NCBI RefSeq assembly: GCF_000966265.1 | Contig: NZ_LANF01000006.1 | Location: 124,001 to 188,000 of the forward strand | Direction: 5' to 3' | Length of the DNA stretch: 64,000 bases | From: Palaeococcus ferrophilus DSM 13482 | GTDB taxonomy: Archaea; Methanobacteriota_B; Thermococci; Thermococcales; Thermococcaceae | Shown here: in pieces, positions 1-64,000 of the stretch | Layout: each line of letters starts with the position of its first letter | How positions within the stretch are numbered: the first letter of the stretch is position 1 | Translations under genes and position numbers: made by a program | The notes under the pieces: generated by a model | The model's database searches: none | What the model saw: the letters and a program-made list of their open reading frames with translations, nothing else | Told to the model about the DNA's origin: nothing

Positions 1-258
1 ACGGTAAAATGTAATCCACATAAGCTTCCTCCAGAGTTGGGCACTGTTTTCAAGGTTCTGGAGGGCTTTGGTTTCATACCGTCGAGTCAAAACACGCTCC
101 TAAAGACCCTCGAGCTCATAGAAAAGTACGCGCTCCTTCCCAACGACGCCCTGATTCTTGCTACCTGCATAGAGCACGGCTTTTCCTTGGCTACGATGGA
201 CGAGGACTTCAAACCCCCTGCCGAGAGGGAGAAAGTGGAAATCATGGGTGGTGTTTAA
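1..258 (+). CDS. PIN-domain (VapC-like) protein, C-terminal part, cut by window edge
   Basis: The frame is open from the first base to a TAA at 256-258, so the 5' end lies outside the window. The visible 85 residues contain the C-terminal signature of a PIN nuclease fold: LLPNDALILATC with the second conserved acidic residue, then SLATMDEDF with the third acidic cluster. PIN proteins are Mg-dependent ribonucleases, often toxins of VapBC pairs. No antitoxin can be seen because the upstream side is missing. The stop overlaps the ribosome-binding site of the following hydrogenase protease gene, so the two may be co-transcribed. The family call is good; the toxin role is inference. Confidence 0.75.
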   Translation, partial: TVKCNPHKLPPELGTVFKVLEGFGFIPSSQNTLLKTLELIEKYALLPNDALILATCIEHGFSLATMDEDFKPPAEREKVEIMGGV

Positions 259-259
259 C

Positions 260-706
260 GTGAGAACCCTCATCCTAGCCCTTGGGAACGAGCTCATGAA
301 GGACGACGGAGTTGGGCTTAATGCCGGTAGAATTCTGCTTGAGAGAGGTTACAACGTCCTCGAGGTTGGGACGGACATCTTCCGTCTGGCCAGCCACTAC
401 AACGGTGAGGAAAGGCTCGTAATCATAGACGCAATACTGAGCGATAAGCTGAAGCCCGGGGAGGTAATCCATCTCCAGGGGAGGGAGGTCTTCGAGAAGC
501 TGAAGGGTGAAATCAGGAGCGCCCACTTTATGGGTGCAATAGACGGGCTCAAGCTCCTCATGGCGCTCGACGAAAGGCTGAAGAGGGCGGAAATCCACTT
601 CATCGGTGTGGTGGCGAAGGAGGTAGACCTCGGAATGGAGCTGAGCGATGAGGTTGAGAGCGCTCTCCCGAGGGTCATCGAAGTTGTTGAAGGGCTTCTT
701 CGGTGA
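260..706 (+). CDS. Hydrogenase maturation protease (HycI/HyaD family)
   Basis: Nickel-dependent endopeptidase that removes the C-terminal extension of a [NiFe]-hydrogenase large subunit after metal-centre insertion. The N-terminus ILALGNELMKDDGVG is the family signature, with a Ni-ligand acidic residue in GNEL; an Asp in VIIDAI and a His in SAHFMG fit the other metal ligands. Length, about 148 residues, is normal. I chose the GTG at 260 because GGTGGTG sits just upstream; in-frame GTGs at 248 and 251 are alternatives that would overlap the preceding gene. hypE, another hydrogenase maturation gene, lies 2 kb away on the opposite strand. Which hydrogenase it serves is not visible. Confidence 0.85.
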   Translation: MRTLILALGNELMKDDGVGLNAGRILLERGYNVLEVGTDIFRLASHYNGEERLVIIDAILSDKLKPGEVIHLQGREVFEKLKGEIRSAHFMGAIDGLKLLMALDERLKRAEIHFIGVVAKEVDLGMELSDEVESALPRVIEVVEGLLR

Positions 707-790
707 TTTTGCTCCCTTTTCTAAAACTCTCCGGCCTGAGCGGATATGATTTTACCTTTGCAAAGCTCTCCCCGGGGAGGGTTTAAGCAA

Positions 791-799
791 GGTTTAAAT
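791..799 (+). promoter_or_regulatory. TATA box of glyA
   Basis: GGTTTAAAT lies about 50 bases before the glyA ATG, preceded by purines suitable for a BRE. With the usual 25-base spacing it gives a leader of some 25-30 bases that carries the GAGGTGATAAC ribosome-binding site. Confidence 0.5.
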
Positions 800-846
800 T
801 ACATGGACGTAAAACCTTTCAGTGCAGATATCCACGAGGTGATAAC

Positions 847-2124
847 ATGTCCTACGCAGAGTACAGGAAGAAGATTCTGGGGTTTATTGAGGACCACGAA
901 AAGTGGAGGAAGTCAACCATAAACATGATAGCGAGCGAGAACGTTACCTCGCCGACGGTTACAAGGGCCGTTGCAAGCGGCTTCATGCACAAGTACGCCG
1001 AGGGCTGGCCAAGGGCCCGCTACTACCAGGGATGCAAGTACGTTGACGAGGTCGAGCTCCTCGGTGTCGAGCTCTTTACCAAGCTCTTCAAGAGCGACTT
1101 CGCCGATCTGAGACCGATTTCCGGAACCAACGCCAACCAGGCCGCCTTCTTCGGACTCACCAACGCCGGCGATAAGGCTATAGTCCTTCACACCAGCCAC
1201 GGTGGCCATATAAGTCACATGCCCTTCGGAGCGGCTGGAATGCGCGGTCTTGAAGTCCACACCTGGCCCTTCGACAACGAGGAGTTCAACATTGACGTTG
1301 ACAAGGCCGAGAAGATGATAAGGGAGCTCGAGCCCAAGATCGTGGTCTTCGGCGGCTCGCTCTTCCCGTTCCCGCATCCGGTCAAGGAGCTCGCTCCAGT
1401 AGCTAAGGAGGTCGGAGCCTACGTGATGTACGATGCAGCCCACGTCCTCGGCCTCATAGCCGGCGGCCAGTTCCAGGACCCGCTCCGCGAGGGCGCCGAC
1501 ATAATCACCGCCTCGACCCACAAGACCTTCCCGGGACCCCAGGGTGGTGTTATAATCTACAAGCGCTTCGGCGAGACCGAGGAGATAGCCAGGCTTCAGT
1601 GGGCCATCTTCCCGGGTGTCCTCAGCAACCACCACCTCCACCACATGGCCGGAAAAGCCCTCACCGCCGCTGAGATGCTCGAGTACGGTGAGGCCTACGC
1701 CAAGCAGATCGTTAAGAACGCAAAGGCTCTGGCTGAAGCTCTCGCGGAGGAGGGCTTCAAGGTCATCGGTGAGGACAAGGGCTACACAGAGAGCCACCAG
1801 GTCATCGTTGACGTTTCGGACCTCCACGAGGCGGCTGGAGGATGGGCCGCTCCTCTGCTTGAGGAAGCCGGCATAATCCTCAACAAGAACCTCCTCCCGT
1901 GGGACCCGCTTGAGAAGGTCGAGAAGCCGAGCGGGCTCCGCATTGGTGTCCAGGAAGTGACGAGGGTTGGTATGAAGGAGGACGAGATGAAGGAGATAGC
2001 AAGGTTCATCAAGCGCGTCCTCATAGACAGGGAAGACCCCAAGAAGGTCGAGAAGGACGTCTTCTACTTCAGGAGAAACTACACGAGGGTGTATTACTCC
2101 TTCGACTACGGGCTCCCAGAGTGA
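847..2124 (+). CDS. glyA: Serine hydroxymethyltransferase
   Basis: PLP enzyme interconverting serine and glycine with transfer of a one-carbon unit to a pterin carrier; in Thermococcales the carrier is a modified folate. The 425-residue protein has the archaeal SHMT length. The PLP lysine is K226 in TASTHKTFPGPQGG, and the N-terminal NMIASENVTS motif binds substrate. GAGGTGAT lies just before the ATG. It is a single-gene unit with its own TATA box, followed by a T-rich stretch and the convergent hypE. Confidence 0.97.
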   Translation: MSYAEYRKKILGFIEDHEKWRKSTINMIASENVTSPTVTRAVASGFMHKYAEGWPRARYYQGCKYVDEVELLGVELFTKLFKSDFADLRPISGTNANQAAFFGLTNAGDKAIVLHTSHGGHISHMPFGAAGMRGLEVHTWPFDNEEFNIDVDKAEKMIRELEPKIVVFGGSLFPFPHPVKELAPVAKEVGAYVMYDAAHVLGLIAGGQFQDPLREGADIITASTHKTFPGPQGGVIIYKRFGETEEIARLQWAIFPGVLSNHHLHHMAGKALTAAEMLEYGEAYAKQIVKNAKALAEALAEEGFKVIGEDKGYTESHQVIVDVSDLHEAAGGWAAPLLEEAGIILNKNLLPWDPLEKVEKPSGLRIGVQEVTRVGMKEDEMKEIARFIKRVLIDREDPKKVEKDVFYFRRNYTRVYYSFDYGLPE

Positions 2125-2128
2125 GCCC

Positions 2129-2147
2129 TCATTTCTTCTTGTTTTTG
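2129..2147 (+). terminator. Probable oligo-T terminator after glyA
   Basis: A pyrimidine run with several T tracts (ATTTCTTCTTGTTTTT) directly follows the glyA stop, in the short gap before the convergent hypE. Archaeal RNA polymerase terminates at such T tracts without needing a hairpin. Confidence 0.4.
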
Positions 2148-2165
2148 GAAGGTTAAAAGGAAATG

Positions 2166-3176
2166 TCAGCACACTCGCGGAACGGGGTCGCCCACAGGCG
2201 GTTCAAGGAAGCGCTTTCCTCCGATTCCGGTCTCAACGAGAACCCTGCCCGGATACTTCTCAATGACCTCCCCTATTATGGCGGCGTTCTTCCCCCTCTC
2301 GGTGCCCCTCATGGCCTTGAGGGCATCCTCCGCGTGCTCCCTTGAGACCACCATAACAACCTTACCCTCGTTGGCCACATCGAAGGGGCTTATGCCGAGC
2401 ATGTCGCTCGCGGCCCTCACCTCCGGCCGGATCGGGACGTCGGATTCCCTGATGAGTATTCCCACGTTGGCCTTGCCCGCCATCTCGTTGAGAGCATTAC
2501 TGAGCCCGCCCCTGGTTGGGTCCTTCATGGCGTGGATGTTCTCCCAGCCTATCGCTTTTGCCACCCCCTCCACGACCTCCCATATCGGTGCCACGTCGCT
2601 CTCCAGCTCCGTCTCGAAGGCTATGCCTTCCCTATGGCTCATGAGCGCTATTCCATGGTCACCGATGGTGCCGCTCACGAGGACGACATCTCCAACCCTC
2701 GCCCCCGCGTCGCTTATCGGGTGTTCCGCGATTCCAATCCCTGCGGTGATGATGAACATACCTATGGAATCCTCCACAACCTTCGTGTCGCCGGTGACGA
2801 TTGGGACGGGGACTTCCCTGGCCGTCTCGTCCATCGAGCGGAGGATTCTCTTCAGGTCTTCCCCTTCGAAGCCCTCGCCGATTATCATTGAGTTCGCGAG
2901 GGCGAGGGGTTTCGCCCCCATCACCGCGAGGTCGTTGACGGTCCCGCTGACCGCCAGGCGACCTATATCGCCGCCGGGGAAGAAGAGGGGCTTAACGGTG
3001 TGACCGTCTATCGTGAAGACGAGGTGCCTGTCGCCAAAGGGTATCGTGGCCCCGTCGTCAAGGGCCTCCAAACCTATTCCTCCCGCGGAGTTGAGCGTTA
3101 TGGCCTTCAGAACAACGTCCCTCAGAAATTCCTCCATTATTTCTCCACCGGCTCCGTGCTCAAGTTTTATCCTCAC
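2166..3176 (-). CDS. hypE: Hydrogenase expression/formation protein HypE
   Basis: HypE dehydrates the carbamoylated C-terminal cysteine, made by HypF, to thiocyanate, supplying the CN ligands of the [NiFe] centre. The protein ends in the required PRVC, and it has the PurM/AIRS fold hallmarks: GGDIGRLAVSGTVNDLAVMG, VTGDTKVV and KDPTRGGLSNALNE. Length, 336 residues, is typical. The start is the GTG at 3176 preceded by GGTGGTGAAC; upstream TTG and GTG codons at 3182-3188 overlap that site and are less likely. A TATA-like TTTTAAG lies about 30 bases upstream. HypF is not in the window. The TnpB element sits in its upstream region. Confidence 0.95.
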   Translation of the reverse strand: MRIKLEHGAGGEIMEEFLRDVVLKAITLNSAGGIGLEALDDGATIPFGDRHLVFTIDGHTVKPLFFPGGDIGRLAVSGTVNDLAVMGAKPLALANSMIIGEGFEGEDLKRILRSMDETAREVPVPIVTGDTKVVEDSIGMFIITAGIGIAEHPISDAGARVGDVVLVSGTIGDHGIALMSHREGIAFETELESDVAPIWEVVEGVAKAIGWENIHAMKDPTRGGLSNALNEMAGKANVGILIRESDVPIRPEVRAASDMLGISPFDVANEGKVVMVVSREHAEDALKAMRGTERGKNAAIIGEVIEKYPGRVLVETGIGGKRFLEPPVGDPVPRVC

Positions 3177-3347
3177 GTTCACCACCAATTTTATGTATCG
3201 CCCACTGGCTTAAAAGTTAACCGGCAGCCTTAGTTCTCTCTTCCGAAAGCTTCGCCCTTCAGGGCGGGGATACAGTAATTGAGAAATCAACATGAGAACA
3301 GGAAATGAAAACTATTTTAAAGTTTAAAAAACATACCATCGTTAAAG

Positions 3348-4643
3348 ATGAAGCGAACAGTGACGGTAAAACTCCAACCCTCAAAAGAACAGGAGAAAAC
3401 CCTCAAAGAGTTAGTTCTCATCAGTTCCAAAGTCTGGAACAGAGTAAACTACCTCCGCAGGCAAGAATTCTTTGAAGGAAAGCCGATAGATTTTCTCAAA
3501 ACAGAGAAAGTGGCCTATGAGGAGTTTAAGGCTGAGATAGGCTCGGCAACAGTCCAGCAAATTTGCAGGAAGAACGCCGAAGCTTGGCGTTCATTCTTTG
3601 CCCTCATAAGAACCAAGAGAAGTGGAGAACTTCCCAAGTGGTTCAAGCCAAAACCACCAAACTACATCAAGGAAGGTGGCTTAATCCTCCTCAGGAACGA
3701 CCAATACAAGATTGAAGGGAACAAGTTTATTCTCAAAGGCCTTGGAAAGTTCAAGAGGCTGGAAGTCCAGTTCAAGGGAAGAATACACTTAAAGGGAAAA
3801 CAGGGGAGACTGGAAATAACCTATGACCCAATCAAAAGAAAGTGGTATGCTCACATTTCATATACGGTAGAGGAAACACTTTGGGGTGAGGAATGGGTCG
3901 AACTCCCAAGAGAACCTTTAGGTAATCTTTCAGCGGGAATAGACTTGGGAGTGAACAATTTAATGGCCGTTTACGTGGAGAACGGAGAGAGCTTCTTAGT
4001 GAATGGAAGACCGCTGAAAAGCATAGCATTCTACTGGCGGAGGAGAATAGCCGATCATCAGTCCAAACTCAACAAATCAGGATCTAAGAAGAGTAGAAAA
4101 CTCTCAAGAATGCACCAGAAGGCTAAACTTCAGGCTAAACACTACATCAACGCGGCAGTAAGGCAAACCGTTGAAAGGCTCTATCAGATGTGTGTCTCCA
4201 GAATAGTAGTTGGTTACCCAAAGGGAATAGCGAGAAACTCCGACAAAGGCAAAAAACAGAATTATCTCCTCTCCCACGTCTGGCGGTTCAACACGGTGAT
4301 AAAACGGCTCAAGGAAGTTGCCGAAGAGTATGGTATTCGGGTTTTTGTTGTTGATGAGGCTTTCACTTCGAAAACTTGCCCCGTTTGCGGGAAGCCTCAT
4401 GATGGGGCTCGTTTTGTTCGGGGTTTGTTTAAGTGTCCCGCAACGGGGCTTGTCTTCAATGCAGACCTTGTTGGAGCGTTTAACATTTTGAAAAAGGCTG
4501 TGAAAACCATAACCCCGAACTTGCCGGGCTTGTCGGCAAGTAGGGGTAACTGGGGGAAGACCCTCCCGGAGGGGTTGAAGACCCGTTTTAGTTTGGGTCT
4601 GAATGAGACTCCTCGAACCTTCTCGCACTCGGCGAGGGGTTAA
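3348..4643 (+). CDS. tnpB: TnpB RNA-guided nuclease of IS605 family (OrfB)
   Basis: 431-residue TnpB, ancestor-like relative of Cas12. The RuvC triad is intact: D199 in GIDLGVN, E337 in VVDEAFTS and D373 in VFNADLVGAFNIL. The zinc-ribbon region has CPVCG at 344-348 and a single Cys at 363 (FKCPATG), so only three of the four usual cysteines are present; this variant is familiar in Thermococcales copies. The family cuts DNA beside a transposon-specific motif, guided by an RNA from the element's right end. The frame is complete, with an AT-rich leader and no strong ribosome-binding site (AAAG before the ATG). Activity is inferred from intact catalytic residues. Confidence 0.93.
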   Translation: MKRTVTVKLQPSKEQEKTLKELVLISSKVWNRVNYLRRQEFFEGKPIDFLKTEKVAYEEFKAEIGSATVQQICRKNAEAWRSFFALIRTKRSGELPKWFKPKPPNYIKEGGLILLRNDQYKIEGNKFILKGLGKFKRLEVQFKGRIHLKGKQGRLEITYDPIKRKWYAHISYTVEETLWGEEWVELPREPLGNLSAGIDLGVNNLMAVYVENGESFLVNGRPLKSIAFYWRRRIADHQSKLNKSGSKKSRKLSRMHQKAKLQAKHYINAAVRQTVERLYQMCVSRIVVGYPKGIARNSDKGKKQNYLLSHVWRFNTVIKRLKEVAEEYGIRVFVVDEAFTSKTCPVCGKPHDGARFVRGLFKCPATGLVFNADLVGAFNILKKAVKTITPNLPGLSASRGNWGKTLPEGLKTRFSLGLNETPRTFSHSARG

Positions 4644-4684
4644 CTCTTTGGAACCCTCGCCGTCCACGGCGGGGAGGAGGTCAG
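4510..4684 (+). ncRNA. Predicted omega RNA (reRNA) of the TnpB element
   Basis: In this family the guide RNA overlaps the 3' end of tnpB and runs into the right end. Here an 11-pair stem spans the stop codon, 4630-4641 with 4652-4662, followed by the hairpin around 4658-4671, whose purine strand GGCGGGGAGG could also pair with the CCCTCGCC segment. The guide would be the flanking DNA after about 4684. The 5' end is arbitrary; expression cannot be judged from sequence. Confidence 0.4.
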
Positions 4685-4743
4685 GTTTAAAACCGCACAA
4701 AGGATAAATACCACGAGTCCTATTATGGTACAGAGGTGGGAAA

Positions 4744-5556
4744 ATGAAGATAGAAGACCACGTGATGTTTACTGCCAAGCACGAGAAGTGGGAGGTTGGG
4801 GAGAAGCTCATAGTGATGGAAGATGAAAACGTGGCCCACTTTCTGGCAAAGGTCGCCAACACGGTCAACGGAAAGATTGGGGAGTACCTGATAGACGTTG
4901 TGAACGTTGCCGCCATTGTGAGCCTCGCCGAGGATATCTCGGGGGAAGGGGACGTCAGGGAGGCATTCAAAACCCTCAAATCCCCCGGAACCTCAAGGAA
5001 GCTCGGCCAGCTGGTTATGGAGACCGACAAGAAGCTTAAGAAACTGCTCGTTGACGTGGCGAAGGCTTACCTCGTGCGGGAAACCCTTGCCAGGCTCAGC
5101 CTCCCGGTGGACTATCCGGAGGAGCCAATAACGGAGCTCAAGGTTGTCCTTCCCTTCCACGGCGAGCACGTGAACTTCACCGCCAAACACGTTAAGGACG
5201 GAGAGAAGTGGATAGTGGTCAAGAGGCTCATGATAGACGAGGAGACCACCTTCACGGAGGTGGCAAGGCTTCTCGCCAGCATAAACGAGACCGCGACCCT
5301 TAAAATAGCCCCCTACGCCGGCATAGACCTAAAGGGTATAGAGGAGTACTTCTCGGGCGTCAGCAAGAAGACGAAGGGGGACGCCCTCATCGCCGCGGTC
5401 GAGAAACTCCTCCACTTCCCCGCGGAGAACTACGCCCCGGAGGAGTTTGCCGGGCACGCGAGGGTCTACGCGTTAAGGACTCTCCTGGAGAAGCTCGGCC
5501 TGAACCTCGACATCCCCGCCAAGAGCCTCGAGAAATATTTGGAAAAGAAGGGCTAA
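4744..5556 (+). CDS. DUF2666-type protein with internal duplication
   Basis: A 270-residue soluble protein of unknown function. It consists of two similar halves: residues 5-13 DHVMFTAKH and about 138-146 EHVNFTAKH begin each repeat, followed by a matched E/GEKLIV or GEKWIV segment and an alpha-helical tail. This fits DUF2666, an archaeal family, from memory of its repeat signature; a profile search would settle it. No catalytic motif, signal or membrane segment is visible. The gene starts just after the TnpB element, with GAGGTGGG before the ATG and a TATA-like GATAAATAC about 30 bases upstream, so the insertion sits close to but outside its promoter. It overlaps the convergent helical-repeat gene by 4 bases. 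Confidence 0.8.
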   Translation: MKIEDHVMFTAKHEKWEVGEKLIVMEDENVAHFLAKVANTVNGKIGEYLIDVVNVAAIVSLAEDISGEGDVREAFKTLKSPGTSRKLGQLVMETDKKLKKLLVDVAKAYLVRETLARLSLPVDYPEEPITELKVVLPFHGEHVNFTAKHVKDGEKWIVVKRLMIDEETTFTEVARLLASINETATLKIAPYAGIDLKGIEEYFSGVSKKTKGDALIAAVEKLLHFPAENYAPEEFAGHARVYALRTLLEKLGLNLDIPAKSLEKYLEKKG

Positions 5557-6851
5557 CGCCACAGCTCCTTCTCCTCTTTTGCCCTCCTCTCCAGGTCGTT
5601 CTCTATCTCCTTCTCCTTGGCCTGCTCGAGTATCTTGATGAGAAGCTCCTCCATGAGCCAGGAGTTCCACTTGGGATGCCTGACCTCCATCGCAACCTCG
5701 AGGGCCCTGTCCACGTCCCCCTGCTTCAGGAGGTTCACGGCGATGCTTCCAAAGGCAAGGGAGCGGAGGTAGTTGTCTGTTATGAGCTGGGCCAGCGCTA
5801 TGGCGTTCTGGAATTCGCCGAGCTTGGAGTAGTAGGTAACGACCTTCGTGAGGATGGGCTCCTCGCGAGTTTTGTTACCTACGACGGCAACGACGCCATA
5901 GTACTTGGGGTCGGGAGACTCTATCAGGCGATCCATGACGAACTTCGAGACCTCCCTGAAGTAGCGTCCCTCAAGTCTGTCAATCAGGCCCTCGAGAGTC
6001 TTGGGATCGTCGAGAATCCTCGCCGTTAGCTCTATGAGGGCGTTCGTCCTATCCTCCTGAGGCAGGGAGTGGAAGATGTCAAGGGCGAGTTCGATCTCCC
6101 CCACTATGCCGAAGCTTATCATGAGGTTCTTGAGGATGCCGTCCCCTATATCCTCAGACATGCTCTTAGCAACACCTATAAAGCGCTCAAGCGTTACCCG
6201 GGGTGCGCCCTGCGTTTTGAGGTAGATGGCCGTTTCCTTGATCCCCTCCGAGAGCCAGTAGGGGTTCTTTATCCCGCTCAGTATCTTTATGGCGCTCCCA
6301 TACTCCTCCCTCTTCAGGTGAACCTTTATCGTTTCCACGGAGGCTATGGAACGCCAGGGCTCCTCCTCTATCTGCTCTATTATGAAGTGGGCCTTCCTCA
6401 TGTTGCCGAGTCTCAGGTAGTTATCGAGGAGGGTTAGGAAGTTGTCGTTCTTCTTGATCCTGTGGGTGAACTGGAGGGTGTAGTAGAGGGCCTCGTCGTA
6501 GTCGCCCAGATCCGTCAGGGTCTCCACGATTTCCTCGAGGAGTTCGTTCATGAGGGGGGACGGAAGAGCGCGTGCCATCTCGTACGCCCTGTAGAAAACG
6601 CGTTTATAAGCGGGAATGCCGCACTTCCCTATGTACCTCGCAATGGTTATGAGGGCCCTTATTAAAGCCTTGGGGTCGTCTATCTCCTTCGCAGCTTCAA
6701 CAGCCTTCGTAAAAGCGTCTTTATAGCGTTTGTTTCTGGCCCCATAGAGCTCGTAGGCCATTTTGGCGTAGGCCACGGATTTGAAGTACGGGTCCTTTAT
6801 TATACCTGCAACCTCAAATGATTCATTAACAACATGCTCCGGGATTTCCAT
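5553..6851 (-). CDS. Helical-repeat (TPR-like) protein
   Basis: 432 residues, almost wholly alpha-helical, built of repeated units of about 34-38 residues with TPR-style spacing of small and aromatic residues, for example LGDYDEALYY, LGEFQNAIALAQL and QGDVDRALEVAMEV. No enzymatic motif, signal or membrane segment. Such proteins are usually scaffolds for protein-protein contact; no partner is suggested by the neighbours. A TATA-like GGTTAAATAC lies about 50 bases upstream on this strand (6896-6907). The C-terminal end is rich in Lys and Glu (coiled-coil-like). Confidence 0.75.
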   Translation of the reverse strand: MEIPEHVVNESFEVAGIIKDPYFKSVAYAKMAYELYGARNKRYKDAFTKAVEAAKEIDDPKALIRALITIARYIGKCGIPAYKRVFYRAYEMARALPSPLMNELLEEIVETLTDLGDYDEALYYTLQFTHRIKKNDNFLTLLDNYLRLGNMRKAHFIIEQIEEEPWRSIASVETIKVHLKREEYGSAIKILSGIKNPYWLSEGIKETAIYLKTQGAPRVTLERFIGVAKSMSEDIGDGILKNLMISFGIVGEIELALDIFHSLPQEDRTNALIELTARILDDPKTLEGLIDRLEGRYFREVSKFVMDRLIESPDPKYYGVVAVVGNKTREEPILTKVVTYYSKLGEFQNAIALAQLITDNYLRSLAFGSIAVNLLKQGDVDRALEVAMEVRHPKWNSWLMEELLIKILEQAKEKEIENDLERRAKEEKELWR

Positions 6852-7058
6852 AGGCGCTCACTACCGGGCAGTTCTAGTATGGTTGTGGGCACCGATGTAT
6901 TTAACCTTTACTAAACGGGGGAAAGAAACCGCCATTTAAGGCGTTACAGAAGTGAAGTAAAAGAGATTTGGCCCGTTACCTCGTGTTCCTCTGAGAACGC
7001 GAGCCGGGGAGGGGTAATATAAAAGCGTCCCCGCAGGGAATTTCGACGAATGCCTAAT

Positions 7059-7268
7059 TCAGCTTAGCTCATCGTATACAACGCTGACGACCTCACCGTC
7101 GTCCATCGAGACGAAGCTGACCTTGACTTTTTTGCCGGTCTTAGGGTCCACCACGACGAAATCGGGCTTCTTCAGGTACGGGCTCTGTGGAAGCTTCCAA
7201 ACATCGTCGTAATAGTGCTTTATCTCCTTCATAAACTTTTTAACATCCCTCTTAACCACCGTTGTCAT
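7059..7268 (-). CDS. Small conserved-looking hypothetical protein
   Basis: 69-residue protein from an ATG at 7268 that has GGTGATGG immediately upstream; ATG 7274 and upstream TTG/GTG codons are alternatives overlapping that site. The N-terminal half is a basic amphipathic helix (KRDVKKFMKEIKHYYDDVW), the C-terminal half looks like beta strands (DFVVVDPKTGKKVKVSFVS). I do not recognise a family. Monocistronic; the AT-rich region at 7285-7315 could hold its promoter. Confidence 0.6.
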   Translation of the reverse strand: MTTVVKRDVKKFMKEIKHYYDDVWKLPQSPYLKKPDFVVVDPKTGKKVKVSFVSMDDGEVVSVVYDELS

Positions 7269-7406
7269 ACCCATCACCAATCATATATACCACGTAATGA
7301 TATAAAAAGCTTTCTAATCGTCACACGTTAAACATGATATCGTCATATGCCGATATAGTGGGGCCAAAGCTTTTAACAGCGAAGGGCTACTATCCCCGGG
7401 ATGCCC

Positions 7407-8078
7407 ATGAAGCTGGGGGGAATAGACGAAGCTGGAAGGGGGCCCGTGATCGGGCCGATGGTCATATGCGCCGTAACGGTGGACGAGGAGAGGCTGGACG
7501 AGCTGAGGGAGCTCAACGTGAGGGACTCGAAGAAGGTGAGCCCGCGCAGAAGGGAGGAGCTCTTTGAGAAGCTCACGGAAATCCTCGACGACTACGTCAT
7601 CCTCAAGCTCTGGCCCGAGGAGATTGACTCCCGCACGGGAACCCTCAACGAGTTCGAGATTGAGAACTTCATAAAGGCCCTAAATTCCCTCCGCGTGAAG
7701 CCGGAGGTTCTCTACGTTGACGCCGCGGATGTCAAGGAGGAGCGCTTCGGCGACCTCATAGGGGAGAGGCTAAACTTCAAGCCAAGAATAGTTTCGGAGC
7801 ACAGGGCCGACGACAAGTACCCCCCCGTTTCAGCGGCCTCGATCCTCGCCAAGGTCACGAGGGACAGGGAGATAGAGAGGCTCAAGGAGGAGTACGGCGA
7901 GATTGGGAGCGGGTATCCGAGCGACCCAAGGACGAGGGAGTTCCTTATCAAGTACTTCAGGGAACACGGTGACTTCCCCCCGATAGTGAGGCGCACATGG
8001 AAAACCCTCAGGAAGCTCGAGGAAAGTCTGAGGCCGAAAGAACCCGTCCAAAAATCACTCACGGACTTTTTGCGTTGA
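7407..8078 (+). CDS. rnhB: Ribonuclease HII
   Basis: Cleaves RNA of RNA-DNA hybrids and single ribonucleotides in DNA. Active-site signature GGIDEAGRGPVIGPMV at the N-terminus gives the Asp-Glu pair; a third Asp lies in VDAADV and a fourth in AEHRADDKYP. SAASILAKVTRD is the other family block. The C-terminus QKSLTDFLR resembles a PCNA-interacting box, as in other Thermococcus RNase HII proteins. I take the ATG at 7407, which aligns with family N-termini; ATG 7401 adds two residues. The 3' end overlaps the convergent next gene by 20 bases. Confidence 0.95.
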   Translation: MKLGGIDEAGRGPVIGPMVICAVTVDEERLDELRELNVRDSKKVSPRRREELFEKLTEILDDYVILKLWPEEIDSRTGTLNEFEIENFIKALNSLRVKPEVLYVDAADVKEERFGDLIGERLNFKPRIVSEHRADDKYPPVSAASILAKVTRDREIERLKEEYGEIGSGYPSDPRTREFLIKYFREHGDFPPIVRRTWKTLRKLEESLRPKEPVQKSLTDFLR

Positions 8079-8973
8079 TGAGCTCAAGGAAGTTGCTCTC
8101 AACTTTCCCCCTAACACGGGCCAGCTTGCAGTCGGCGGGGGAACCAATGACCGAAATCCAGCCGTAGATGTAGATTTCAAACTCGCTCTTTTCCCCGTGC
8201 TGCAGGTGGTTTAGGAAGAGCTCGGGTATTCTTGCGTTGTCAACGTAGGCGACGATGAGCATGTTCTGAGTCTCGTTGGCGTCGAAGCTCCTCGTGAATA
8301 TTTTCTCTCCCCTCGAAACCTCCACGCCGTTGAAGAACACCCGGTAGTGGATGCCTCTGAGGTCAACGGGCACGTTGTTCGGATTGGTAACGAACACGTT
8401 GAGCCTTATCTCCGTGGCCCTTTCCGGGGCGGCGAGCTCTGCGTAGTTGAGGGTCATCCGCAGGGGCTCAACCGGAAGGTCGCACTCCGGGAAGTTGGCA
8501 CTTTCGAGCACTATCGAATCCTTTATGTTGGTCTCAAGGGATTTCCCAACGGAGAGCTCAACGTTTCTTTCACCAAAGCGGTAGAGGGCCTTCCCCCTCA
8601 CCACCAGCCGGAGGGTGCTCTTCTCGCCACTTCTCACGTGCTCCTTCCACCCTTCGATTATCCCGACGGTGTTCATGACTACCTTTCCCCTCACCGTGGT
8701 GGAGCCCATTGCAGGGATCGTGGTGTTTTCGCCCGCCCCGTATGCTATGGGCACGTCGTTTACGTAGAGCTCCAGCATGGGGTAGTCAATCGTGTAGCTG
8801 AAGGGTAGGAAGTTCCTCACCTTTACGGAGGTCTCCAGAGTTAAGGGAGAATTAAGCGCAACAATGTTTGAATCGTAGGAGGAAATTGTCATGGAATATG
8901 TCAAATAAGCCGAGAACATGAGAAGGATTGTTATAAGTGCGAGGATAGTGCGCCGACTTCTTATTCTCGCCAT
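8059..8973 (-). CDS. Membrane-anchored LEA14/WHy-like protein
   Basis: 304 residues: short basic start (RIRSRR), one membrane segment at about 9-29, then an extracytoplasmic part with two beta-sandwich-like halves. Each half has the hallmarks of LEA14/WHy domains, such as VKVRNFLPFSYTIDYPMLELYVN and LNVFVTNPNNVPVDLRGIHY (NPN.xP with following hydrophobic strands). Function is unknown; the family is tied to desiccation and stress proteins elsewhere. Convergent with rnhB; tRNA-Arg lies 100 bases upstream on the same strand. Confidence 0.7.
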   Translation of the reverse strand: MARIRSRRTILALITILLMFSAYLTYSMTISSYDSNIVALNSPLTLETSVKVRNFLPFSYTIDYPMLELYVNDVPIAYGAGENTTIPAMGSTTVRGKVVMNTVGIIEGWKEHVRSGEKSTLRLVVRGKALYRFGERNVELSVGKSLETNIKDSIVLESANFPECDLPVEPLRMTLNYAELAAPERATEIRLNVFVTNPNNVPVDLRGIHYRVFFNGVEVSRGEKIFTRSFDANETQNMLIVAYVDNARIPELFLNHLQHGEKSEFEIYIYGWISVIGSPADCKLARVRGKVESNFLELINAKSP

Positions 8974-9072
8974 AACTCCCTTCTTTGTTTTGTTTTTTAA
9001 AGAATTTAAGTTTTTTCTGGGAACGGCAACAAGGGTCGAGAAGCTATATCGTGGGAGAAATTTGGAAGAAGC

Positions 9073-9150
9073 TGGCGGACCGGCGGGGATTCGAACCCCG
9101 GACCCTCGGCTTAGGAGGCCGATGCCCTATCCTGGCTAGGCTACCGGTCC
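9073..9150 (-). tRNA. tRNA-Arg (anticodon CCU)
   Basis: 78 bases including an encoded CCA. Acceptor stem GGACCGG pairs with CCGGTCC, discriminator G. The anticodon stem TCGGC/GCCGA encloses loop CTCCTAA, giving CCU, which reads AGG. T arm CGGGG-TTCGAAT-CCCCG. No intron. A TATA-like GCTTAAATA on this strand (about 9185-9194) is placed correctly; the same AT stretch may serve the divergent Lrp gene. Confidence 0.97.
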
Positions 9151-9223
9151 ACTTCGAGGCCATTCTTCTCTCAAAATAGAAGGGTATTTAAGCTTTACGG
9201 TTCTAGGAGTTAGGGGGAGTGGT

Positions 9224-9664
9224 ATGGACGAGATAGACAGGAAGATACTCAACATGCTGATGGAAGATGGGAGGATTTCCTACCGGGACATGGCCCGGGA
9301 GCTTGGAATAGCCGTTGGCACAGTCCATAACAGGATAAAAAAGCTTGAGGAGAGAGGGATTCTGAAGGGCTTTCTCCCCATCATAGACTACGAGAAAGCC
9401 GGCTACGGTCTCACGACAATAATCGGCATCCAGGCCCAGGGAAACAGGATAGTGGAGATTGAGAAGCGCATAGCAAAGGATCCCCACGTCACGTGCGTTT
9501 ACGACGTAACGGGAGATTACGACATAATAATCATCGCGAAGTTCAGGGACAGGAAGGACATGAACGCCTTTGTGAAGTCCCTCCTGAGCATTGAGGGGGT
9601 GGAGAAGACCACGACCCACGTGGCCATGGAAATAGTTAAGGAAGATATGCGCATCGAGGTCTAG
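9224..9664 (+). CDS. Lrp/AsnC-family transcription regulator
   Basis: 146 residues: an N-terminal winged helix-turn-helix (MDEIDRKILNMLMEDGR, then REL GIAVGTVHNRIKKLEERGIL) to about residue 50, and a C-terminal RAM ligand-binding/oligomerisation domain from about 65 (GDYDIIIIAKFRDRKD). These regulators bind amino acids or related effectors as dimers or octamers. Not obviously the P. furiosus LrpA orthologue. GGGGGAGTGGT precedes the ATG. It overlaps the convergent zinc-finger gene by 4 bases. Confidence 0.92.
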   Translation: MDEIDRKILNMLMEDGRISYRDMARELGIAVGTVHNRIKKLEERGILKGFLPIIDYEKAGYGLTTIIGIQAQGNRIVEIEKRIAKDPHVTCVYDVTGDYDIIIIAKFRDRKDMNAFVKSLLSIEGVEKTTTHVAMEIVKEDMRIEV

Positions 9665-10110
9665 ACAACGTAGTAAGAGCCCTCCATACTGAGAAACCTT
9701 CTTGAGAAGTCCCTCATGGTCTCCGCCGGTAACTTAACCTTTTTTCCATTCAGATCTCCCTCGAAGATGAGGGGCTTGTCCTGGAGCGACTCTTCAACGA
9801 ACTCGGCGAAGCGGTGCACCTCCCCCATCGTCATGGCCTTCACAATCACGTACTCGCTGAACTCGACGACCCTGATTGCACCCCTAAGAACTATCTCCTC
9901 GCCGCAGTCCTCCCTGCTGCAGTGAAACTCGAAGGGCTCCTCTGCCTTCGTCTCCACCATCACGCTCTTTCCGCGAACACCGTACACCATGAACCTGTCC
10001 ATGAACTGGAGCTCGTCAAGTTCCTCCTTAGTTAGCTCCCTCCGGATGTGGACGTGCTCCCTCAGGTGGCTCTCGAGATTGCCTTCAAAGCCGCAGATGG
10101 GACACTTCAT
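9661..10110 (-). CDS. Zinc-finger-like hypothetical protein, last gene of a three-gene operon
   Basis: 149 residues. The N-terminus CPICGFEGNLESHLREH is a C2H2-like finger, and a second metal site is likely from HCSREDCG around residue 64. The rest shows mixed alpha/beta with no family I recognise. The ATG at 10110 overlaps the TGA of the upstream RecA/V4R gene, with GGGTGGAG upstream, so translation is coupled. The context suggests an accessory or adaptor role in the operon; this is inference. Confidence 0.75.
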   Translation of the reverse strand: MKCPICGFEGNLESHLREHVHIRRELTKEELDELQFMDRFMVYGVRGKSVMVETKAEEPFEFHCSREDCGEEIVLRGAIRVVEFSEYVIVKAMTMGEVHRFAEFVEESLQDKPLIFEGDLNGKKVKLPAETMRDFSRRFLSMEGSYYVV

Positions 10111-11294
10111 CACTCCACCCTCTTTACGACGAACTCACAGTAGGGGTCGCCCTTGGCCTCACATTTAACCTCCTCACCCTTCCACTTGCCTCCCACCCAC
10201 TCCTCGACAATCCTCGTGATATACCCCGCGTCGTGCCAGTGGACGGCCTTTCCAAAGTTGGGCATCCTAGGGAATAGGTTCTTGCCCCTGACCACCACCA
10301 CGTCGTCCTCGACGAGGGGCACCTCGACCACCCCACCGCCGCTGATCTTCGTGGAGTGGGCGAGCCTCTCAAGCGACTCCCTAAGACTCTTATAGGTAGC
10401 CTTATCAACCCTCGCCACTTCCTCGGCGTCCTTGACGCCCCAGAAGTACAGAAAGTCCTTGGCCCTATCGTAGCCGAGGTACTCGATGATGCTCTCCAGG
10501 AGGGAAGCTTCCGAGGACTCGTCTATAATCTGAATCCTAACGTCCTCCTGCCACAGGATACCCTCATCGTCCAGGTGAAGTGCCTCCTTTATCCTCTCCA
10601 CGCTCTCGTAAAGTTCCCACGCCGGGATTATTCCCTCCTCCGTCCTGACGTATCGGAAGTTGTTGACAGAGCTTATGGGGTGGGGAGCCTTCTCAACGAA
10701 GACTCTGTGCTTCTGCGTATCCACGTGAACTATATACCCGAAGGGGATGGATATTAGCGTACCTTCCGACTGGGAGGCGAGGGAGGTTGTGAATGATGTT
10801 ACGGTTGGAATCCCCGATATCTGCAGTGTGTTTATAAAACGGACCATTATCCTGATGAACTCCTCCTTTATGATGGACATGGCGTAGAGCACGGAGAGGT
10901 CATCGAGCACCAGGTAGTCGTACTTTCCCCTCTCCAGCTCGTCTCGGATTATCGCGGTGGTAATAGGAAGGTCGCGAGGATTTGAGAGCACCCCCGGGCC
11001 CGAGATTGGGGTGGGGGAGTAGAGGTTTGTGTAACCATCGAGGATTTTGACGTTCTCAAAGTTGCTGTAATCCACACCGAAGTTTTTGAGCCATCTCTTG
11101 AGCCCCTTTATGTCCTGTCTGAACTCCACGAGGAGGACCTTCTTTCCCTGCTTGAGGAGGGCCTTAACGAACTGGTGCATCAGGATAACGTTGTCATCGT
11201 GGAAGCTACCCGTAAACAGTATGGGGTATCCCTCGCGGACACCCCCGCGAAGCACCTCATCAAGCCTTCCAATTCCCGTACGGAGTACGGTCAT
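10110..11294 (-). CDS. RecA/RadA-like protein fused to a V4R domain
   Basis: 394 residues. Residues 1-235 have the KaiC/RAD55 fold: TGIGRLDEVLRGGVREGYPILFTGSF is the usual lead-in, but the Walker A reads TGSFHDDN and lacks the Gly-Lys-Thr. A Walker B-like KYDYLVLDDLSVLYA is kept, so it is probably a pseudo-ATPase. Residues from about 300 form a V4R (vinyl-4-reductase, hydrocarbon-binding) domain ending in CEAKGDPYCEFVVKRVE, with its two conserved cysteines. V4R domains bind small hydrophobic ligands in bacterial regulators. Its ATG overlaps the end of the upstream phosphoribosyltransferase gene. A ligand-sensing role is inferred. Confidence 0.8.
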   Translation of the reverse strand: MTVLRTGIGRLDEVLRGGVREGYPILFTGSFHDDNVILMHQFVKALLKQGKKVLLVEFRQDIKGLKRWLKNFGVDYSNFENVKILDGYTNLYSPTPISGPGVLSNPRDLPITTAIIRDELERGKYDYLVLDDLSVLYAMSIIKEEFIRIMVRFINTLQISGIPTVTSFTTSLASQSEGTLISIPFGYIVHVDTQKHRVFVEKAPHPISSVNNFRYVRTEEGIIPAWELYESVERIKEALHLDDEGILWQEDVRIQIIDESSEASLLESIIEYLGYDRAKDFLYFWGVKDAEEVARVDKATYKSLRESLERLAHSTKISGGGVVEVPLVEDDVVVVRGKNLFPRMPNFGKAVHWHDAGYITRIVEEWVGGKWKGEEVKCEAKGDPYCEFVVKRVE

Positions 11295-12004
11295 AGGCGA
11301 ACAACCACCTCTACGGGAATTTTATACTCCTCATGGAGCCTGTCTATGGTGTCCCCAACACCAACGAGGAAGAACATTCCAGCGGCCTTTGCCCCGGCCT
11401 GGTGGCACATCTCTATCAAGGCCCTCTGGGTCTCGCCGCTCCTTATGACATCGTCCACTATGAGGACCTTATCCCCCTTCTTGAGGGCCCAGTACGGGAG
11501 GTACAGCGTGGAGACGGTTCCCGAGGCACTGGGGACGTAGTTGACCTCGTAGAAGCGCTCGATACCGACCTCCTTTTTCTTCTTCGCGTAGACGACGTCA
11601 ACGTTCAACTCGTTGCCTATGTGGACGGCGAGGGGTATCCCGTCCGTTGCGGCGGTGAGGATTTTATCCACATCCTTTCCCATGTATCTGGCCGCAACGT
11701 TCTCCGCGATGAGGCTCATGAGGGCAGTGTCACTGAGCACCGCCATATTATCAAAGAGACCGCGCTCATCGAACCTTATTCTCCGCTTAACCTCTTCCTC
11801 GATGTTTATGTAGGGTGACAGCAGCTCAAGGAGTTCTTTTGAGCGTCTGCTGCTTGGGAGCACCTTACCCCTCACGTATCTGTTGAGCACTGTGATGGGC
11901 AATCCTGTGATTTTTGAGAGTTCCTCGTAAGTATAGCGCTTTTTTAACAGCTTAAGTATTCTTAAAAGCCTTAATTTTTCTTTAACTGCCGCGAGCTGGC
12001 TCAT
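11291..12004 (-). CDS. HTH-phosphoribosyltransferase regulator (GfcR/PyrE-like)
   Basis: 237 residues. N-terminal helix-turn-helix (YTYEELSKITGLPITVLNRYVRGKVLP, about 24-50) joined to a type I phosphoribosyltransferase domain with the PRPP loop VLIVDDVIRSGET. The architecture matches the archaeal GfcR group, in which a PRTase-like domain senses nucleotides or PRPP to control transcription. Start chosen at ATG 12004 because GGAGGGAGAG precedes it; a longer frame to 12109 lacks such a site. It heads an operon with the RecA/V4R and zinc-finger genes. A 32-codon ORF lies 100 bases upstream. Confidence 0.85.
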   Translation of the reverse strand: MSQLAAVKEKLRLLRILKLLKKRYTYEELSKITGLPITVLNRYVRGKVLPSSRRSKELLELLSPYINIEEEVKRRIRFDERGLFDNMAVLSDTALMSLIAENVAARYMGKDVDKILTAATDGIPLAVHIGNELNVDVVYAKKKKEVGIERFYEVNYVPSASGTVSTLYLPYWALKKGDKVLIVDDVIRSGETQRALIEMCHQAGAKAAGMFFLVGVGDTIDRLHEEYKIPVEVVVRL

Positions 12005-12105
12005 TCTCTCTCCCTCCTTGGGAAGAAGATTGACAAAAAAATGTTTAAATAGGTTTCGGTTTACCCAGAGCGTGGATAAATGGAAAGAAACCCCCCTCGT
12101 TGTCT

Positions 12106-12204
12106 TCACTCCCTGAGGAACTCGAGCTCCTCAACGAGAGGCTTCTCCCTCTTCTTCAAGTCCCTCTCCGCCATGTAACCGTAAAGCATGACCAGCAACT
12201 CCAT
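12106..12204 (-). CDS. 32-residue small ORF with a consensus Shine-Dalgarno
   Basis: Starts at ATG 12204 with AAGGAGGTGA ideally spaced upstream, the strongest ribosome-binding site in the region, and ends at TGA 12106-12108. The peptide begins MELLVMLYGYMAERDLKKR and continues acidic, suggesting a short hydrophobic helix followed by a charged tail. It lies 100 bases before the HTH-PRTase operon on the same strand, so it could be a leader peptide or a free small protein. No family known to me. Confidence 0.5.
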   Translation of the reverse strand: MELLVMLYGYMAERDLKKREKPLVEELEFLRE

Positions 12205-12433
12205 TATCTCACCTCCTTTTTTGTCTCTCCGTAATATACAGGTATTTTTTAGGTTAAAAGCTTTTTCAGCACCTTTACAGGGCCAGATGACCATGAAAAG
12301 GCATTCTAACCATAAAAAATGCCCGCTGATAACTTTTTAGCCTTAATGAACATGTTTGTTCAAGAAAAAAGAGTTTAAAGGAACTTTTTTCTCAAAATGC
12401 GCACATTTTAGGGAAATTCCACATTGCTAAGGG
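12205..12433. other. AT-rich intergenic region without a gene
   Basis: Between the divergent small ORF and SRP54. It contains candidate TATA elements on both strands, for example TTTAACCTAAAAAA reading leftwards at 12243-12258, and several T and A tracts. No convincing ORF, tRNA or C/D-box sRNA found; no SRP RNA either. Confidence 0.4.
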
Positions 12434-12440
12434 TTATAAA
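12434..12440 (+). promoter_or_regulatory. TATA box of srp54
   Basis: TTATAAA lies 33 bases before the chosen ATG, predicting a leader of about 10 bases that just includes GGTGGTGAAA. Confidence 0.5.
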
Positions 12441-12472
12441 CTGCCGGGCCCCTTTTTAATCAGGTGGTGAAA

Positions 12473-13828
12473 ATGGCACTTGAAAACCTCGGAAAGGCCC
12501 TTAACAGCGCGCTCAAAAAGCTCGCGAGGTCAAACGTTGTGGATGAGGCGCTCATCAAGGAGGTCATACGAGACATCCAGAGGGCCCTGATAATGAGCGA
12601 CGTTAACGTCCGCCTTGTTCTCGACCTGACGAAGAAGATAGAGAAGAGGGCCCTTGAGGAGAAGCTCCCTCCAGGAATATCGAGGAAAGAGCACATAATC
12701 CACATCGTCTATGAAGAGCTCACGAACTTCCTCGGGAAGGAAGCGAAGCAGATTGAGATAAAAGAGAAGCCCACAATCCTGCTCACCGTTGGAATTCAGG
12801 GTTCGGGTAAAACCACCACGATAGCGAAGCTCGCGCGGTACTTCCAGAAGAGGGGCTACCGCGTGGGCCTGGTGTGTACCGACACCTGGCGGCCGGGTGC
12901 CTACTTCCAGCTCAAACAGCTCGTGGAGCCCTTCGGCATCGAGGTCTTCGGTGACCCGGAGGAGAAGGACGCTGTGAAGCTCGCGAGGGAGGGTGTCGCC
13001 CACTTTAGGGAGAAGGGCGTTGATGTCATCATAGTGGACACCGCTGGAAGGCACAAGGATGAAGCCGGGCTCATAGCGGAGATGAAGGAGATAAGCTCCG
13101 TTGTGAATCCCCACGAGGTGATACTCGTCATAGACGGCACCATCGGTCAGCAGGCCTACAGCCAGGCCCAGGCATTCAAGGAGGCAACTCCCATAGGCTC
13201 GATAATCGTCACGAAGCTTGATGGAAGCGCCAAGGGTGGTGGAGCCCTCTCCGCAGTGGTTGCCACGGGAGCACCGATAAAGTTCATAGGTGTGGGCGAG
13301 CGCGTGGAGGATTTAGAGCCCTTTGATCCAAAGCGCTTCGTTTCAAGGCTCCTGGGTCTCGGTGATATACAGGGGCTCCTGGAAAAGTTCGAGGAGCTCA
13401 GCAAGGAGCAGGAGATAAAAGAGGAGGACATGGAGAAGTTCCTCAAAGGGAAGTTCAACCTCCGCGACATGTACGCACAGCTCGAGGCCATGAGCAAGAT
13501 GGGGCCGCTCAAGCAGATTATGCAGATGATTCCAGGACTCGGCTATTCCGTCCCCGATGAGTTCCTTCAGGCAGGGGAGCAAAGGCTTAAGAAGTTTAAG
13601 GTCATTATGGATTCCATGACGGAGGAGGAGCTGGAGAGACCAGAGATTATAAACTACTCCCGCATAAAGCGCATCGCCCGCGGTTCCGGGACCTCTGTGA
13701 GCGATGTGAGGGACCTGCTGAACCAGTACAATCAGATGAAGAAGTTCTTCAAGAGCATGAACAAGAGAAAGCTCTCCCGCCTAGCCAAGAAGTTTGGTGG
13801 AATGAACTTCGGGGGGTTTGGGATATGA
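12473..13828 (+). CDS. srp54: Signal recognition particle protein SRP54
   Basis: GTPase that binds SRP RNA and signal peptides and docks ribosomes on FtsY. N domain at 1-85, G domain with GIQGSGKTTTIAKLA (about 106), DTWRPGA, VDTAGRHKDE, TKLDGSAKGGG; M domain from about 295 with methionine-rich helices (MYAQLEAMSKMGPLKQIMQM) and an RNA-binding SRIKRIARGSG segment. 451 residues is normal. Start at ATG 12473 preceded by GGTGGTGA; GTG codons at 12464 and 12467 belong to that site. The next gene overlaps its stop by 4 bases. Confidence 0.97.
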   Translation: MALENLGKALNSALKKLARSNVVDEALIKEVIRDIQRALIMSDVNVRLVLDLTKKIEKRALEEKLPPGISRKEHIIHIVYEELTNFLGKEAKQIEIKEKPTILLTVGIQGSGKTTTIAKLARYFQKRGYRVGLVCTDTWRPGAYFQLKQLVEPFGIEVFGDPEEKDAVKLAREGVAHFREKGVDVIIVDTAGRHKDEAGLIAEMKEISSVVNPHEVILVIDGTIGQQAYSQAQAFKEATPIGSIIVTKLDGSAKGGGALSAVVATGAPIKFIGVGERVEDLEPFDPKRFVSRLLGLGDIQGLLEKFEELSKEQEIKEEDMEKFLKGKFNLRDMYAQLEAMSKMGPLKQIMQMIPGLGYSVPDEFLQAGEQRLKKFKVIMDSMTEEELERPEIINYSRIKRIARGSGTSVSDVRDLLNQYNQMKKFFKSMNKRKLSRLAKKFGGMNFGGFGI

Positions 13829-14064
13829 TTGAGGCTTTCATTATGGTTGTCGTCCGACCCGGAAAGGAAGAAGAGGTATACAACGCCCTGAAGGAGGTTC
13901 CCCAGGTCAAGGAGATTTACAGGGTTTACGGGGAGTACGACGTGGTTTTAAGGGTCGAAGTGGGGAGCATAAAGGAGCTCGACGACTTCCACGACCACGT
14001 GCTTAGGAAGGTCAAGAACGTTGAAATGACGGAGACCCTGATAGCGAGCTCCTACAGGGGGTGA
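13825..14064 (+). CDS. Stand-alone RAM (Lrp/AsnC ligand-binding) domain protein
   Basis: 79 residues matching only the C-terminal RAM domain of Lrp proteins, with no DNA-binding part: RPGKEEEVYNALKEVPQVKEIYRVYGEYDVVLRVEVGS. Such SARP-like proteins form dimers or decamers and may bind amino acids or modulate full-length Lrp proteins. Its ATG overlaps the srp54 TGA, so it is translationally coupled; the next gene starts 4 bases after its stop. Confidence 0.88.
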   Translation: MIEAFIMVVVRPGKEEEVYNALKEVPQVKEIYRVYGEYDVVLRVEVGSIKELDDFHDHVLRKVKNVEMTETLIASSYRG

Positions 14065-14068
14065 TGCC

Positions 14069-14587
14069 TTGAGGGACGCGAAGTCCCTTGTGGCCACCAT
14101 CTACCTCGACACGGGAAGGGTGGAGTTCGACCCTAACTTTAAATTTAAGTGCCTCGACGACTGTGCCAAATGCTGTGTGGAGCTCGACATTCCCCTGAGG
14201 GACGAGGACATCACGAGGATAGAGGAACTCGGCTACAGCACGTGGGAGTTCGTGGACTATGAGAAGATGTTCTACCGCGGAGACAGGTTCGTGGGTTACG
14301 CCCTCAAAAAGCGCCCCTTCGACGGTGCCTGCCCCTTCCTCCGGGAGGACGGGAAGTGCGCCATCTACCCCCACCGCCCCCTCGCCTGCCGTCTCTATCC
14401 CTTCCTCCTCGTCAAGCACGGGAACGTCCTCGAGATTTACGTCAGGAACGTTGAGTGTCCGGGTATAGGCCACGAAGAGGGCCGGCCCGTTGACGAAGCC
14501 TTTATTGAGGAGTACTTCGGCGAGGTGGTGGAGGAATACAGGGGGAAGATGAAGTCCCATGGAGCAATGGTCGGGCAACGAGCGTGA
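14069..14587 (+). CDS. YkgJ-type cysteine-cluster protein
   Basis: 172 residues with the CxxCxxxC-type cluster of the YkgJ (zinc/iron-chelating) family: CLDDCAKCCVELDIP near residue 30, then CPFLREDGKCAIYPHRPLACRLYPF at about 90-115, and a final Cys in NVECPG. The spacing suggests an Fe-S cluster or zinc site. The biochemical role of the family is not established. TTG start with GGTGATG upstream; part of the srp54 operon by spacing. Confidence 0.85.
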   Translation: MRDAKSLVATIYLDTGRVEFDPNFKFKCLDDCAKCCVELDIPLRDEDITRIEELGYSTWEFVDYEKMFYRGDRFVGYALKKRPFDGACPFLREDGKCAIYPHRPLACRLYPFLLVKHGNVLEIYVRNVECPGIGHEEGRPVDEAFIEEYFGEVVEEYRGKMKSHGAMVGQRA

Positions 14588-14649
14588 CAGCTTTTTGTTT
14601 TATTATGTAATTATGCAATTGTGTTTTTAATTAGAAAGGAGGGAAAGGT

Positions 14650-15915
14650 GTGAGGAGAATAATCCCCATTCTCATTGCCATCTTAGTTGTGAGTGCAGGA
14701 TGTGTTGGGGAGAAACCCGTGAGTCCATCCACCACAACAACCGTGACCCCTGAAGAGACCGCCACCACCGAGGTTCCCAGAGAAGAGACAACGACTGAAA
14801 CACCTGCCCCCACTATGACGACAGAGGGGACCGTCAAAGTTACGTTCATCGTCTCGGTTCCAGATTATACCCCCGAGAACGACTCGATATACATAGCGGG
14901 CGACTTCAACCGCTGGAACCCCGGCGACGAGAGGTACAGACTGAGGAAGCGCGACGACAGAAGGTGGGAGATAACACTCGAGTTCCCCTACGGGAAGAAG
15001 ATAGAGTTCAAGTTCACGCGCGGCTCCTGGGAGAAGGTTGAGAAGGGTAAGAACGGCGAGGAGATCCCCAACCGAGTGATGGTGGTTGAAGAGAGCGGAA
15101 CCTACGAGTTCACCGTTTATCAATGGAGGGACTACGTGGAGGAGGTCGGAGTGGGCGAGCACACTATAACCGGGAACGTGACGACCTTCAAGATGCTCAT
15201 CCCTCAGCTCAACAGGACGAGGAGGATATGGGTGTACCTACCGCCCGACTACAACACTTCCGGCAGACACTACCCCGTCCTCTACATGTTCGACGGTCAG
15301 AACCTCTTCGACAGTGCAACTTCATTCGCGGGCGAGTGGGGCGTCGACGAGACTCTCGAGAGGCTCTACAACGAGAGCGGCTTCTCCCTAATCGTCGTCG
15401 GCATAGACAACGGCGCTGACAAGAGGATAGATGAGTACGCCCCCTGGGTGAACAGGGAATACGGCAGAGGCGGCGAGGGCGACGCAATGGTGAGGTTCAT
15501 AGTCGAGACACTTAAGCCATACATCGACTCCCACTACCGCACCGTTCCCAACGAGACCGGGATAATGGGCTCTTCCCTTGGCGGCCTGATGGCGGTCTAC
15601 GCGGGCTTCGCCTATCCGGAGACCTTCCGCTACGTCGGGGCGATGAGTTCGGCCTTCTGGTTCAACCCGGAGATATACGACTTCGTGAGGGATACCACCG
15701 GCCCAGAGAAGATCTACATCGACTGGGGAACCCTCGAGGGGAACGACCCTGGCGAGATGATAGCGACGAACGAGAAGATGGTGGAGATACTGAGGGAGAA
15801 GGGCTACGTCGAGGGGGAGAACCTTCTCGTGGTGGAGGACAAGGGAGCCACGCACAACGAGTACCACTGGGGCAGACGGTTCCCCAACGCTGTGCTCTGG
15901 CTCTTCGGGGGGTGA
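14650..15915 (+). CDS. Secreted lipoprotein: carbohydrate-binding module plus esterase
   Basis: 421 residues. Signal sequence ending in the lipobox-like VVSAGC (Cys18), then a Thr/Pro/Glu-rich linker to about 60. A beta-sandwich resembling CBM20/CBM48 glycogen-binding modules follows (SIYIAGDFNRWNPGD, VTFIVSVP), and an esterase-D/Fes-type alpha/beta hydrolase occupies about 180-421. The nucleophile is Ser in GSSLGGLMAVYAG, and His in THNEYHWGRRFP fits the triad. It could release acyl or ester groups from polysaccharides outside the cell; substrate unknown. GTG start at 14650 with AGGAGGGAAAGG upstream. Confidence 0.85.
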   Translation: MRRIIPILIAILVVSAGCVGEKPVSPSTTTTVTPEETATTEVPREETTTETPAPTMTTEGTVKVTFIVSVPDYTPENDSIYIAGDFNRWNPGDERYRLRKRDDRRWEITLEFPYGKKIEFKFTRGSWEKVEKGKNGEEIPNRVMVVEESGTYEFTVYQWRDYVEEVGVGEHTITGNVTTFKMLIPQLNRTRRIWVYLPPDYNTSGRHYPVLYMFDGQNLFDSATSFAGEWGVDETLERLYNESGFSLIVVGIDNGADKRIDEYAPWVNREYGRGGEGDAMVRFIVETLKPYIDSHYRTVPNETGIMGSSLGGLMAVYAGFAYPETFRYVGAMSSAFWFNPEIYDFVRDTTGPEKIYIDWGTLEGNDPGEMIATNEKMVEILREKGYVEGENLLVVEDKGATHNEYHWGRRFPNAVLWLFGG

Positions 15916-15930
15916 GCCCCAACCGCAAAC

Positions 15931-15938
15931 TTTATAAA
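15931..15938 (+). promoter_or_regulatory. TATA box of the 5S rRNA gene
   Basis: TTTATAAA ends 23 bases before the inferred 5' end of 5S rRNA at about 15961, the expected distance for an archaeal promoter. It lies just after the esterase stop codon. Confidence 0.65.
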
Positions 15939-15959
15939 CCAATGACCGAGAGTATGCAT

Positions 15960-16086
15960 CGGCACGGCGGTCATAGCGGCGGGGTCACACCCGGACTCGT
16001 TTCGACCCCGGAAGTTAAGCCCGCCAGCGATCCCGGTTGTACTGCCCTCCGAGAGGGGGCGGGAACCCGGGGACGCCGCTGGCCTC
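15960..16086 (+). rRNA. rrf: 5S ribosomal RNA
   Basis: The core CACCCGGACTCGTTTCGACC, GGAAGTTAAGCCCGCCAGCG and GGTTGTACTGCCCTCCGAG are nearly identical to Thermococcales 5S rRNA. Ends are estimated from pairing of the 5' GGCACGGCGG and 3' CGCCGCTGGCC. It is unlinked from 16S/23S, as is usual in this order. A T/C-rich stretch follows before the convergent FAU-1 gene. Confidence 0.96.
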
Positions 16087-16161
16087 CCAAATTCTCCCAA
16101 CACTTCTTCCTTACAAAAGACGCTGTCAAAATTAAAAGTATTAAAAGTTAAAGAAAAGGGT

Positions 16162-17556
16162 TCATTCGTCCACGCGCTCAAAAATCTCCTGTGTTATCTT
16201 GAGAACAGCCCTGTAGAGCTTCTCGCTTATTATGCCGTCGTTGTAGTGCTCCTCAAGCTTCTCCCTGTCAAGGATCTCCTTCTTTCCATCGGGCCACTTA
16301 ACTATGTCCACCTCGAGGTCTATGTAGCGGGCCCTGTCCGGGTAGAGCTCTATGGGAGTGTTTATGTTGTAGTACTCACCCTTTAGCTCGCCGTTCCTCG
16401 AGTAGTAGGAGTGCCTGAACCACCACTTTCCTTCCTCTATCTCCGTTATGGCGTAGTCGCCGTTCTCTATGGGCATCTCGAGGCCGTCGTAGAACTTGCC
16501 CGGCTTCAGGCGCCTCTTGAAGACGACGCGGAGCGGGTTGAGGGAGACCTCCATTACCTCTCCCGGCCCTATGCGAACCTTCTGCCCATCGGGCTTGACG
16601 TGCTCGAGGTGGAAGAGCCAGCCGGGTTTGGGCCCCTTGTTGTTAACGACTGCCTCAATAAAGCCTTCCCTTACCTTGGCCCTTCCGCCGGTTCTCGCGA
16701 GGATGCTCTCGGCTATCTCCACCGCGAAGCTGAACTCCGGGTCGTAGGCCTTGAACTGGTGGTGGCCCTCTATGGTGGGAACCGCCTTGTCCCTTACCTC
16801 ATCGAGCTTCTTTTTGGCCCCTCCTCCAAACTCGACCTCGTATATGTTCCGCCCCTCGATAATCTTGGCGGGAGCGGAGTAGCTTTCGGCCTCTTTGAGC
16901 CTGTCCGCGAGCTTTGAAAGGTTTATGAGCTCGTCCCTAAGGAGGTTCCAGTCCTTGTAGGCAGCAGCCGTTCTCCAGAGTATGCCCCACTCCCCGAGGT
17001 CTATGCTGAGCCCGAGTATCTTGAGCCTCTCGCGCTCGCTGTTCTCCCTTATCTTGCGGGAAATCTTGACGTGCTTTTGAGCCCCCACGGGCTTTGGTAT
17101 TAGCACCGCGTAGTCACCGGGTATGGTAAGGTTCGGGCTCAGGTGGGGCAGGACGTTGTACTTCTTGACCTGGACGAGCACCTCGTCCCCTTCCACCGCA
17201 TCCGGAAGCTCGTTTATCCGCATCGTGCCTATTGCGTCGCCTATGTCCACGTATATGTACTTCTCGTCCCTGTTAACCACTATGCCCTTGTAGATGCCGT
17301 AGAGCTGGTAGGGCATCTTCCTAAAGAAAACGTCTATAAGCTCCTCCTCAAACACCTTTTTAACGTCTTCAACCCTTGTTCCGACTAAAATAACTCCCTG
17401 GTCGTCCTTTTTGTCGTAGATGTCCACGTCGAAGTCCTCGTAGCTCTTCTCGAGGTTAAGCCTCTCGGCGATTTTCTTGCTCGGCTGGCTTATCTTAAAG
17501 CCCCTGTCAAGGAGCAACTTCGTAAGTGCTGTGCTATATATTCCTCGAATCCTCAC
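16162..17556 (-). CDS. Ribonuclease FAU-1 (RNase E/G-like, AU-rich RNA-binding)
   Basis: About 464 residues. N-terminal S1-like RNA-binding part ([27 protein letters not shown]) and C-terminal DUF402 domain ([25 protein letters not shown] with [15 protein letters not shown]). Work on Pyrococcus and Thermococcus FAU-1 showed endoribonuclease activity linked to 5S rRNA processing. The gene points straight at the 5S rRNA gene, 76 bases away. I chose GTG 17556, preceded by AGAGGT; a longer frame to TTG 17616 would overlap the upstream gene by 83 bases. Confidence 0.88.
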
Positions 17557-18295
17557 CGAAACCTCTGAGTTTGTAGACACTTTCACCACCCCGTTTTCGT
17601 CTTTCCACAACACCAATGAGCGTCAAGCCCTCCAGTATGTCCTCCGAAGGAGTTCCGCTTAGTTTTTCCACGTTCCGGGGTTCAACCCATAGAAGCCCCA
17701 TGGAGTGCCACTCCCTGAGGGCCTCTTCAACCTTGTAAACCCATGAGGGGTGAGTGTAAAGGTGATACGTCAGGTGGAGCAGTTTTTCGAAGCGGGCCTC
17801 TATTTCATCAACCTTCTCTATACGCTGGAGTATTCCGGAGGGAAGCTTTTTTTCTTTTTCGCTTTCGCCTATGAGGACGAGACCCTCAACGTCCGCACTG
17901 AGGTTCTGAAGGGCCGTGGTCACGGAGTAGTCGTATATCCTGTAGAACTGGATGAGCCTCTGGATTGCGGTGTTGAACTTCGCCCTCTCGCTGTAGCTCT
18001 CAAGGGCGTGTCCGAGGGCGGATAGGGTCTCCTCAACCCTGAACTTCATCTGGTGCTCATTCTTCTGGAGTTCCTTCGCGTTATCCGCGAGCCCGTAGAG
18101 GGCCGCGGCGCGGTATATCTCCGATGAGAGGAAGAACTTCTCCTCGATTATACCGTGAATCTCCCTGAGAATAGGGGCGAGTTCCTCAACACGCGATGAG
18201 GGGCCGGCCTCTAGAAGTGCCGCGAACCTCTTCTCAAACTCCTTGTGGAGGAACGAGGCTTTTTTCACCATCTCCCTTAATTCAGAAATCTCCAT
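17534..18295 (-). CDS. Helical hypothetical protein with C-terminal winged helix
   Basis: 253 residues. Residues 1-170 are predicted alpha-helical and charged ([18 protein letters not shown] and following), and the last 60 look like a winged helix ([26 protein letters not shown]). No family known to me. ATG 18295 has GGTGGGAG upstream. Its 3' end overlaps the start of the FAU-1 gene by about 23 bases, so the pair is probably one transcript, which hints at a role in RNA metabolism; this is only context. Confidence 0.75.
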
Positions 18296-18357
18296 TGCTC
18301 CCACCCAAATCCTTTTAGGGGAAGAGGTACTTTTACTTTTCGCCCGGGGGAGGAAGT

Positions 18358-19488
18358 ATGAGGATAGGCTTCATAATCAACCCAATAGCGGGGATGGGCG
18401 GGAAGGTCGCCCTCAAGGGAACAGACGGAGTTGTGGAGGAGGCGATTAGAAGGGGAGCTAGACCCGTAGCGGAGGAGGTGGCGAGACTCTTTCTTCACGA
18501 GCTGACCCACTACGTAGAGGCTTCCGACGTGAGCTTCCTAACGGGGCCCGACGGCATGGGTGAGAGAGTCCTCGGGGATTTTGAGTTCCCGTTCGAGGTT
18601 ATCCCCCACCGTAAAATCGGCCACCGCGAGGTCGAGGGTGTGAGGATTCCCGACACCACAAGTGAGGACACGAAAACCCTTGCAAGGACGATGGTGGGGA
18701 AAGTAGACATGGTGCTCTTCGCGGGGGGCGATGGTACGGCAAGGGACGTTTTCAGCGCCGTTGACAGGGCCGTTCCAATCCTCGGAATTCCCACAGGGGT
18801 CAAGATGTTCTCCGGCGTCTTCGCGGCATCTCCCGAAAACGCGGCTCTCATACTCGTTGAGTTCATGAAGGGAAACGCGAGGGTAGTGGAGCGGGACGTT
18901 ATGGACCTCGACGAGGAGGCCTACAGGAGGGATGAGGTGAGGCCAAGGCACTACGGAAAGGCCCTCACTCCCTACGTTGAGCTGCTGGTGCAGGGGGCCA
19001 AGGAGCCCACCCAAGTTGACGAGGAGGAAGAGGTTGAGGCGATAGCGGAGGCACTCGTTGAGGAACTCGAGGACGGTGTGTATTTCCTCGGGGCGGGCTC
19101 GACCCTCAAGAGGATCAAGGAGCGGCTCGGGATAAACGGAACCCTCCTGGGCATTGACGTCGTGGAGATAAACGATGGAAAGGCGAGGCTTTTAGTGAAG
19201 GACGTCTCCGAAAGGGATCTGCTGGCCTTCATCGAGAGAAGACCAAAGGTCATAGTGACCGTCATTGGGGGGCTGGGCTTCCTGTTCGGACGCGGCAACC
19301 AGCAGTTCTCGGCCGAGGTTCTGAGGCACATTCCCAAGGAGAACATCATCGTCGTGGCAACGCCCTCAAAGCTCAGGGGAGGAGTGATAAGGGTCTACAC
19401 GGGCGACCGAGAAGTGGACGAAAAGCTGAGGGGCTACATGAGGGTGAGGGTGAGCCCCTGGGCCGAGCGCATGGTGAAGGTCATCTAG
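18358..19488 (+). CDS. ATP-NAD kinase family (AcoX-type) protein
   Basis: 376 residues with the NAD-kinase/diacylglycerol-kinase fold: INPIAGMGGKVALKGTDG at the start and the GGDGTARDV motif at about 124, followed by GIPTGVKMFSGVFA. This is the larger archaeal family related to AcoX rather than canonical NadK, which is shorter. The natural substrate is uncertain. GGAGGAAG precedes the ATG. Divergent from the helical/FAU-1 unit. Confidence 0.88.
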   Translation: MRIGFIINPIAGMGGKVALKGTDGVVEEAIRRGARPVAEEVARLFLHELTHYVEASDVSFLTGPDGMGERVLGDFEFPFEVIPHRKIGHREVEGVRIPDTTSEDTKTLARTMVGKVDMVLFAGGDGTARDVFSAVDRAVPILGIPTGVKMFSGVFAASPENAALILVEFMKGNARVVERDVMDLDEEAYRRDEVRPRHYGKALTPYVELLVQGAKEPTQVDEEEEVEAIAEALVEELEDGVYFLGAGSTLKRIKERLGINGTLLGIDVVEINDGKARLLVKDVSERDLLAFIERRPKVIVTVIGGLGFLFGRGNQQFSAEVLRHIPKENIIVVATPSKLRGGVIRVYTGDREVDEKLRGYMRVRVSPWAERMVKVI

Positions 19489-19557
19489 GGCGCGATGGAC
19501 ATAAGCGGACATCCTTCTCTTTCTGTTCATAATGGGACATATTTAATGGCCGTAAAA

Positions 19558-19566
19558 TATATAAGC
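19558..19566 (+). promoter_or_regulatory. TATA box of the sugar nucleotidyltransferase gene
   Basis: AAAATATATAAGC lies about 35 bases before the ATG at 19597, giving a short leader that includes GGTGATG. Confidence 0.5.
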
Positions 19567-19596
19567 TTCCAACTTTTAGTGTAAAATGGTGATGTC

Positions 19597-20838
19597 ATGA
19601 AAGCGGTTATTCTTGCCGGCGGATTTGGAACGAGGCTCAGGCCGATTTCCTCAACGAGGCCAAAGCCAATGGTGCCTGTTCTCGGAAAACCGAACCTCGG
19701 CTACATCCTCGAGGCCCTCCAGAAGGTTGACGAGGTTGACGAGATTATACTCTCAGTTCACTACATGCGCGGCGAAATCAGGGAGTTCATCGAGACTGAG
19801 ATGGTGGACTACCCCAAGGACATACGCTTCGTGAACGACCCCATGCCCCTCGAAACGGGCGGTGCACTCAAGAACGTTGAGGAGTTTGTGAGCGACGAGT
19901 TTCTGGTGATCTACGGCGATGTTTTCACGAACTTCGACTACGGGGAGCTCATCAAGGCCCATAGGGAGAACGATGGGCTAGTGACCGTGGCCCTCACGAA
20001 GGTCTATGACCCAGAAAAGTACGGTGTTGTGGAGCTCAGTGAGGACGGAAAGGTGGTGGGCTTCGAGGAGAAGCCCCACAGGCCCAAGACGAACCTCATA
20101 GATGCCGGAATCTACGTGGTGAACAAGGAGATCCTCAAGGACGTTCCCAAGAACAGGGAGGTATACTTTGAGCGCGAGATACTCCCCAAGTACGTTGGCC
20201 AGGGGTTGGTTTACGGACACCTCATGCCCAGGGAGACCTACTGGGTTGACCTCGGAACGCCCGAGGACCTCTTCTACGCCCACCAGATAGCCCTGGACGA
20301 GATAACCAAGCAGAACGGATACTACACGATAAAGGAGGGCGCTGAAGTAGCTGAAGATGTGGAGATACAGGGGCCGGTCTACATTGACAGTGGGGCAAGG
20401 GTAAAGCCAGGCGCAAAGATAAAAGCCTACACCTACATCGGTCCCAACACCATAGTCGAGAAAAAGGCGTACCTCAAGCGCTCGATACTCATAGGGAGCG
20501 ATATAGTGAAGGACCGGGCCGAGATAAAGGACAGCATCCTCGGCGAGGGCGTCATCGTTGGCAAGAACGTTATAATCAAGGAAAACGCCGTCCTCGGAGA
20601 CTACGCCAAGATACACGACAACCTCGTTATCTACGGGGCAAAGGTTCTCCCGTGGAAGAAGGTCGAGGAGTATGAGGCGTGGATAAAGCTCAAGCTCGAC
20701 CCCACCAAAGTCAGGCCAGAGCTCACACCGGACCGCTGCCCTCTCGGACTTCCTGAGTGTATTTACAAGAAGTTCAAGGCCATAGCGGGAGAGAAGCCGC
20801 CCTGTGATGAGTGTATCGAAAACCAGTGGCTCTTCTGA
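19597..20838 (+). CDS. NDP-sugar pyrophosphorylase (mannose-1-phosphate guanylyltransferase type)
   Basis: 413 residues. N-terminal nucleotidyltransferase domain with the signature LAGGFGTRLRPISSTRPKPMVPV at residue 5, then the sugar-binding DAGIYVVNKE segment; C-terminal left-handed beta-helix from about 245 (hexapeptide repeats such as GPVYIDSGARVKPGAKI, GEGVIVGKNVIIKENAVLG). The last 40 residues carry four cysteines (CPLGLPECIYKKF and CDECIENQW), an unusual tail that may bind metal. It makes an activated sugar, probably for glycans or compatible solutes. The exact sugar cannot be told. Confidence 0.9.
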   Translation: MKAVILAGGFGTRLRPISSTRPKPMVPVLGKPNLGYILEALQKVDEVDEIILSVHYMRGEIREFIETEMVDYPKDIRFVNDPMPLETGGALKNVEEFVSDEFLVIYGDVFTNFDYGELIKAHRENDGLVTVALTKVYDPEKYGVVELSEDGKVVGFEEKPHRPKTNLIDAGIYVVNKEILKDVPKNREVYFEREILPKYVGQGLVYGHLMPRETYWVDLGTPEDLFYAHQIALDEITKQNGYYTIKEGAEVAEDVEIQGPVYIDSGARVKPGAKIKAYTYIGPNTIVEKKAYLKRSILIGSDIVKDRAEIKDSILGEGVIVGKNVIIKENAVLGDYAKIHDNLVIYGAKVLPWKKVEEYEAWIKLKLDPTKVRPELTPDRCPLGLPECIYKKFKAIAGEKPPCDECIENQWLF

Positions 20839-20859
20839 GCCTTCTACTCTTTTTGGGTG

Positions 20860-21279
20860 ATGGCCATCAGGGTCAAAGGACTAACGAAGGAGCTCATGAT
20901 TCTGGCGGAAAGAAAGGGATTCGAGGCCGTTCCCGAGTATCGAACAAGGGACGGCACGCGCGTTGACGTCGCCCTTCTCATGGCCGGAAGGCCCCTGCTG
21001 GCGGTGGAGTTTGAAAACTCCTACAAGTGGATAAAGCAGCGCGTCCTGTACAACGCCGTTAAAGCCCACAGGGCGGGCTTTCGGGAACTCTGGGTGGTGT
21101 ATCCGTTCAAAAACCTCTCCCTCGGCGGCTGGCTGGATGAGTTCATATCCGGGGAGCTCGGACTAATGGTGAGGACGCTCCGCCCTGAGGGGCTAACAGG
21201 AGAAATGAAGAAGAGGTTAGAGGAGCTCCTTGAGGAGGGAAATCCTGCGCTTGCTCAGGATGACCTTCGGGTGCTTTAG
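20860..21279 (+). CDS. Hypothetical protein, possible restriction-nuclease-like fold
   Basis: 139 residues. The central part, [24 protein letters not shown], has the D-(X)n-E-X pattern of PD-(D/E)XK folds, followed by [21 protein letters not shown], a typical core helix-strand. The usual lysine after the Glu is Asn or Ser here, so catalysis is doubtful. It starts 18 bases after the nucleotidyltransferase stop. The last 63 bases overlap the 3' end of the convergent geranylgeranyl reductase gene, which casts some doubt on the C-terminus. Confidence 0.65.
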
Positions 21280-22404
21280 GAGCGCCTTGATGACCTCCCC
21301 GTAGTCCCCGCCGGCTATCTTCTCTGCGTCTGCACCGCTGAGCACCTGGATGAAGAGATCAAGGTCCTCGTCCGTTAGCTTCTCCGTAACCTTCCTGACC
21401 TTGAGAACCTTTTCGAGCCTCTTTCCGTCGGTCTCCCACCACTCCTTGGTGTAGTTCTGGAGGAGTGAGAGGTTCTCCTCTTCGAGGCCCCTGACTATCC
21501 ACTTGCTCGCTATCGTTCCAGCCTCCATCGCCTCGGCCATTCCGCCGCCGTGCATCGGGTTGACCTGCCTCGCTGCATCGCCAACTACCACCACGTTGTC
21601 CTTTGCAAGCTCCTTGACGAAGCCGCCGACCGGAACGACGCCGACGTTTATCTCAAGGAGCTTCTTTGCTGGAATGTTGTTCTCCTTGAGCCACTTGTCG
21701 AGGTAGTACTTGGCGGTCTGCGGGTTGTCGGAGTTAATGCCTATTCCGACGTTCGCCCTGTCCTCGTCCTTCGGGAAGACCCAGACGTAACCCCTTGGGG
21801 CGACCTCGTTGCCGAACCAGAGGTGGATTAAGTCAGGGTCGTAGCCCTCTATGAGCATCTCGTACTCGTAGGATGAGTCGAACTCGTGCGGGGGAGCGTA
21901 GGTGTTTATTCCAGCCTTCCTGGCTATTGTGCTCTCAACGCCGTCCGCTGCCACGATTACCTCGGCGTAAATTTCAACCGGCTCGTCCTCGTGCTTGGCC
22001 TTGATTCCAACCACTTTGCCCTCCTTCTTTATGACATCGAGGGCCTCCGTCCTCGCGAGAACGTCTGCACCGGCTTTAGCGGCGTAATAAGCCAGCATCT
22101 TGTCGAAGACCTTCCTCTCGAGGATTACGCCGCTGGCTTCCTTATACCTGAGCTCGAGCTCGTGGCCGCTCGGGGAGTATAGCTTCGCCCCGTAGATCTC
22201 GCGGTTGATGTACCTCTTATCGTAGGGGATGTCGTACTTGTCAAACACCTTTATGCTTATGCCCTCGGCGCACTGCTTGGGCGTGCCTATGGCGGGCTTC
22301 TTATCAATGAGAAGAACCGAGTGACCGGCTTTAGCAACGTTTCTGGCAATGATCGGCCCGGCTATTCCAGAGCCGACAACAACAACGTCGTACTTCCAGT
22401 TCAT
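21217..22404 (-). CDS. Geranylgeranyl reductase family flavoprotein
   Basis: 395 residues. FAD-binding [20 protein letters not shown] at the N-terminus, PKQCAEGIS and the second FAD motif [19 protein letters not shown]. The family saturates isoprenoid chains of archaeal membrane lipids (digeranylgeranylglycerophospholipid reductase). Start ATG 22404 is set by GGAGGTGA upstream; an open frame continues to 22566 without such a site. It overlaps the ferredoxin gene by 4 bases, and that ferredoxin is a plausible electron donor. Confidence 0.92.
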
Positions 22405-22604
22405 TCTTTCACCTCCAGGGGCTCTGCACTTAAAGCCCCAACCGGGCAGGCGTTGATGCATATCCTGCAGCTTATGCACTTGTCCTGGAAAAACTCCCAT
22501 CCGCTTGAGTGAACCTCTATCGCCAGCGTCGGGCAGACGCCGGCACAGCCACCGCAGAGGTAGCACCTATCCTCGTTGACGACGATTCTAATCTTCTCGG
22601 GCAT
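22401..22604 (-). CDS. 2[4Fe-4S] ferredoxin
   Basis: 67 residues with two CxxCxxC...CP clusters: [12 protein letters not shown] and [12 protein letters not shown], each able to hold one [4Fe-4S]. Start taken at ATG 22604 with GAGGTG upstream; the GTG at 22613 overlaps that site. Its stop overlaps the start of the geranylgeranyl reductase gene, so the two are translationally coupled, suggesting electron supply to the reductase. Confidence 0.93.
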
Positions 22605-22622
22605 TTTTGACACCTCTAATGA

Positions 22623-23297
22623 TTATAGTGAGGCTCTGTCAATCTCAATAACCTCCCCTTTTATCTTTAACGGCACAAACCTGTTCAGCTCCTGCGCCTT
22701 GGCGAGGACTTCCCTCTCCTTCATGTTGAGCCTGTCGGAGAGCTCGTCCACGGTGGCCTCGCCGTTTATCAGGAGGTAGTGGAGTATGGCAAGCTGGGTC
22801 ATGTCCCCGATTTCAGAGAGATAGCGCTCCTTCAGAAGCTTTGTCAGACCGTCGCGGTAAGCCTCAACGTCCCGGAGGGCCTCGAGTATTTTCTTCAACT
22901 CATCGTTTGCCTCGAGAAAAGCCTTCACCATCGAGATTATATCCCCGTGCTCCTCGGGGAGTTTGGAGAGGTTTATTTCATAGTCCCCCTTTTTACCCCC
23001 TTCCCTAAGGTCTATGTTCTCGTACCAGAAGAGGTTGGGGGTGATTGTGGTAACGTAGGTGTTGGCGATGTTTATGCGATAGTACTTCCTAGCGGGCCCA
23101 ATGAAGTGTTCATCCTTCTCGTAGGGCTCCAGGATGCCCTCACGCTCCATTATCTTAAGGTGCTTGGCCACGGCCGTTGAGGAGACGCTAACCTTGCTGC
23201 TAAGGAAGCTGAAGTAACACTCACTGCACGTGAGGTGGCTCAGCAAATCACGCCTGACCTTATTACCAAGCACGTAAAATATATCGGGTTCAGACAT
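22623..23297 (-). CDS. surR: SurR, redox-switch regulator of the sulfur response
   Basis: 224 residues closely resembling P. furiosus SurR: N-terminal winged helix (SVSSTAVAKHLKIMEREGIL) with the redox-active CxxC as CSEC at about 27-30 (HLTCSECYFSF). SurR activates hydrogenase genes and represses sulfur-reduction genes; oxidation of the CxxC by sulfur releases DNA. ATG 23297 has AGGTGGGGAAC upstream. The C-terminal half is a second winged-helix-like domain (GEATVDELSDRLNMKEREV). Divergent from pdo with an extended SurR site between, as in P. furiosus, where surR and pdo are also neighbours. Confidence 0.95.
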   Translation of the reverse strand: MSEPDIFYVLGNKVRRDLLSHLTCSECYFSFLSSKVSVSSTAVAKHLKIMEREGILEPYEKDEHFIGPARKYYRINIANTYVTTITPNLFWYENIDLREGGKKGDYEINLSKLPEEHGDIISMVKAFLEANDELKKILEALRDVEAYRDGLTKLLKERYLSEIGDMTQLAILHYLLINGEATVDELSDRLNMKEREVLAKAQELNRFVPLKIKGEVIEIDRASL

Positions 23298-23327
23298 GTT
23301 CCCCACCTACCCAGATTTGTGACGTAA

Positions 23328-23337
23328 GGTTTATATA
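23328..23337 (-). promoter_or_regulatory. TATA box of surR
   Basis: On the minus strand the sequence reads CTATATAAACC about 35 bases before the surR ATG. Being nearly palindromic, it may also be recognised in the pdo direction. Confidence 0.5.
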
Positions 23338-23348
23338 GTGTTCAATTT

Positions 23349-23365
23349 AACCTTTGGTTGCAAAC
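23349..23365. promoter_or_regulatory. Extended SurR-binding site
   Basis: AAC-CTTTG-GTT-GCA-AAC is a perfect match to the reverse complement of the established extended motif GTTn3AACn5GTT. It lies between surR and pdo, directly upstream of the surR TATA box and about 45 bases before the pdo TATA-like element, so it can regulate both genes. Confidence 0.8.
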
Positions 23366-23408
23366 TTGAAATTTGTTAAACTCCAGGTTAGAAATCATGC
23401 ATAAAACG

Positions 23409-23415
23409 TTATAAA
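23409..23415 (+). promoter_or_regulatory. TATA-like element before pdo
   Basis: TTATAAA lies 23 bases before the pdo ATG. That spacing would give a nearly leaderless transcript although a GGAGGTGGG ribosome-binding site is present, so the true pdo promoter may instead be the TATATA stretch around 23330. Assignment is uncertain. Confidence 0.35.
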
Positions 23416-23437
23416 CCTTTAGTTTGGAGGTGGGAAA

Positions 23438-24112
23438 ATGGGACTTATTAGCGACGGAGACAAGAAGGTAATTAAGGAGGAGTTCTTCTCAAAGCTGGAG
23501 GAGCCGGTTAAGCTTATCGCTTTCATTGGAAAGGAGCACTGCCAGTACTGCGACCAGCTCAAGCAGATACTCGCCGAGATCAGCGAGCTCTCGGACAAGG
23601 TCACCTACGAGGTTCACGACTTCGACGCGGAGAAGGAGCTCGCGGAGAAGTACCGCGTTGACCGCGCGCCTGCAACCGTGATAACCAGGAACGGCGAGGA
23701 CTTCGGCGTCCGCTTCTTTGGCCTTCCAGCAGGTCATGAGTTTGGGGCATTCCTCGAGGACATAGTTGACGTCAGCACCGGCAACACCGACCTCGCCCCC
23801 GACACCAAGGAGGCCATAGCGAACGTCGAGAGGGACGTAAGGATACTCGTTTTCGTCACCCCGACCTGCCCCTACTGCCCGATGGCGGTCAGGATGGCCC
23901 ACAAGTTCGCCCTTGAGAACACCAAGGCGGGCAAGGGCAAGATACTCGGCGACATGGTCGAGGCCATCGAGTACCCAGAGTGGGCCGACGAGTACAAGGT
24001 CATGGCCGTCCCGAAGGTCGTCATAATGGTTGACGGCGAGGACAAGGTCCAGTTCGAAGGTGCTTACCCGGAGAAGATGTTCCTCGAGAAGCTTCTCGCT
24101 GCCCTCGAGTGA
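23438..24112 (+). CDS. pdo: Protein disulfide oxidoreductase (two-thioredoxin-fold, glutaredoxin-like)
   Basis: 224 residues with two thioredoxin folds. The first active site is CQYC (KEHCQYCDQ, residue about 34), the second CPYC (PTCPYCPM, about 144); each has the following cis-Pro (RAPATVI and VPKVVI). Pdo maintains protein disulfides in hyperthermophile cytoplasm and receives electrons from a thioredoxin-reductase-type enzyme. GGAGGTGGG precedes the ATG. Divergent from surR and very likely SurR-controlled. Confidence 0.95.
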   Translation: MGLISDGDKKVIKEEFFSKLEEPVKLIAFIGKEHCQYCDQLKQILAEISELSDKVTYEVHDFDAEKELAEKYRVDRAPATVITRNGEDFGVRFFGLPAGHEFGAFLEDIVDVSTGNTDLAPDTKEAIANVERDVRILVFVTPTCPYCPMAVRMAHKFALENTKAGKGKILGDMVEAIEYPEWADEYKVMAVPKVVIMVDGEDKVQFEGAYPEKMFLEKLLAALE

Positions 24113-24116
24113 ATCC

Positions 24117-24136
24117 CTTTTTCATACTTTTGTTAA
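24117..24136 (+). terminator. Probable oligo-T terminator after pdo
   Basis: T tracts CCCTTTTTC and ACTTTTGTT follow the pdo stop codon immediately, fitting factor-independent archaeal termination. Confidence 0.4.
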
Positions 24137-24273
24137 ATTTCCAACCTGTTCTTGAGAGGTTGATAATGTCAGGTAAACCTGTTAAGGAGCGGACCAAGCA
24201 CTTCGGGGATAATTTCAGGAGTAAAGAGGGGGGAGGGTTCACAGGTTCATCTTCCTGTATCGTTTATAGAAAT

Positions 24274-25368
24274 CTACTTACCTCCCCTGAGCGCTAAAAT
24301 CATCAGAGATAGCAATACAATAAAAGCCGGCCCGCAAATTCCTTCCTCTCTTTTTGTTTCGGTCACGGTTTTAGTATGCTCCTTTGTCTCCGTTACAGTT
24401 TTAGTCATTGTCATCGTCACAGTTTTTGTCATGGTGATCGTCACGTTCCTGTAAATGCATTTAGGCCAATGAGTGAAGAAGTTCTTCTCCACAAAAATCT
24501 CTAATTTTCCATTCTCACCAATCCTGAAGATGTGGAAAACTTTCAGGCTCTTCCCATCATAGAAGAATACGGGGAACGGCTTCAAACTTGATGTGTTTAG
24601 GAGTTTGGTTTCGCTTTCCTCTTTTCCGAAGAGAACTACCTTACTGTAATCATGCTGTCCCGGTGTGATGTTCCAAATGCCCTGATAGACTGCGGGATAG
24701 AAGAGAACCCCCTCCTTAAGGAATACCCCTTCAATGTGTTTTACCGTGAAGTTGGCGTCAAAATAGGGTTCCAGTTCTTCAATGGGGATCACATACGTTT
24801 GTGAACCATCGGAAAAAATCACAGCATCATCTTCTAACACCCCTTCAACGGGTTTAGTTGTTGGGCTTCTCTGTTCTCTTGTGTAATTCCCTACTCCTAA
24901 ATAATCAATGCAATTTCTATCAACGCGCCACACAAGAGAAGAGAATGGCTCTTTCTGTCTAAAAAAGACAATGGTCCATGCACTATCTTGACGATAGAAC
25001 AGGGGATGGGATGAAATCTCTGAGGATTTAGAGGAAGAGTCATCCAAGAAAGGATTAACAAAGTACAGATTATTCCCATCAAAATAAAAAGGAAAATAGT
25101 ACCAGACGACTGGGCTAAGATAGCAGTGAAACGGTTTTTCTTCGAGAGTGTAGTTCCAGAAGCCCTCACAAACCGGCCCCAGATGTGTAGGCCACTGGGT
25201 TGGAGTGTACGTGACAAGTAAGAATGCGTTTTCTCCGTCACTGTAAACTTCCGTATATGCAGAAAATCCATCTCCCAATCCGGCCTGATAAACAATACCG
25301 GCTGAAGCAAAGCTCGCCAGAGTGGAAAAGATTAAAAAGGCAATGAAAACATGCTTAAACTTAAACAT
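24274..25368 (-). CDS. CGP-CTERM secreted surface protein
   Basis: 364 residues. Signal peptide at 1-23 (KHVFIAFLIFSTLASFASAG), a beta-rich ectodomain, a Thr-rich stalk of alternating TMTKTVT-like repeats (about 310-342), then CGPAFIVLLSLMILALRGGK, the Thermococcales CGP-CTERM signal: CGP, a hydrophobic helix and a basic tail, thought to be processed and lipid-attached. Start ATG 25368 with GGGGGAG upstream; a longer frame adds 15 residues before the signal. The ectodomain is not recognised. The gene is AT-richer than its neighbours, suggesting transfer. It overlaps the upstream small ORF by 8 bases. Confidence 0.82.
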   Translation of the reverse strand: MFKFKHVFIAFLIFSTLASFASAGIVYQAGLGDGFSAYTEVYSDGENAFLLVTYTPTQWPTHLGPVCEGFWNYTLEEKPFHCYLSPVVWYYFPFYFDGNNLYFVNPFLDDSSSKSSEISSHPLFYRQDSAWTIVFFRQKEPFSSLVWRVDRNCIDYLGVGNYTREQRSPTTKPVEGVLEDDAVIFSDGSQTYVIPIEELEPYFDANFTVKHIEGVFLKEGVLFYPAVYQGIWNITPGQHDYSKVVLFGKEESETKLLNTSSLKPFPVFFYDGKSLKVFHIFRIGENGKLEIFVEKNFFTHWPKCIYRNVTITMTKTVTMTMTKTVTETKEHTKTVTETKREEGICGPAFIVLLSLMILALRGGK

Positions 25369-25534
25369 AAGGCTCCCCCAAATTGTTCTGGCAGTAATCT
25401 TCCATTTCATCAATAACTCTCAAGTCCGTGCTAAAGTAATAAGCCCTATGATAAAACTTGCCGCCCAAAACATCTTCTTGTGCTTTGATTTGACCTCCTC
25501 CCCACTTAAACCACCACAAGGCAAAAGTCGACAT
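25361..25534 (-). CDS. Small ORF coupled to the CGP-CTERM gene
   Basis: 57 residues from ATG 25534 (or the adjacent ATG 25537), with GAGGTGG just upstream. The product contains WWFKWGGGQIKAQEDVLGG and an acidic tail with no family I know. Its TAA lies within the first codons of the downstream gene, so translation may be coupled. Low composition bias and short length leave some doubt. Confidence 0.45.
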   Translation of the reverse strand: MSTFALWWFKWGGGQIKAQEDVLGGKFYHRAYYFSTDLRVIDEMEDYCQNNLGEPYV

Positions 25535-25632
25535 CATACCACCTCTAAGATTTCTTCGCAATACTTTATAGTTGGTGTGTTTAATTATGTCTGAAAGTTT
25601 TTTAAGGTTTGCCCTAGCTCAGTAGATACTGT

Positions 25633-25914
25633 CAGGATACCCCTAGTTCCCACCACTCATGAAGTTGTGTAATCCACCAGGTTCACGGTCAGGATTGCTT
25701 CCAAAATCCTAATGGAGCAGTTCATTTCTTCAACTAACACCCTGTAAGCATGCTTGTAAACTCCTCCGAAGTATAAGTGTGCCAGTACTGCGAAATGTTA
25801 TCAGGTCGTAAAGCTGATTACTTCACTTCTCTGCGGGTGTTTTTCAGGGAGTGCTCTCTGATCATCAGGTAAATCCTCGGATTTTATGATCAAAACCTCC
25901 TGCTGGAAGTTCAT
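25633..25914 (-). pseudogene. Decayed ORF of unknown family with two in-frame stops
   Basis: From ATG 25914 the frame reads 37 codons (starting MNFQQEVLIIKSEDLP), meets TGA-TAA at 25798-25803, then stays open for 55 codons to TGA 25633-25635. The second part has protein-like texture: HLYFGGVYKHAYRVLVEEM, then SIRILEAILTVNWWITQLHE. A TATA-like GGCTATAAGC sits about 30 bases upstream of the ATG. The conserved-looking helix pattern suggests a dead gene, perhaps of a mobile element, but I cannot name the family. Confidence 0.4.
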
Positions 25915-26107
25915 AGTGCCAATCAGCCAAAAACTCAAGTGCTTATAGCCCTAAACGATTTGATGGGAACTAAATTTCCACGGGGGAACACCGCCTGTTT
26001 TAAAACCGATTATCCCCTTAACTTCTTCGGAGTGGTTAACCTAACTTCTCCGGGGGTTTCACGGAAAGGTTATAAATCTCGTTTCCTCACCGTTACCGGG
26101 GGAGAGA
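25915..26107. other. Intergenic region upstream of the HprK-like gene
   Basis: No gene seen. Together with the decayed ORF it forms a 540-base stretch without an intact gene. A TATA-like GGTTATAAATC at 26067-26077 lies 30-40 bases before the next start and is probably its promoter. Confidence 0.45.
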
Positions 26108-27028
26108 ATGAGCATAAGAGTGGGTGGAGTGACCGTTCAATTCACAGGAGACCTTGACGACGGGTTTGAGGAGGCTTTCAAGGGGCTCTTCGCGCGGCGC
26201 TACGTTCCCGCGGTTGATGACGCGTCCGGAGAACCCCACGTGATTGTTGAGCGCTTCAAGGGCGAGGAGTTCAGGGTATTCAGCGCGGTTTACGACCACA
26301 TGGGGAGGGACTCCTACAAGATAGAGTCGAAGGTGCCCTCCGCCTACGGAAATGAGGCGCCGATATTTTTTATACTCCAGACGGCTGCCAGAGCGGCCGC
26401 CAAGATTGGACGGATGTTCGTAACGGACTCCGTTGGTGTTGTTGCCCCAAACGGGAAGGCCGTCCTCTTCGTGGGTTACCCCCACACGGGGAAGAGCACC
26501 ATGTCAGTACTGGCGATGGCGCACGGTCTGCCCGTTCTGAGCACGGAAAACACGGTGCTCGAGGTGAGGGACGGAAGGCTCTACATCGTCGGGGGAACGG
26601 AGGTTCTCGTTTACGACCCCCGCATAGAGGGCATCTACGACATCGAGGTTCCATACGACGAGCAGACCCGGAGCGGCTACCGCATAACCGACCTCCGGAA
26701 GGACGGTGAGAGGAGAAGGCTCCTCGAAGAAGGGGTCGAGGTGGACACGATAGTCGTGCTCCACGCGGCCTTTAACTGCGGTGCCGCGAGCTTTTCACGG
26801 ATAAAGGGGAGGAAGGTCAGGAAGACCCTCTGGTACTTCTCGACGGCGCTCATGAAGGGGCTGGACTACTACGATCCGATGCCCCTCCACGTGCCCATGA
26901 ACGATGAAATCGTCAGAAACCTGGAGCTCTTTCTCAAGACGGCCTCAGACAACTACTCCGACAGGATGTTCGAGGCCTTCGGAAACCACAGGGCAATATT
27001 TGACGTGATCCTTGAGGGGGAAGGGTGA
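26108..27028 (+). CDS. HprK-like P-loop protein
   Basis: 306 residues. A Walker A motif GYPHTGKSTMSVLAMAHG at about 123-140 is followed by features of the HPr-kinase C-terminal fold (LPVLSTENTVLEVRDGRLYIVGGTEVL). No PTS HPr exists in these archaea, so a different phosphotransfer substrate is likely. GGGGGAGAG precedes the ATG. Unlinked to its convergent neighbour trm10. The family placement comes from motif order; function unknown. Confidence 0.65.
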   Translation: MSIRVGGVTVQFTGDLDDGFEEAFKGLFARRYVPAVDDASGEPHVIVERFKGEEFRVFSAVYDHMGRDSYKIESKVPSAYGNEAPIFFILQTAARAAAKIGRMFVTDSVGVVAPNGKAVLFVGYPHTGKSTMSVLAMAHGLPVLSTENTVLEVRDGRLYIVGGTEVLVYDPRIEGIYDIEVPYDEQTRSGYRITDLRKDGERRRLLEEGVEVDTIVVLHAAFNCGAASFSRIKGRKVRKTLWYFSTALMKGLDYYDPMPLHVPMNDEIVRNLELFLKTASDNYSDRMFEAFGNHRAIFDVILEGEG

Positions 27029-27072
27029 ACAGCCCCCCACCCTAAGGAGTGAAGCCTGCTAAAAGGAAAGTG

Positions 27073-28203
27073 TCAGCAGTTGTAGCACAGCATCGCCGCT
27101 TTTTTTAGCAGGACCACTCGGTAGAGTTTTCCATTTATTATGCGCGGGTTCGAGAGCCTGTTGAGGTTGTGGATGCGCTTCCTCTCTATGGCGGCAAAGT
27201 TTAACTCCCTGAGCACCTGAACGAAGTCCTCCCACCTTATGTTGAGCCATCCCCCGAGCTCCTCAAAGCTCTCCAGTTCAACCACGTGGTACCTCTTCCC
27301 GTCTATTATGTAGCGAATCACGCGCTTTGGAAGCTCCTTCCTGAGGCGCCAGCGGGCGTGCTTGGGCTCCTGCACCTCAAGAACGGCCCTCTCCATGTCC
27401 TTGCCTTCCGTGAGCATCTTGAGGAGGGCCTCAAGGATTAGGGGTATCCTGTCTGGAACGCCTATCACGTCCCCCCTCAACTCAAGGCGTCTCCTCCTTA
27501 CCCTTATCCCCTCCGCCTCGAGGGCGTCGCCTATCTTAGCGGTGGTTCCCTTCTTGGTGCCCCCCATGTCAACTATGCCCCCGATGATGAAGGCTCCCGC
27601 GGAAAAATCCTCCTCACCTAAAACCCCCTCCCCCCTCGGGTCGAGGAGAACAACCTCTTCAATCCCATTCTCACGGAGCAACTCGACGGTCGTTCCCGGG
27701 TAGGAAATCGCGTCCACATCTGGAACCGCCTTCAGGAGGGAGCGGAACTCATCGTTGGCCCACGTTGCCCTCAAGAGCCCGCCGTGGAGGTACTCCCTCA
27801 TCGTCCCGTAGGAGCGGGAGACCTGGAAGGCGACCTTCTTCTTCTCCCGCGGAGTGTGCTTATCCCAGTGCATAAGGTCTATTATGAATAAGGGATAGCC
27901 GATATCCTCAAGGACCTCCCTGAACTCGCCGGGCGTTAGGACGGCCTCAAACTTCTCGCTCAGCCCCATGGGTATGAAAGCGTACCCGGCACGCTCGACC
28001 CTCTCACCGCTGAGCTTCCACGCCAGATGCGCACCATCCGGTACGCGGCCTATGAAGCCCCTCCCCTCATAGAGCGCCACTGCTATCCCCTGAAAGGGGT
28101 CGGAGCCCCTCTTTGGAATCTTCTTCGAGAGCGTGCCTATAGCATCCACGCCCATTTCCAGGAGCATTGCCCTGAGAACTTCGCCGAGCTTCCTCATGGT
28201 CAT
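27073..28203 (-). CDS. tRNA m1A9/m1G9 methyltransferase, archaeal Trm10 type (SPOUT)
   Basis: 376 residues. The central SPOUT part has FIIGGIVDMGGTKKGTTAKIG and the SAM-knot-like DVIGVPDRIPLILEALLKM; these blocks resemble Trm10. The T. kodakarensis enzyme methylates both A and G at position 9 of tRNA. The N-terminal 90 residues are family-specific. Start ATG 28203; ATG 28197 is an alternative. There is no clear Shine-Dalgarno, and a TATA-like ATAAATCTTAAAAGG about 30 bases upstream would give a near-leaderless mRNA. Trm10 identity is from motif recall, not a search. Confidence 0.72.
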   Translation of the reverse strand: MTMRKLGEVLRAMLLEMGVDAIGTLSKKIPKRGSDPFQGIAVALYEGRGFIGRVPDGAHLAWKLSGERVERAGYAFIPMGLSEKFEAVLTPGEFREVLEDIGYPLFIIDLMHWDKHTPREKKKVAFQVSRSYGTMREYLHGGLLRATWANDEFRSLLKAVPDVDAISYPGTTVELLRENGIEEVVLLDPRGEGVLGEEDFSAGAFIIGGIVDMGGTKKGTTAKIGDALEAEGIRVRRRRLELRGDVIGVPDRIPLILEALLKMLTEGKDMERAVLEVQEPKHARWRLRKELPKRVIRYIIDGKRYHVVELESFEELGGWLNIRWEDFVQVLRELNFAAIERKRIHNLNRLSNPRIINGKLYRVVLLKKAAMLCYNC

Positions 28204-28228
28204 CAAGCGGGAGAAAGGGAGAGGCCTT

Positions 28229-29399
28229 TTAAGATTTATGGGTGGTGAGCCGGAGTAGCAGGAGCACCCCGAGGCTCGCCCCAACGAGTAAGGGAAGGTA
28301 CTTGAAAACCGCGGCGTAGCCTTGGAGTCTCGCCACGTACCCGAGGAACAGGGGGCCCGAGAGGTAGCCGAGGTCAAAGAACATGGTGTAAACGCCTGAA
28401 CCCACCGTCCTTATGCGCTTTGGGAGCTCCGCAAGGGCCATAACCTGAAGGGCAGGAACCGCGAGCCCGAAACCAGCCCCAAGGAGAACAGCACTGACGT
28501 ATGCCGCTGGGGGCAGCTTGCGGAAGACGAGAACGGTGTAGGCAACCAGCACAAGGGATAGACCAGTCAAAGCAACGGGAAGCGGGCCCCTCCTGTCCGC
28601 CTCCTTACCCCCAAAGACCCTCGTCACGAGGCTAGCCCCTCCCATAACGCTCGCATAGAGACCAAATACCCCCGTCCCAAAGCCACTCTCCTTGTAGAAA
28701 GCCGGGAGGAACGTGAGTATTCCTCCGTAGCTGAAGGCCATAAAGAAGAGCGCCGCTGATGCCGCAACGAAGAAGGGCATGAGCAGCTGCCGGTAGTTTG
28801 CCTTCTCCCTCCGCTCGCCGCTCCCCACGCCAACGTGGACTCCCACCTTCATGTAGGCAGCAAAAACGAAGGCTATCGCGGTGAGCGAGAGGAACACGGT
28901 CAGGCCGAAGGCCGCGTTGAAACCGAAGAACTGCGCCACGTAGCCCCCAACACCGGGCCCCACGAGGTTGCCGAGGGAGAACATCATGCCCCTCCACCCA
29001 AGGGTCTCGCCCACCTGTCCCTTGGGGGGCCAAATCTATGGCACTCGAGAGCGATGAGGGGAAGAAAAGGGCCATCCCAAACCCATGAATTGCCCTGCCT
29101 GTGGCGAAGACCCACAGGTTGTCGGTAACGCCGGAGACTATGTAGAGAAGACCCCCAACCGCCCCGAGGAACGAACCCAGGGCCATCATGTGGAACTTCA
29201 ATCCCCTGTCCCCCAAGAAACCACCGAGGGGCTTGAAGGTCAGGGATACTATAGAAGCTACCGCCGCCACCGCCCCCACGAGGAACGGGTCGGCCCCTAT
29301 CTCTATGACAAAGGGCGAGATAATCGGGTTCACCACGGCCATCCCGAGGAAAAAGAGGAAGGTGGAAGTGTGGAGGAACCATATGTTGCTTTTTCCCAT
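28229..29399 (-). pseudogene. MFS transporter interrupted by a one-base frameshift
   Basis: Two overlapping frames together encode one about 390-residue, 12-helix major facilitator. The N-terminal frame (from ATG 29399) has GGFLGDRGLKFHMMALG, the helix 2-3 loop motif; the C-terminal frame begins GETLGWRGMMFSLGNLVGP. They join at a run of six G at 29024-29029 (C on the coding strand): deleting one base there restores AIDLAPKGQVGETLGWRG, the expected drug/sugar-efflux-type sequence. Substrate unknown. Either a real frameshift, a phase-variable tract, or a sequencing error in a homopolymer. The isoaspartyl peptidase stop is 1 base upstream of its ATG. Confidence 0.8.
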
Positions 29400-29400
29400 T

Positions 29401-30321
29401 TCATATCCCCGTGTAAGGTTCTGACATGCCCTCCTTCATGTAGGCGACGCTCATGTGTTTGGTGTTCTTCGCGAAGCCTACGTTGCCGTTGCGGTCAATC
29501 ATTATAATCCCCGCCACGTTCTCACCGAACCTGCTCGTGACGAGGCTTATCGCGGCTTCGCTCGCCCTCTGGGCATCCAGTCCAAAGCGCACAAAATCGG
29601 AAGCGGTTTTCGCCAGAACCAGCCTTATCATGACCTCACCTATTCCCGTGGCGGAGGCTCCCGCAAACTCGTTCGCGTAGGTGCCCGCGCCGATTAAGGG
29701 AGTGTCCCCTATTCTCCCGAACATCTTGAGGAAAACCCCACCTGTGGAGGTTCCGGCAACGACCTCTTCACCGTCAAAGGCCACCGCACCGACTGTACTC
29801 CTCAGCACCTCCGGGTACTCCTTTATAAGTTCGTTCAGCTTTTTCCAGTGGCCGCTCTCACCCTTCTCGAGAAGCTTTTTTCTGAGCTCCTCCCACTGCT
29901 TAAGTCTCTCGTCGGTTATGGGGTTGTACTCCTCAAAGCCAAGAAGCCTCGCGAACTTCACGGCTCCCTCCCCACCGAGGAGCACGTGGTCGGTCTTCTC
30001 CATCACCTTCCTCGCCACGCTTATGGGGTTCTTTACACCCCATATCCCGGCAACGGCACCCGCCTCAAGAGTTTTCCCGCGCATTATGGCAGCATCCATC
30101 TCCACCTTTCCATCGAGCGTTAGGACGCTCCCCGTTCCCGCGTTGAATATGGGGTTGTCTTCCAGAGATTTGACCGCTTCCTCAACCGCGTCAAGGGCAG
30201 AGCCCCCCTTAAGTTCACGCCATCCGGCCAAAACAGCCTCTCTAACCCCTTCAAGGACCTTTGGAATCCTATCCTCATTTCTTATCGTTCCGGCACCGCC
30301 GTGGACTATTATCGCGACCAT
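29401..30321 (-). CDS. Plant-type asparaginase / isoaspartyl peptidase (Ntn hydrolase)
   Basis: 306 residues. HGGAGTI near the start and the autocatalytic Thr in RSTVGAVAFDG, preceded by the linker that is cut to give alpha and beta subunits; GDTPLIGAGTYAN and SATGIGEVMIRL are further family blocks. It hydrolyses isoaspartyl peptides and/or asparagine, useful for protein-damage disposal at high temperature. ATG 30321 has GGTGG upstream. It is immediately upstream of the broken MFS gene on the same strand and probably co-transcribed. Confidence 0.93.
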   Translation of the reverse strand: MVAIIVHGGAGTIRNEDRIPKVLEGVREAVLAGWRELKGGSALDAVEEAVKSLEDNPIFNAGTGSVLTLDGKVEMDAAIMRGKTLEAGAVAGIWGVKNPISVARKVMEKTDHVLLGGEGAVKFARLLGFEEYNPITDERLKQWEELRKKLLEKGESGHWKKLNELIKEYPEVLRSTVGAVAFDGEEVVAGTSTGGVFLKMFGRIGDTPLIGAGTYANEFAGASATGIGEVMIRLVLAKTASDFVRFGLDAQRASEAAISLVTSRFGENVAGIIMIDRNGNVGFAKNTKHMSVAYMKEGMSEPYTGI

Positions 30322-30393
30322 GAGAACCACCGTAATAAAAAGCGCTCGAACGGTTAAAAGGATTATGGAAACGAAAAGATACGAGACATAGCC

Positions 30394-31293
30394 TCAGCTC
30401 ATGCTCATGTTGATTATCGTCTCACCTATGTTCTCGAGATACTCGAGAATTCTCCTGTAGCTGTCCATTGAGACCGAGCTGCGGTAGTCTATACTTTTAA
30501 TCCTATCCTTCAGTTCGGCCATTAGCCGGTCTATCTTCTTCAAATCCCTCCTCTCAACCTGTTTCATCATCTCCGAGAAGTAGTGTTTGAGCTCCTCTAT
30601 GTCAAGCTCCTCGTCGAAGTTCTGGGAAATCCTGAGTATGTGGTCGCCTATTCTCTCCACGTTTCTTACGATGAACAGGAGGCCTATGAGGTCGAAGCTC
30701 CCCCTCCCCCCGCTGGAACGGTAGGAAAAGGCCTTGTTGACGGCCCTTATAGCCAGGAAGTAGAAGCGGTCGAGCTCGTTCTCAAGGTCGTTTATATCTC
30801 TGGAGAGGGCCTTGTCCTGGAACTCCCTCATGAGGGCGAGATCCTCGAGCATGGAGATAACTATGGAGCCGAGCCTCGAGAGTATCTCGATCAGGTCAAT
30901 CTCCTCCTCGTCTAGGAAGCTCTTAACGACAATCCTCGAAGGCTCCTCGGAGAGTATCTCCACCCCGGGGAGGTTCTGGAGAGTCTTCCTTATCTTGACC
31001 TTGTACTGGGGCAACTCCTCCGCGAACTCTATCTCCAGCGTGTCGTAGCCCTGTATGTAGACGGATATGACCAGTCTAACCGCCATATCGGGTGAATACT
31101 CGCTCGATATTGTGAGCCTTTTGCTCTCGCTAACGCTGCGGGGCTCCCCTGGATGAATGGTTATAGAACCGTCCGGGTTTACGCTCAGGGGGACAGTGTC
31201 GCCCTGTTTGAGGCCGTTTTCCAGAACCCACTTCTTGGGAAGAGAGATTATGTATGAGCTCCTCCCGGTAAACTGTATCTTCCTGAACTCCAT
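30394..31293 (-). CDS. AbrB-PhoU domain regulator (phosphate uptake type)
   Basis: 299 residues. N-terminal SpoVT/AbrB swapped-hairpin domain (RKIQFTGRSSYIISLPKKWVLENGLKQGD, about 1-45) fused to PhoU-like three-helix bundles with a metal-binding pattern (IVRNVERIGDHILRISQNF). The AbrB part binds DNA; archaeal PhoU-AbrB proteins are thought to control phosphate transport. No Pst genes are nearby. ATG 31293 has GGTGGTGAAT upstream. Confidence 0.9.
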   Translation of the reverse strand: MEFRKIQFTGRSSYIISLPKKWVLENGLKQGDTVPLSVNPDGSITIHPGEPRSVSESKRLTISSEYSPDMAVRLVISVYIQGYDTLEIEFAEELPQYKVKIRKTLQNLPGVEILSEEPSRIVVKSFLDEEEIDLIEILSRLGSIVISMLEDLALMREFQDKALSRDINDLENELDRFYFLAIRAVNKAFSYRSSGGRGSFDLIGLLFIVRNVERIGDHILRISQNFDEELDIEELKHYFSEMMKQVERRDLKKIDRLMAELKDRIKSIDYRSSVSMDSYRRILEYLENIGETIINMSMS

Positions 31294-31370
31294 ATTCACC
31301 ACCCGCACTATATAGATGATAAGAACTCAAAGAGAAAACATATAAGGGTTTCGCAAATAATAGATAAAAG

Positions 31371-31955
31371 TCAGTCACGGGATAGTTCTATTCCCCTCTC
31401 AAGGGCCCTGAAGTTGACCTCCCAGAGCTTCCCGCGGAGGGTGAGCCTTATCCCCTCGTAGAGGCTCTCCCTCTTGAGCGGGACGAGCCCCTTCCCGAAG
31501 GCGTAACCGAGCATGAGGACGCCAAGGGTTCTCGGGTTTATCTTATCGGCCTCCCTCTGGAAGTCGAACATGTCAACGAGACAGATTTTACCTATCGCTT
31601 CCCTTATCTCGTCGAGTCCCGGATAGCGCTCCTTCCCGACGAGGGTTGTTGCCGTATGTATCGGATAGGCGTTTATTATCGCATGGCTCCCCTTCCCGAG
31701 GAAGCGCGCGTTTCTGAGGGCCTCAGCCGGCTCGAGGGCGAGCATAAGGCTAGCCTCTCCTTCCTCTATGAGGGGGGAGTAGACCTCTTCGCCAAATCTG
31801 AGATAGCTCAGAACGCTTCCATAGCGCTGGCTCATTCCAAGGGTTTCGCCTATTCTGACGTTGTAGCCCTCGTGCATGGCGGCGTTTCCAACGATGCGCG
31901 AAAGCGTTAAACCACCCTGACCGCCGACGCCGGTGATTATCAGATTGAACTCCAT
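31371..31955 (-). CDS. iorB: Indolepyruvate ferredoxin oxidoreductase beta subunit-like
   Basis: 194 residues with the gamma-domain signature of 2-oxoacid oxidoreductases: ITGVGGQGGLTLSRIVGNAA, ETLGMSQRYGSVLSYLRFG and EPAEALRNARFLG. IorB pairs with IorA, which carries TPP and Fe-S clusters, to oxidise arylpyruvates from aromatic amino acids. No iorA is next to it in this window: upstream is the divergent glmS, downstream the PhoU-type gene. ATG 31955 has GGTGGTGCC upstream; 3 residues may be added from 31964. Confidence 0.85.
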   Translation of the reverse strand: MEFNLIITGVGGQGGLTLSRIVGNAAMHEGYNVRIGETLGMSQRYGSVLSYLRFGEEVYSPLIEEGEASLMLALEPAEALRNARFLGKGSHAIINAYPIHTATTLVGKERYPGLDEIREAIGKICLVDMFDFQREADKINPRTLGVLMLGYAFGKGLVPLKRESLYEGIRLTLRGKLWEVNFRALERGIELSRD

Positions 31956-32073
31956 CGGCACCACCGGAGGAATTACGCTTTGACGTTTTTAAAGGTTGGG
32001 CCCGGGGCCCCGCAGAAACCCTTTTAACGTTCACCCCCATTTACGTATTAGCATAATAACAGGGTGGAGCGCA

Positions 32074-33870
32074 ATGTGCGGGATTATCGCTTACATCGGT
32101 GACGGAGAGGCTGGAAAGATACTCGTTGATGGTCTAAAGCGCCTCGAATACAGGGGCTACGATTCTGCGGGTGTCGCCATTGACACTGGTGAGGGCATCA
32201 CAATAAAGAAAGGCGCCGGGAGGGTTGACGAGCTCAATGAGATGCTCGGCTTCTCAAAGCTGCCCGGAAAGAGGGGCATAGCCCAGACAAGGTGGGCAAC
32301 CCACGGCGAGCCCAACGACGTCAACGCCCACCCACACACGGACTGCTCCGGCAGGATAGCCCTCGTCCACAACGGCATAATCGAGAACTACCTCGAACTC
32401 AAGGAGGGCCTGATGGAGAGGGGGCACACCTTTAAGAGCGAGACCGACACCGAGGTGATAGCCCACCTCATAGAGGAGGAGCTGAAATCGTCGGAGAACT
32501 TCGAGGAAGCTCTCAGGAGGGCCCTTCTTAAACTTAAAGGCTCCTTCGCGCTGGCGATAATCTACGCGGGTGAGAGAGACCGCCTGTACCTCGTGAGGAA
32601 CGAGAGTCCCCTCGTGCTGGGCATAGGGGAGGGGGAGAACTTCGCGGCGAGCGACGTCCCGGCCTTCTTAGAGTATACTAACCGCGTCGTTTTTCTAGAT
32701 GACGGGGAGTACGCCGTAATCGGGAAGGATTTCTACGAGGTTAAGCGGATTGAAGACGGTGAGAGGGTGGAAAAGGAGATTCAGGAGATAAGCTGGACCC
32801 TCGACATGGCCGAAAAGGCCGGCTATCCCCATTTCATGCTCAAGGAGATATACGAGCAGCCCCAGGCCATAAAGGACGCCATATATGGAAACATGGAGAC
32901 GATAGGCGAGATAGCGAGGGCCATTGATGAATACGAGAAGATATTCATCGTCGCCATGGGGACTTCATACCACGCGGGCCTCTACGCCAAGTACCTCTTC
33001 CAGCACCTCCTGGGGAAGGTTGTCCTCGTTGAAGATGCAAGTGAGTTCCGCTACAGCGCGGAGAAGGTCGTGGATGAGAACACGCTCGTGATAGCCATCA
33101 CCCAGAGCGGCGAGACCGCGGACACGCTCGCGGCCATAAAACTGGCAAAGGCAAAAGGGGCCAAGGTTCTCTCCGTGGTGAACGTGGTTGGGAGCATGGC
33201 GACGAGGCTGAGCGATCTGGTCATTTACACCCACGCAGGGCCCGAAATCGGTGTTGCCGCGACAAAAACCTACACCACCCAGCTCACCGTCATGGCTTTG
33301 CTGGCGATGGCTATCGCGGAGCTCAGGGGGGTGAATATTTCGACGCTCAAGGAGGCCCTCCTAAGGGTGCCCGGCCTTGTGGAGGAGGTATTGAAGCACG
33401 ACGGTGCCATAAGAGAGCTCTCCAAGTCCCTAAAGGAGGCAAGGGACTTCTTCTACATCGGCCGCTCCTTCAACGTCCCCACGGCCCTTGAGGGCGCGCT
33501 TAAACTCAAGGAGATAAGCTACATCCACGCCGAGGGGCTGAGCGCCGGTGAGCTCAAGCACGGGCCTCTTGCACTTATAGAGGAGGGCGTCCCCGTCGTG
33601 GCGATTGCCCCATCAGGGAGGCTCTTTGAGAAGATGGTGAGCAACATCAAGGAGGTCTCAGCTAGGAAGGGCTTCATAATAGCCCTCGGCGACTCGGAGG
33701 AGCTTAAGAAGGTGAGCGACGTCTTCGTGGAGATGCCCTCCCTTCCGGAGGAGCTCACCCCGATAGTCTACGCCGTCCCGCTCCAGCTTCTCGCTTACCA
33801 TTTAGCGGTTTTGAGGGGCAACGACCCCGACAAGCCGAGGAACCTTGCGAAGTCCGTTACGGTTGAATGA
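32074..33870 (+). CDS. glmS: Glutamine-fructose-6-phosphate aminotransferase
   Basis: 598 residues. N-terminal class II glutamine amidotransferase with catalytic Cys2 ([13 protein letters not shown]) and [18 protein letters not shown]-terminal two SIS isomerase domains ([40 protein letters not shown]) and the final NLAKSVTVE. It makes glucosamine-6-phosphate, the entry to UDP-GlcNAc for N-glycans. Start set by Cys2 and GGTGGAG upstream. It ends 10 bases before aglB, an arrangement that links sugar supply to glycan transfer. Confidence 0.97.
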
Positions 33871-33880
33871 GGTGATTGAA

Positions 33881-36730
33881 ATGGTAAAAACCAGAGAGAA
33901 GGAAATGAAAGAGGCAAAAAAAGGGGAGAACATCTCCCCCCTTTTTGAACGCATAATCAAAATCGCGATTCCAGTTGTGGTTCTCGTGGCGGCGTACATC
34001 GGCTACCACCTAAGGATGCAGACCGCAGCGACCAGGTACTTCATAGACCCTGACACCTTCTACCACTACGAGATCTACCGCCTCGTCATACAGGAATGGC
34101 TCCCCAAGTACTACGCCCTCGCCGAGCCCCCCGTCGGTTCCACGATAGGAGAACCCCTCGGACTCTACATCATCCCCGCAGTGTTCTACAAGGTGGTTTC
34201 CCTCTTCGGAGTTACGGAGCTCTCCGCGTTCAGGATGTTCCCCCCGTTCGTTGGGTTCCTCAGCATTATAGCCATCTACCTGCTCGGCAGAAAGCTCCAC
34301 AGTGAGTGGACGGGGCTCTGGAGCGCCCTCATCCTCAGCTTCCTCGTGGGTCACTTTGTGAGAACCTTCTCAGGAAACGCGAGGGGAGACGGGCTCTTCA
34401 TGATGTTCTTCCTCTTCGCGTCGGTGGCAATGTTCCACTACCTCGATGAGAAGAGAAGCTCCCTGAAGTACGCCTATGGGGCCCTCTTCGTCATCCTCGC
34501 CGTCCTGAGCCTCGCAGCGTGGAACGGCTCTCCCTTTGGGATAATGGCACTCCTCGGCTTCGGCGCCCTGACGGCGATAGGACTCTTCGTGTTCGGAAAA
34601 ATTGAGGAGTTTAAAGAGTTCGTGAAGTTGTACTACCCCGCTTACCTCCTCATCCTGATCCTAGGCTACGCGCTGGTCCCCTCAGGTGTCGTGAGGGTCG
34701 GGGGACACATAAGATTCGCCCTCGAGGCATTCGCAGGCCTTCTGATCCTAACGGTGGTGATGCTCTACGGTGGGAGGTACCTCAACTACTCCGATAAGCT
34801 CCACAGGCTCGCGGTGGTCTCGGCCGTCATCCTGATCGGCCTCGTGGGGGCGAGGCTCTACGTGGGCCCGAAGATCTGGGGGCTTATGAGCGGTGCCTAC
34901 CAGTCAACGCAGGTCTACGAGACGGTGCAGGAGCTCGCCAAGACCACGATGGCCGATGTTACGAGGTACTACAGCGTAAGGGGAAGCGATTCCCTCGTCT
35001 TCGTCCTCAGCTTAGCGGGCCTTGGCGTTGGGGCTATACGCTTCCTATACGATCTCTTCAGGAAGGAGGAGGTTAACAGCAAGGCCCTCTTCATGCTGCT
35101 GTTCTACGGCATGTCCGTCTACCTTATGATGACGGCCGTGAGGTTCCTCTTCCTCGCCTCCGCGGCCGTGGCCCTGCTCGCGGGCTACCTGATAGGCGAG
35201 GCCTTCCAGGCAGTGCTCAACATGAACGACAAACCCTCAACCAAGGCCCTCTACACCCTCCTCCTCATACTCCTTCTCGTGCCGATGCCCGTGGCGGGGG
35301 CCATGTACCTCAACAATAGCGCGAAGGCCATGGCGCGGGACTCCGTAACGACCTCATGGGAAGAGACCCTCAACTGGCTGAAGAACAACACCAACGAGTA
35401 CGATACAGCAACATCGTGGTGGGATTACGGCTACTGGATTGAGAGCTCTCTCCTGAGCAACAGGCGTGCGAGTGCCGATGGTGGACACGCAAGGGACAGG
35501 GATCACATTCTTGCCCTCTTCCTCGCGGGGGATGGCGTTAAAAGCGAGGTGGACTTTGAGAGCTGGGAGCTCAACTACTTCCTCGCCTGGAACCAGGACT
35601 GGGCGAAGTTCAACGCAATAAGCTACCTCGGAGGAGCGATAACAAGGAACGAAAGAGACACGATGTCCATGATAATCCCCTTCCAGGGAAGCGGAAACAC
35701 CTTCACCAACCCCTATTTCGGCGGCATGCTGACGATCGAAGGGAACAAGGTCACCGTAACCCTCGGGAACAATCAGTACGAGCCGATCCAGACGGTGGAT
35801 TTTACCACGGGCCAGCTCATCCAGGGTAAGGGGACGCTTCCCTACGTGGCCTATATTTTCCAGAACTACGCTATCTTGGCATACTACAAGATCGCAACGA
35901 GCAACTTCCTTAAGCTCGCCTTTGGAGTGCCAATATCCTCCGAGGGGAACTTCACGGAGAAGCTCCTCTCCAACTTCAGGCTTGTCCACAGCACCGGTGA
36001 CCTGAACACCTACGAGTTCCAGCCTTTCGGCATCTACCGCATGGAGGTCATGGAGAACGGCACGTGGAACGCAGTGAACAAGCTCAAGCCCGGCGAGTAC
36101 AGGGTAAAGCTCTACATCTCGGCATTTGGAAGGGACGTGAGGGACGGAAAGATACTCCTCAGGGCTTACAAGGGAGGGAGCAAGGTGTACGAGGAAGTCC
36201 TCGCCGAGAACGTTAACGTTGACCACACGAACGAGACCCCCGTTGAGGTCACGATGAAGGTGCCCGAGGCGGACCACTATGAACTCGTGCTAATTCAAAA
36301 AGGCCCCGTTGGAGTGCTCACCGAGCAGCCAAAACTCAACGGAAAGCCGGTATCTCCAATCCGTGTAATGGGCGACGGCGGAAGCGGCGAGCTCGAGCTC
36401 AGGGCAGGCTTTAGAAAGGACTACAAGAACCTTGAGCTCAACCTCAGAGTGACGTTCATATACCTCGTCAGGAGCGCCGGGAAGAGCAACGACGACCCCA
36501 ACGCGGCCTTTGAGCCCCACATGGACATCGTCCACTACGAGCCCATCGCAAGCGGCCTTTCCACCGAGAACAGGGCGATACGCGTCAAGGTCAGCGCCCA
36601 CCTTCCAGAGGTCATAGGGCCCTACACCCAGAAGCTCCAGGAGGAGTACGGCGATAAGCTCACGATAAGGGGGATACGCGTCGAGCCCGTGTTCATAGGC
36701 GAGAAGGAGTACACTCTCTGGGAGGGTTAA
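33881..36730 (+). CDS. aglB: Dolichyl-phosphooligosaccharide-protein glycotransferase AglB (STT3)
   Basis: 949 residues. About 13 membrane segments in the first half (after a charged cytoplasmic N-terminus), then an extracellular domain with the catalytic WWDYG motif (SWWDYGYWIE, near residue 512). Acidic residues in DPDTFYHYEIYRL (first external loop) fit metal/acceptor binding. It transfers lipid-linked glycans to Asn of N-X-S/T sequons outside the cell. GAGGTGATTG precedes the ATG. In-operon with glmS. Confidence 0.97.
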   Translation: MVKTREKEMKEAKKGENISPLFERIIKIAIPVVVLVAAYIGYHLRMQTAATRYFIDPDTFYHYEIYRLVIQEWLPKYYALAEPPVGSTIGEPLGLYIIPAVFYKVVSLFGVTELSAFRMFPPFVGFLSIIAIYLLGRKLHSEWTGLWSALILSFLVGHFVRTFSGNARGDGLFMMFFLFASVAMFHYLDEKRSSLKYAYGALFVILAVLSLAAWNGSPFGIMALLGFGALTAIGLFVFGKIEEFKEFVKLYYPAYLLILILGYALVPSGVVRVGGHIRFALEAFAGLLILTVVMLYGGRYLNYSDKLHRLAVVSAVILIGLVGARLYVGPKIWGLMSGAYQSTQVYETVQELAKTTMADVTRYYSVRGSDSLVFVLSLAGLGVGAIRFLYDLFRKEEVNSKALFMLLFYGMSVYLMMTAVRFLFLASAAVALLAGYLIGEAFQAVLNMNDKPSTKALYTLLLILLLVPMPVAGAMYLNNSAKAMARDSVTTSWEETLNWLKNNTNEYDTATSWWDYGYWIESSLLSNRRASADGGHARDRDHILALFLAGDGVKSEVDFESWELNYFLAWNQDWAKFNAISYLGGAITRNERDTMSMIIPFQGSGNTFTNPYFGGMLTIEGNKVTVTLGNNQYEPIQTVDFTTGQLIQGKGTLPYVAYIFQNYAILAYYKIATSNFLKLAFGVPISSEGNFTEKLLSNFRLVHSTGDLNTYEFQPFGIYRMEVMENGTWNAVNKLKPGEYRVKLYISAFGRDVRDGKILLRAYKGGSKVYEEVLAENVNVDHTNETPVEVTMKVPEADHYELVLIQKGPVGVLTEQPKLNGKPVSPIRVMGDGGSGELELRAGFRKDYKNLELNLRVTFIYLVRSAGKSNDDPNAAFEPHMDIVHYEPIASGLSTENRAIRVKVSAHLPEVIGPYTQKLQEEYGDKLTIRGIRVEPVFIGEKEYTLWEG

Positions 36731-37122
36731 TCCCTCACAATTTTTATATCTTTGAGGGAACTAAGACCGCTCTTCTCCGTGGTTTCCGCGATTCTGCTCT
36801 CGATTTCTCCACCGGGCACGAGAACGAGAGCCTCCACCGTCCCAAACCCCAGCTTCCAGAGGGCGTAGGCGCGGTGGTGACCGTCAAGAATGTAGTCCCT
36901 ACCGCGGTAGCGGAGCACGATTATGGGGGCATCGTAGCCGTGCTTTATCTCCTGGAGCACGACGAGGAGCTTAACCTCGCTCAGCTCGCCCTGAGTGGGC
37001 ACCAGCCCTTCAAGGGGGAGCCTTTCCTCGAGGAGGTCGAATTTGACGCCATAGAGCCCCTCGTTGAACTCCTTCAGACGTTGGGCCCTTTCAACAGCCC
37101 TCTTCCTGGTTATAAGCTCCAT
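36727..37122 (-). CDS. ParB/Srx-fold protein of unknown substrate
   Basis: 131 residues with the ParB/sulfiredoxin core: DYILDGHHRAYALWKLG, the motif that binds phosphate or nucleotide. The same DGHHR motif is found in the L-serine kinase gene at 48514, so this may be a small nucleotide-using enzyme rather than a partition protein. No DNA-binding part. Overlaps aglB by 4 bases at its 3' end; no clear operon partner. Confidence 0.72.
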   Translation of the reverse strand: MELITRKRAVERAQRLKEFNEGLYGVKFDLLEERLPLEGLVPTQGELSEVKLLVVLQEIKHGYDAPIIVLRYRGRDYILDGHHRAYALWKLGFGTVEALVLVPGGEIESRIAETTEKSGLSSLKDIKIVRD

Positions 37123-37330
37123 TGTGCTCCCCAGGGAATGTTTAGGTGGCCATAATATTTAAACCTGCCCCGATTCAAAGGCTGACGGCCCCAGCCCAAT
37201 GTCCACATCAGGGGATTAGATGCCCCTTAACGGGGACACTCTTTTAAAAGGGAGCCACACTTCTTCAACTAGCGCATCTCACCAGCCTAGAGGCCCATCA
37301 GGTTTCAGAAAATGCCCCGTTTCCGAAAGG

Positions 37331-37338
37331 TTTATATA
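37331..37338 (+). promoter_or_regulatory. TATA box of the histone gene
   Basis: TTTATATA preceded by the purine-rich CGAAAGG BRE, about 69 bases before the ATG. It predicts a leader of about 37-40 bases that holds AGGAGGTATG. A strong consensus, as expected for a highly expressed gene. Confidence 0.7.
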
Positions 37339-37399
37339 CACCTTCTTTCAAAGATTAAAGTGCCAAAACACATTAAAAAAATGTTAGGAGGTATGTGAA

Positions 37400-37603
37400 A
37401 TGGCTGAGTTGCCAATTGCCCCAATTGACAGGCTGGTTAGGAAGGCCGGTGCCGCCCGCGTTAGCGAGGAGGCCGCCAAGGTTCTCGCCGAGCACCTCGA
37501 GGAGAAGGCCGTCGAGGTCGCCAAGAAGGCCGTCGAGCTCGCTCACCACGCGGGCAGGAAGACCGTCAAGGCCGAGGACATTAAGCTCGCCATCAAGCAG
37601 TGA
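37400..37603 (+). CDS. Archaeal histone
   Basis: 67-residue histone-fold protein of the HMf/HTk type: [20 protein letters not shown], then helix 2 and [14 protein letters not shown] at the end. It wraps DNA as dimers extending to superhelices. AGGAGGTATGTGAA precedes the ATG. Thermococcales carry two such paralogues; I cannot tell which one this is. The lysine-rich helix 2 and residue lengths are standard. Confidence 0.97.
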
Positions 37604-37605
37604 GC

Positions 37606-37626
37606 TTGCTTTCCCTTCTTTTTTGT
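37606..37626 (+). terminator. Oligo-T terminator after the histone gene
   Basis: CTTTCCCTTCTTTTTTGTT immediately follows the stop, in the short gap before the convergent phosphoesterase gene. Confidence 0.5.
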
Positions 37627-38132
37627 TATGGCCAGTCCCATCCCGTTCTGTACGGTTTGAACACCTCAAAGCTGAACTTCCCTTTATCTATCTCCGCCAC
37701 CCCAAACGTCGGGTCGCTTCTCCTTGGGAGAGTGGGCGAGCCGGGGTTCAAAAGCTTCACTTTCTCCCCGTGGAACTCAAACTCCCCGTAGAAGAAGCGG
37801 TGGGTGTGGCCAAACACGAGTAGCTCCACTCCCATATCGAGCGCCTTGTAGGTCAAACTCTGGGAGTCAAGGGGAAGTCTGTGCCCGTGTATGAGGCCAA
37901 CCTTCAGCCCCTCAACTTCCACAACGAGTTCATCGGGAAGGCTCATTCTATCGGCGTTGCCCCTCACAGCCTTAACCGGTGCTATCTCCCGCAAGCGAGT
38001 GAGGAACTCGAGGGAAGTTATATCCCCCGCGTGGAGTATCAGCTCAACGCCCCTCTCCTCAAGGGTTTCCAGCACGTAGGGGTGAACGTACGCATCTGGA
38101 ACGTGGGTATCGCTCAGTATGCCGACCCTCAT
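37626..38132 (-). CDS. YfcE/MJ0936-type metallophosphoesterase
   Basis: 168 residues with calcineurin-like metal motifs in order: GILSDTHVPD, LILHAGDIT, AVRGNAD, GLIHGHR and FGHTHRFF. The family hydrolyses phosphodiesters and has two bound metals (Mn or Ni); the biological substrate is unknown. It starts 4 bases after the GTPase gene ends, so both are probably one unit. ATG 38132 overlaps GGTGATGG. Confidence 0.9.
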   Translation of the reverse strand: MRVGILSDTHVPDAYVHPYVLETLEERGVELILHAGDITSLEFLTRLREIAPVKAVRGNADRMSLPDELVVEVEGLKVGLIHGHRLPLDSQSLTYKALDMGVELLVFGHTHRFFYGEFEFHGEKVKLLNPGSPTLPRRSDPTFGVAEIDKGKFSFEVFKPYRTGWDWP

Positions 38133-38136
38133 TCCA

Positions 38137-38697
38137 TCACCTCACGTACTGGGCGTAGTCTGAGAGCGCCTTGAGCAGGTCGTTGAACCCCTCAAACGTG
38201 ACGAGGGAGAGGGCTATCGCGTCCTGGCCGAGGCGTTTTTTAATCAGCTCCCTGAGCTCCGAGACGCGCTCCCCCGTGACGAGGTCGATCTTGTTTATAA
38301 CGACTATGATCGGCTTCTCGTAACGCATCTTCAGCAGGTGATGGAGCTTCTCCATGCCCCTGTGAAGGCCCACCGTCGCGTCAACAACGTGGATCACTAC
38401 GTCCGCCTGGAGAACCTCGTTGACTATCGCCTTGAATCCCTCGTCGCTCAGCACCTTCCCTCGAAGCTCCATCTTCGAGTCAAACAGCCCCGCCGTGTCT
38501 ATCAGCACCACCCGATCGGCACCGCCGAGGGGGTTCTTCATGCTCTTGGATATTTTGACCGTCCCAAAAGCCCTCTTAATGCTCCCCTTTGTGGTTCCCG
38601 GGATCGGAGAGGTCTCCGAAATCTCCTTACCTATGAGTGCGTTCAGCAACGTTGATTTTCCGGCGTTTTCGGCTCCGATTATTGCTATCCTTATCAT
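38137..38697 (-). CDS. Small Era/Der-like GTPase
   Basis: 186 residues: G1 GAENAGKSTLLN, G2 region with PGTT, G3 DTAGLF, G4 NKIDL. No KH or second G domain, so it is not Era or Der itself. The unusual G1 (Ala-Glu-Asn-Ala before GKS) is clear. Such stand-alone GTPases in archaea are uncharacterised; ribosome or membrane roles are guesses. Divergent from the OB-fold gene, with a shared TATATA-type promoter region at 38708-38720. Confidence 0.88.
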   Translation of the reverse strand: MIRIAIIGAENAGKSTLLNALIGKEISETSPIPGTTKGSIKRAFGTVKISKSMKNPLGGADRVVLIDTAGLFDSKMELRGKVLSDEGFKAIVNEVLQADVVIHVVDATVGLHRGMEKLHHLLKMRYEKPIIVVINKIDLVTGERVSELRELIKKRLGQDAIALSLVTFEGFNDLLKALSDYAQYVR

Positions 38698-38757
38698 GCT
38701 CCCACCACTTAATTTATATACTCCCGGTCAGTTAATTAACTTTTGGCGGGTGATGGG

Positions 38758-39072
38758 ATGCCCAAGAGAATAAAATTCGGGCATGGTTACTATTACATTG
38801 TAACGCCTGAAGAACTCAGGGATAACAGGATGAAAGGGAAAAAAGTCGTTCTCGAGGGCACTGTTGATGGGAAGCCGCTCATAGAGTTCCTCCCCATGGA
38901 GCTCCCGAGTTACAGGACTTCTTTCAGCCTCGATGGTCTCAGGGTCGAATTTGCGGGGGCCGTGCCCCTCAGCAGAGGTGAGTGGGTGAGGGTTTACGGC
39001 GTTTTCATTGGGCACACCATAGTTGCGAGGGCCATAGAGACGGAGGGTGCGGTGTTCACAACGGAGGAGTGA
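38758..39072 (+). CDS. Small OB-fold-like hypothetical protein
   Basis: 104 residues, beta-rich, with an OB-fold-like pattern: KGKKVVLEGTVDGKPLIEF, then LRVEFAGAVPLSRGEWVRVYGVFIGHTIVARAIET. Could bind nucleic acid or nucleotides. ATG 38758 has GGTGATGGG upstream. The stop is 2 bases from the HD-domain start, so the pair is translationally coupled; a nucleotide-related role is inferred from that partner only. Confidence 0.68.
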   Translation: MPKRIKFGHGYYYIVTPEELRDNRMKGKKVVLEGTVDGKPLIEFLPMELPSYRTSFSLDGLRVEFAGAVPLSRGEWVRVYGVFIGHTIVARAIETEGAVFTTEE

Positions 39073-39074
39073 GC

Positions 39075-39596
39075 ATGATCGACCTCTTTTTTATTATCGG
39101 CAACCTGAAGAGGCTCCCAAGGACGGGGTGGCTTCTGAGGGGTGTTGCCAGTCCGGAAAGCATCGCCGACCATTCCTACCGCGTTGCCGTTATGACCCTC
39201 ATACTCGGAGAGGAGCTGAGGAGAAGGGGCCTTGAACTCGACGTGGACAGGGCAGTGAGGATAGCGCTTATCCACGATGTGGGGGAGGCCCTCATAACGG
39301 ACATACCCCTGACCGCACAGCGCTACCTCGATAAGGGGGAAGCCGAGCGCAGGGCAATCTCCGACCTCCTTGGAGAGGAGTATGCGGAGCTCTTCCGCGA
39401 GTACGAGGAAGGGACAACGGTAGAGGGGCGCTTCGTGAAGTTCGTGGACAGGCTCGAGATGCTCCTCCAGGCAGAGGAGTACAGAAGAGCAGGTTTCTCG
39501 AACCTCGACGAGTTCTGGGGAACCCTTGAGGGCCTTAGGAAGAGCGAGTTCTACCCGTACTTTAGGGACGTCGTTGAAGCTCTGGAAAAAAGATAA
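39075..39596 (+). CDS. HD-domain 5'-deoxynucleotidase-like protein (YfbR/HDDC2 type)
   Basis: 173 residues. Metal ligands of the HD fold: SIADHSYRVAVMTL (His), ALIHDVGEALITDIP (the HD pair) and FVDRLEMLLQAEEY (Asp). Length and order match YfbR-like dNMP phosphatases. ATG 39075 with CGGAGGAGTGAG upstream. Part of a two-gene unit with the OB-fold protein. Confidence 0.88.
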   Translation: MIDLFFIIGNLKRLPRTGWLLRGVASPESIADHSYRVAVMTLILGEELRRRGLELDVDRAVRIALIHDVGEALITDIPLTAQRYLDKGEAERRAISDLLGEEYAELFREYEEGTTVEGRFVKFVDRLEMLLQAEEYRRAGFSNLDEFWGTLEGLRKSEFYPYFRDVVEALEKR

Positions 39597-39643
39597 CGTT
39601 AAATACCCTTCTCCCTATTTCAGCTTGCTTAGAGGTGATGTAA

Positions 39644-41047
39644 ATGAAAAGGATTTTGGTGGCTCTAATAGTGGCCTCCCTCTTCTTGGGAATGGTCCAC
39701 GCCGAATACAGGGAGCGCTATGAGGCTCTCTACACGATTGATGAGAAGGGAAATGCGAACGTAACGTTCACGACGATATGGTACGCTCCTGAGGATTTAA
39801 TCAACCAGAGCAAGGAAGCTATAATGAACATGACCGTGGAGAACGCGAGCAAGGCGATCCTCTACCAGGAAGAGCAGAAGCTCCGCTCCGCTGGACTGTA
39901 CCTCATAAACGGCACCGTTGAGCTAGAGGGTTACAACACAACCGGGCCGTTGAAGAAGACTCTCAGGGGATACTTCGCCGAGCTGGCAAAATACTACGCC
40001 TACGATGACACATGGGAGCTAGAGATTGACATCCTCCGCCTCCTTGACCTCAGTCAGGCTTTCCAGAGTGGCGGAATAGCCCAGAACATGACGCTCGACA
40101 GCTACTTCACGATCCAGCTTCCCGAGGATGCCTCGGATGTAAGCGTCCCCAAGCCCTTCGAGAACACCCTTGGAGAGAACAGCGTGAAGATAGAGTCAAA
40201 CGTTTCAGGTAACAGCGTAAGCATACACACCTACATCCACCTCGTTGCGAACACGACGACACAGGAGCTCGTCTCCCTCTTCGGCGACTACAAGATGCTC
40301 CCCATAACATACAAGGGCATAAAGGGCGAGGACATCCACGAGCTCTGGAAGGCAGAGCGCGTGCTCAAGCTCCATGTTTACCCTGACCACGAGGAGCTCA
40401 CCACGATTGACCGCCTTTACAGCCCGCCAGAGTACATAATGCAGACGAAGCTTCAGCTCCTCCAGCTTGGAGTTGAGAACGCGACGAAGCTCCTCACCCA
40501 GCAGACGAGAGCCCAGCTGCAGGCTCAGGGCGTGACCGTTGAGAGCGGAAACGTCACGCTCGGCGATATGAAGGGCGACACGCCGATAGAGATCATGGGG
40601 AACTGGGTGGTGAAGAACTACACCAAAAAGAACGGCGACCTCTACGAGTACACCTACATCCCCAACTTCCAGATCAACCCCGATTCCCTCGGAAGGAGGT
40701 TCCCCTACGAGCTCAACCAGACATCCCGGGTGGAGATAACCCTCGAGGACGGTGAGTTCGTGGAGGTTCCGGAGAACTTCACAAAGGACTACAAGGGCAA
40801 CAGAATCGAGCTTAGGGTCACGAGGGAGGGCAACACCCTCGTCATGGAGAACAGCATCTACCTCCGCTATGGTGCCACAAAGGACGACATACTCGAGCTC
40901 GTGAAGGAAGTACCAGAGGAGGTTTACGTCAAGTATCGCCTGAACGAGCCATCTTCCACCGAGAGTTCTTCAAAAACAGGAACCTGCGGTCCGGGTTTCA
41001 TAGGGGCGTTTGCGTTGCTTCCACTTCTCCTGAGGCGGAGGCGCTGA
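39644..41047 (+). CDS. CGP-CTERM cell-surface protein, heavily N-glycosylation-prone
   Basis: 467 residues. Signal peptide at 1-20 (KRILVALIVASLFLGMVHA), an ectodomain of unknown fold, a short Ser/Thr linker, then CGPGFIGAFALLPLLLRRRR, the classic CGP-CTERM tail. I count about 14 N-X-S/T sequons, consistent with the AglB system encoded 3 kb upstream. No catalytic motif. RBS GAGGTGATG and TATA-like TTAAATACC upstream. Monocistronic. Confidence 0.9.
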   Translation: MKRILVALIVASLFLGMVHAEYRERYEALYTIDEKGNANVTFTTIWYAPEDLINQSKEAIMNMTVENASKAILYQEEQKLRSAGLYLINGTVELEGYNTTGPLKKTLRGYFAELAKYYAYDDTWELEIDILRLLDLSQAFQSGGIAQNMTLDSYFTIQLPEDASDVSVPKPFENTLGENSVKIESNVSGNSVSIHTYIHLVANTTTQELVSLFGDYKMLPITYKGIKGEDIHELWKAERVLKLHVYPDHEELTTIDRLYSPPEYIMQTKLQLLQLGVENATKLLTQQTRAQLQAQGVTVESGNVTLGDMKGDTPIEIMGNWVVKNYTKKNGDLYEYTYIPNFQINPDSLGRRFPYELNQTSRVEITLEDGEFVEVPENFTKDYKGNRIELRVTREGNTLVMENSIYLRYGATKDDILELVKEVPEEVYVKYRLNEPSSTESSSKTGTCGPGFIGAFALLPLLLRRRR

Positions 41048-41109
41048 TACCCTTTCCTTCTTTTCGATACCCATTTAAACGCTGATGACAACTTTTTTCG
41101 GTGGTGAAC

Positions 41110-41751
41110 TTGACGAGGAAGCTCTACTATGAGGACGCATACATGAGGGAGGCAAAGGCGAAGGTTTTGGGAATTAGGGACAACGCCCTCCTCCTGGACC
41201 AGACGATATTCTACCCGACGGGCGGAGGCCAGCCCCACGACAGGGGCACAATAAACGGCGTTGAGGTTCTGGACGTCTACAAGGACGAGGGAGGGAACGT
41301 GTGGCACGTGGTTAAGGAGCCCGAGAAGTTCAAGGTTGGAGACGAGGTTGAGCTCAAAATAGACTGGGACTACCGCTACAGGCTGATGAGGATACACACA
41401 GCCATGCACCTGCTCGACCACGTGCTCAACGAGGTTCTACCAGGCGATTGGAGGCTCTACGGGAGCGGGATGAGCGCCGAGAAGGGCCGCTACGACATAG
41501 AGTATCCCGAGAACGTGAACCAGTACAAGGAGAAGATAATCGAGCTCTTCAACCGCTACGTTGACGAGGGCGGAGAGATGAAGATATGGTGGGAGGGGGA
41601 GACGCGCTACACCCAGATAAGGGACTTCGAGCCGATTCCCTGCGGCGGGACTCACGTGAGGGACATAAGGGAGATAGGCCACCTCAAGAAGCTCAAGCGC
41701 TCCAGCCTGGGGAAGGGCAAGCAGAGGCTTGAGCTGTGGCTTGAGGATTGA
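41110..41751 (+). CDS. alaX: AlaX-M, trans-editing alanyl-tRNA hydrolase
   Basis: About 213-216 residues, matching P. horikoshii AlaX-M. It clears Ser or Gly mischarged on tRNA-Ala. Zinc site: HTAMH (HxxxH) and CGGTH. N-terminal beta-barrel FYPTGGGQPHDRG. The start is the TTG 41110 preceded by GGTGGTGAAC, or GTG 41101/41104 within that site. Followed by a T-rich stretch. Confidence 0.93.
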   Translation: MTRKLYYEDAYMREAKAKVLGIRDNALLLDQTIFYPTGGGQPHDRGTINGVEVLDVYKDEGGNVWHVVKEPEKFKVGDEVELKIDWDYRYRLMRIHTAMHLLDHVLNEVLPGDWRLYGSGMSAEKGRYDIEYPENVNQYKEKIIELFNRYVDEGGEMKIWWEGETRYTQIRDFEPIPCGGTHVRDIREIGHLKKLKRSSLGKGKQRLELWLED

Positions 41752-41886
41752 CCCTCTTCATTCCCCCTCTTTTGGCGATATACCGACGAGTTTTTTGATA
41801 AACATAAAGGCATATTTTGGACACCGTTCAAAGGTTCTTCAAAAAAGTTGATAAAGCCCCGTGCCAACGCTGTAGCGGGTGAAACG

Positions 41887-41979
41887 ATGGAGAAGGTAAA
41901 CGTCGAAATGCTGGCCAACCTGACCAACTTTGAGATAATGTGGGAGTTGTTCAGCAAAAGGAATGAGAAGGGGGATTAA
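41887..41979 (+). CDS. 30-residue small ORF
   Basis: Begins at ATG 41887, CGGGTGAAACG upstream, and ends TAA 41977-41979, overlapping the convergent pheT stop by 4 bases. Peptide MEKVNVEMLANLTNFEIMWE and a charged tail; amphipathic. Resembles a real micro-gene in length and ribosome-binding site, though chance cannot be excluded. It sits in the only non-coding gap of this area (41752-41886). Confidence 0.4.
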   Translation: MEKVNVEMLANLTNFEIMWELFSKRNEKGD

Positions 41980-43670
41980 AGGAAGCTGCCCCTGTAGAGG
42001 GGCCGCAGAGCAACCTCGAAACCGGCCACGGGCATCTCGAGGCCCCAGTTTTCCAAAACTAGGGGGTGTACCTCTCCTATGATACCTATCTCTTTTCCTT
42101 CAACCACCACTTTTCCAACCCTTCCGGGGATGAAGCTCGGGTGCTCAATCTCTTCAACCTCGTACTCAAAGCCGAGGTGCCTCATGAGCCCGTCTAGGAT
42201 TTCTTTGGCCTCGGTAAAGGTCACGCGCGGGTGCGCCAGAACCACCACAAGCCTGTCCTCGCTTCTCGTGAGGGTTTCGCACTCCTCGTCTATGAGCGTC
42301 GCCTTGCCCACCTCGAAGAGCCTCTGCGGGTACTCCTCGTGCGTATTCTGGCTCAGGAAATCCATCAACGACGGCAGCAGCCAGCTCCTTAGGGCGGACC
42401 ACTTCATGCTCACCGGGTTCTCTATCTCCACAAGCTCCCTGGCCGGAAAGAGTGGTTCCTTGAGGTTCATGCGCTCGAACTGGGCCTCCCTGTTGGTGAG
42501 GTTGAACGTCATGACCTCCTGCAAACCAAAGCCGGCCATGAGTTCCCTGATGGCTGTGATGAAGTCTTCGAAGTCCTCACCCCTGCCCTGGACAGCCAAT
42601 TTCGGCTCCTCAGGCTCAATCTCGTTGTAGCCGTAGGCTATGAGGACGTCCTCAAGAACGTCCCTCGCGTGCATTATGTCGTCGCGGAAGGCAGGATAGC
42701 GGAGCTTTGCCCTTCCGTCCTCAAGCTCGACCTCGTACATCATCCTCTCGAGGAGCTCCTTGATTTCCTCGTCGCTCAGCTCAAGGCCGGTGAGGTTCTT
42801 TATGTACTCGAGCTCGACCTCGAACTCCCTGGGCGTTAGGTCTGGCGTCTCTATCTCGAAGTCCGGATAGACTACTTTAACGCTCCTTATCTTCCCGCCG
42901 CGCTCCGCCAGAGCTGTAACGACGACATTGAGCGCTAAGAGGATCTTGTTCAGGTCCCAGCCGGTTATGTCAACGAAGACGTTTTTAGTCTCGGTGGTTA
43001 CCCTCCCCGTTATCTCCGAGTTGATTACCGGCGGCATGGAGAGCACTTTGCCCTCGCTGTCCACGAGGAGCGGATAGTAGGGCTTGTCCTTTATCAGGTG
43101 GCCGTACTCCTTCCCCTTCTCGTGCTTCTCAAGGATTTCCTCGAGCGCCATCTCCTCGTCGTAGCCAAGCGGAACAAACTTCTCGGTCTTCTCGGCCGCT
43201 CTGTAGTATACCGGCGGTTTAACCTTGTCGAAGTCAAAAACGCCTATCGCTACCTCCCTTCTTCTCCTCCCGAAGGTGAGCGCGACCTTCTCCTGCAGGT
43301 TTATCATCTGCTTCAGGGCCTCTTCGTCGAGTTGTAAGCCCTCGACGATGGCGTAGACACCGTAGGGCCTGATGTCCTTCAGCTTCTCGTCAACGTAAAC
43401 GACCACGTCGCTCTTTTTGACTTCGTACTCTGGCAGGCCCCTCTCCATACCGAGAGCCCACTTAACCTGTCTCGCAATCCCCTCGGCGCTCCAGAGGTCG
43501 GGCCTGTTGGTGTCCTTCGAGTCGGCCTTGAAGTAAACCTCGCCGTTCTCCTCCCAAACATCGTCGAGCTCGCATTTAGCGTAAAGGAACAGGTTCTCCC
43601 ATTCTTCGACCGTGAAGCTCTTCCCTATGAGTCTCTCGAGGTCGGACTTTGAGACATCGAACTTCGGCAT
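41976..43670 (-). CDS. pheT: Phenylalanyl-tRNA synthetase beta subunit
   Basis: 564 residues, archaeal/eukaryal-type beta chain. B3/B4 editing domain (near 130-270, with RRREVAIGVFDFDKV), B5 domain (VVYPDFEIETPDLTPREFEV...) and the C-terminal catalytic-like domain (ENPVSMKWSALRSWLLPSLMDFL). Needs the alpha subunit (PheS) for activity. pheS is not adjacent here: the region upstream of the ATG holds the divergent chemoreceptor gene. AGGTGTTTAA before the ATG. Confidence 0.97.
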   Translation of the reverse strand: MPKFDVSKSDLERLIGKSFTVEEWENLFLYAKCELDDVWEENGEVYFKADSKDTNRPDLWSAEGIARQVKWALGMERGLPEYEVKKSDVVVYVDEKLKDIRPYGVYAIVEGLQLDEEALKQMINLQEKVALTFGRRRREVAIGVFDFDKVKPPVYYRAAEKTEKFVPLGYDEEMALEEILEKHEKGKEYGHLIKDKPYYPLLVDSEGKVLSMPPVINSEITGRVTTETKNVFVDITGWDLNKILLALNVVVTALAERGGKIRSVKVVYPDFEIETPDLTPREFEVELEYIKNLTGLELSDEEIKELLERMMYEVELEDGRAKLRYPAFRDDIMHARDVLEDVLIAYGYNEIEPEEPKLAVQGRGEDFEDFITAIRELMAGFGLQEVMTFNLTNREAQFERMNLKEPLFPARELVEIENPVSMKWSALRSWLLPSLMDFLSQNTHEEYPQRLFEVGKATLIDEECETLTRSEDRLVVVLAHPRVTFTEAKEILDGLMRHLGFEYEVEEIEHPSFIPGRVGKVVVEGKEIGIIGEVHPLVLENWGLEMPVAGFEVALRPLYRGSFL

Positions 43671-43787
43671 TTAAACACCTCCCGGGGAGAGTAGAACTTT
43701 GGGTTTATCACTTTTTTGCCGTGAGTGACCGGCGCGCTTCCTGTGGAAACTACAATGGCAAAATTTCTGCATTAATGAACATCCAAA

Positions 43788-43798
43788 AAATATAAAAA
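43788..43798 (+). promoter_or_regulatory. TATA box of the chemoreceptor gene
   Basis: AAAAAATATAAAA lies about 70 bases before the chosen GTG start, predicting a leader of about 40-45 bases with GGGAGGGAGG. Confidence 0.45.
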
Positions 43799-43863
43799 TT
43801 CGTGGTTGTTTTACATTGCTGTTGGCGACTCTTTGGAAAGCTACCAATCAGGGAGGGAGGTCT

Positions 43864-46095
43864 GTGCAGTTCAAAAAGAAACTCTACGTGACCACACTCA
43901 CTTCACTCGCGATTCTCGTTGTCCTCATGCTTCTGCTCCAGATTTACGCGATTAATGGCCTCTCGGGGGACGTTGAAGCGAGCATGACGGCTTCCATGAA
44001 CGAGCACGCCACGAAGATTGCCCTCCTCGAGAGCGAGAAGTACGCGGAGAGAATAGAGAGGACAATGACGAACCTCAAAGTCCTAACCCGAGCAAACGCA
44101 CTCTCCATCGCAAGTATCTACGACAAGAAGGTGTTCGGTCTCAGCATCACGAGCACAAACATGTTCGACACGGAGGTTACAAAGCAGCTGACGGATTTAA
44201 AGGACTCAAATCCGAACATAATAAACGCCTACTACGCCACAGACGATGGAAAGCTCTTCATAGTGCCCCCCGCGGAGCTTCCCGATGACTACGACCCGAG
44301 GGAGAGCTCGTGGTACAGGGAGGCTTCCAAGGGCCACGACCTGTGGATTGAGCCGTACAAGGACAAGATAACCGGTAAAACCGTTATAACCTACGTCACG
44401 CCTGTGGAGGTCAACGGAAAGGTGAGGGGCGTTCTGGGCGTGGATCTCGACGTTTCGAGCATTATGGATGAGATAAAACGAACAAAAATCGGGAAGACGG
44501 GGTACATATACATAGTGAGCAAAAACGGCACCATCATCCTCCACCCGAACGAGGACTACGTGGGGAAGCTCAACATAAGGGAGGAGGCCGCACTCAAAGA
44601 ACTCGCGGATGCCGTGTTCTCGGGGAAGAATGAGGGCATAGTGACGTACACGTGGAAGGGCGTTGAAAAGGTGGCGGCGTTCTCAAAGAGCGGGACAACC
44701 GGGTGGGTGCTCGTGGCCACCGCCCCTAAAAACGAGCTCGTGGAGGACATCGTGCAGTCCATTGAGAGCGCAAAGTCAAGGGCGAACCACGTTCTCCTCC
44801 TGGCTCTTCTCGTTGGCCTGTTCACGGCCATGACCGTGGCTTTTATCAACATGAAGCTCCTAAACTCCACCCTAAAGCCCATCTCCCAGCTCACCCGGGC
44901 GGCCGAGTTAATAGCGGAGGGCCGTCTCACGGAGGCCAAGAAGCTCGTGGGCCGCATCAGGTACGGCGAGGAGGGGGACGAAATAGGCAAGCTCCTCAAC
45001 GCCTTCCGGGCCATCAGTGAGGACGTGATAAGCACACTCAATGGTGTTATAGACAAGCTGGACGCCATGGCGAGGGGTGAGCTCAACCACAGTATAGACG
45101 AGGAGGCGAAGGGGGACCTCAGGGAAATCGTTAAGGCCCTGCGTGAGACGTCCGAACAGATGAGGGAACTCATAGGCAACATCGTCGAGGTCGGGTACGA
45201 GATAGACAGGAGGGCAAAGGTTCTCACGAGCGTCGCCAACGACGTTAGTGAATCCATCACCCAGGTTAACGAGGCGGTTCAGCAGGTGAGCATTGAGGCC
45301 CAGAGGCAGCAGGAGAACATAAACGAGATAACCGAGGGAGTAAGGCTTGTCGCGGACGTGAGCGTGGAGACCGTGAACACGATGAGGGAGTTCGAGAGGG
45401 CCCTCGGCGAGGTCGTTAGCACGGCGGAGGAAGGGAGGGCCAGCAGCGAAATTTCCGCGAAGCAGCTTCAGAGCATGAAGGAGACGATGCGCTTCATAGA
45501 GGAGGCGGTGAGTGCCGTCAACGAGATGAGCAGGAGCATCGGTGAAATTACAAATACCATCGGAAATATAGCGGAACAGACGAACCTCCTTGCGCTCAAC
45601 GCGGCTATCGAAGCGGCAAGGGCTGGTGAGGCCGGCAGGGGCTTCGCAGTCGTTGCCCAGGAGATCAGGAACCTCGCCGAGGAGAGCAAGAAGGCAGCCG
45701 ACAACATCAACGACATCATAGGGCGCATGACCCAGAAGGTGGAGAACGCCGTTGGTGCCACAAAGGAGGGGGTGGCGGCGGTCAACAACTCCACCAGGAC
45801 ACTTGAGGAGACCATAAACTACCTCTCAGGAATAGCGGACATGATAAGCCACCTGGGAAGCAGAACCGGCGAAATAGAGGAGAAGATGCTCAAAATGCAG
45901 CACGAGGTGGAGGAATCACTCCGCGCCCTTGAGAATCTCGCTGCCTCGGCTGAGGAGACCACTGCCTCGGCTGAGGAGGTCAGCTCCGCCGTTGAGGAGC
46001 AGACAGCAGCTATAGAGGAGCTGAAGAGGGCCACGGAGGAACTCAAGGCTATTGCAGACGGTCTGAGAGAGAGCGTTCAGCGGTTCCGGCTTTAG
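43864..46095 (+). CDS. Methyl-accepting chemotaxis protein with dCache sensor
   Basis: 743 residues. Membrane segment 1 near 8-30, extracellular double-Cache domain (EPYKDKITGKTVITYVTPVEVNGKVRGVLGVDLD, then TGYIYIVSKNGTIILHP), membrane segment 2 near 297-317, HAMP to about 375, then the cytoplasmic coiled-coil with the hairpin tip EQTNLLALNAAIEAARAGEAGRGFAVVA. Signals to CheA; no che genes here. The GTG 43864 is preferred for GGGAGGGAGGT upstream; the frame opens at 43816. Confidence 0.92.
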   Translation: MQFKKKLYVTTLTSLAILVVLMLLLQIYAINGLSGDVEASMTASMNEHATKIALLESEKYAERIERTMTNLKVLTRANALSIASIYDKKVFGLSITSTNMFDTEVTKQLTDLKDSNPNIINAYYATDDGKLFIVPPAELPDDYDPRESSWYREASKGHDLWIEPYKDKITGKTVITYVTPVEVNGKVRGVLGVDLDVSSIMDEIKRTKIGKTGYIYIVSKNGTIILHPNEDYVGKLNIREEAALKELADAVFSGKNEGIVTYTWKGVEKVAAFSKSGTTGWVLVATAPKNELVEDIVQSIESAKSRANHVLLLALLVGLFTAMTVAFINMKLLNSTLKPISQLTRAAELIAEGRLTEAKKLVGRIRYGEEGDEIGKLLNAFRAISEDVISTLNGVIDKLDAMARGELNHSIDEEAKGDLREIVKALRETSEQMRELIGNIVEVGYEIDRRAKVLTSVANDVSESITQVNEAVQQVSIEAQRQQENINEITEGVRLVADVSVETVNTMREFERALGEVVSTAEEGRASSEISAKQLQSMKETMRFIEEAVSAVNEMSRSIGEITNTIGNIAEQTNLLALNAAIEAARAGEAGRGFAVVAQEIRNLAEESKKAADNINDIIGRMTQKVENAVGATKEGVAAVNNSTRTLEETINYLSGIADMISHLGSRTGEIEEKMLKMQHEVEESLRALENLAASAEETTASAEEVSSAVEEQTAAIEELKRATEELKAIADGLRESVQRFRL

Positions 46096-46146
46096 GCCGG
46101 GCCAACTTTTATATAATTCCTCCCCCACTTTTTTCGGGGGATTGGA

Positions 46147-46947
46147 GTGGAGAGGGTTGCCCTCAAAGTGGCCTACGATGGGAGTGCCTTCTACGGGTTC
46201 CAGCGTCAGCCCGGGCTTAGGACGGTGGAGGGAGAGATTCTAAGGGCCCTCACGAGGGTGGGAATTATAGAGGACGCGAAGAGCGCGAACTTCAGGGGGG
46301 CATCCCGAACGGACAGGGGCGTGAGCGCCCTCGGAAACGTCGTGGCTTTTGATACCGAACGGCCGGAACTAACACTCCCGAGGATTCTCAACCACCACCT
46401 CAGGGATGTGTGGGTCGTAGGAAGGGCCGTTGTCCCCCCCGAGTTCAACCCCCGCTACGCCTCGAGGGGAAAGACCTACCGCTACTACGTGGCCGGTGAG
46501 GTTGACATGGCCGCCCTCCGGGAATGTGCTTCTCTATTCGTGGGGAGGCACGATTTCAGCAACTTCGCCAGGCTTGAGAAGCACAAGAACCCCGTGAGGA
46601 CGATAAAATCAATCGAGGTACTCCAAGAGGGCCCGGTGACAGTGCTCGAGTTCAGGGGGGAGAGCTTCCTCTGGGAGATGGTGAGGCGCATCACGACGGC
46701 CCTCCTCCTTTGCTCGAGGGGAGAACTCTCTACAGGTGAAGTGAGGGCGATGCTCAACCGCGAGGTCGAGAAAAAGCTCCCGCCGGCCCCACCTGAAAAC
46801 CTCGTGCTCTGGGAGGTCGAGCTTCCGGGAGTCACCTTCGAGATGGGGAGTGAGGCAAGGGAGAAAATCGAAAGGGACTTCTTCGAGAGGTACGCCCGCG
46901 CGGCCGTTAGGGCGGCGTTATTCAGCGACTTTTTGCGCGCTTTTTAG
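46147..46947 (+). CDS. truA: tRNA pseudouridine synthase TruA
   Basis: 266 residues. Catalytic Asp in FRGASRTDRGVSALGNVVAF; LKVAYDGSAFYGFQRQPG at the N-terminus and RYYVAG, GRHDFSNFAR are the family blocks. Forms pseudouridine at 38-40 of tRNAs. GTG start 46147 with GGGGGATTGGA upstream. Its end overlaps the convergent helicase gene by 26 bases. Confidence 0.96.
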   Translation: MERVALKVAYDGSAFYGFQRQPGLRTVEGEILRALTRVGIIEDAKSANFRGASRTDRGVSALGNVVAFDTERPELTLPRILNHHLRDVWVVGRAVVPPEFNPRYASRGKTYRYYVAGEVDMAALRECASLFVGRHDFSNFARLEKHKNPVRTIKSIEVLQEGPVTVLEFRGESFLWEMVRRITTALLLCSRGELSTGEVRAMLNREVEKKLPPAPPENLVLWEVELPGVTFEMGSEAREKIERDFFERYARAAVRAALFSDFLRAF

Positions 46948-48334
46948 ACTTCTTCTCCCCGATTCCGAACTCATTCATTAGGGCCCTGTCGTAGTATTTG
47001 CCGTAGTAGCCGAGGAGGGCCTTCTGGCGCTCTATGAAGTGCGTGAAGAGCAGCGGGTCATCGTCAAGCACATCAACGATAACCGCGTTTTTCCCGTTTT
47101 TCGGTCTTAAGGCGCGCCCTATCGTCTGTATCGTCATGACGTCGCTTTTCCCACCACCGGCGAGGATTATAGCCGATATCTCGGGTATGTCCACGCCCTC
47201 CTTGAGGAGCGTGGAGACGAGTACGTTTATCTCGCCGTTTCTGTAGGCCTCGAGTATCTCCCACCTGTTCGGCGTTTGGGAGCTCAGGAACTCCGCGTTA
47301 ACCCCGTGCTCCTTAAGCATCTTCACGAGCTCCTCACCGTGCTCTATCCTCTTAACGTCTATCAGAACGCGATGACCCTTCTTCGCGAGCCTTACAGCTT
47401 CGCTGACTATGGCCCTGTTCCTCTCGTGGTGGTTCATCACCATCTCCTCGTAGAACTCCTTGTAACGCTCGCTGAAGGGAACCTTCTCGCTCTCGTAGCG
47501 GAGCACCTTAAAGCGCGGCCTCGCGAGGAAGCCCTCCTTTATGAGCGTGTCTGCCCTTATCTCGTAGATGATGGGTCCTATTGCACCCTCAATCTTTATC
47601 TCCTCCCCCTTAACGCGCCTCCACGGTGTGGCCGAGAGCCCGAAGCGGTACTTCTGGGGGAGGCTCATGCCGAGCTCAAAGAACTTCTCGGCGGCGGAAG
47701 TGCGGTGGCACTCGTCGAACATGACAACGCCGTAGTCGAGTGAGAGCTTATCAACGCCCCTCGAAAGCAGCGTCTGGATCATGGCCACAGTTACGGGCCT
47801 CTCCTCCCAGTTGTTGTCCCCCACTATGCCCGGTTTAACCCCGAGAACGCGCTCCACCTGCTCCGCCCACTGGTAGAGGAGCTCCTTGGTGTGGACGATT
47901 ATGAGCGATGAGATGTTCAGCTCGTGGATGATTCTGAGACCAACTATGGTCTTACCGCTCCCCACGGGGAGGGCAAGAACACCCATGCCGGCCTTTAGGG
48001 CCTTCTTAACACCCCTCTGCTGGTAGGGCCTTAGCTTTATCTCCTCGTTCCATTCCCCGTTTATTGGGACGCCCTTAACGGTCCTCTCGTCCCTGACGCG
48101 CACCCTTATTCCCTTCTCCCTGAAGAACTCCCTCACCCGCGGTATCACCCCCACGGGCAGGGCACGCTCATAGGGGTCGTATATCGTTTCGGCCCTTTTC
48201 CACTTCCCAAAATCGCGCTTGTACGTTAGAAGGTTCTCAATGAGAAAGTAAGCCTTGGGGGGAGCGTTCACGATGTACGCTCTCGCGCTCCCGTCAGGTA
48301 TGCGGAGGGTGATGGTGTTCGTCACGGTGTTCAT
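46922..48334 (-). CDS. XPB/Rad25-like superfamily 2 helicase
   Basis: 470 residues. RecA domain 1: LRPYQQRGVKKAL (Q-like), LALPVGSGKTIVGLRI (motif I), VMFDECHRTSA (DECH), FGLSATPWRRV (motif III); domain 2: STLLKEGVDIPEISAIIL (motif V) and QTIGRALRPKNGKN (motif VI). N-terminal 90 residues look like the XPB damage-recognition domain. Such helicases act in repair or transcription; often paired with Bax1, not seen next to it. Lys/Arg-rich C-terminus. Confidence 0.9.
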   Translation of the reverse strand: MNTVTNTITLRIPDGSARAYIVNAPPKAYFLIENLLTYKRDFGKWKRAETIYDPYERALPVGVIPRVREFFREKGIRVRVRDERTVKGVPINGEWNEEIKLRPYQQRGVKKALKAGMGVLALPVGSGKTIVGLRIIHELNISSLIIVHTKELLYQWAEQVERVLGVKPGIVGDNNWEERPVTVAMIQTLLSRGVDKLSLDYGVVMFDECHRTSAAEKFFELGMSLPQKYRFGLSATPWRRVKGEEIKIEGAIGPIIYEIRADTLIKEGFLARPRFKVLRYESEKVPFSERYKEFYEEMVMNHHERNRAIVSEAVRLAKKGHRVLIDVKRIEHGEELVKMLKEHGVNAEFLSSQTPNRWEILEAYRNGEINVLVSTLLKEGVDIPEISAIILAGGGKSDVMTIQTIGRALRPKNGKNAVIVDVLDDDPLLFTHFIERQKALLGYYGKYYDRALMNEFGIGEKKSKKRAKSR

Positions 48335-48513
48335 GGCGAATCAAAATAAACTCTCTTCCTTATCCCTTTAAATACCTTTTGTGCGGGAGTGAAAATACTT
48401 CGATTTCCCGGAGATTCTGGGAAATAATTTCGGACGGGCATTTACAAAAAATTCCAGCAAGTTTTTTAACCATAAAACCTTTCACATATCTGAAAGCTTA
48501 TGGAGGGCTGAGA

Positions 48514-49242
48514 ATGGGAGTGGAGAAGGTTCCGAAGTACGACATACCCACGAAAAAGGTTGATTACGTTTTTATTGAGCTCGATAAGATGAAACCTCAC
48601 GAGCAGCTCGTTCAGAAGGAGCTTGAGGCCTTTATCGAGAGCGTCACCGGCTCCGGAATATTCTGGAAGCCCATGCTCCTCGCGAAGGTTCCCGGTGAGG
48701 ACATGTACCTCATCGTTGACGGCCACCACCGCTGGGCCGGCCTCCAGAAGCTCGGCGCCAAGAAGGCCCCGTCAGTTATTCTCGACTACTTCAGCGACGA
48801 CGTCAAGGTATACACCTGGTACCCGGCCTTCAAGGGCGACCTCAACGAGGTTCTCGAGAGGCTCAAGAAGGAAGGCCTTGAGGTCATCGAGGACCCTGAG
48901 GCCGAGGAGAAGGCCGAGAGGGGCGAGATAGCCTTTGCCCTTGTCGGCGAGAAGAGCTTCGCCATACCCGGTTCCCTTGAGGAACAGAAGAAGGTCAGCA
49001 AGGTTCTCGACGAGATGAGCGTTGAGGGCAAGATAGAGCTCATCTACTACGGCCTCAAGGAGGACGCCAGGGAGGACATGGGCAAGGGTGAGATTAACTA
49101 CGTCTTCATCAGGAAGGCCCCGAGCAAGGAGGAAGTTATGGAGCTCGTGAAGAGGGGAGAGGTTTACTCCCCGAAGACCACCAGGCACGTCCTTCCCTTC
49201 AACCCGGACAAGATCGATGTGAAGCTCGAGGAGCTCTTCTGA
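48514..49242 (+). CDS. serK: ADP-dependent L-serine kinase (SerK)
   Basis: 242 residues of ParB/Srx fold: VDGHHRWAGLQKLGAKKAPSV is the nucleotide-phosphate motif. The T. kodakarensis homologue phosphorylates free serine using ADP, feeding the route to cysteine via O-phosphoserine. An upstream conserved Glu region (KMKPHEQLVQKELEAFIE) fits the catalytic base segment. GGAGGGCTGAG before ATG 48514; the open frame to 48379 lacks a site. TATA-like TTTTTTAACC about 45 bases upstream. Confidence 0.88.
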   Translation: MGVEKVPKYDIPTKKVDYVFIELDKMKPHEQLVQKELEAFIESVTGSGIFWKPMLLAKVPGEDMYLIVDGHHRWAGLQKLGAKKAPSVILDYFSDDVKVYTWYPAFKGDLNEVLERLKKEGLEVIEDPEAEEKAERGEIAFALVGEKSFAIPGSLEEQKKVSKVLDEMSVEGKIELIYYGLKEDAREDMGKGEINYVFIRKAPSKEEVMELVKRGEVYSPKTTRHVLPFNPDKIDVKLEELF

Positions 49243-49318
49243 AGGCCCCGCGCCTTCTCTTTCTTCCACACCCGATGCCCTTTTATTCTCTCCCGCCAAT
49301 CTTCCCAAGGTGGTGGAG

Positions 49319-49567
49319 ATGCTCTTCAAGAAGAGGGGGACGTTTACGGTCGAAGATGCCCAGAGGGTAATAGAACTCGCCAGCGAAGAGAACGAGCGCG
49401 AAATCATCGTGATGTGCGAGGTTATAGAGGAGGAGGCGCGCAGAAGACTATGGGACTACGCCAGGGGAGTCGAGCTGATGGCCGACCTCACGGGGGAGAA
49501 GAGGAAGGTGAGGGTGGAGATACTTGAGGGCTACGTGAGCGACCACGTGAGGGGAGTTGAGCTGTGA
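49319..49567 (+). CDS. Small hypothetical protein coupled to trmY
   Basis: 82 residues, mostly helical and charged ([21 protein letters not shown], then [19 protein letters not shown]) with a final strand-like part. Family unknown to me; the conserved look suggests a true protein. ATG 49319 has AAGGTGGTGGAG upstream. The stop overlaps the trmY start by 4 bases, so it is the first gene of that operon. Confidence 0.7.
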
Positions 49568-50169
49568 GGACGTTCATAATCAAGGCCAATGAGGCACACA
49601 CGAAGGCCGATTTCAGCCTCTCCGACCTTCCCGGAACGAGCGGCAGGATAGACCTGTTATGTCGCGCGCTCAACGCTGCCTTCATGCTCTCCCACGGCTT
49701 CAGGAAGAGCGTGAGGGTGTGGCTCAACCTCAACGGCCCGCCTAACCCTCCAAAGACCATCCGCTTCGAGGGGCCGCGCCTCAAAGTACGCCTCAACCCG
49801 GACGAGAGGAGCACGGCAAAGCTCATAGCGAAGGCACTGAAGGGGGGCGAAGGCCTCAGGGAGCCGGTCAAAGAGGTCGAAGTACTCCCCGGCCTCTACG
49901 TGAGCAACATGACGTTCGAGGACGTGGTTAGGAGAACACTGAAGGAGGCGAGGCTCTTCCACCTCCACGAGAACGGGAGGGATATCTCGGATGTAAGCTT
50001 TGGGGGAAACGTCGCCTTCGTCCTCGGAGACCACATAGGGCTCAGCGAAGAGAACGAGCGGTTTTTGGACGGCATCTCAGAGCGCATAAGCGTCGGCCCA
50101 AAGGTTTATTTAACCTCCCACGTCATCTCCTACGTGAACATCACCCTCGACAGGCTCCGCCTGGGATGA
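49564..50169 (+). CDS. trmY: tRNA pseudouridine(54) N1-methyltransferase
   Basis: 201 residues of the SPOUT class specific to archaea (COG1901). Blocks: [41 protein letters not shown] (SAM knot) and the C-terminal [12 protein letters not shown]. Forms m1-pseudouridine 54 in archaeal tRNAs. It starts by GTG overlapping the previous gene's TGA. Confidence 0.93.
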
Positions 50170-50228
50170 GGAGAACTCCCTGGACTGAGCCGTGATGAAG
50201 ACCGGTTTTCCGACCCGGAGGTGAACGT

Positions 50229-51023
50229 ATGGCGATTTACTTCATAGGTCTGGGCCTCTACGACGAGAAGGACATAACCCTCAAGGGCCTCGAGACTGCG
50301 AGAAAGTGCGATGCAATCTTTGCGGAGTTCTACACCTCCCTCTTAGCGGGAACCACCATAGAGAAGGTGGAGGAGCTCATAGGAAAGCCAATTAGACGGC
50401 TGAGCAGGGAAGAGGTCGAGCTCCACTTCGAGAGGATCGTGCTGAGCGAGGCGAAGGACAAAGACGTGGCCTTCCTCACAGCTGGCGATCCAATGGTGGC
50501 AACAACTCACTCCGATTTGAGACTGAGGGCAAAGGAGATGGGGGTGGAAAGCTACGTCATCCACGCCCCGAGCATCTATTCCGCGATAGCGATAACCGGC
50601 CTGCACATCTACAAGTTCGGCAAGAGTGCCACCGTTGCATATCCCGAGAAGAACTGGTTCCCCACGAGCCACTACGACGTGATAAGGGAGAACAAAGAAC
50701 GCGGGCTCCACACGATGCTCTTCCTCGACATTAAAGCCGAGCAGAACCGCTACATGACCGCCAACGAGGCGATGGAGATACTCCTCCAGGTCGAGAAGAT
50801 GAAAAGGGAGGGCGTTTTCACAGAGGAGACGCTCGTGGTTGTTTTAGCCAGGGCCGGCTCGCTCAACCCGACGCTAAGGGCGGGCTACGTCAGGGACATG
50901 CTAAAGGAGGACTTCGGAAGACAGCCGCACGTCATGGTCGTCCCCGGGAGGCTCCACATAGTTGAGGCGGAGTATCTGGTGGGGTTCGCGGGGGCGCCGA
51001 GGGAGATACTGGAGGATGTTTGA
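50229..51023 (+). CDS. dphB: Diphthine synthase
   Basis: 264 residues, SAM-dependent methylase of EF-2 diphthamide synthesis. FIGLGLYDEKDITLKGLETA, VAFLTAGDPMVATTHSDLRLRA and TLVVVLARAGSLNP are the signature blocks of Dph5/DphB. CGGAGGTGAACGT upstream. Monocistronic; tRNA-Val follows. Confidence 0.96.
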   Translation: MAIYFIGLGLYDEKDITLKGLETARKCDAIFAEFYTSLLAGTTIEKVEELIGKPIRRLSREEVELHFERIVLSEAKDKDVAFLTAGDPMVATTHSDLRLRAKEMGVESYVIHAPSIYSAIAITGLHIYKFGKSATVAYPEKNWFPTSHYDVIRENKERGLHTMLFLDIKAEQNRYMTANEAMEILLQVEKMKREGVFTEETLVVVLARAGSLNPTLRAGYVRDMLKEDFGRQPHVMVVPGRLHIVEAEYLVGFAGAPREILEDV

Positions 51024-51059
51024 GAGGTTTGGGCCCTACGGGGGCCACCCTCCAAAAAC

Positions 51060-51067
51060 TTTATAAG
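51060..51067 (+). promoter_or_regulatory. TATA box of tRNA-Val
   Basis: TTTATAAG about 33 bases before the mature 5' end. Placement is right for an archaeal tRNA promoter with a short leader. Confidence 0.6.
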
Positions 51068-51099
51068 CCTGAGCCGGAAAAAGAAGGTTGCGTTGGGCT

Positions 51100-51177
51100 G
51101 GGCCCGTGGTCTAGACTGGTTATGACGTCGCCCTCACACGGCGAAGGTCCGGGGTTCGAATCCCCGCGGGCCCACCA
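51100..51177 (+). tRNA. tRNA-Val (anticodon CAC)
   Basis: 78 bases including CCA. Acceptor GGGCCCG/CGGGCCC with discriminator A. Anticodon stem TCGCC/GGCGA encloses CTCACAC, giving CAC (reads GUG). T arm CGGGG-TTCGAAT-CCCCG. No intron. Its 3' side borders a long non-coding repeat array, so it may be the anchor of an old integrated element; I see no second copy of the tRNA 3' end in the window. Confidence 0.97.
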
Positions 51178-51181
51178 GTAC

Positions 51182-51205
51182 AAACTTCGCCTGCGCGAAG
51201 TTTGA
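51182..51205 (+). repeat. Small hairpin directly after tRNA-Val
   Basis: CAAACTTCGC and GCGAAGTTTG are perfect inverted copies around a 4-base loop. A degenerate relative, CAAACTTTGC...AAAGTTTG with a second stem, occurs at about 52120-52160 before module 4. Both precede a GTTTGATCAAGGTTCGT arm. Confidence 0.8.
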
Positions 51206-51214
51206 TCAAGGTTC

Positions 51215-51451
51215 GTAGCTCTTTGCCAGAATGCTAATTCTACGCGATTTTTCCTGTCGAAAGACTATTTTTGAAAGCGAGAACTCTTAAATTTGTCCCA
51301 TTAACGCGTGTTTAGCTCTAAATCGGCGCTCACAGGGCGCCAAAAGGAAGAAAACACTTTTTCAAAAAGCTCCCCCCGCCGGTTCTCATTCAAAAATAAG
51401 CACTTACACAGCAAAAAATCCCGAATAAAAACCCTTCCTGAGAAGAGCTAC
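51215..51451. repeat. Nested-hairpin module 1
   Basis: Four nested stems about one axis: outer GTAGCTCTT 51215-51223 / AAGAGCTAC 51443-51451 (perfect); 51243-51257 / 51408-51423; 51264-51284 / 51382-51400; inner GTGTTT 51308-51313 / AAACAC 51352-51357; centre GGCGC 51325-51329 / GCGCC 51337-51341. No coding frame accounts for it. Homologous in plan to modules 2-4. Confidence 0.8.
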
Positions 51452-51461
51452 AAACTTTTTA

Positions 51462-51498
51462 GTGAAGCTTTTGGAAAAAGCTTCAGCGCTGGCGGAAG
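51462..51498. repeat. Linker repeat copy 1
   Basis: GAAGCTTTTGGAAAAAGCTTC hairpin (positions 51463-51484) followed by AGCGCTGGCGGAAG. Near-identical to copy 3 at 51950-51986. The short ORFs in this area are readings of this repeat, not genes. Confidence 0.85.
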
Positions 51499-51531
51499 AG
51501 GAGTATGAGATTCTAACAAGCAAGTTTTTAA

Positions 51532-51649
51532 GCGGGTTTACTCCCTAACCTGCTGATTTGGCAGGATTTCCTCATAGTATAGTGCCCAAGGGCACTAAAA
51601 AGAAAGTTCGAAATCACAATTTGCGAATGAGTTTAGAGAGTAAACCCGC
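51532..51649. repeat. Nested-hairpin module 2
   Basis: Outer stem 51532-51548 / 51633-51649 (16 of 17 pairs), inner GATTTC 51565-51570 / GAAATC 51610-51615, central palindrome AGTGCCCAAGGGCACT 51581-51596. The bases flanking the centre (CATAGTAT before, AAAAAGAAAG after) match those of module 3. Confidence 0.82.
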
Positions 51650-51720
51650 ATGGAGTTGCCTCCAGAGCGAGCATACGCCCCTCCAACAAGCTAGTTAAAA
51701 AAAGAAGGGAGAGTTTTTTG

Positions 51721-51765
51721 GTCAAGCTTTTTCCAAAAGCTTGCAGAGCAAAGTTTCATCAAAGG
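51721..51765. repeat. Linker repeat copy 2 (variant)
   Basis: AAGCTTTTTCCAAAAGCTT hairpin at 51724-51742, then a divergent tail GCAGAGCAAAGTTTCATCAA leading into the 5' arm of module 3. The other copies continue with CAGCGCTGGCGGAAG instead. Confidence 0.75.
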
Positions 51766-51768
51766 TGG

Positions 51769-51939
51769 AATGTCCTTGTTAAAGTGCTGGATTCCAGAGG
51801 ATTCTCTCTTCAACTAGCAGTTTTTAAAGGGGTTTCTTCACAGTACAACGCCCGGAGGGCGTTAAAAAAGAAGAAACCGCATTATTCTGCCCACTTGCCC
51901 GGAGAATCCAGCACTATCAGACCAATCCTGGAGGACATT
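51769..51939. repeat. Nested-hairpin module 3
   Basis: Outer AATGTCC 51769-51775 / GGACATT 51933-51939; AGTGCTGGATTC 51783-51794 / GAATCCAGCACT 51904-51915 (perfect 12 pairs); inner GGTTTCTTC 51831-51839 / GAAGAAACC 51870-51878 (perfect 9 pairs); centre AACGCCCGGAGGGCGTT 51847-51863. The clearest of the four modules. Confidence 0.85.
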
Positions 51940-51949
51940 GAAACTTTTG

Positions 51950-51986
51950 GTGAAGCTTTTTTCAAAAGCTTCAGCGCTGGCGGAAG
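51950..51986. repeat. Linker repeat copy 3
   Basis: GTGAAGCTTTTTTCAAAAGC at the start, then TTCAGCGCTGGCGGAAG; differs from copy 1 by only a few bases in the hairpin loop. Confidence 0.85.
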
Positions 51987-52156
51987 AAGAGTGCTATTTT
52001 TAAAACAGGGAAGTTTTTGAGCGAGTTTTGCATTACCTCGTAGTTTTAACCTGTTTCAGTGGCACTTGCCCGTTGCACGATTAATTCCCTGCCCGTTTAA
52101 GAGGCAGAACCCCTTTGATCAAACTTTGCTGTGGAAAGTTTGTTTGCTGAGCAAAA
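51987..52156. other. Spacer between modules 3 and 4
   Basis: No gene. It holds small inverted segments, for example AAAACAGG near 52003 with CCTGTTT near 52050, and the CAAACTTT/AAAGTTTG and TTTGCTGAGCAAA hairpins at about 52120-52155. Confidence 0.5.
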
Positions 52157-52419
52157 GTTTGATCAAGGTTCGTGGTTCCTTCTAAACTGTACTTTTACTA
52201 GGGAATTCCTTCTAAAAACCTCTCCTAGGGTGGAATTTCTCAAATATTGCCCAATTGAACAGGAGTTTTTCTCACTTTGACGCCCTTCGGGCGTCTTTTA
52301 CAATGGAAACTCACGGGTAAAAAGCATACTGGGCTTAGAATTCACAACCACAGGACAGGTTTCTAAGAAAAATCCACTCAGAACAGCTCGCGAACAAGAA
52401 CCACCAACTTTGATGAAAC
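52157..52419. repeat. Nested-hairpin module 4
   Basis: Outer arms 52157-52178 / 52398-52419 (about 18 of 22 positions pair); 52210-52221 / 52357-52369 (imperfect); inner GAGTTT 52263-52268 / AAACTC 52307-52312; centre GACGCCCTTCGGGCGTC 52279-52295. The 5' arm begins GTTTGATCAAGGTTCGT like that of module 1. Confidence 0.8.
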
Positions 52420-52440
52420 CTTACAAGCAAAGTTTCTTCG

Positions 52441-52470
52441 GTCAAACTTTTTCTAAAAGCTTCAGCGCCG
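52441..52470. repeat. Linker repeat copy 4 (truncated)
   Basis: GTCAAACTTTTTCTAAAAGC followed by TTCAGCGCCG, a shortened relative of copies 1 and 3. It marks the downstream edge of the array; unrelated sequence follows. Confidence 0.7.
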
Positions 52471-52532
52471 CTTTCACTGGCATTCAAGCGTCCCTGACGG
52501 ATGACGGGAGATTATCCTCTCCAGAACATTTC

Positions 52533-52573
52533 ACCGGTGGGGTTAAAAAGGGCGGTGCCCTTCCCCCTCCGGT
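52533..52573 (+). promoter_or_regulatory. Leader hairpin overlapping the DUF89 ribosome-binding site
   Basis: ACCGGTGGGG 52533-52542 can pair with CCCCCTCCGGT 52563-52573, with an internal GGGC/GCCC hairpin at 52550-52560. The 3' arm enters the GGTGG site at 52571-52575 that serves ATG 52581, so the fold could limit translation. Confidence 0.4.
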
Positions 52574-52580
52574 GGTGTGG

Positions 52581-53432
52581 ATGAAGATACACTACGAGTG
52601 CTTTGCCTGCGCCGCCAACCAGTGCCAGAGGATAGTGGAGATGGGTACAGATAATCTCGAACTGCGGAAGAAGGGCGTTATCGAGGCGGCGAAGCTGATG
52701 GCAAGCATAAGTGGATACTCTGTTCCAGCGATTTTCGGGAGCGAGGTCTTCCTCGGCGTTTACAAGGTCATAGGCAATGACGACCCGTTCAAAGAGTACA
52801 AGGAACTCTCCAACAAGCTTGCGGAGAAGGTCGTAAGCGATCTCGAAAAGGAGGAAATGGACATCAGAACGGCCCTAAAGCTCGCCATCATTGGGAACGT
52901 GATTGACTTCGCAGTAGGCTACTCTCCAGAGAAGATCGAGGAAGACGTAAAGACCATGCTCAAAGAGGAGCTCTACATCGACCACTCAGACGAGCTTTTT
53001 GAGGCTCTCAAAAGCGCGAAGACCCTCCTCTACCTCACTGACAACTGCGGGGAGATTTACTTCGACAGGCTCTTTTTGAAAAAACTAAAAGAGACCTTTC
53101 CGCACCTTGAAATCTACATAGCGGGCAAGGAGGAGCCGATGATAAACGACGCCACCGTTGAAGACCTGAAGAAAGCGGGCTTCGAGGAGCTTGGGAGGGT
53201 AATCTCAACTGGCACGAGGATCGTTGGGGTTCCGCTCGACAGGGTCTCCGAGGAGTTTAAGAGCATTTTCGAAAGTGCCGACGTGATAATAGCGAAGGGC
53301 CAGGGCAACTTTGAGACGCTGAGCGAAATAAACGATACCAGGGTCTTCTACCTCCTCAAGGCGAAGTGCAGGCCGATAGCGAGGGAGCTTGGGGTGCCGC
53401 AGGGGAGCATGGTGTGTATGCGGGCCAGGTAG
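52581..53432 (+). CDS. DUF89/ARMT1-like metal-dependent phosphatase
   Basis: 283 residues. N-terminal helical part with CFACAANQCQRIVEMG; catalytic alpha/beta domain with LTDNCGEIYFDRLFLKKL (the Asp-Asn metal motif), GKEEPMINDATVEDL and VIIAKGQGNFETLSE. DUF89 proteins dephosphorylate damaged or surplus sugar- or nucleotide-phosphates. ATG 52581 is set by GGTGG; an open frame back to 52410 is read from the repeat array and is not coding. Confidence 0.88.
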   Translation: MKIHYECFACAANQCQRIVEMGTDNLELRKKGVIEAAKLMASISGYSVPAIFGSEVFLGVYKVIGNDDPFKEYKELSNKLAEKVVSDLEKEEMDIRTALKLAIIGNVIDFAVGYSPEKIEEDVKTMLKEELYIDHSDELFEALKSAKTLLYLTDNCGEIYFDRLFLKKLKETFPHLEIYIAGKEEPMINDATVEDLKKAGFEELGRVISTGTRIVGVPLDRVSEEFKSIFESADVIIAKGQGNFETLSEINDTRVFYLLKAKCRPIARELGVPQGSMVCMRAR

Positions 53433-53613
53433 GCCGCTTCTCCTCTTTCGGAAACTCCAGCGGGATATTTTGATCATGATCTTATTACTACAGCTCGAAA
53501 ATTCGTTGGTCTCAGAGGGAAGGGCCGCAGAGGCAGTAGCTAAAAGCGTTGAGGAGGAAGGATGTGCTGAGGGACTTCGAAACCCTTATAAGTTCAAAAA
53601 CCTACTCAAGAGT
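53433..53613. other. Intergenic region with a leaderless-type promoter
   Basis: No intact gene. A 3' part from ATG 53475 reads ENSLVSEGRAAEAVAKSVEE, protein-like but running into the ATPase frame without a start signal; perhaps a remnant. TTATAAG at 53586-53592 is centred 25 bases before the ATPase ATG at 53614. Confidence 0.4.
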
Positions 53614-54987
53614 ATGATACTCACGAGTAAGTTCATTGACAGGGAGGCGGAGCTGAACTTCCTGAGGGAGCGCTATAACTCTGGAGAGGCAGAGCTGATA
53701 ATCCTCTACGGCAGGAGGAGGATTGGGAAGACCTACCTCCTGCGGAAGTTCCTTGAGGAGACCGGTGGGGTATACCTCCTCGCGGAGGAGAACGAGACCA
53801 ACCTCGAGGATTTCTCATTAAGACTGGCCGACTACTTCAAAGACCCCTTCCTTAGGGAGAACCCCATAAGGAGCTGGGGGGCTTTCTTCACCTATCTGGC
53901 GGGGAAGAGCGGGGAGAGGCTCGTTGTGGTGATAGATGAAGTCCAGTATCTCGCTCGGTCGGACAGGGGCTTCCTCAGCACGCTCCAGAAGTACTGGGAT
54001 TTGCACCTCTCGAACACGAGGATAATGCTCGTCCTCTGCGGCTCCCTTGTCTCCTTCATGGAGGGCATGTTATCAGCAAAGTCTCCTATCTACGGAAGGA
54101 GAACGGGAGCCTGGAAGGTGGACGAGATAGGCTTCTTCGATGCCCTTGAGTTCCACCCGATTGACATCGAGACTGCCGTTAAGGTCTATTCGGTCTTCGG
54201 CGGCGTCCCCCAGTACTGGGCGGACTACGACCCGAGTAAGGGCTTCTGGGACAACATGAGAGCTTTGCTCCTCTCGAAGGGGGCGAAGTACTACGACGAG
54301 CCCAAGTACCTCCTCAAGGAGGAGCTCAGGGACGTTTCGAGGTACTTCTCCATACTTCGGGCGATAGCGCTCGGTTACACGCGCTTCGGCCAGATAGCGA
54401 ACAAGGCGAAGATAGAGACGAAGAGCCTCGGCAAGTACCTCAACGTCCTGGAGGAGATGGGCTACGTTCGAGAGGAAAAGCCCGTGGTCGGCAGGGGGAG
54501 GGGCGTTTACAGGATAAGCGATGCCCTCTTCAACTTCTGGTTCCGGTTCGCCTTCCCTCGGAGGGACGAGATAGAGATGGGCTTCGACGTCGTGGAGGGT
54601 ATAAAGGACGAGTTCAGCGAGTACCTCGGTTTAGCCTTTGAGGGGATAGCGAAGCAGTTTCTGGTTGAGCTGAACAGGGCTGGAGAGCTCCCCTTCCGCT
54701 TTACCAAGATCGGCCGCTGGTGGCGTAAGGGGGAGGAGATTGATTTGGTGGCTTTGAACGAGCGGGAGAAGAAGGCGTTGTTCGTCGAGGTTAAGTGGAA
54801 GGATTTGAGCGAGAGAGAAGCGAGGGGAATTCTGAAAGACCTTGAAAGAAAGGCCGAGCTCGTCGGGCTTGACGGCTGGGAGAAATATTACGGGCTGGTC
54901 GCCAAAAAAGTCGAGAGAAAGGAGAGACTAAGAGGAGAAGGCTGGCTGGTCTGGGACTTGGGGAACTTCGGGCAGTTAGGGAAGTGA
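53614..54987 (+). CDS. Archaeal ATPase PF01637 with DUF234 nuclease-like C-terminus, copy 1
   Basis: 457 residues. STAND/AAA-like ATPase: Walker A ILYGRRRIGKTYLLRKF (near 29-45), Walker B VVVIDEVQYLAR, sensor VLCGSLVSFMEGML, then a winged helix (TRFGQIANKAKIETKSLGKYLNVLEEMGYV). The C-terminal DUF234 has a PD-(D/E)XK pattern: EEIDLVALNEREKKALFVEVKWKD. The family is expanded and patchy in Thermococcales; roles are unproven, though mobile or defence functions have been suggested. ATG 53614 lies 25 bases from a TATA centre, so the mRNA is probably leaderless. Confidence 0.9.
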   Translation: MILTSKFIDREAELNFLRERYNSGEAELIILYGRRRIGKTYLLRKFLEETGGVYLLAEENETNLEDFSLRLADYFKDPFLRENPIRSWGAFFTYLAGKSGERLVVVIDEVQYLARSDRGFLSTLQKYWDLHLSNTRIMLVLCGSLVSFMEGMLSAKSPIYGRRTGAWKVDEIGFFDALEFHPIDIETAVKVYSVFGGVPQYWADYDPSKGFWDNMRALLLSKGAKYYDEPKYLLKEELRDVSRYFSILRAIALGYTRFGQIANKAKIETKSLGKYLNVLEEMGYVREEKPVVGRGRGVYRISDALFNFWFRFAFPRRDEIEMGFDVVEGIKDEFSEYLGLAFEGIAKQFLVELNRAGELPFRFTKIGRWWRKGEEIDLVALNEREKKALFVEVKWKDLSEREARGILKDLERKAELVGLDGWEKYYGLVAKKVERKERLRGEGWLVWDLGNFGQLGK

Positions 54988-55142
54988 TTTTTAAGGATCT
55001 TCACTGGGTTGAAAACCTCTGGCTGGACATCTTCGAAAGCGTTTTAGGGATTAAAGCGTATTTTCTCAGGGGAATACTCCAAGTGGTTGGGGTAACGAGT
55101 GAGGAGAGCGAAAGAGGGAGCCAATCGGGGATGCAAAAATAA
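54984..55142 (+). CDS. Short ORF overlapping the ATPase stop, probable remnant
   Basis: 52 codons from the GTG that overlaps the TGA of the ATPase gene, to TAA 55140-55142. Begins MIFKDLHWVENLWLDIFESV, protein-like, then becomes Ser/Gly/Gln-rich. Immediately afterwards another frame reads WEGKKVYGPYKREIG, also protein-like. Together they look like pieces of older genes rather than an expressed unit. Confidence 0.3.
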   Translation: MIFKDLHWVENLWLDIFESVLGIKAYFLRGILQVVGVTSEESERGSQSGMQK

Positions 55143-55363
55143 CCGTGGGAGGGTAAAAAGGTGTACGGGCCGTATAAAAGAGAAATAGGCAAAACGGAAA
55201 AGGGACATATTCGAACCGAGACGAAAGAGGAAAAAAATATTACGAAGCGCTGAACGAACACCTTCCGCGTTTTCATAGTAACTTTGGCCTATTCAGAAAG
55301 ATCGTAAAGACCCTCTACCCAGAAGCGAAGGAGACAGATATCCAGAAGTACGGAACGCAGATA

Positions 55364-57202
55364 TTGGCTGATGGTAAACAACTCAGGGGCTTCGGGATAT
55401 GGGTAGAGGGGTACGGGAAGCATGCTGAGCAAGTGCCGGCATGGGAGTATCCAAAGCTATCCCTGTTTTACCGACTGCTGACGTCGCTAACCGCCATGAA
55501 GCACAACCTGGATCTGGAGGACGCGTTCAGGGCATTATCCGTGGAGCTACCGAAAAGGCTGGGACACAGGGTTCCAAAACCCGAGGAAATCGATGAGTTG
55601 GAGAAAAAGGTGAACGAGCTCGTGCAGGAAGGCCTCCTTCCGGAAACAGCTAAGCAGGATGTTGTAGATCTGGCGAAGGAGTTGTCCCAAATCGTGTACG
55701 AAGTGTTTCCTGATAAGAAGTCTGTTCTCAAACACCGCGAGAAAATACTAACCCAGATTAACAAGGATAGGAGCTGGGGAGTGAAGGGAAAATCACTAGG
55801 AGACTACTGGTACGAGGTAGTGCTCGAGGATGTTCTGAAGAAGCACAGCAACAGGGTTTCTGAGATCATGAAGAGGGGTGCGCCGCAGGTACCGAAAGAA
55901 GAGGAAAAGATGCCGACCACCAAAACCATCACAAAGACAGAACCGTCCGTGGAGGAGAAGGCGTTACAGGCATTGAAGAGCATGGGGATAGACGTAAAGT
56001 TAGAGGGCAGAGAGACCGCGGAGAGGAAGGCAAAGATATTCGCGTGGCTGGAGAGGGAGGGGCTCGTAGAGGTGGAGGAGGAGAACGGGAAGCCCGTGGT
56101 CGTCCCGACGGAGGAGTTCCACAGAATGGTATCGAGGGTGGGGCCAAAGGCAGCGGCGGCAGTGATAAAGAAAGCCTCGGAAGAGAACGAACCCCTTTCA
56201 AGAGCTTTAAGGATCGCGAAAGTTCTTGAAGCCCTCGACGGGAAGCTCCCCGAAGGAAAGGGCGTTATAAGGAGCTTAAATCTCTTTACAGCCGGCCTCC
56301 TCTCGCTCGAAGACCTCTCAAGGCTCTGGGGGGTCGATGCTAAAGAGCTCTTAAAGTCCTCGCCCGGAGCGGTCAAGGCACTCCTTGAGGCGATGGAAGA
56401 GTTCGAGCTTACCGCTCCAGAGGTTCCGGTCGAATGGCTCCCAATCCTCGAAAGGCTGAGGGATAACCCAACCGAGGAAGATTTGAGAAGGGCCCTCAGC
56501 ATGGCCACCGTTGGGAGAATGACCTTCTCTGCCCTTGAGTCAACAGCCATCAGGGGACTGCCGGAGAGGAGTGAGGAGATCGAGGCGCTCTTATCGGGAA
56601 TCCTGAGAAAGACCCCGGAGCTCCTCCCGTTCTCGGTAGAGATTCCGGGGGAGCTTGAGGAAGAGTTCAGAGAGCTTTCAAGGGTTCTGGCACTCATGAA
56701 GGATGCCTCGTACCTTGAGAAGATTGAGGCTGAGGTTTCGCCTCTGGTGGAGAAGCTGCCGGAGGGGAGGGTCGGCCTCTTCAGGAGGGAGTCGCCGAGG
56801 AAGAGGGTGGAAGACTTCGCCGTCTTGCTCACGGAGGGCAGTCTCTCTGAGGAGGAAGCCGAGGAGAGGGCCGAAGAGCTGAAGGGTTACTTGAAGTCCT
56901 ACCTGAGCGGGGAAGAGGCCGAGAAGTTAGTTGATACCCTGCTCCTCCCCTTCAGGGCCAAAAGGCTCAAGGAAAGGTACGGGAGCGCTGAGGGCTTTCT
57001 CTTCGAGTACGCGCACGCGAGGGCTTCCCGCTACCTGCTCGCCGAGGCTTATGTCTTTGAGGCTTTGATGGGAGAAATGGAGAGCCTTCACGATGCTCTC
57101 GTTAGAGTCCTCGCCGGGGTGCCTTCGCTCGGGAGGGAGAAGGTTTCATTAAAAGGCGTTGAGAGGAACAGGAGAGAGCTTGAGAGTCTGCTTGGTGAAT
57201 GA
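55364..57202 (+). CDS. Large helical protein of unknown function, probably N-terminally truncated
   Basis: 612 residues from TTG 55364. The same frame is open back to 55175 and its translation is protein-like (YYEALNEHLPRFHSNFGLF, then KIVKTLYPEAKETDIQKYG), but it has no ATG, GTG or TTG before 55364 and none has a ribosome-binding site. So the 5' end has been lost or frameshifted. N-terminal part (to about residue 190) is lower in GC and basic; the C-terminal part (about 200-612) is acidic, helical and of Thermococcus-like composition (EFHRMVSRVGPKAAAAVIKK, LSRLWGVDAKELLKSSPGA). No motif recognised. Lies between two paralogous PF01637 ATPases. Confidence 0.6.
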   Translation: MADGKQLRGFGIWVEGYGKHAEQVPAWEYPKLSLFYRLLTSLTAMKHNLDLEDAFRALSVELPKRLGHRVPKPEEIDELEKKVNELVQEGLLPETAKQDVVDLAKELSQIVYEVFPDKKSVLKHREKILTQINKDRSWGVKGKSLGDYWYEVVLEDVLKKHSNRVSEIMKRGAPQVPKEEEKMPTTKTITKTEPSVEEKALQALKSMGIDVKLEGRETAERKAKIFAWLEREGLVEVEEENGKPVVVPTEEFHRMVSRVGPKAAAAVIKKASEENEPLSRALRIAKVLEALDGKLPEGKGVIRSLNLFTAGLLSLEDLSRLWGVDAKELLKSSPGAVKALLEAMEEFELTAPEVPVEWLPILERLRDNPTEEDLRRALSMATVGRMTFSALESTAIRGLPERSEEIEALLSGILRKTPELLPFSVEIPGELEEEFRELSRVLALMKDASYLEKIEAEVSPLVEKLPEGRVGLFRRESPRKRVEDFAVLLTEGSLSEEEAEERAEELKGYLKSYLSGEEAEKLVDTLLLPFRAKRLKERYGSAEGFLFEYAHARASRYLLAEAYVFEALMGEMESLHDALVRVLAGVPSLGREKVSLKGVERNRRELESLLGE

Positions 57203-57268
57203 GTAGTAATAGACGTGAAGAAAGCCCAGAAAGGGCGCTCCTTAATTTCCCTTTTCCTTTGTGTAGTA

Positions 57269-57300
57269 TAGTGCACAATTTCTTGATTTTTTGTGCACTA
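57269..57300. repeat. Inverted repeat before the second ATPase
   Basis: TAGTGCACAA 57269-57278 and TTGTGCACTA 57291-57300 are perfect inverted copies around 12 bases. The left flank GTATAGTGC also occurs at the centre of module 2 (51576-51585). It lies 33 bases upstream of the TATA box of the following gene: an operator, or the terminator of the previous gene. Confidence 0.6.
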
Positions 57301-57332
57301 CGAGTTTTTGAGTGAAGTCTTCAAGCACAAGG

Positions 57333-57340
57333 CTTAAATA
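57333..57340 (+). promoter_or_regulatory. TATA box of the second ATPase (leaderless)
   Basis: CTTAAATA is centred 27 bases before ATG 57364, and there is no ribosome-binding site in between, so transcription should start at or next to the ATG. The same geometry is found before the first ATPase. Confidence 0.6.
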
Positions 57341-57363
57341 GTTGCAATACGATTAGACTAATC

Positions 57364-58716
57364 ATGATACAACAATTTGTTGACAGGAAGAACGAACTCG
57401 ATGCCCTCGAAAGGGCATGGAAAAGCGAAGGGTCAGAAATGATAGTTATCTACGGCAGGAGAAGAGTTGGCAAGACTGCTCTCACCCTCAGATTCATTGA
57501 GGGGAAGCCTGCGGTGTACTTTCTCGCCGATGAAAGGGGGGAAGAAAACCTTGGGGAGTTCAGGAGGAAGGTAGCGGAGTTCTTTGACGATCCAGTGCTC
57601 GGGAGGTCGGACCTCGGCTGGCTTGAGCTTTTTGAATATCTTGCCAGAAAGGGTGAAAAGCTCGTCGTGGTGATTGACGAGCTCCCCTACATCGTAGAGC
57701 ACGATAAGGCCTTTCCCTCGGTGCTCCAGAAAGCGTGGGATTCCCACCTTCAGGAATCCACCGTGAAACTCGTGCTCGTGGGGTCGTCCATAGGCATGAT
57801 GGAGGACCTCCTCGGGTATAAAAGCCCTCTCTACGGCAGGAGGACGATGCAGATCGAGCTTAAACCGCTGAGATACTGGCACGTTAGGGAGTTCCTGCCG
57901 TCCTACTCGGAGGGGGACCTTATGAGGGTCTACGGTGCCGTTGACGGCATTCCCCTTTACCTCCGGCAGTTCAGGGATGAGCTAAGCTTTTGGGAAAACC
58001 TCGAAAACCTCATGCTTAGGAAGGAGAGCTTCCTCTACGCGGAGGCCGAGTTTCTTCTGAGGCAGGAGTTCAGGGAGCCGGCGAGATACTTCGCGATCCT
58101 GAGGGCGATATCGCTCGGAAAGACGAAGCACGGAGAGATAGTGGACTACACGGGATTTGACAGGGGAGTGGTCTCGAAGTACCTCGACAACCTCGCCAAG
58201 ATAAGGGTGGTCAGAAAGGTTTACCCTGCCTTTGAGCCGGAGAAGAGAAGGAACATGAGGTACGAGATGGCCGACAACTACTACGCCTTCTGGTTCCGCT
58301 TCGTCTATCCTAACAGGGAGCTCGTCGAAAGGGAACTCTACAGTGAAGCCTTGGAGGTTGTAAAGAGAGACTACGACCACTACATGGGCAGGGTGTTTGA
58401 AAAAGCCTCCCTCGACTTCCTGTGGAAGCGCTTCGCCTTCAAGCGTGCCGGAAGGTGGTGGGGTAGGAGAGAAGAAATCGACGTCGTGGGGCTCAAGGGT
58501 GGAACAGCCCACTTTTTTGAGGTAAAGTGGAAGGAATTGAAGGAGAGGGAAGCGAAGGGAATTCTAAAAGACCTTGAGAGGAAGGCGGAACTCGTAAACA
58601 AGCTGAAAGGTCTACCGAAGAGGTTTGGGCTGGTGGCGAGGAGAATCGAGGGGAAGGAGAGGCTCGCCGATGAGGGCTACTTGGTGTTCGACCTCAAAGA
58701 CATGTTCAAGTCCTAA
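57364..58716 (+). CDS. Archaeal ATPase PF01637 with DUF234 nuclease-like C-terminus, copy 2
   Basis: 450 residues, paralogue of the protein at 53614 with the same domain order. Walker A VIYGRRRVGKTALTLRF, Walker B VVVIDELPYIVE, sensor LVGSSIGMMEDLL, winged helix (KHGEIVDYTGFDRGVVSKYLDNL), C-terminal PD-(D/E)XK-like EEIDVVGLKGGTAHFFEVKWKEL with a matching RWWGRREE before it, as copy 1 has RWWRKGEE. Catalytic residues intact in both. The stop overlaps the convergent DUF763 gene by 4 bases. Confidence 0.92.
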   Translation: MIQQFVDRKNELDALERAWKSEGSEMIVIYGRRRVGKTALTLRFIEGKPAVYFLADERGEENLGEFRRKVAEFFDDPVLGRSDLGWLELFEYLARKGEKLVVVIDELPYIVEHDKAFPSVLQKAWDSHLQESTVKLVLVGSSIGMMEDLLGYKSPLYGRRTMQIELKPLRYWHVREFLPSYSEGDLMRVYGAVDGIPLYLRQFRDELSFWENLENLMLRKESFLYAEAEFLLRQEFREPARYFAILRAISLGKTKHGEIVDYTGFDRGVVSKYLDNLAKIRVVRKVYPAFEPEKRRNMRYEMADNYYAFWFRFVYPNRELVERELYSEALEVVKRDYDHYMGRVFEKASLDFLWKRFAFKRAGRWWGRREEIDVVGLKGGTAHFFEVKWKELKEREAKGILKDLERKAELVNKLKGLPKRFGLVARRIEGKERLADEGYLVFDLKDMFKS

Positions 58717-59858
58717 GTTGCCCTCTTCTCCCCCTCCGGAAACTTCCAGCTCTTTGTTATCTTTGTCACGTTCCTCACGAGGGCCTTCTCCTCGGGGTGC
58801 CTCGACACGAGTTCCTCCATGAATGAAATCAGCTCGTCGTAGGCGGGCATGTCTACCGGGAAGGGCACATTATCCTTTCCACCGACGGCGTAGGTGAACT
58901 TGAAGGGGTCAGGCGGGTGGGTTACAGGATCCTTCCAGCTCGGGTGGACGTCGTAGACCAGCTCAAGAACCAGCGAGAGCGCCCTGAGCGTGCTTGGCCC
59001 GAGGCCCTTCAGGAGCAGAAATTCCTCGTAGTTGCTAACACTTAACTCGCGGGCGAACTCCAGTGCTCTCTTGTTGAGCTCAAACCTTCCAAGGCTCTCG
59101 TAGCGCTTTATCATGTCCTTCTCCCACGGCTCCCTCGGCTTGTAGTAGACGAGCGGACGGTAGCCCTTCGCTATTGCCTTCAGGCTTTCGAGCTCCCGCT
59201 CTATCCTCTCCGGCCTCTCCTGGACAACGTCGAGGAGCGTCTTCTGGTACTCCCTAGCTTCCTTTGAGACGGTGTTGAGGGCGAACTCCCTCTCCAAACC
59301 TGCTATAGCCTTGTGGGGGTCGAGAATGAAGGTTTCACTATTAAACCAGTGAAAGCGCCTCGCCATCCTCTCCCGCTCGTTCATCCCCTGCTGTATTACC
59401 GCCCAGCTGCCCTCCTCGTCCAGGAAGAAGACGTGGTGGTAAAGCTGGTAGCCCGTTTGAAGCGCCACCGTGTCAACCTTCGCAACGAGCCGGGAAGTCC
59501 TCACGTATGGTTCTGGATTGAGGTCGTAGAGCTTCCCTATAGCCTTCAGCTCCTCCGGTGTTGCACGGCTCTTCTTTCCCTTTCCGCCGGCCGCTTTAAG
59601 GCCGAGCTCCTCCTTCCATAGGGTGTCCTTTATCATTCCGGCGGTTACCGTTGTAGAGCCCGATGAGTCCCAGTCCATGCCTATGACGTTGTTGAACGCT
59701 TGAAACCACACCGGGTCGGAGAGCCTCTCGAGGAGCCCCTTCGTCCCGTACTCCTCCACCGCGAGAAGGAGGACTAAGCGGGTTAGCTTCCTCATCCTCT
59801 GGGCGAGCCACGCTGGAACGTGCCCTCCATGGAGCGGCAAATCAGCTACGTTCCTCAT
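58713..59858 (-). CDS. DUF763 protein
   Basis: 381 residues, DUF763 family by its N-terminus (RNVADLPLHGGHVPAWL) and GMDWDSSGSTTVTAG block. A helix-hairpin-helix-like LLLKGLGPSTLRALSLVLEL in the C-terminal half hints at DNA binding. No function is established. Start ATG 59858 overlaps the stop of the radical SAM gene by 4 bases; the next upstream ATG (59876) is less likely as it enters that gene. The pairing suggests joint work in nucleic-acid repair or modification; inference only. Confidence 0.87.
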   Translation of the reverse strand: MRNVADLPLHGGHVPAWLAQRMRKLTRLVLLLAVEEYGTKGLLERLSDPVWFQAFNNVIGMDWDSSGSTTVTAGMIKDTLWKEELGLKAAGGKGKKSRATPEELKAIGKLYDLNPEPYVRTSRLVAKVDTVALQTGYQLYHHVFFLDEEGSWAVIQQGMNERERMARRFHWFNSETFILDPHKAIAGLEREFALNTVSKEAREYQKTLLDVVQERPERIERELESLKAIAKGYRPLVYYKPREPWEKDMIKRYESLGRFELNKRALEFARELSVSNYEEFLLLKGLGPSTLRALSLVLELVYDVHPSWKDPVTHPPDPFKFTYAVGGKDNVPFPVDMPAYDELISFMEELVSRHPEEKALVRNVTKITKSWKFPEGEKRAT

Positions 59859-60652
59859 ACCCTCACCATCTCCCATCCTCCCCGGTGGATTTCTATTCCC
59901 TCGCTCCTAACCCCGAGGCGCTTTATCGTCTCCTTCAGCCCTTCCACGAACTTCCAGAACTTTTCATCGTCCGTGAGTACGGTGTAGCTCTCGGGAAAGT
60001 GCTCCCTAAGGAGCTCCCTGAAAGCCCTCCCTGCCGCCCTCAGGTTGAGCACCTCGAAAAAGTAGCTCCCCACGAAGTCCCTGCTCTCCCTCACGAGCTC
60101 CTCCACGTCCGTTATCCCTGGAATTATGGGGCTCACAAAGGCGTAGGTTTCTATGCCCTCCTCGTGGAGGACCTTGAGCGCGCTCAGCCTCGCCTTAAGG
60201 GTGGGCGTGAGCGGCTCTATGAGCATCTTCTCCCTCCCCTCGAAGGTGTTGAGCGTGAGCCCCACCTCCACCGAGGGAAACCGCTTTAGAACGTCAACGT
60301 CCCTCGTAACGAGGGGACTCTTTGTGAGGATGCTGAGTTTGTTCCTTTTGTCCATCTTTTCGAGCACCCTTCTCGTGAGCTTGAGGCGGGCCTCGAGGGG
60401 CTGGTAGGGGTCGCTCACCGTGGACATCACCACCTCCCCCCTAACGTGCCTCGCCGCCAGCTCGGGAGCGTTTCTCTTGACCTCCACCCACTCCCCCCAC
60501 TCACCGTAGGGCTTCCACCGGCAGAGAAAGCGCGCGTAGCAGTATTTGCAGGCGAAGGCGCACCCAACGTACTGGTTTACCACCCAGTCCACGCCCGGGA
60601 TTTTGGAGCGGGTGTAGAGCGTTTTCGCATCCCTCTCGATGACGCGCACCAT
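59855..60652 (-). CDS. Radical SAM protein, SplB-like
   Basis: 265 residues. Cluster motif CxxxCxxC as CAFACKYCYARF near residue 32, followed by a TIM-barrel core (STVSDPYQPLEARLKLTRRVLE, LTKSPLVTRDVDVLKRF, LNTFEGREKML). It is similar in layout to spore photoproduct lyase and related archaeal proteins, but the substrate is unknown. Upstream and overlapping DUF763. ATG 60652; TATA-like TTTAATAAAAGC follows on this strand about 20 bases further. Confidence 0.9.
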   Translation of the reverse strand: MVRVIERDAKTLYTRSKIPGVDWVVNQYVGCAFACKYCYARFLCRWKPYGEWGEWVEVKRNAPELAARHVRGEVVMSTVSDPYQPLEARLKLTRRVLEKMDKRNKLSILTKSPLVTRDVDVLKRFPSVEVGLTLNTFEGREKMLIEPLTPTLKARLSALKVLHEEGIETYAFVSPIIPGITDVEELVRESRDFVGSYFFEVLNLRAAGRAFRELLREHFPESYTVLTDDEKFWKFVEGLKETIKRLGVRSEGIEIHRGGWEMVRV

Positions 60653-60699
60653 GATCTCATGTCGGAAACGCTTTTATTAAAGGCTTCCTACTTTCGGCC

Positions 60700-62322
60700 A
60701 TGAAGTGGCTCCCCCCGATAATCATCCTCCTGCTCCTCCTTCCATCCGCTACCGCCTCAACCGTCGTGCTCAGCTCGGACCAGGACGAGGGGATAGCGCG
60801 CTATCTGGCGAACCATTTGAACGCGACCCTCGTGGTTATCCCCTGGGGAAGCGAGGACGAGAGGTACCTTGAGGAGATCAGGGTTTTAAACCCCGACGAG
60901 CTCATAATCGTCGGGGGTCCCTACGCCGTTCCGCCGCTCTTTGAGGTCGGGAACTTCAAACGCTACGGCGGGAAGGACAGGGTCGAGACGGCTAAGATAA
61001 TCCTCCGCGACTTCTTCAACCTCGACAATCCGGAAACTATAGTTCTCTACCCCTCCCGTGAGGAGGTGAAGGAGTTCACAGGGAAGGGAGGGGAATGGGA
61101 GCTCGTCCCCGCAAACACGAGCGTCGCGCTGAGATGGGCCCCCCTGATCGAGAACGAGCTTCCCGCGGGGGAGGGGGAGAGAAGGGTCTTCATCGGCAAC
61201 GTCGAGAACAACCCCGCGATGAACGCCATGTGGCCGGGGGAACTGCCGGAAGTGTACTCCCTCTACCCCTCCATAATCGTGGCCAACGGTACGCTGTTCA
61301 TAACCGGAACCGACCAGAACCTTCCCCTCATCGGTCGCTACTTCGAGGGGAATACTCGCTTCGAGAGGACCGATTTAGTCGTCTTCCTTTCCCTTCTGGC
61401 TTTTCTCACCCTCGTATCGCTTCCCTTCGTAAACGACCGCAGGTGGCTTGGAGCCTCGTTCCTCGTGGTGACCCTCTTCGTCCTCTACAACATCCACGCC
61501 TTCAGGCTTGCCTGGGATACGCTCTTCGTTTACATGGATGGGGCGCTCTCCCTCCTCAGTTCCGGGACCTACGAGACCGTTGTCGGAAGCAGGGGCTTCC
61601 CGGGCCTGAGCTACGCCCTCCTCGTTGCTTTCAAGCTCTTCGGGGTTAGGATAGAGGCCGCGGTTCTCTACCAAATCCTCCTCCTCTTCATCACCGCCCT
61701 CGCCCTGCACCTGCACTTCAAGAGGGGCCCGCTCTCCACGATGGCGCTCCTGTTGTTCCTTGCCCTCCCGCTGTTCAGAGAGTACGTCCTGACGGTTTCG
61801 ACGGAGCTCACGTTCATAGCGCTCCTCCTCCTTTCGCTTGCCCTTCTCCGGCGCCTTCCTTTAGTGGCATCGCTCCCGAGTGCCCTCGCCTCAATAGTTA
61901 GGGCCCAGGCACTCCTACTTCCGGTGGTCGCGCTGATGAGGCGGGAGCGGAAGGTGCTCTTCTACTCCGCCCTCTCCCTCGCCCTCTACGCCCTCCTCTA
62001 CTCCCTCGCCGGAAACGGTTTTGAGGGCTACGTTGTCGAAATCTCGGCCAAAGGGCTTACCGCTCAAACGGTGCTCTCGAACCTCTCCTTCTACCTGCCG
62101 TCCATCGTGAAGTACATTCCCATCCCCGCGGTCCTCCTAATGTACTTCTCACTCAGAGGAGAGCTCAAACCGGGAGAAACACTCGTGCTTGGGGTTGTCT
62201 ACCTCCTCCTTCCCCTCCTGTGGGTCGCCCAGGATGAGCGCTACCTTCTTCCGGGCCTTCTCCTCCTGCTCCTCGCCGCTCTGGAGCCGCTCGACAGGAC
62301 GGAGAAACCTGTGGAAGGTTAA
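60700..62322 (+). CDS. Membrane protein: CWB2-like ectodomain plus GT-C-like membrane part
   Basis: 540 residues. Signal peptide at 1-19, then an extracellular domain to about 225 whose ELIIVGGPYAVPPLFEVGNFKRYGGKDRVETA matches the cell-wall-binding repeat 2 pattern (GG-P ... R..G.DR.ETA). Ten or so membrane segments follow (about 228-530), with ALASIVRAQALLLP and WVAQDERYLLPGLLL, resembling GT-C/ArnT-like glycosyltransferases. Divergent from the radical SAM gene. Substrate unknown. Confidence 0.72.
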   Translation: MKWLPPIIILLLLLPSATASTVVLSSDQDEGIARYLANHLNATLVVIPWGSEDERYLEEIRVLNPDELIIVGGPYAVPPLFEVGNFKRYGGKDRVETAKIILRDFFNLDNPETIVLYPSREEVKEFTGKGGEWELVPANTSVALRWAPLIENELPAGEGERRVFIGNVENNPAMNAMWPGELPEVYSLYPSIIVANGTLFITGTDQNLPLIGRYFEGNTRFERTDLVVFLSLLAFLTLVSLPFVNDRRWLGASFLVVTLFVLYNIHAFRLAWDTLFVYMDGALSLLSSGTYETVVGSRGFPGLSYALLVAFKLFGVRIEAAVLYQILLLFITALALHLHFKRGPLSTMALLLFLALPLFREYVLTVSTELTFIALLLLSLALLRRLPLVASLPSALASIVRAQALLLPVVALMRRERKVLFYSALSLALYALLYSLAGNGFEGYVVEISAKGLTAQTVLSNLSFYLPSIVKYIPIPAVLLMYFSLRGELKPGETLVLGVVYLLLPLLWVAQDERYLLPGLLLLLLAALEPLDRTEKPVEG

Positions 62323-62441
62323 TTTGCGCCCAGTCCCTGCCGTTCAAAGGGGGAAGCAAACTGACGAACCCAGGAGGAAAAGTTATAGCGTGACAACGAT
62401 AGTGTTTTATTCCCCCTTTACCCTATTCCTCCGGTGGTGCT

Positions 62442-63020
62442 ATGAATCACGAGGGGTTTCTTGAGGTCATAACCGGGCCAATGTTTGCCGGCAAAACGAC
62501 GGAGCTCATAAAGCGCGTTGAGAGGCAGATTTTCGCCAAGAGGAAGGCGGCTTTGTTCAAACCATCCATAGACACCCGCTATTCCGAAGACCACGTGGTG
62601 GCCCACAACGGGCTGAGGTACGAAGCTTACATAGTCCCCACGACGGAGGAGGGCGTGAAAAAAATCGTTGACCTGACGAAGGAGGAGGGGTACGAAGTCA
62701 TAGGCATTGATGAGGTGCAGTTCTTCCATCCTTCCATCGTCGAGGCCCTCAACGAACTGGCGGATGAGGGCGTCTACGTGATAGCATCGGGCTTAAACCT
62801 CGACTTCAAGGGGGAGCCATTTGATGTAACGCGCGAACTCCTCGTCAGAGCGGACAACGTGGTCTACCTGACGGCGGTTTGCACGGTCTGTGGAAGGCCA
62901 GCAACACGGAGTCAGCGCCTCATAGATGGAAAGCCCGCCCCGAAGGATTCTCCCGTGATACTTGTTGGGGGAAGGGAGAGCTACGAAGCAAGATGCAGAC
63001 TCCACCACGAGGTGATTTGA
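62442..63020 (+). CDS. tdk: Thymidine kinase
   Basis: 192 residues, type II thymidine kinase. Walker A GPMFAGKTTELIKRV at about 12, Walker B EVIGIDEVQFFHP, lasso zinc site CTVCG and CRLHH at the end, and the substrate loop SGLNLDFKGEPFD. Salvages thymidine to dTMP. CGGTGGTGCT precedes the ATG; the next gene starts right after the stop. Confidence 0.97.
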   Translation: MNHEGFLEVITGPMFAGKTTELIKRVERQIFAKRKAALFKPSIDTRYSEDHVVAHNGLRYEAYIVPTTEEGVKKIVDLTKEEGYEVIGIDEVQFFHPSIVEALNELADEGVYVIASGLNLDFKGEPFDVTRELLVRADNVVYLTAVCTVCGRPATRSQRLIDGKPAPKDSPVILVGGRESYEARCRLHHEVI

Positions 63021-63368
63021 GTGAAAGCGAGGATAAGGGAGCGGTTCAAGTTCGAGGCGGCCCACGCCGTGAAAATAGGCGGAAACACGGAGGAAATTCA
63101 CGGCCACACGTTCAGGCTCGAGGTTACGGTGGAGGGAGGCATTGAGAGGGGCTACGTCATGGACTTCCTTGAGCTCAGGGCACTGGTTGAGGAAATCCTC
63201 GCCCGGCTCGACCACAGAAATCTCAATTCGCTATTCGAGAACCCCACGACCGAAAACATCGCCCTCTGGATCGCGGAGAGGGTCTCGAAGGGGCTCCCTG
63301 AGGGTGTGGCCCTCAAACGGCTCGTCCTATGGGAGGGCGATGAGAACGGCGTTGAGCTGGAGTTTTAG
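63021..63368 (+). CDS. 6-pyruvoyl-tetrahydropterin synthase family protein
   Basis: 115 residues of the T-fold QueD/PTPS family: zinc His from FEAAHAV and EIHGHTF, DFLELRALVEEIL, LDHRNLN and PTTENIALWIAERV. The Cys normally in CxxxHGH is replaced, reading NTEEIHGH, so the mechanism differs from QueD or canonical PTPS; PTPS-III enzymes use a Glu in this region and make 6-hydroxymethyl-dihydropterin. A pterin or folate role is therefore likely. GTG start immediately after tdk. Confidence 0.88.
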   Translation: MKARIRERFKFEAAHAVKIGGNTEEIHGHTFRLEVTVEGGIERGYVMDFLELRALVEEILARLDHRNLNSLFENPTTENIALWIAERVSKGLPEGVALKRLVLWEGDENGVELEF

Positions 63369-63412
63369 AAACTTTTTTAAACTTTTTAGGGCAGTCTAAT
63401 TCGGGAGAGGGC

Positions 63413-64000
63413 ATGGCGGCGGTTGAAGCGAGGGACGTGAGCATATACTATGAGGGGCAGAAGGCCGTTGAGGGGGTTAGCTTTACCCTTGAGGAGGGTG
63501 AGACGCTGCTCCTCCTCGGGCCGAACGGAGCGGGAAAGACCACGCTCCTGCGCACGGTCGGAGGTTTTCACAGGGAGTACCGCGGTGAGCTCAAGGTTTT
63601 TGGACTCTCCCCCGGGGACGCGGGCGAGTTCGTGGTGTACGTTCCCCAGAGCTTCAGCCTCAACGAGAGGGTGCCCCTCAGGGCTAGGGACGTTGTGGCG
63701 ATGGGGAGACTCTACAGAAGGGGTTTTGTCCATTTTCGTATTGGAAAGGCGCTCATTGAGCGGGCGCTCGAGGTGCTTGACTTCGTTGGTCTTAGCGAGG
63801 TGGCGGATAAGCCCTTCAGCGAGTTGAGCGGCGGGCAGAAGCAACGCGTGCTCCTTGCGAGGGCCCTCCTTTCAAAACCCCGTCTCCTCCTCCTGGATGA
63901 GCCGCTCTCGGCACTCGACCCCTCCGCCAGGGCTGATGTTGTGGCGGTTTTGGGGAAGATTAAGAGGGAGATGGGGGTTACGATGATGATAACCACCCAC
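63413..64000 (+). CDS. Metal-type ABC transporter ATPase, cut by window end
   Basis: 196 residues before the window ends. Walker A LLGPNGAGKTTLLRTVGGF (near 35), Q loop YVPQSF, signature FSELSGGQKQRVLLARALL, Walker B RLLLLDEPLSALDPSARAD and H-loop TMMITTH at the very end. The Q-loop region NERVPLRARDVVAMGR is like ZnuC/Mn-Zn-type ATPases. Partner permease is probably beyond the window. TTTTTAAACTTTTTAGG with GAGAGGGC lies before the ATG. Absent stop is due to truncation. Confidence 0.9.
   Translation, partial: MAAVEARDVSIYYEGQKAVEGVSFTLEEGETLLLLGPNGAGKTTLLRTVGGFHREYRGELKVFGLSPGDAGEFVVYVPQSFSLNERVPLRARDVVAMGRLYRRGFVHFRIGKALIERALEVLDFVGLSEVADKPFSELSGGQKQRVLLARALLSKPRLLLLDEPLSALDPSARADVVAVLGKIKREMGVTMMITTH

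Follow-up and report, generated by a model that had tools for sequence, protein, structure and literature searches.

REP/BIME elements and other bacterial intergenic palindromes are short, non-coding and modular sequences that are dispersed 3' of genes and bound by architectural proteins. The repeat family presented here also consists of dispersed, modular, intergenic and non-coding palindromic units 3' of genes, and in three complete genomes 54 clusters of these multicopy palindromes were found. It differs, however, by units of about 250 bp with four nested, mirrored blocks at 31-bp spacing that are polar and alternate; moreover it is archaeal, fixed to tRNA 3' ends and no associated transposase was seen. 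With MITEs and fold-back elements it has the multicopy and non-coding nature as well as the terminal inverted arms in common, but it is arranged in tandem with strict polarity, and neither target duplications nor an autonomous partner were recognised. Like a CRISPR the array alternates a hairpin repeat with a longer unit. The original prediction had already denied such a relationship, and this is borne out: the units are dyads homologous to one another across loci and genomes instead of unique spacers, and the repeats vary.

In nucleosomal DNA of T. kodakarensis AA/AT/TA/TT dinucleotides recur every 10 bp offset from GC dinucleotides, and the centre is GC-rich (PMC3691661). Archaeal nucleosomes avoid A/T-only pentamers and are themselves depleted in intergenic DNA (PMC3691661), and about 30 bp of DNA are taken up by each dimer of archaeal histones (PMC7990501). 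The array resembles the HTkA/HTkB positioning sequences (PMC3691661) in its 10-bp alternation of A/T and G/C, its GC-rich dyad and its unit of about 30 bp, but it is A/T-rich and intergenic and has evolved as a repeat family. In T. nautili the reaction of a tyrosine recombinase (Int-pTN3) is described as low in sequence specificity (PMC5495485). A laboratory inversion in this organism involved a 176-bp identical crossover segment, in which one base was corrected as a sequencing error; in the portion of the paper considered here the segment past the tRNA is called merely a strictly conserved sequence following the tRNA (PMC5495485). The family bears on two questions, namely which DNA features place archaeal chromatin and why Thermococcales chromosomes rearrange so fast at their tRNA genes, the latter being notable as the genus has few insertion sequences. 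Although genetics, transcriptomes and nucleosome maps are available for model organisms of Thermococcus, the family is apparently undescribed: a literature search limited to open-licence papers returned no description of it.

The analysed window comprises 64 kb (64,000 nucleotides) of Palaeococcus ferrophilus DSM 13482, contig NZ_LANF01000006.1. It carries a gene-free, non-coding repeat array of about 1.3 kb that starts at 51179, two nucleotides 3' of tRNA-Val(cac), extends to about 52470 (Table 1) and has a GC content of 0.43 (vs. 0.55). What had been observed here by the original prediction is real and larger than first described. As proposed for the stretch between tRNA-Val and the DUF89 gene, nothing coding-like was detected from 51177 to 52581. 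From the four postulated modules the nested inverted repeats and four GC-rich palindromic centres were recovered, but a fifth, truncated module at 51974-52111 had been overlooked, and the array reads M1, M2, M3, truncated M2-like and M5. The short hairpin linker, said to occur four times, was located at 51457, 51716, 51945 and 52436 (A-type), but there are two linker types joining the five modules, and both are the abutting terminal arms of adjoining modules. The related GTTT(G/C)ATCAA outer arms lie at 51198, 51751 and 52155. Terminal inverted repeats are present, with the module ends GCAAAGTTTCATCAAAG / CTTTGATGAAACTTTGC and variants. That the locus is more than a simple terminator was also seen correctly: it is an organised non-coding fold-back repeat array.

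Table 1. Features of the tRNA-Val(cac) array and its surroundings (positions refer to the window).
Feature	Position	Strand	Evidence
tRNA-Val(cac), array starts behind its 3' end	51100..51177	+	ARAGORN; Rfam RF00005
Leading linker hairpin AAACTTCGC-CTGC-GCGAAGTTT, most widely conserved piece	51179..51204	+	many tRNA genes are followed by pieces of 93-100% identity
Module 1, class beta, type M1, dyad centre ~51333; blocks GTAGCTC/GATTTT/GAGAAC/GTTTA mirrored	51198..51456	+	
A-type linker hairpin GAAGCTTTTGGAAAAAGCTTC	51457..51485	+	
Module 2, class alpha, type M2, starts GCGCTGGCGGAAGA, centre ~51588	51486..51715	+	
A-type linker hairpin	51716..51745	+	
Module 3, class beta, type M3, centre ~51855; GAATGTC/GATTCTC/GGGTTT/AACGCCC mirrored in family consensus	51746..51944	+	
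A-type linker hairpin	51945..51973	+	
Module 4, class alpha start GCGCTGGCGGAAGAAGAG, truncated, without central hairpin	51974..52111	+	
B-type linker hairpin TTGATCAAACTTTGC...GCAAAAGTTTGATCAA	52112..52170	+	
Module 5, class beta, type M5, centre ~52287 (GACGCCC-TTC-GGGCGTC)	52155..52405	+	
Closing B-type + A-type linker, distal array end	52404..52464	+	
DUF89 gene	52581..53432	+	orthologues behind arrays of different tRNA genes elsewhere

The array belongs to a genuine, dispersed and non-coding repeat family of Thermococcaceae with a strict address and architecture. Its modules recur in the same genome (up to 99% identity), where among further copies one, located behind another tRNA-Val, matches module 2 and its surroundings with 99% identity over 275 bp, and they recur in other genera as well. 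A failure of the modules to recur anywhere, by which the original prediction would have been refuted, is thus not what was observed. Matches were obtained in 44 of the 101 archaeal genomes searched, 43 of which are Thermococcaceae (genera g1 and g3-g6); the searched genomes of genus g2 (Pyrococcus-like) gave zero matches. The match in the distant archaeon G099 was set aside because only an AAGCTT hairpin is shared. Contigs C12, C13, C19 and C20 of this small-genome archaeon contain many AAGCTTTT...AAAAGCTT hairpins that resemble the A-type linker and occur without modules.

In the three complete genomes 40 of the 54 clusters start closely 3' of a tRNA gene, in most cases at a distance of 4-24 nt, whereas random placement would yield about 1.4. 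An array is carried by 16/43, 13/44 and 10/44 tRNA genes, and as this is the minority and some arrays are decayed, any benefit should be mild or absent. Outside the 40, two clusters are preceded by tRNA 3' halves that integrated elements left behind, one by an intron-containing tRNA-Met and another one by the H/ACA RNA Pab160, an address that recurs in a second species. Some arrays in the genome of the window (G000) and in G001 begin directly at a stop codon, and the start is exact at CCA as well as at stop-codon ends. With a few clusters matching no visible rule of placement, these tRNA fragments, Pab160 and stop codons indicate that the rule is the 3' end of a gene, usually of a tRNA gene.

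Two loci deserve mention besides. L174 (G001) and L103 (G000:C10) share a protein gene whose product ends in YPKMW-stop and behind which an array begins immediately; this represents a conserved non-tRNA address in two species. Within L124 (G051:1141000-1145000) a stretch of 70% GC at about 2609-2750 on the minus strand, with promoter-like upstream sequence, precedes a tRNA-less array and may be an unannotated small RNA gene.

Each module of about 250 bp is a dyad of short complementary blocks with unpaired spacers. In four module types the mirrored blocks are centred about 20.5, 51, 82 and 113 nt from the dyad, with background-level spacers between them, and the mean block spacing is 30.95 nt in both arms. 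Exact complementary 7-mers at fixed distances occur in 40-95% of the modules vs. 0-3% after shifting one arm. The block sequences vary by module type yet remain mirrored, and nearly every block begins with G as a loose common theme. Of 120 modules 115 are oriented like the upstream gene and 5 against it. Among 46 pairs of adjoining modules 40 combine class M2 with class M1/M3/M5, and in the array of the window this alternation is seen throughout. Between nearest relatives 90% of the M2 block cells are unchanged vs. 56% of the spacer cells. As subfamily structure confounds the covariation of M2 modules (off-diagonal pairs score too), changes were counted in nearest-neighbour pairs with spacer controls, the mis-centred M1 being left out. 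For M2, M3 and M5 pooled, changes on both sides stay complementary in 16 of 23 cases in blocks vs. 35 of 323 in spacers. One-sided block changes break the pair in 98 cases and keep it in 40, with no excess of G-U.

A period of 10.25-10.5 bp (G/C vs. A/T, AA/TT steps) is found in all four module types and in seven of eight arms, with a helical phase loosely shared among the types, and as the phasing controls are related copies the p-values overstate independence. In single sequences the power of this rhythm is 2.7 vs. 1.1 in flanks, and the 240-bp segment with the strongest 10.3-bp rhythm of the entire window is contained in the array. Elsewhere a strong 10.3-bp G/C rhythm is seen at window positions 12141-12480 and 30001-30260. 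Both hallmarks of nucleosome-positioning DNA, a 10-bp dinucleotide rhythm of A/T vs. G/C and a GC-rich centre, are present in the array. A/T-only pentamers are not depleted there (0.065 vs. 0.021 in the rest of the window; 0.061 in the shuffled array).

Since rhythm and 31-bp spacing of the modules match the published archaeal nucleosome code and dimer size, positioning of chromatin is favoured. It counts against histones that the array is A/T-rich and intergenic with undepleted pentamers, that a 10.3-bp rhythm fits other DNA-bending proteins too and that the exact mirroring of blocks is unexplained by histone positioning alone. Our best reading, held tentatively and with a probability somewhat short of even, is that of DNA-level chromatin-positioning arrays at gene 3' ends which double as recombination substrates. 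The DNA itself would be the active form, and each module of about 250 bp would strongly position archaeal histones or a comparable architectural protein. It combines a GC-rich dyad with mirrored blocks at 31-bp intervals (three helical turns, one footprint of a histone dimer) and the 10.3-bp rhythm, and a run of modules may hold an ordered archaeasome behind a highly transcribed RNA gene, as a boundary of chromatin or transcription. The many near-identical chromosomal copies could in addition recombine, which would partly homogenise them inside each genome, change the number of modules, exchange the genes that follow and permit inversions. We infer that histones bind, that the arrays serve as boundaries and by which route they reached new gene ends. 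That these are natural nucleosome-positioning arrays with blocks at dimer spacing, forming archaeasome boundaries behind tRNA and driving the scrambling of Thermococcales chromosomes by their copies, is possible but doubtful.

For one pair of array copies recombination is documented by published work (PMC5495485). The primer site published for T. nautili is present in genome G048, whose tRNA-Gly(ccc) and tRNA-Gly(tcc) with flanks share 86 + 1 + 89 = 176 positions; by this primer site and this segment the genome is matched to, and probably represents, that T. nautili strain. The 176 positions in G048 are made up of 41 nt of tRNA-Gly and 135 nt of array. It is in these 135 nt that the Int-pTN3 sites (PMC5495485) and the family coincide, and the published crossover segment is mostly this repeat. 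The original prediction had also named ssDNA hairpins recognised by a recombinase as a candidate; in that work a tyrosine recombinase did act on one copy, but in the reaction of low described specificity. Variable neighbours are visible at the orthologous dphB-tRNA-Val site, where the array has one to five modules or is decayed and the next gene is DUF89, tRNA-Gly or tRNA-Arg. Conversely, the tRNA genes whose arrays precede DUF89 differ by genome and comprise tRNA-Val with the anticodons cac, tac and gac, tRNA-Gly(ccc) and tRNA-Leu(gag); in one case DUF89 is found behind a tRNA-Arg fragment. Similarity among M2 modules is 0.68 within a genome vs. 0.53 between genomes. A side observation concerns L153 and L155: in G036 and G021 the tRNA gene next to dphB is tRNA-Val(tac) and not tRNA-Val(cac), which looks like the product of an exchange between two tRNA-Val loci within the tRNA itself.

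Among the competing explanations, a selfish non-autonomous palindromic element (MITE- or REP-like), inserted in an oriented manner at gene 3' ends by an enzyme encoded elsewhere and subsequently expanded in tandem, is rather unlikely. It would account for the terminal inverted arms that bound each module, for the dispersed copies with one to five modules or decay at one and the same site, and for the exact start at CCA or stop-codon ends. Fold-back elements were one of the initial suggestions and as such are possible, but the strict polarity (115:5), the alternation of classes and the fixed placement at gene 3' ends are unlike free insertion, no target duplication was noticed at the junctions, and a MITE would need neither internal blocks nor a helical rhythm. 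A distant blastn search of plasmid and phage collections found no related sequence and at a relaxed threshold chance matches alone, whereas a 16-mer scan of viral contigs produced 45 matches, zero of them with any module by profile search; thus no autonomous relative or copy was seen among plasmids, phages and viral contigs. The type-specific conserved blocks, exactly mirrored and three helical turns apart, could also be sites for another sequence-specific architectural, segregation or recombination protein, with dimers on one face of the helix and histones irrelevant. This resembles the iteron logic of protein-binding arrays and would profit from the common initial G, but the blocks differ by level and module type and would demand relaxed specificity, no candidate protein is at hand and the location at tRNA genes stays unexplained; we consider it unlikely.

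A structured RNA array had been proposed as well. If a transcribed structured RNA or terminator module were at work, read-through from the tRNA would give rise to hairpin RNAs or to bidirectional termination, and place and polarity fixed relative to transcription, the leading hairpin, which adjoins the end of the mature RNA, and T-runs on both strands would be in line with it. RNA hairpins are, however, not supported and the probability of this reading is low: no Rfam family (Rfam 15) matches the array and the tRNA alone scores above cut-off, the MFE z-scores of the window modules are just -0.9 to -2.9 vs. shuffles, one-sided changes follow no G-U preference, and helices of 6-8 bp separated by loops of about 23 nt are implausible at 85 C. 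The main text of the T. kodakarensis primary-transcriptome paper makes no mention of repeats. Very improbable, finally, are decayed plasmids or proviruses that had integrated into tRNA genes. Arrays share the address of integrase att sites and are met beside integrase genes and tRNA 3' fragments, but where an element did integrate the array beyond it is older resident DNA (L107, L108), and plasmid and phage collections are devoid of such sequence. At none of 70 tRNA loci is the tRNA 3' end repeated at the distal border, the two matches being convergent tRNA genes. Such an origin is largely refuted.

Two side observations concern integrase-like genes. In G029, presumably T. kodakarensis KOD1, tRNA-Val(cac) is followed by an integrase-like gene and the array is located about 23 kb off behind a tRNA-Val 3' half (L107, G029:62156-62849; L154, G029:86216-87128), as if a provirus had separated tRNA-Val(cac) from its array. 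In the genome of the window itself (L060, G000:C18:33500-38500) a tRNA-Arg 3' fragment is followed by an array, and beside it lies an open reading frame resembling an archaeal tyrosine integrase.

Follow-up and report, generated by a model that had tools for sequence, protein, structure and literature searches.

The array that lies directly 3' of a tRNA-Val gene in Palaeococcus ferrophilus DSM 13482 is, we propose, a tandem of mobile hairpin DNA repeats, which would be copied as single units and would enter behind tRNA genes or beside units already resident, a reading to which we assign a probability of roughly 0.6. The array is the intergenic region that starts behind that gene, inside the stretch of 64,000 nucleotides that we analysed as a whole (the window), and the profile labels along it read C2(+), A(+), B(+), A fragment, C1(-) (Table 1). 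At gathering score, Rfam matched only 5S rRNA and two tRNAs in the whole window, and no family in the array apart from the tRNA; the window's other tRNA gene, at 9076-9150 on the reverse strand, has no recognised unit in its fetched flank.

Table 1. Features of the array, with positions in the window, strand and basis of each call.
Feature	Positions	Strand	Basis
tRNA-Val (CAC) gene, CCA encoded	51100-51177	+	Rfam RF00005 51100-51174, 65.3 bits; ARAGORN
Head hairpin CAAACTTCGC-CTGC-GCGAAGTTTG, then ATCAAGG; 3 nt past the tRNA-Val CCA	51181-51204	+	Sequence, scan, spacing of similar heads
Module 1, subfamily C2 unit	51209-51458	+	nhmmer 162 bits; fold z -3.8
Module 1 inner stem and centre	51308-51357	+	Nested-hairpin check
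Junction hairpin TGAAGCTTTTGGAAAAAGCTTCA	51463-51485	+	Sequence
Module 2, subfamily A unit	51471-51710	+	nhmmer 208 bits; fold z -5.6
Recurrent stretch, copy at G000:C15:18001-18275	51485-51759	+	98.5% identity
Module 2 inner stem and centre	51565-51615	+	Nested-hairpin check
Junction hairpin CAAGCTTTTTCCAAAAGCTTG	51723-51743	+	Sequence
Module 3, subfamily B unit	51731-51977	+	nhmmer 202 bits; fold z -5.9
Module 3 inner stem and centre	51831-51878	+	Nested-hairpin check
Partial further subfamily A unit	51960-52028	+	nhmmer 24 bits
Hairpin ahead of the last unit, TTGATCAAACTTT / AAAGTTTGATCAA	52115-52166	+	Sequence
Module 4, subfamily C1 unit, inverted relative to the other modules	52164-52409	-	nhmmer 197 bits; fold z -3.4
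Module 4 inner stem and centre	52263-52312	-	Nested-hairpin check

The original prediction had singled out four hairpin modules whose inner stems differ in sequence yet always pair. All four stems are present where it had placed them, namely GTGTTT (51308-51313) with AAACAC (51352-51357) in module 1, GATTTC (51565-51570) with GAAATC (51610-51615) in module 2, GGTTTC (51831-51836) with GAAACC (51873-51878) in module 3, and GAGTTT (52263-52268) with AAACTC (52307-52312) in module 4, and the palindromic centres of the four modules lie at their claimed positions too. The spacing between stem and centre, described there as kept in modules 1-3, is 11 nt on the left in all four modules and 10, 14, 10 and 12 nt on the right, and the purine tract 3' of the centre is seen in modules 1-3, that of module 4 being on the other strand because this module is inverted. 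These stems are the inner part only of a larger structure, every module being an imperfect palindrome of ~250 nt. Under one counting rule, the 1,384-nt array contains four nested hairpins, a number reached by none of its 500 dinucleotide shuffles (mean 0.084, maximum 3), and 44 other tiles of the window hold 0.16 on average and two at most. Whole modules 1-4 also fold better than their own shuffles (fold z in Table 1), whilst a simple arm-alignment palindrome score over the whole window could not tell the modules from shuffles; a score limited to GC-rich hairpin centres did better, with 43 of 221 centres in the collected loci exceeding z 4 (12 shuffles each).

The array belongs to a dispersed family. 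BLAST with the array found a match in 75 of 94 Thermococcaceae genomes, including all three of the window's own genus, and within its own genome it found a 275-nt copy at 99% identity as well as weaker copies elsewhere. The 19 genomes in which this search found no match comprise all nine of genus g2 (G003-G011), three of g3 (G034, G045, G072), six of g4 (G075, G078, G079, G082-G084) and one of g5 (G088); this absence is patchy: no g2 genome has a match, and in the other genera the gaps are single genomes, of which some are incomplete. Queries of one unit each matched 8 (A), 58 (B), 52 (C1) and 57 (C2) of the 94 genomes, partly via their ends alone. Aligned on their centres, the modules fall into subfamilies A, B, C1, C2 and a smaller D, and a profile search of the collected loci recovered 318 distinct full-length units (99 A, 58 B, 86 C1 and 75 C2, the A profile also capturing D-like units), each an imperfect palindrome of ~250 nt with short hairpins at its ends, and arranged in arrays.

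Beyond the family, a 19-nt head pattern searched over 84,980 species gave 26 stretches, 23 of them in Thermococcales records; the profiles confirmed a unit in 22 of these 23 and found none in the three outside Thermococcales. BLAST against plasmid and phage collections returned no match to the units, the C-head pattern occurred in no viral contig, and the A-head pattern occurred in 19 viral contigs, three with a profile match of ~30 nt and none with a unit. Going by these searches, dispersed hairpin DNA repeats of this kind appear so far only in Thermococcus and close genera, and a literature search, with subscription journals mostly outside its reach, found no account of them.

The position of the units relative to tRNA genes is one-sided. 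Among 315 deduplicated units, 239 lie on the 3' side of the nearest tRNA and six on the 5' side, and the fetched flank of the other 70 contains no tRNA; for units 3' of a tRNA, orientation is largely set by subfamily, the ratio of same to opposite being 73:5 for A, 38:0 for B, 54:5 for C2 and 11:53 for C1. These loci were retrieved by similarity to units and not to tRNAs, and related species are counted repeatedly. Counts over all Rfam tRNA matches of a genome escape the bias of unit-based retrieval: in a second genome (G023), a unit lies within 100 nt of the 3' end of 20 of 43 tRNAs, two of these being the first of a tandem pair, and in the window's own genome (G000) the same holds for five of 44, one counting only as the first of a tandem tRNA pair, with one more tRNA (L375) carrying a head hairpin and no recognised unit. 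At the 5' end the count is zero in both genomes (0/43 and 0/44). The 70 units without a tRNA in their flank and the low count of five in 44 both weigh against the mobile-repeat reading.

At the level of arrays, nine of 170 are ambiguous and 155 others have a feature on their head side; these 155 heads lie behind a tRNA 3' end in 106 cases, behind a CDS 3' end in 26 and beside a CDS 5' end in 23 (CDS neighbours being naive ORF calls), and the median distance from array to tRNA is 30 nt. Spacing is narrower still when measured from the CCA: of 325 distinct CCA-bearing tRNA 3' flanks in the collected loci, 169 have a head motif within 20 nt, and in 160 of these 169 the distance is 2-6 nt within that 20-nt search range. 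By type, the distance from the CCA is 2-3 nt for 54 of the 59 heads of B and 27 of the 28 of A, and 2-6 nt for 79 of the 82 of C, although these counts ask for the motif only and not the hairpin, and most of the loci were fetched because they hold units. Head hairpins (e.g. at L279, L301, L302 and L306) vary in step, as CAAACTT..AAGTTTG, GAAACTT..AAGTTTC, CAGC..GCTG and CAAC..GTTG. At L306, a single palindromic stretch (2078-2440) fills the gap between two convergent tRNA genes, starting 3 nt from one gene's CCA and 2 nt from the other's.

Such a position could suggest that the units are tRNA transcription terminators or insulators, held by selection behind highly transcribed genes. Their 3' placement favours this idea, and PMC3733652 records that such roles have been proposed for bacterial REPs. 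However, T5 runs in the sense of the tRNA are not general (73 of 91 A, 48 of 56 B, 45 of 68 C2 and 28 of 78 C1 units), C1 has A5 runs in 66 of 78 units, and most tRNAs of the window's genome, together with 23 of 43 in G023, are without a unit within 100 nt. We consider a terminator or insulator role improbable.

Which unit sits behind a given tRNA varies between species. For the window's tRNA-Val locus we fetched the 30 best of 80 matching genomes, and 29 of the loci contain the tRNA: a unit or fragment starts within 120 nt of it in 25 and none does in four, and across these species all four subfamilies appear, in six combinations of subfamily and orientation, some with weak scores. The same tRNA locus carries different units in different species. 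Within single genomes, conversely, similar units recur at different loci, as nine of 11 pairs of similar units gave a long match above 88% identity, at 92-99%. A second tRNA-Val gene of the window's genome (G000:C15) is followed by a 98.5% identical copy of the stretch 51485-51759. That copy heads its locus; its counterpart in the window lies inside the array, and the head sequence behind the tRNA differs. In the window/G000:C15 pair, in G068 and in one G077 match, the first matching letters are precisely AGCGCTGGCGG, which forms the 3' half of an end hairpin, and in a second G077 match both start and end fall in end hairpins. Counting against the mobile-repeat reading, the match reaches the adjacent tRNA gene in several pairs (L245/L246, L233/L115 and L259/L258) and begins inside a unit in two (L192/L224 and L229/L230). 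Together, the within-genome copies fit single-unit copying, as judged from the sequences compared, and gene conversion between resident arrays could have made some of them.

Another way to move units between tRNA loci would be recombination inside the tRNA genes themselves, for instance by tRNA-specific tyrosine integrases, the units being otherwise passive. There is a precedent in a Thermococcus plasmid integrase that recombines tRNA genes, as parts of PMC5495485 and PMC8371274 describe, and some of our matches do extend into the 3' part of a tRNA. Yet the two 98.5% identical copies stand within the array in the window and at the head of the other locus, after different head sequence, and a few units also follow the stop codons of protein genes (L011 and L013, by eye). 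We regard this passive route as very unlikely.

What, then, of the pairing itself? In the original prediction, sequence change with preserved pairing was taken as the signature of selection on structure. Each of the four modules represents its own subfamily, and all four subfamilies occur throughout the family; the stem differences between modules therefore do not amount to four separate compensations within a single lineage. Within subfamilies we used 293 non-redundant units (91, 56, 78 and 68 sequences), having dropped those more than 90% identical or less than 80% complete. RNAalifold on whole-unit MAFFT alignments gave the centre and a few pairs at most, and none in C2, so the majority sequence was folded to obtain consensus structures; a MAFFT core alignment, built on 65 modules, shifted the right-arm register of subfamily A and was therefore left out of the tests. 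In every subfamily, double changes from one Watson-Crick pair to another on the same branch are more frequent than under a tree null (A 45 v 12.1, B 29 v 6.0, C1 50 v 14.2, C2 29 v 15.5), the excess being largest in the centre of A (20 v 0.6); the inner stems account for A 5 v 0.8, B 2 v 0.5, C1 5 v 0.2 and C2 1 v 0.7. Pair-breaking changes are far more numerous than compensated ones and also exceed their null (A 924 v 645, B 482 v 387, C1 1084 v 688, C2 926 v 654), partly because more pairs exist to break.

Other measures agree with a loose constraint. When right arms were permuted among units, a unit's own arm paired little better than a swapped one (A 36.9 v 35.6, z 0.8; B 52.3 v 47.5, z 2.8; C 45.6 v 44.2, z 0.5; D 45.6 v 38.8, z 1.3), and a mixed group of nine unclassified centres gave 32.1 v 11.1 (z 4.8); counted as Watson-Crick pairing, arm swapping causes a slight loss, at z 11.1, 7.9, 8.4 and 0.6 with relatedness uncorrected. 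Covariation had been put forward as the check, and in an R-scape-like G-test with a tree null a single column pair of 118,130 exceeded the null maximum; it lies outside the consensus structure. RNase P RNA of the same family, treated alike, had none above its null maximum either, so the power of this test is low. At pooled p<0.05, 10/72, 16/72, 14/90 and 5/90 structure pairs stand out by subfamily; at pooled p<0.001, 6/72, 4/72, 4/90 and 0/90 do so, against 16/81 in RNase P RNA. Pairing in the units is kept, then, and kept loosely. Part of what is kept could stem from copying or block exchange between units, as same-branch double changes can be obtained by block exchange as well.

Whether one RNA strand is the object of this constraint can be read from single-side changes, as a selected RNA strand would tolerate changes to G-U more than changes to A-C. 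Over 130 core pairs, which were picked with their helices after pairing levels had been inspected, 286 change events lead to G-U and 271 to A-C (p 0.55), which by subfamily is A 54/56, B 66/51, C1 120/117 and C2 46/47. Each subfamily has an almost constant orientation to the tRNA, so the same balance holds when events are read on the tRNA-sense strand. Pooled cells, in which inherited changes are repeated, give 534 v 449 overall, 311 v 200 in C1 and the reverse in A (61 v 87), and an earlier tally on 59 modules gave 63 v 47. As a control we used RNase P RNA (90 genomes had a match, and their 30 best-scoring loci yielded 28 distinct sequences), as tRNA acceptor stems proved too invariant to serve (four G-U and no A-C in 94 tRNAs). 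RNase P RNA shows 31 G-U against 8 A-C events, and its compensated double changes number 43 where the null gives 1.65, although its structure came from RNAalifold with G-U pairs accepted, so that the control leans towards G-U. The units differ from RNase P RNA in this balance, which lends no support to selection on one RNA strand; the loose constraint therefore acts on the DNA, or on neither strand in particular. Of the original claim of selection on structure, what stands is that pairing is kept to some degree, with compensated changes above the tree null.

Could the modules nonetheless be structured non-coding RNAs, or trailers of tRNA transcripts, with their base pairs under selection? We tested this idea first, and arm permutation, covariation, the G-U balance and the RNase P RNA control each set it back. 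The strong predicted folds, the compensated double changes above the phylogenetic null, the position and orientation 3' of tRNA genes and the G-U lean of the pooled cells, which comes through C1 alone, all speak for it. On the other side, C1 mostly runs against the tRNA direction, so that its lean would favour the antisense strand, breaking changes are frequent, and the make-up of units at one locus varies between species. Nor did Rfam bring a candidate family: besides the result at gathering score, a permissive search of the array gave mir-218 as the sole sub-threshold match off the tRNA, with a score of 19.8 bits where the cut-off is 62 (E 0.21). An RNA function of this sort seems unlikely to us.

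Among known systems, the closest kind is REPIN/RAYT of bacteria. REPINs, as described in PMC3116915, are dispersed and clustered, with a spacer that varies yet keeps its length and its folding, and with compensatory changes; our units resemble them as dispersed, clustered extragenic units with a variable spacer that keeps its length and still folds, and in their compensatory changes. As to the two inverted conserved ends that frame a REPIN spacer, C1 and C2 have such ends (outer helix pairing 0.89 in C2), whereas the two ends of A differ; conserved blocks mark the ends of C1 and C2 but equally their centre, and the picture is mixed for A and B. By contrast, the Thermococcaceae units are archaeal, ~250 nt long, divided into at least four subfamilies and located behind tRNA genes. 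The analogy suggests that the units behave like REPINs, without establishing that they belong to the REPIN/RAYT class. That they are true REPINs, moved by a Y1 transposase (RAYT or IS200-like), we hold to be improbable: the variable spacer that keeps its length and still folds would suit such an enzyme, and the window's genome and G023 have one Y1 match each, but Pfam Y1_Tnp (PF01797) was found in 25 of the 94 genomes and in none of four unit-rich ones (G027, G029, G031 and G068), although a divergent enzyme could be missed and the G068 assembly is in 50 contigs.

Other relatives are more distant. REP and BIME sequences are palindromic repeats that follow the 3' ends of genes and form arrays in which types alternate; our arrays of 3'-end palindromes are similar, with much longer palindromes and placement at tRNA genes. 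Like MITEs, the units are small, have inverted arms and are too small for a transposase gene, but they are palindromic throughout and not just at their ends. Finally, integron attC sites are imperfect DNA hairpins that are recognised by shape more than by sequence and stand in oriented arrays; the imperfect DNA hairpins described here resemble them in this, with no cassette genes between the units.

Returning to mobile hairpin DNA repeats as the preferred reading, we posit that single units would spread by copying, that the end hairpins would serve as boundaries of the copied unit, and that the copy would enter 3' of a tRNA gene or beside a unit already there. A need for the DNA itself to fold, with either strand forming the hairpin, may explain why the inner palindrome is loosely kept; alternatively, copying may rewrite both arms. 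Movement, the role of the end hairpins and the existence of an enzyme are what we infer from the sequence comparisons, in contrast to the position, spacing, orientation, dispersal and turnover of the units, which the genomes themselves display. More tentatively, and with odds that we would place clearly below even, these may be archaeal non-autonomous mobile hairpins served by an enzyme that recognises folded DNA and lands narrowly behind the tRNA CCA, the arrays growing unit by unit; the landing site, recognised as folded DNA, would be either the tRNA gene or a resident unit's end hairpin. Bacteria are known to have hairpin repeats whose body varies freely and still folds, and here they occur in hyperthermophilic archaea at a narrow distance behind tRNA genes. 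Considering this spacing and an orientation set by subfamily, what targets the 3' ends of tRNA genes so precisely? The array is also a worked case of apparent RNA-like compensation without an RNA-strand signature, in which a claim of covariation drawn from a few hairpins would mislead.

Two further observations concern the surroundings of the arrays. A second repeated stretch, G-rich and with several GC hairpins, adjoins arrays in several genomes (L302 at about 2370-2540, L304 at about 2370-2500, L004 at about 1370-1500, L088 at about 1204 and L089 at about 962); Rfam gave no match to it at gathering score, and in six related loci it matched only 5S rRNA and tRNAs. In the window itself, two ORFs alike in appearance (53389-54987 and 57364-58716), which we take to be perhaps paralogous archaeal ATPases, each carry a YGRRRxGKT motif and stand on either side of a 612-aa ORF.
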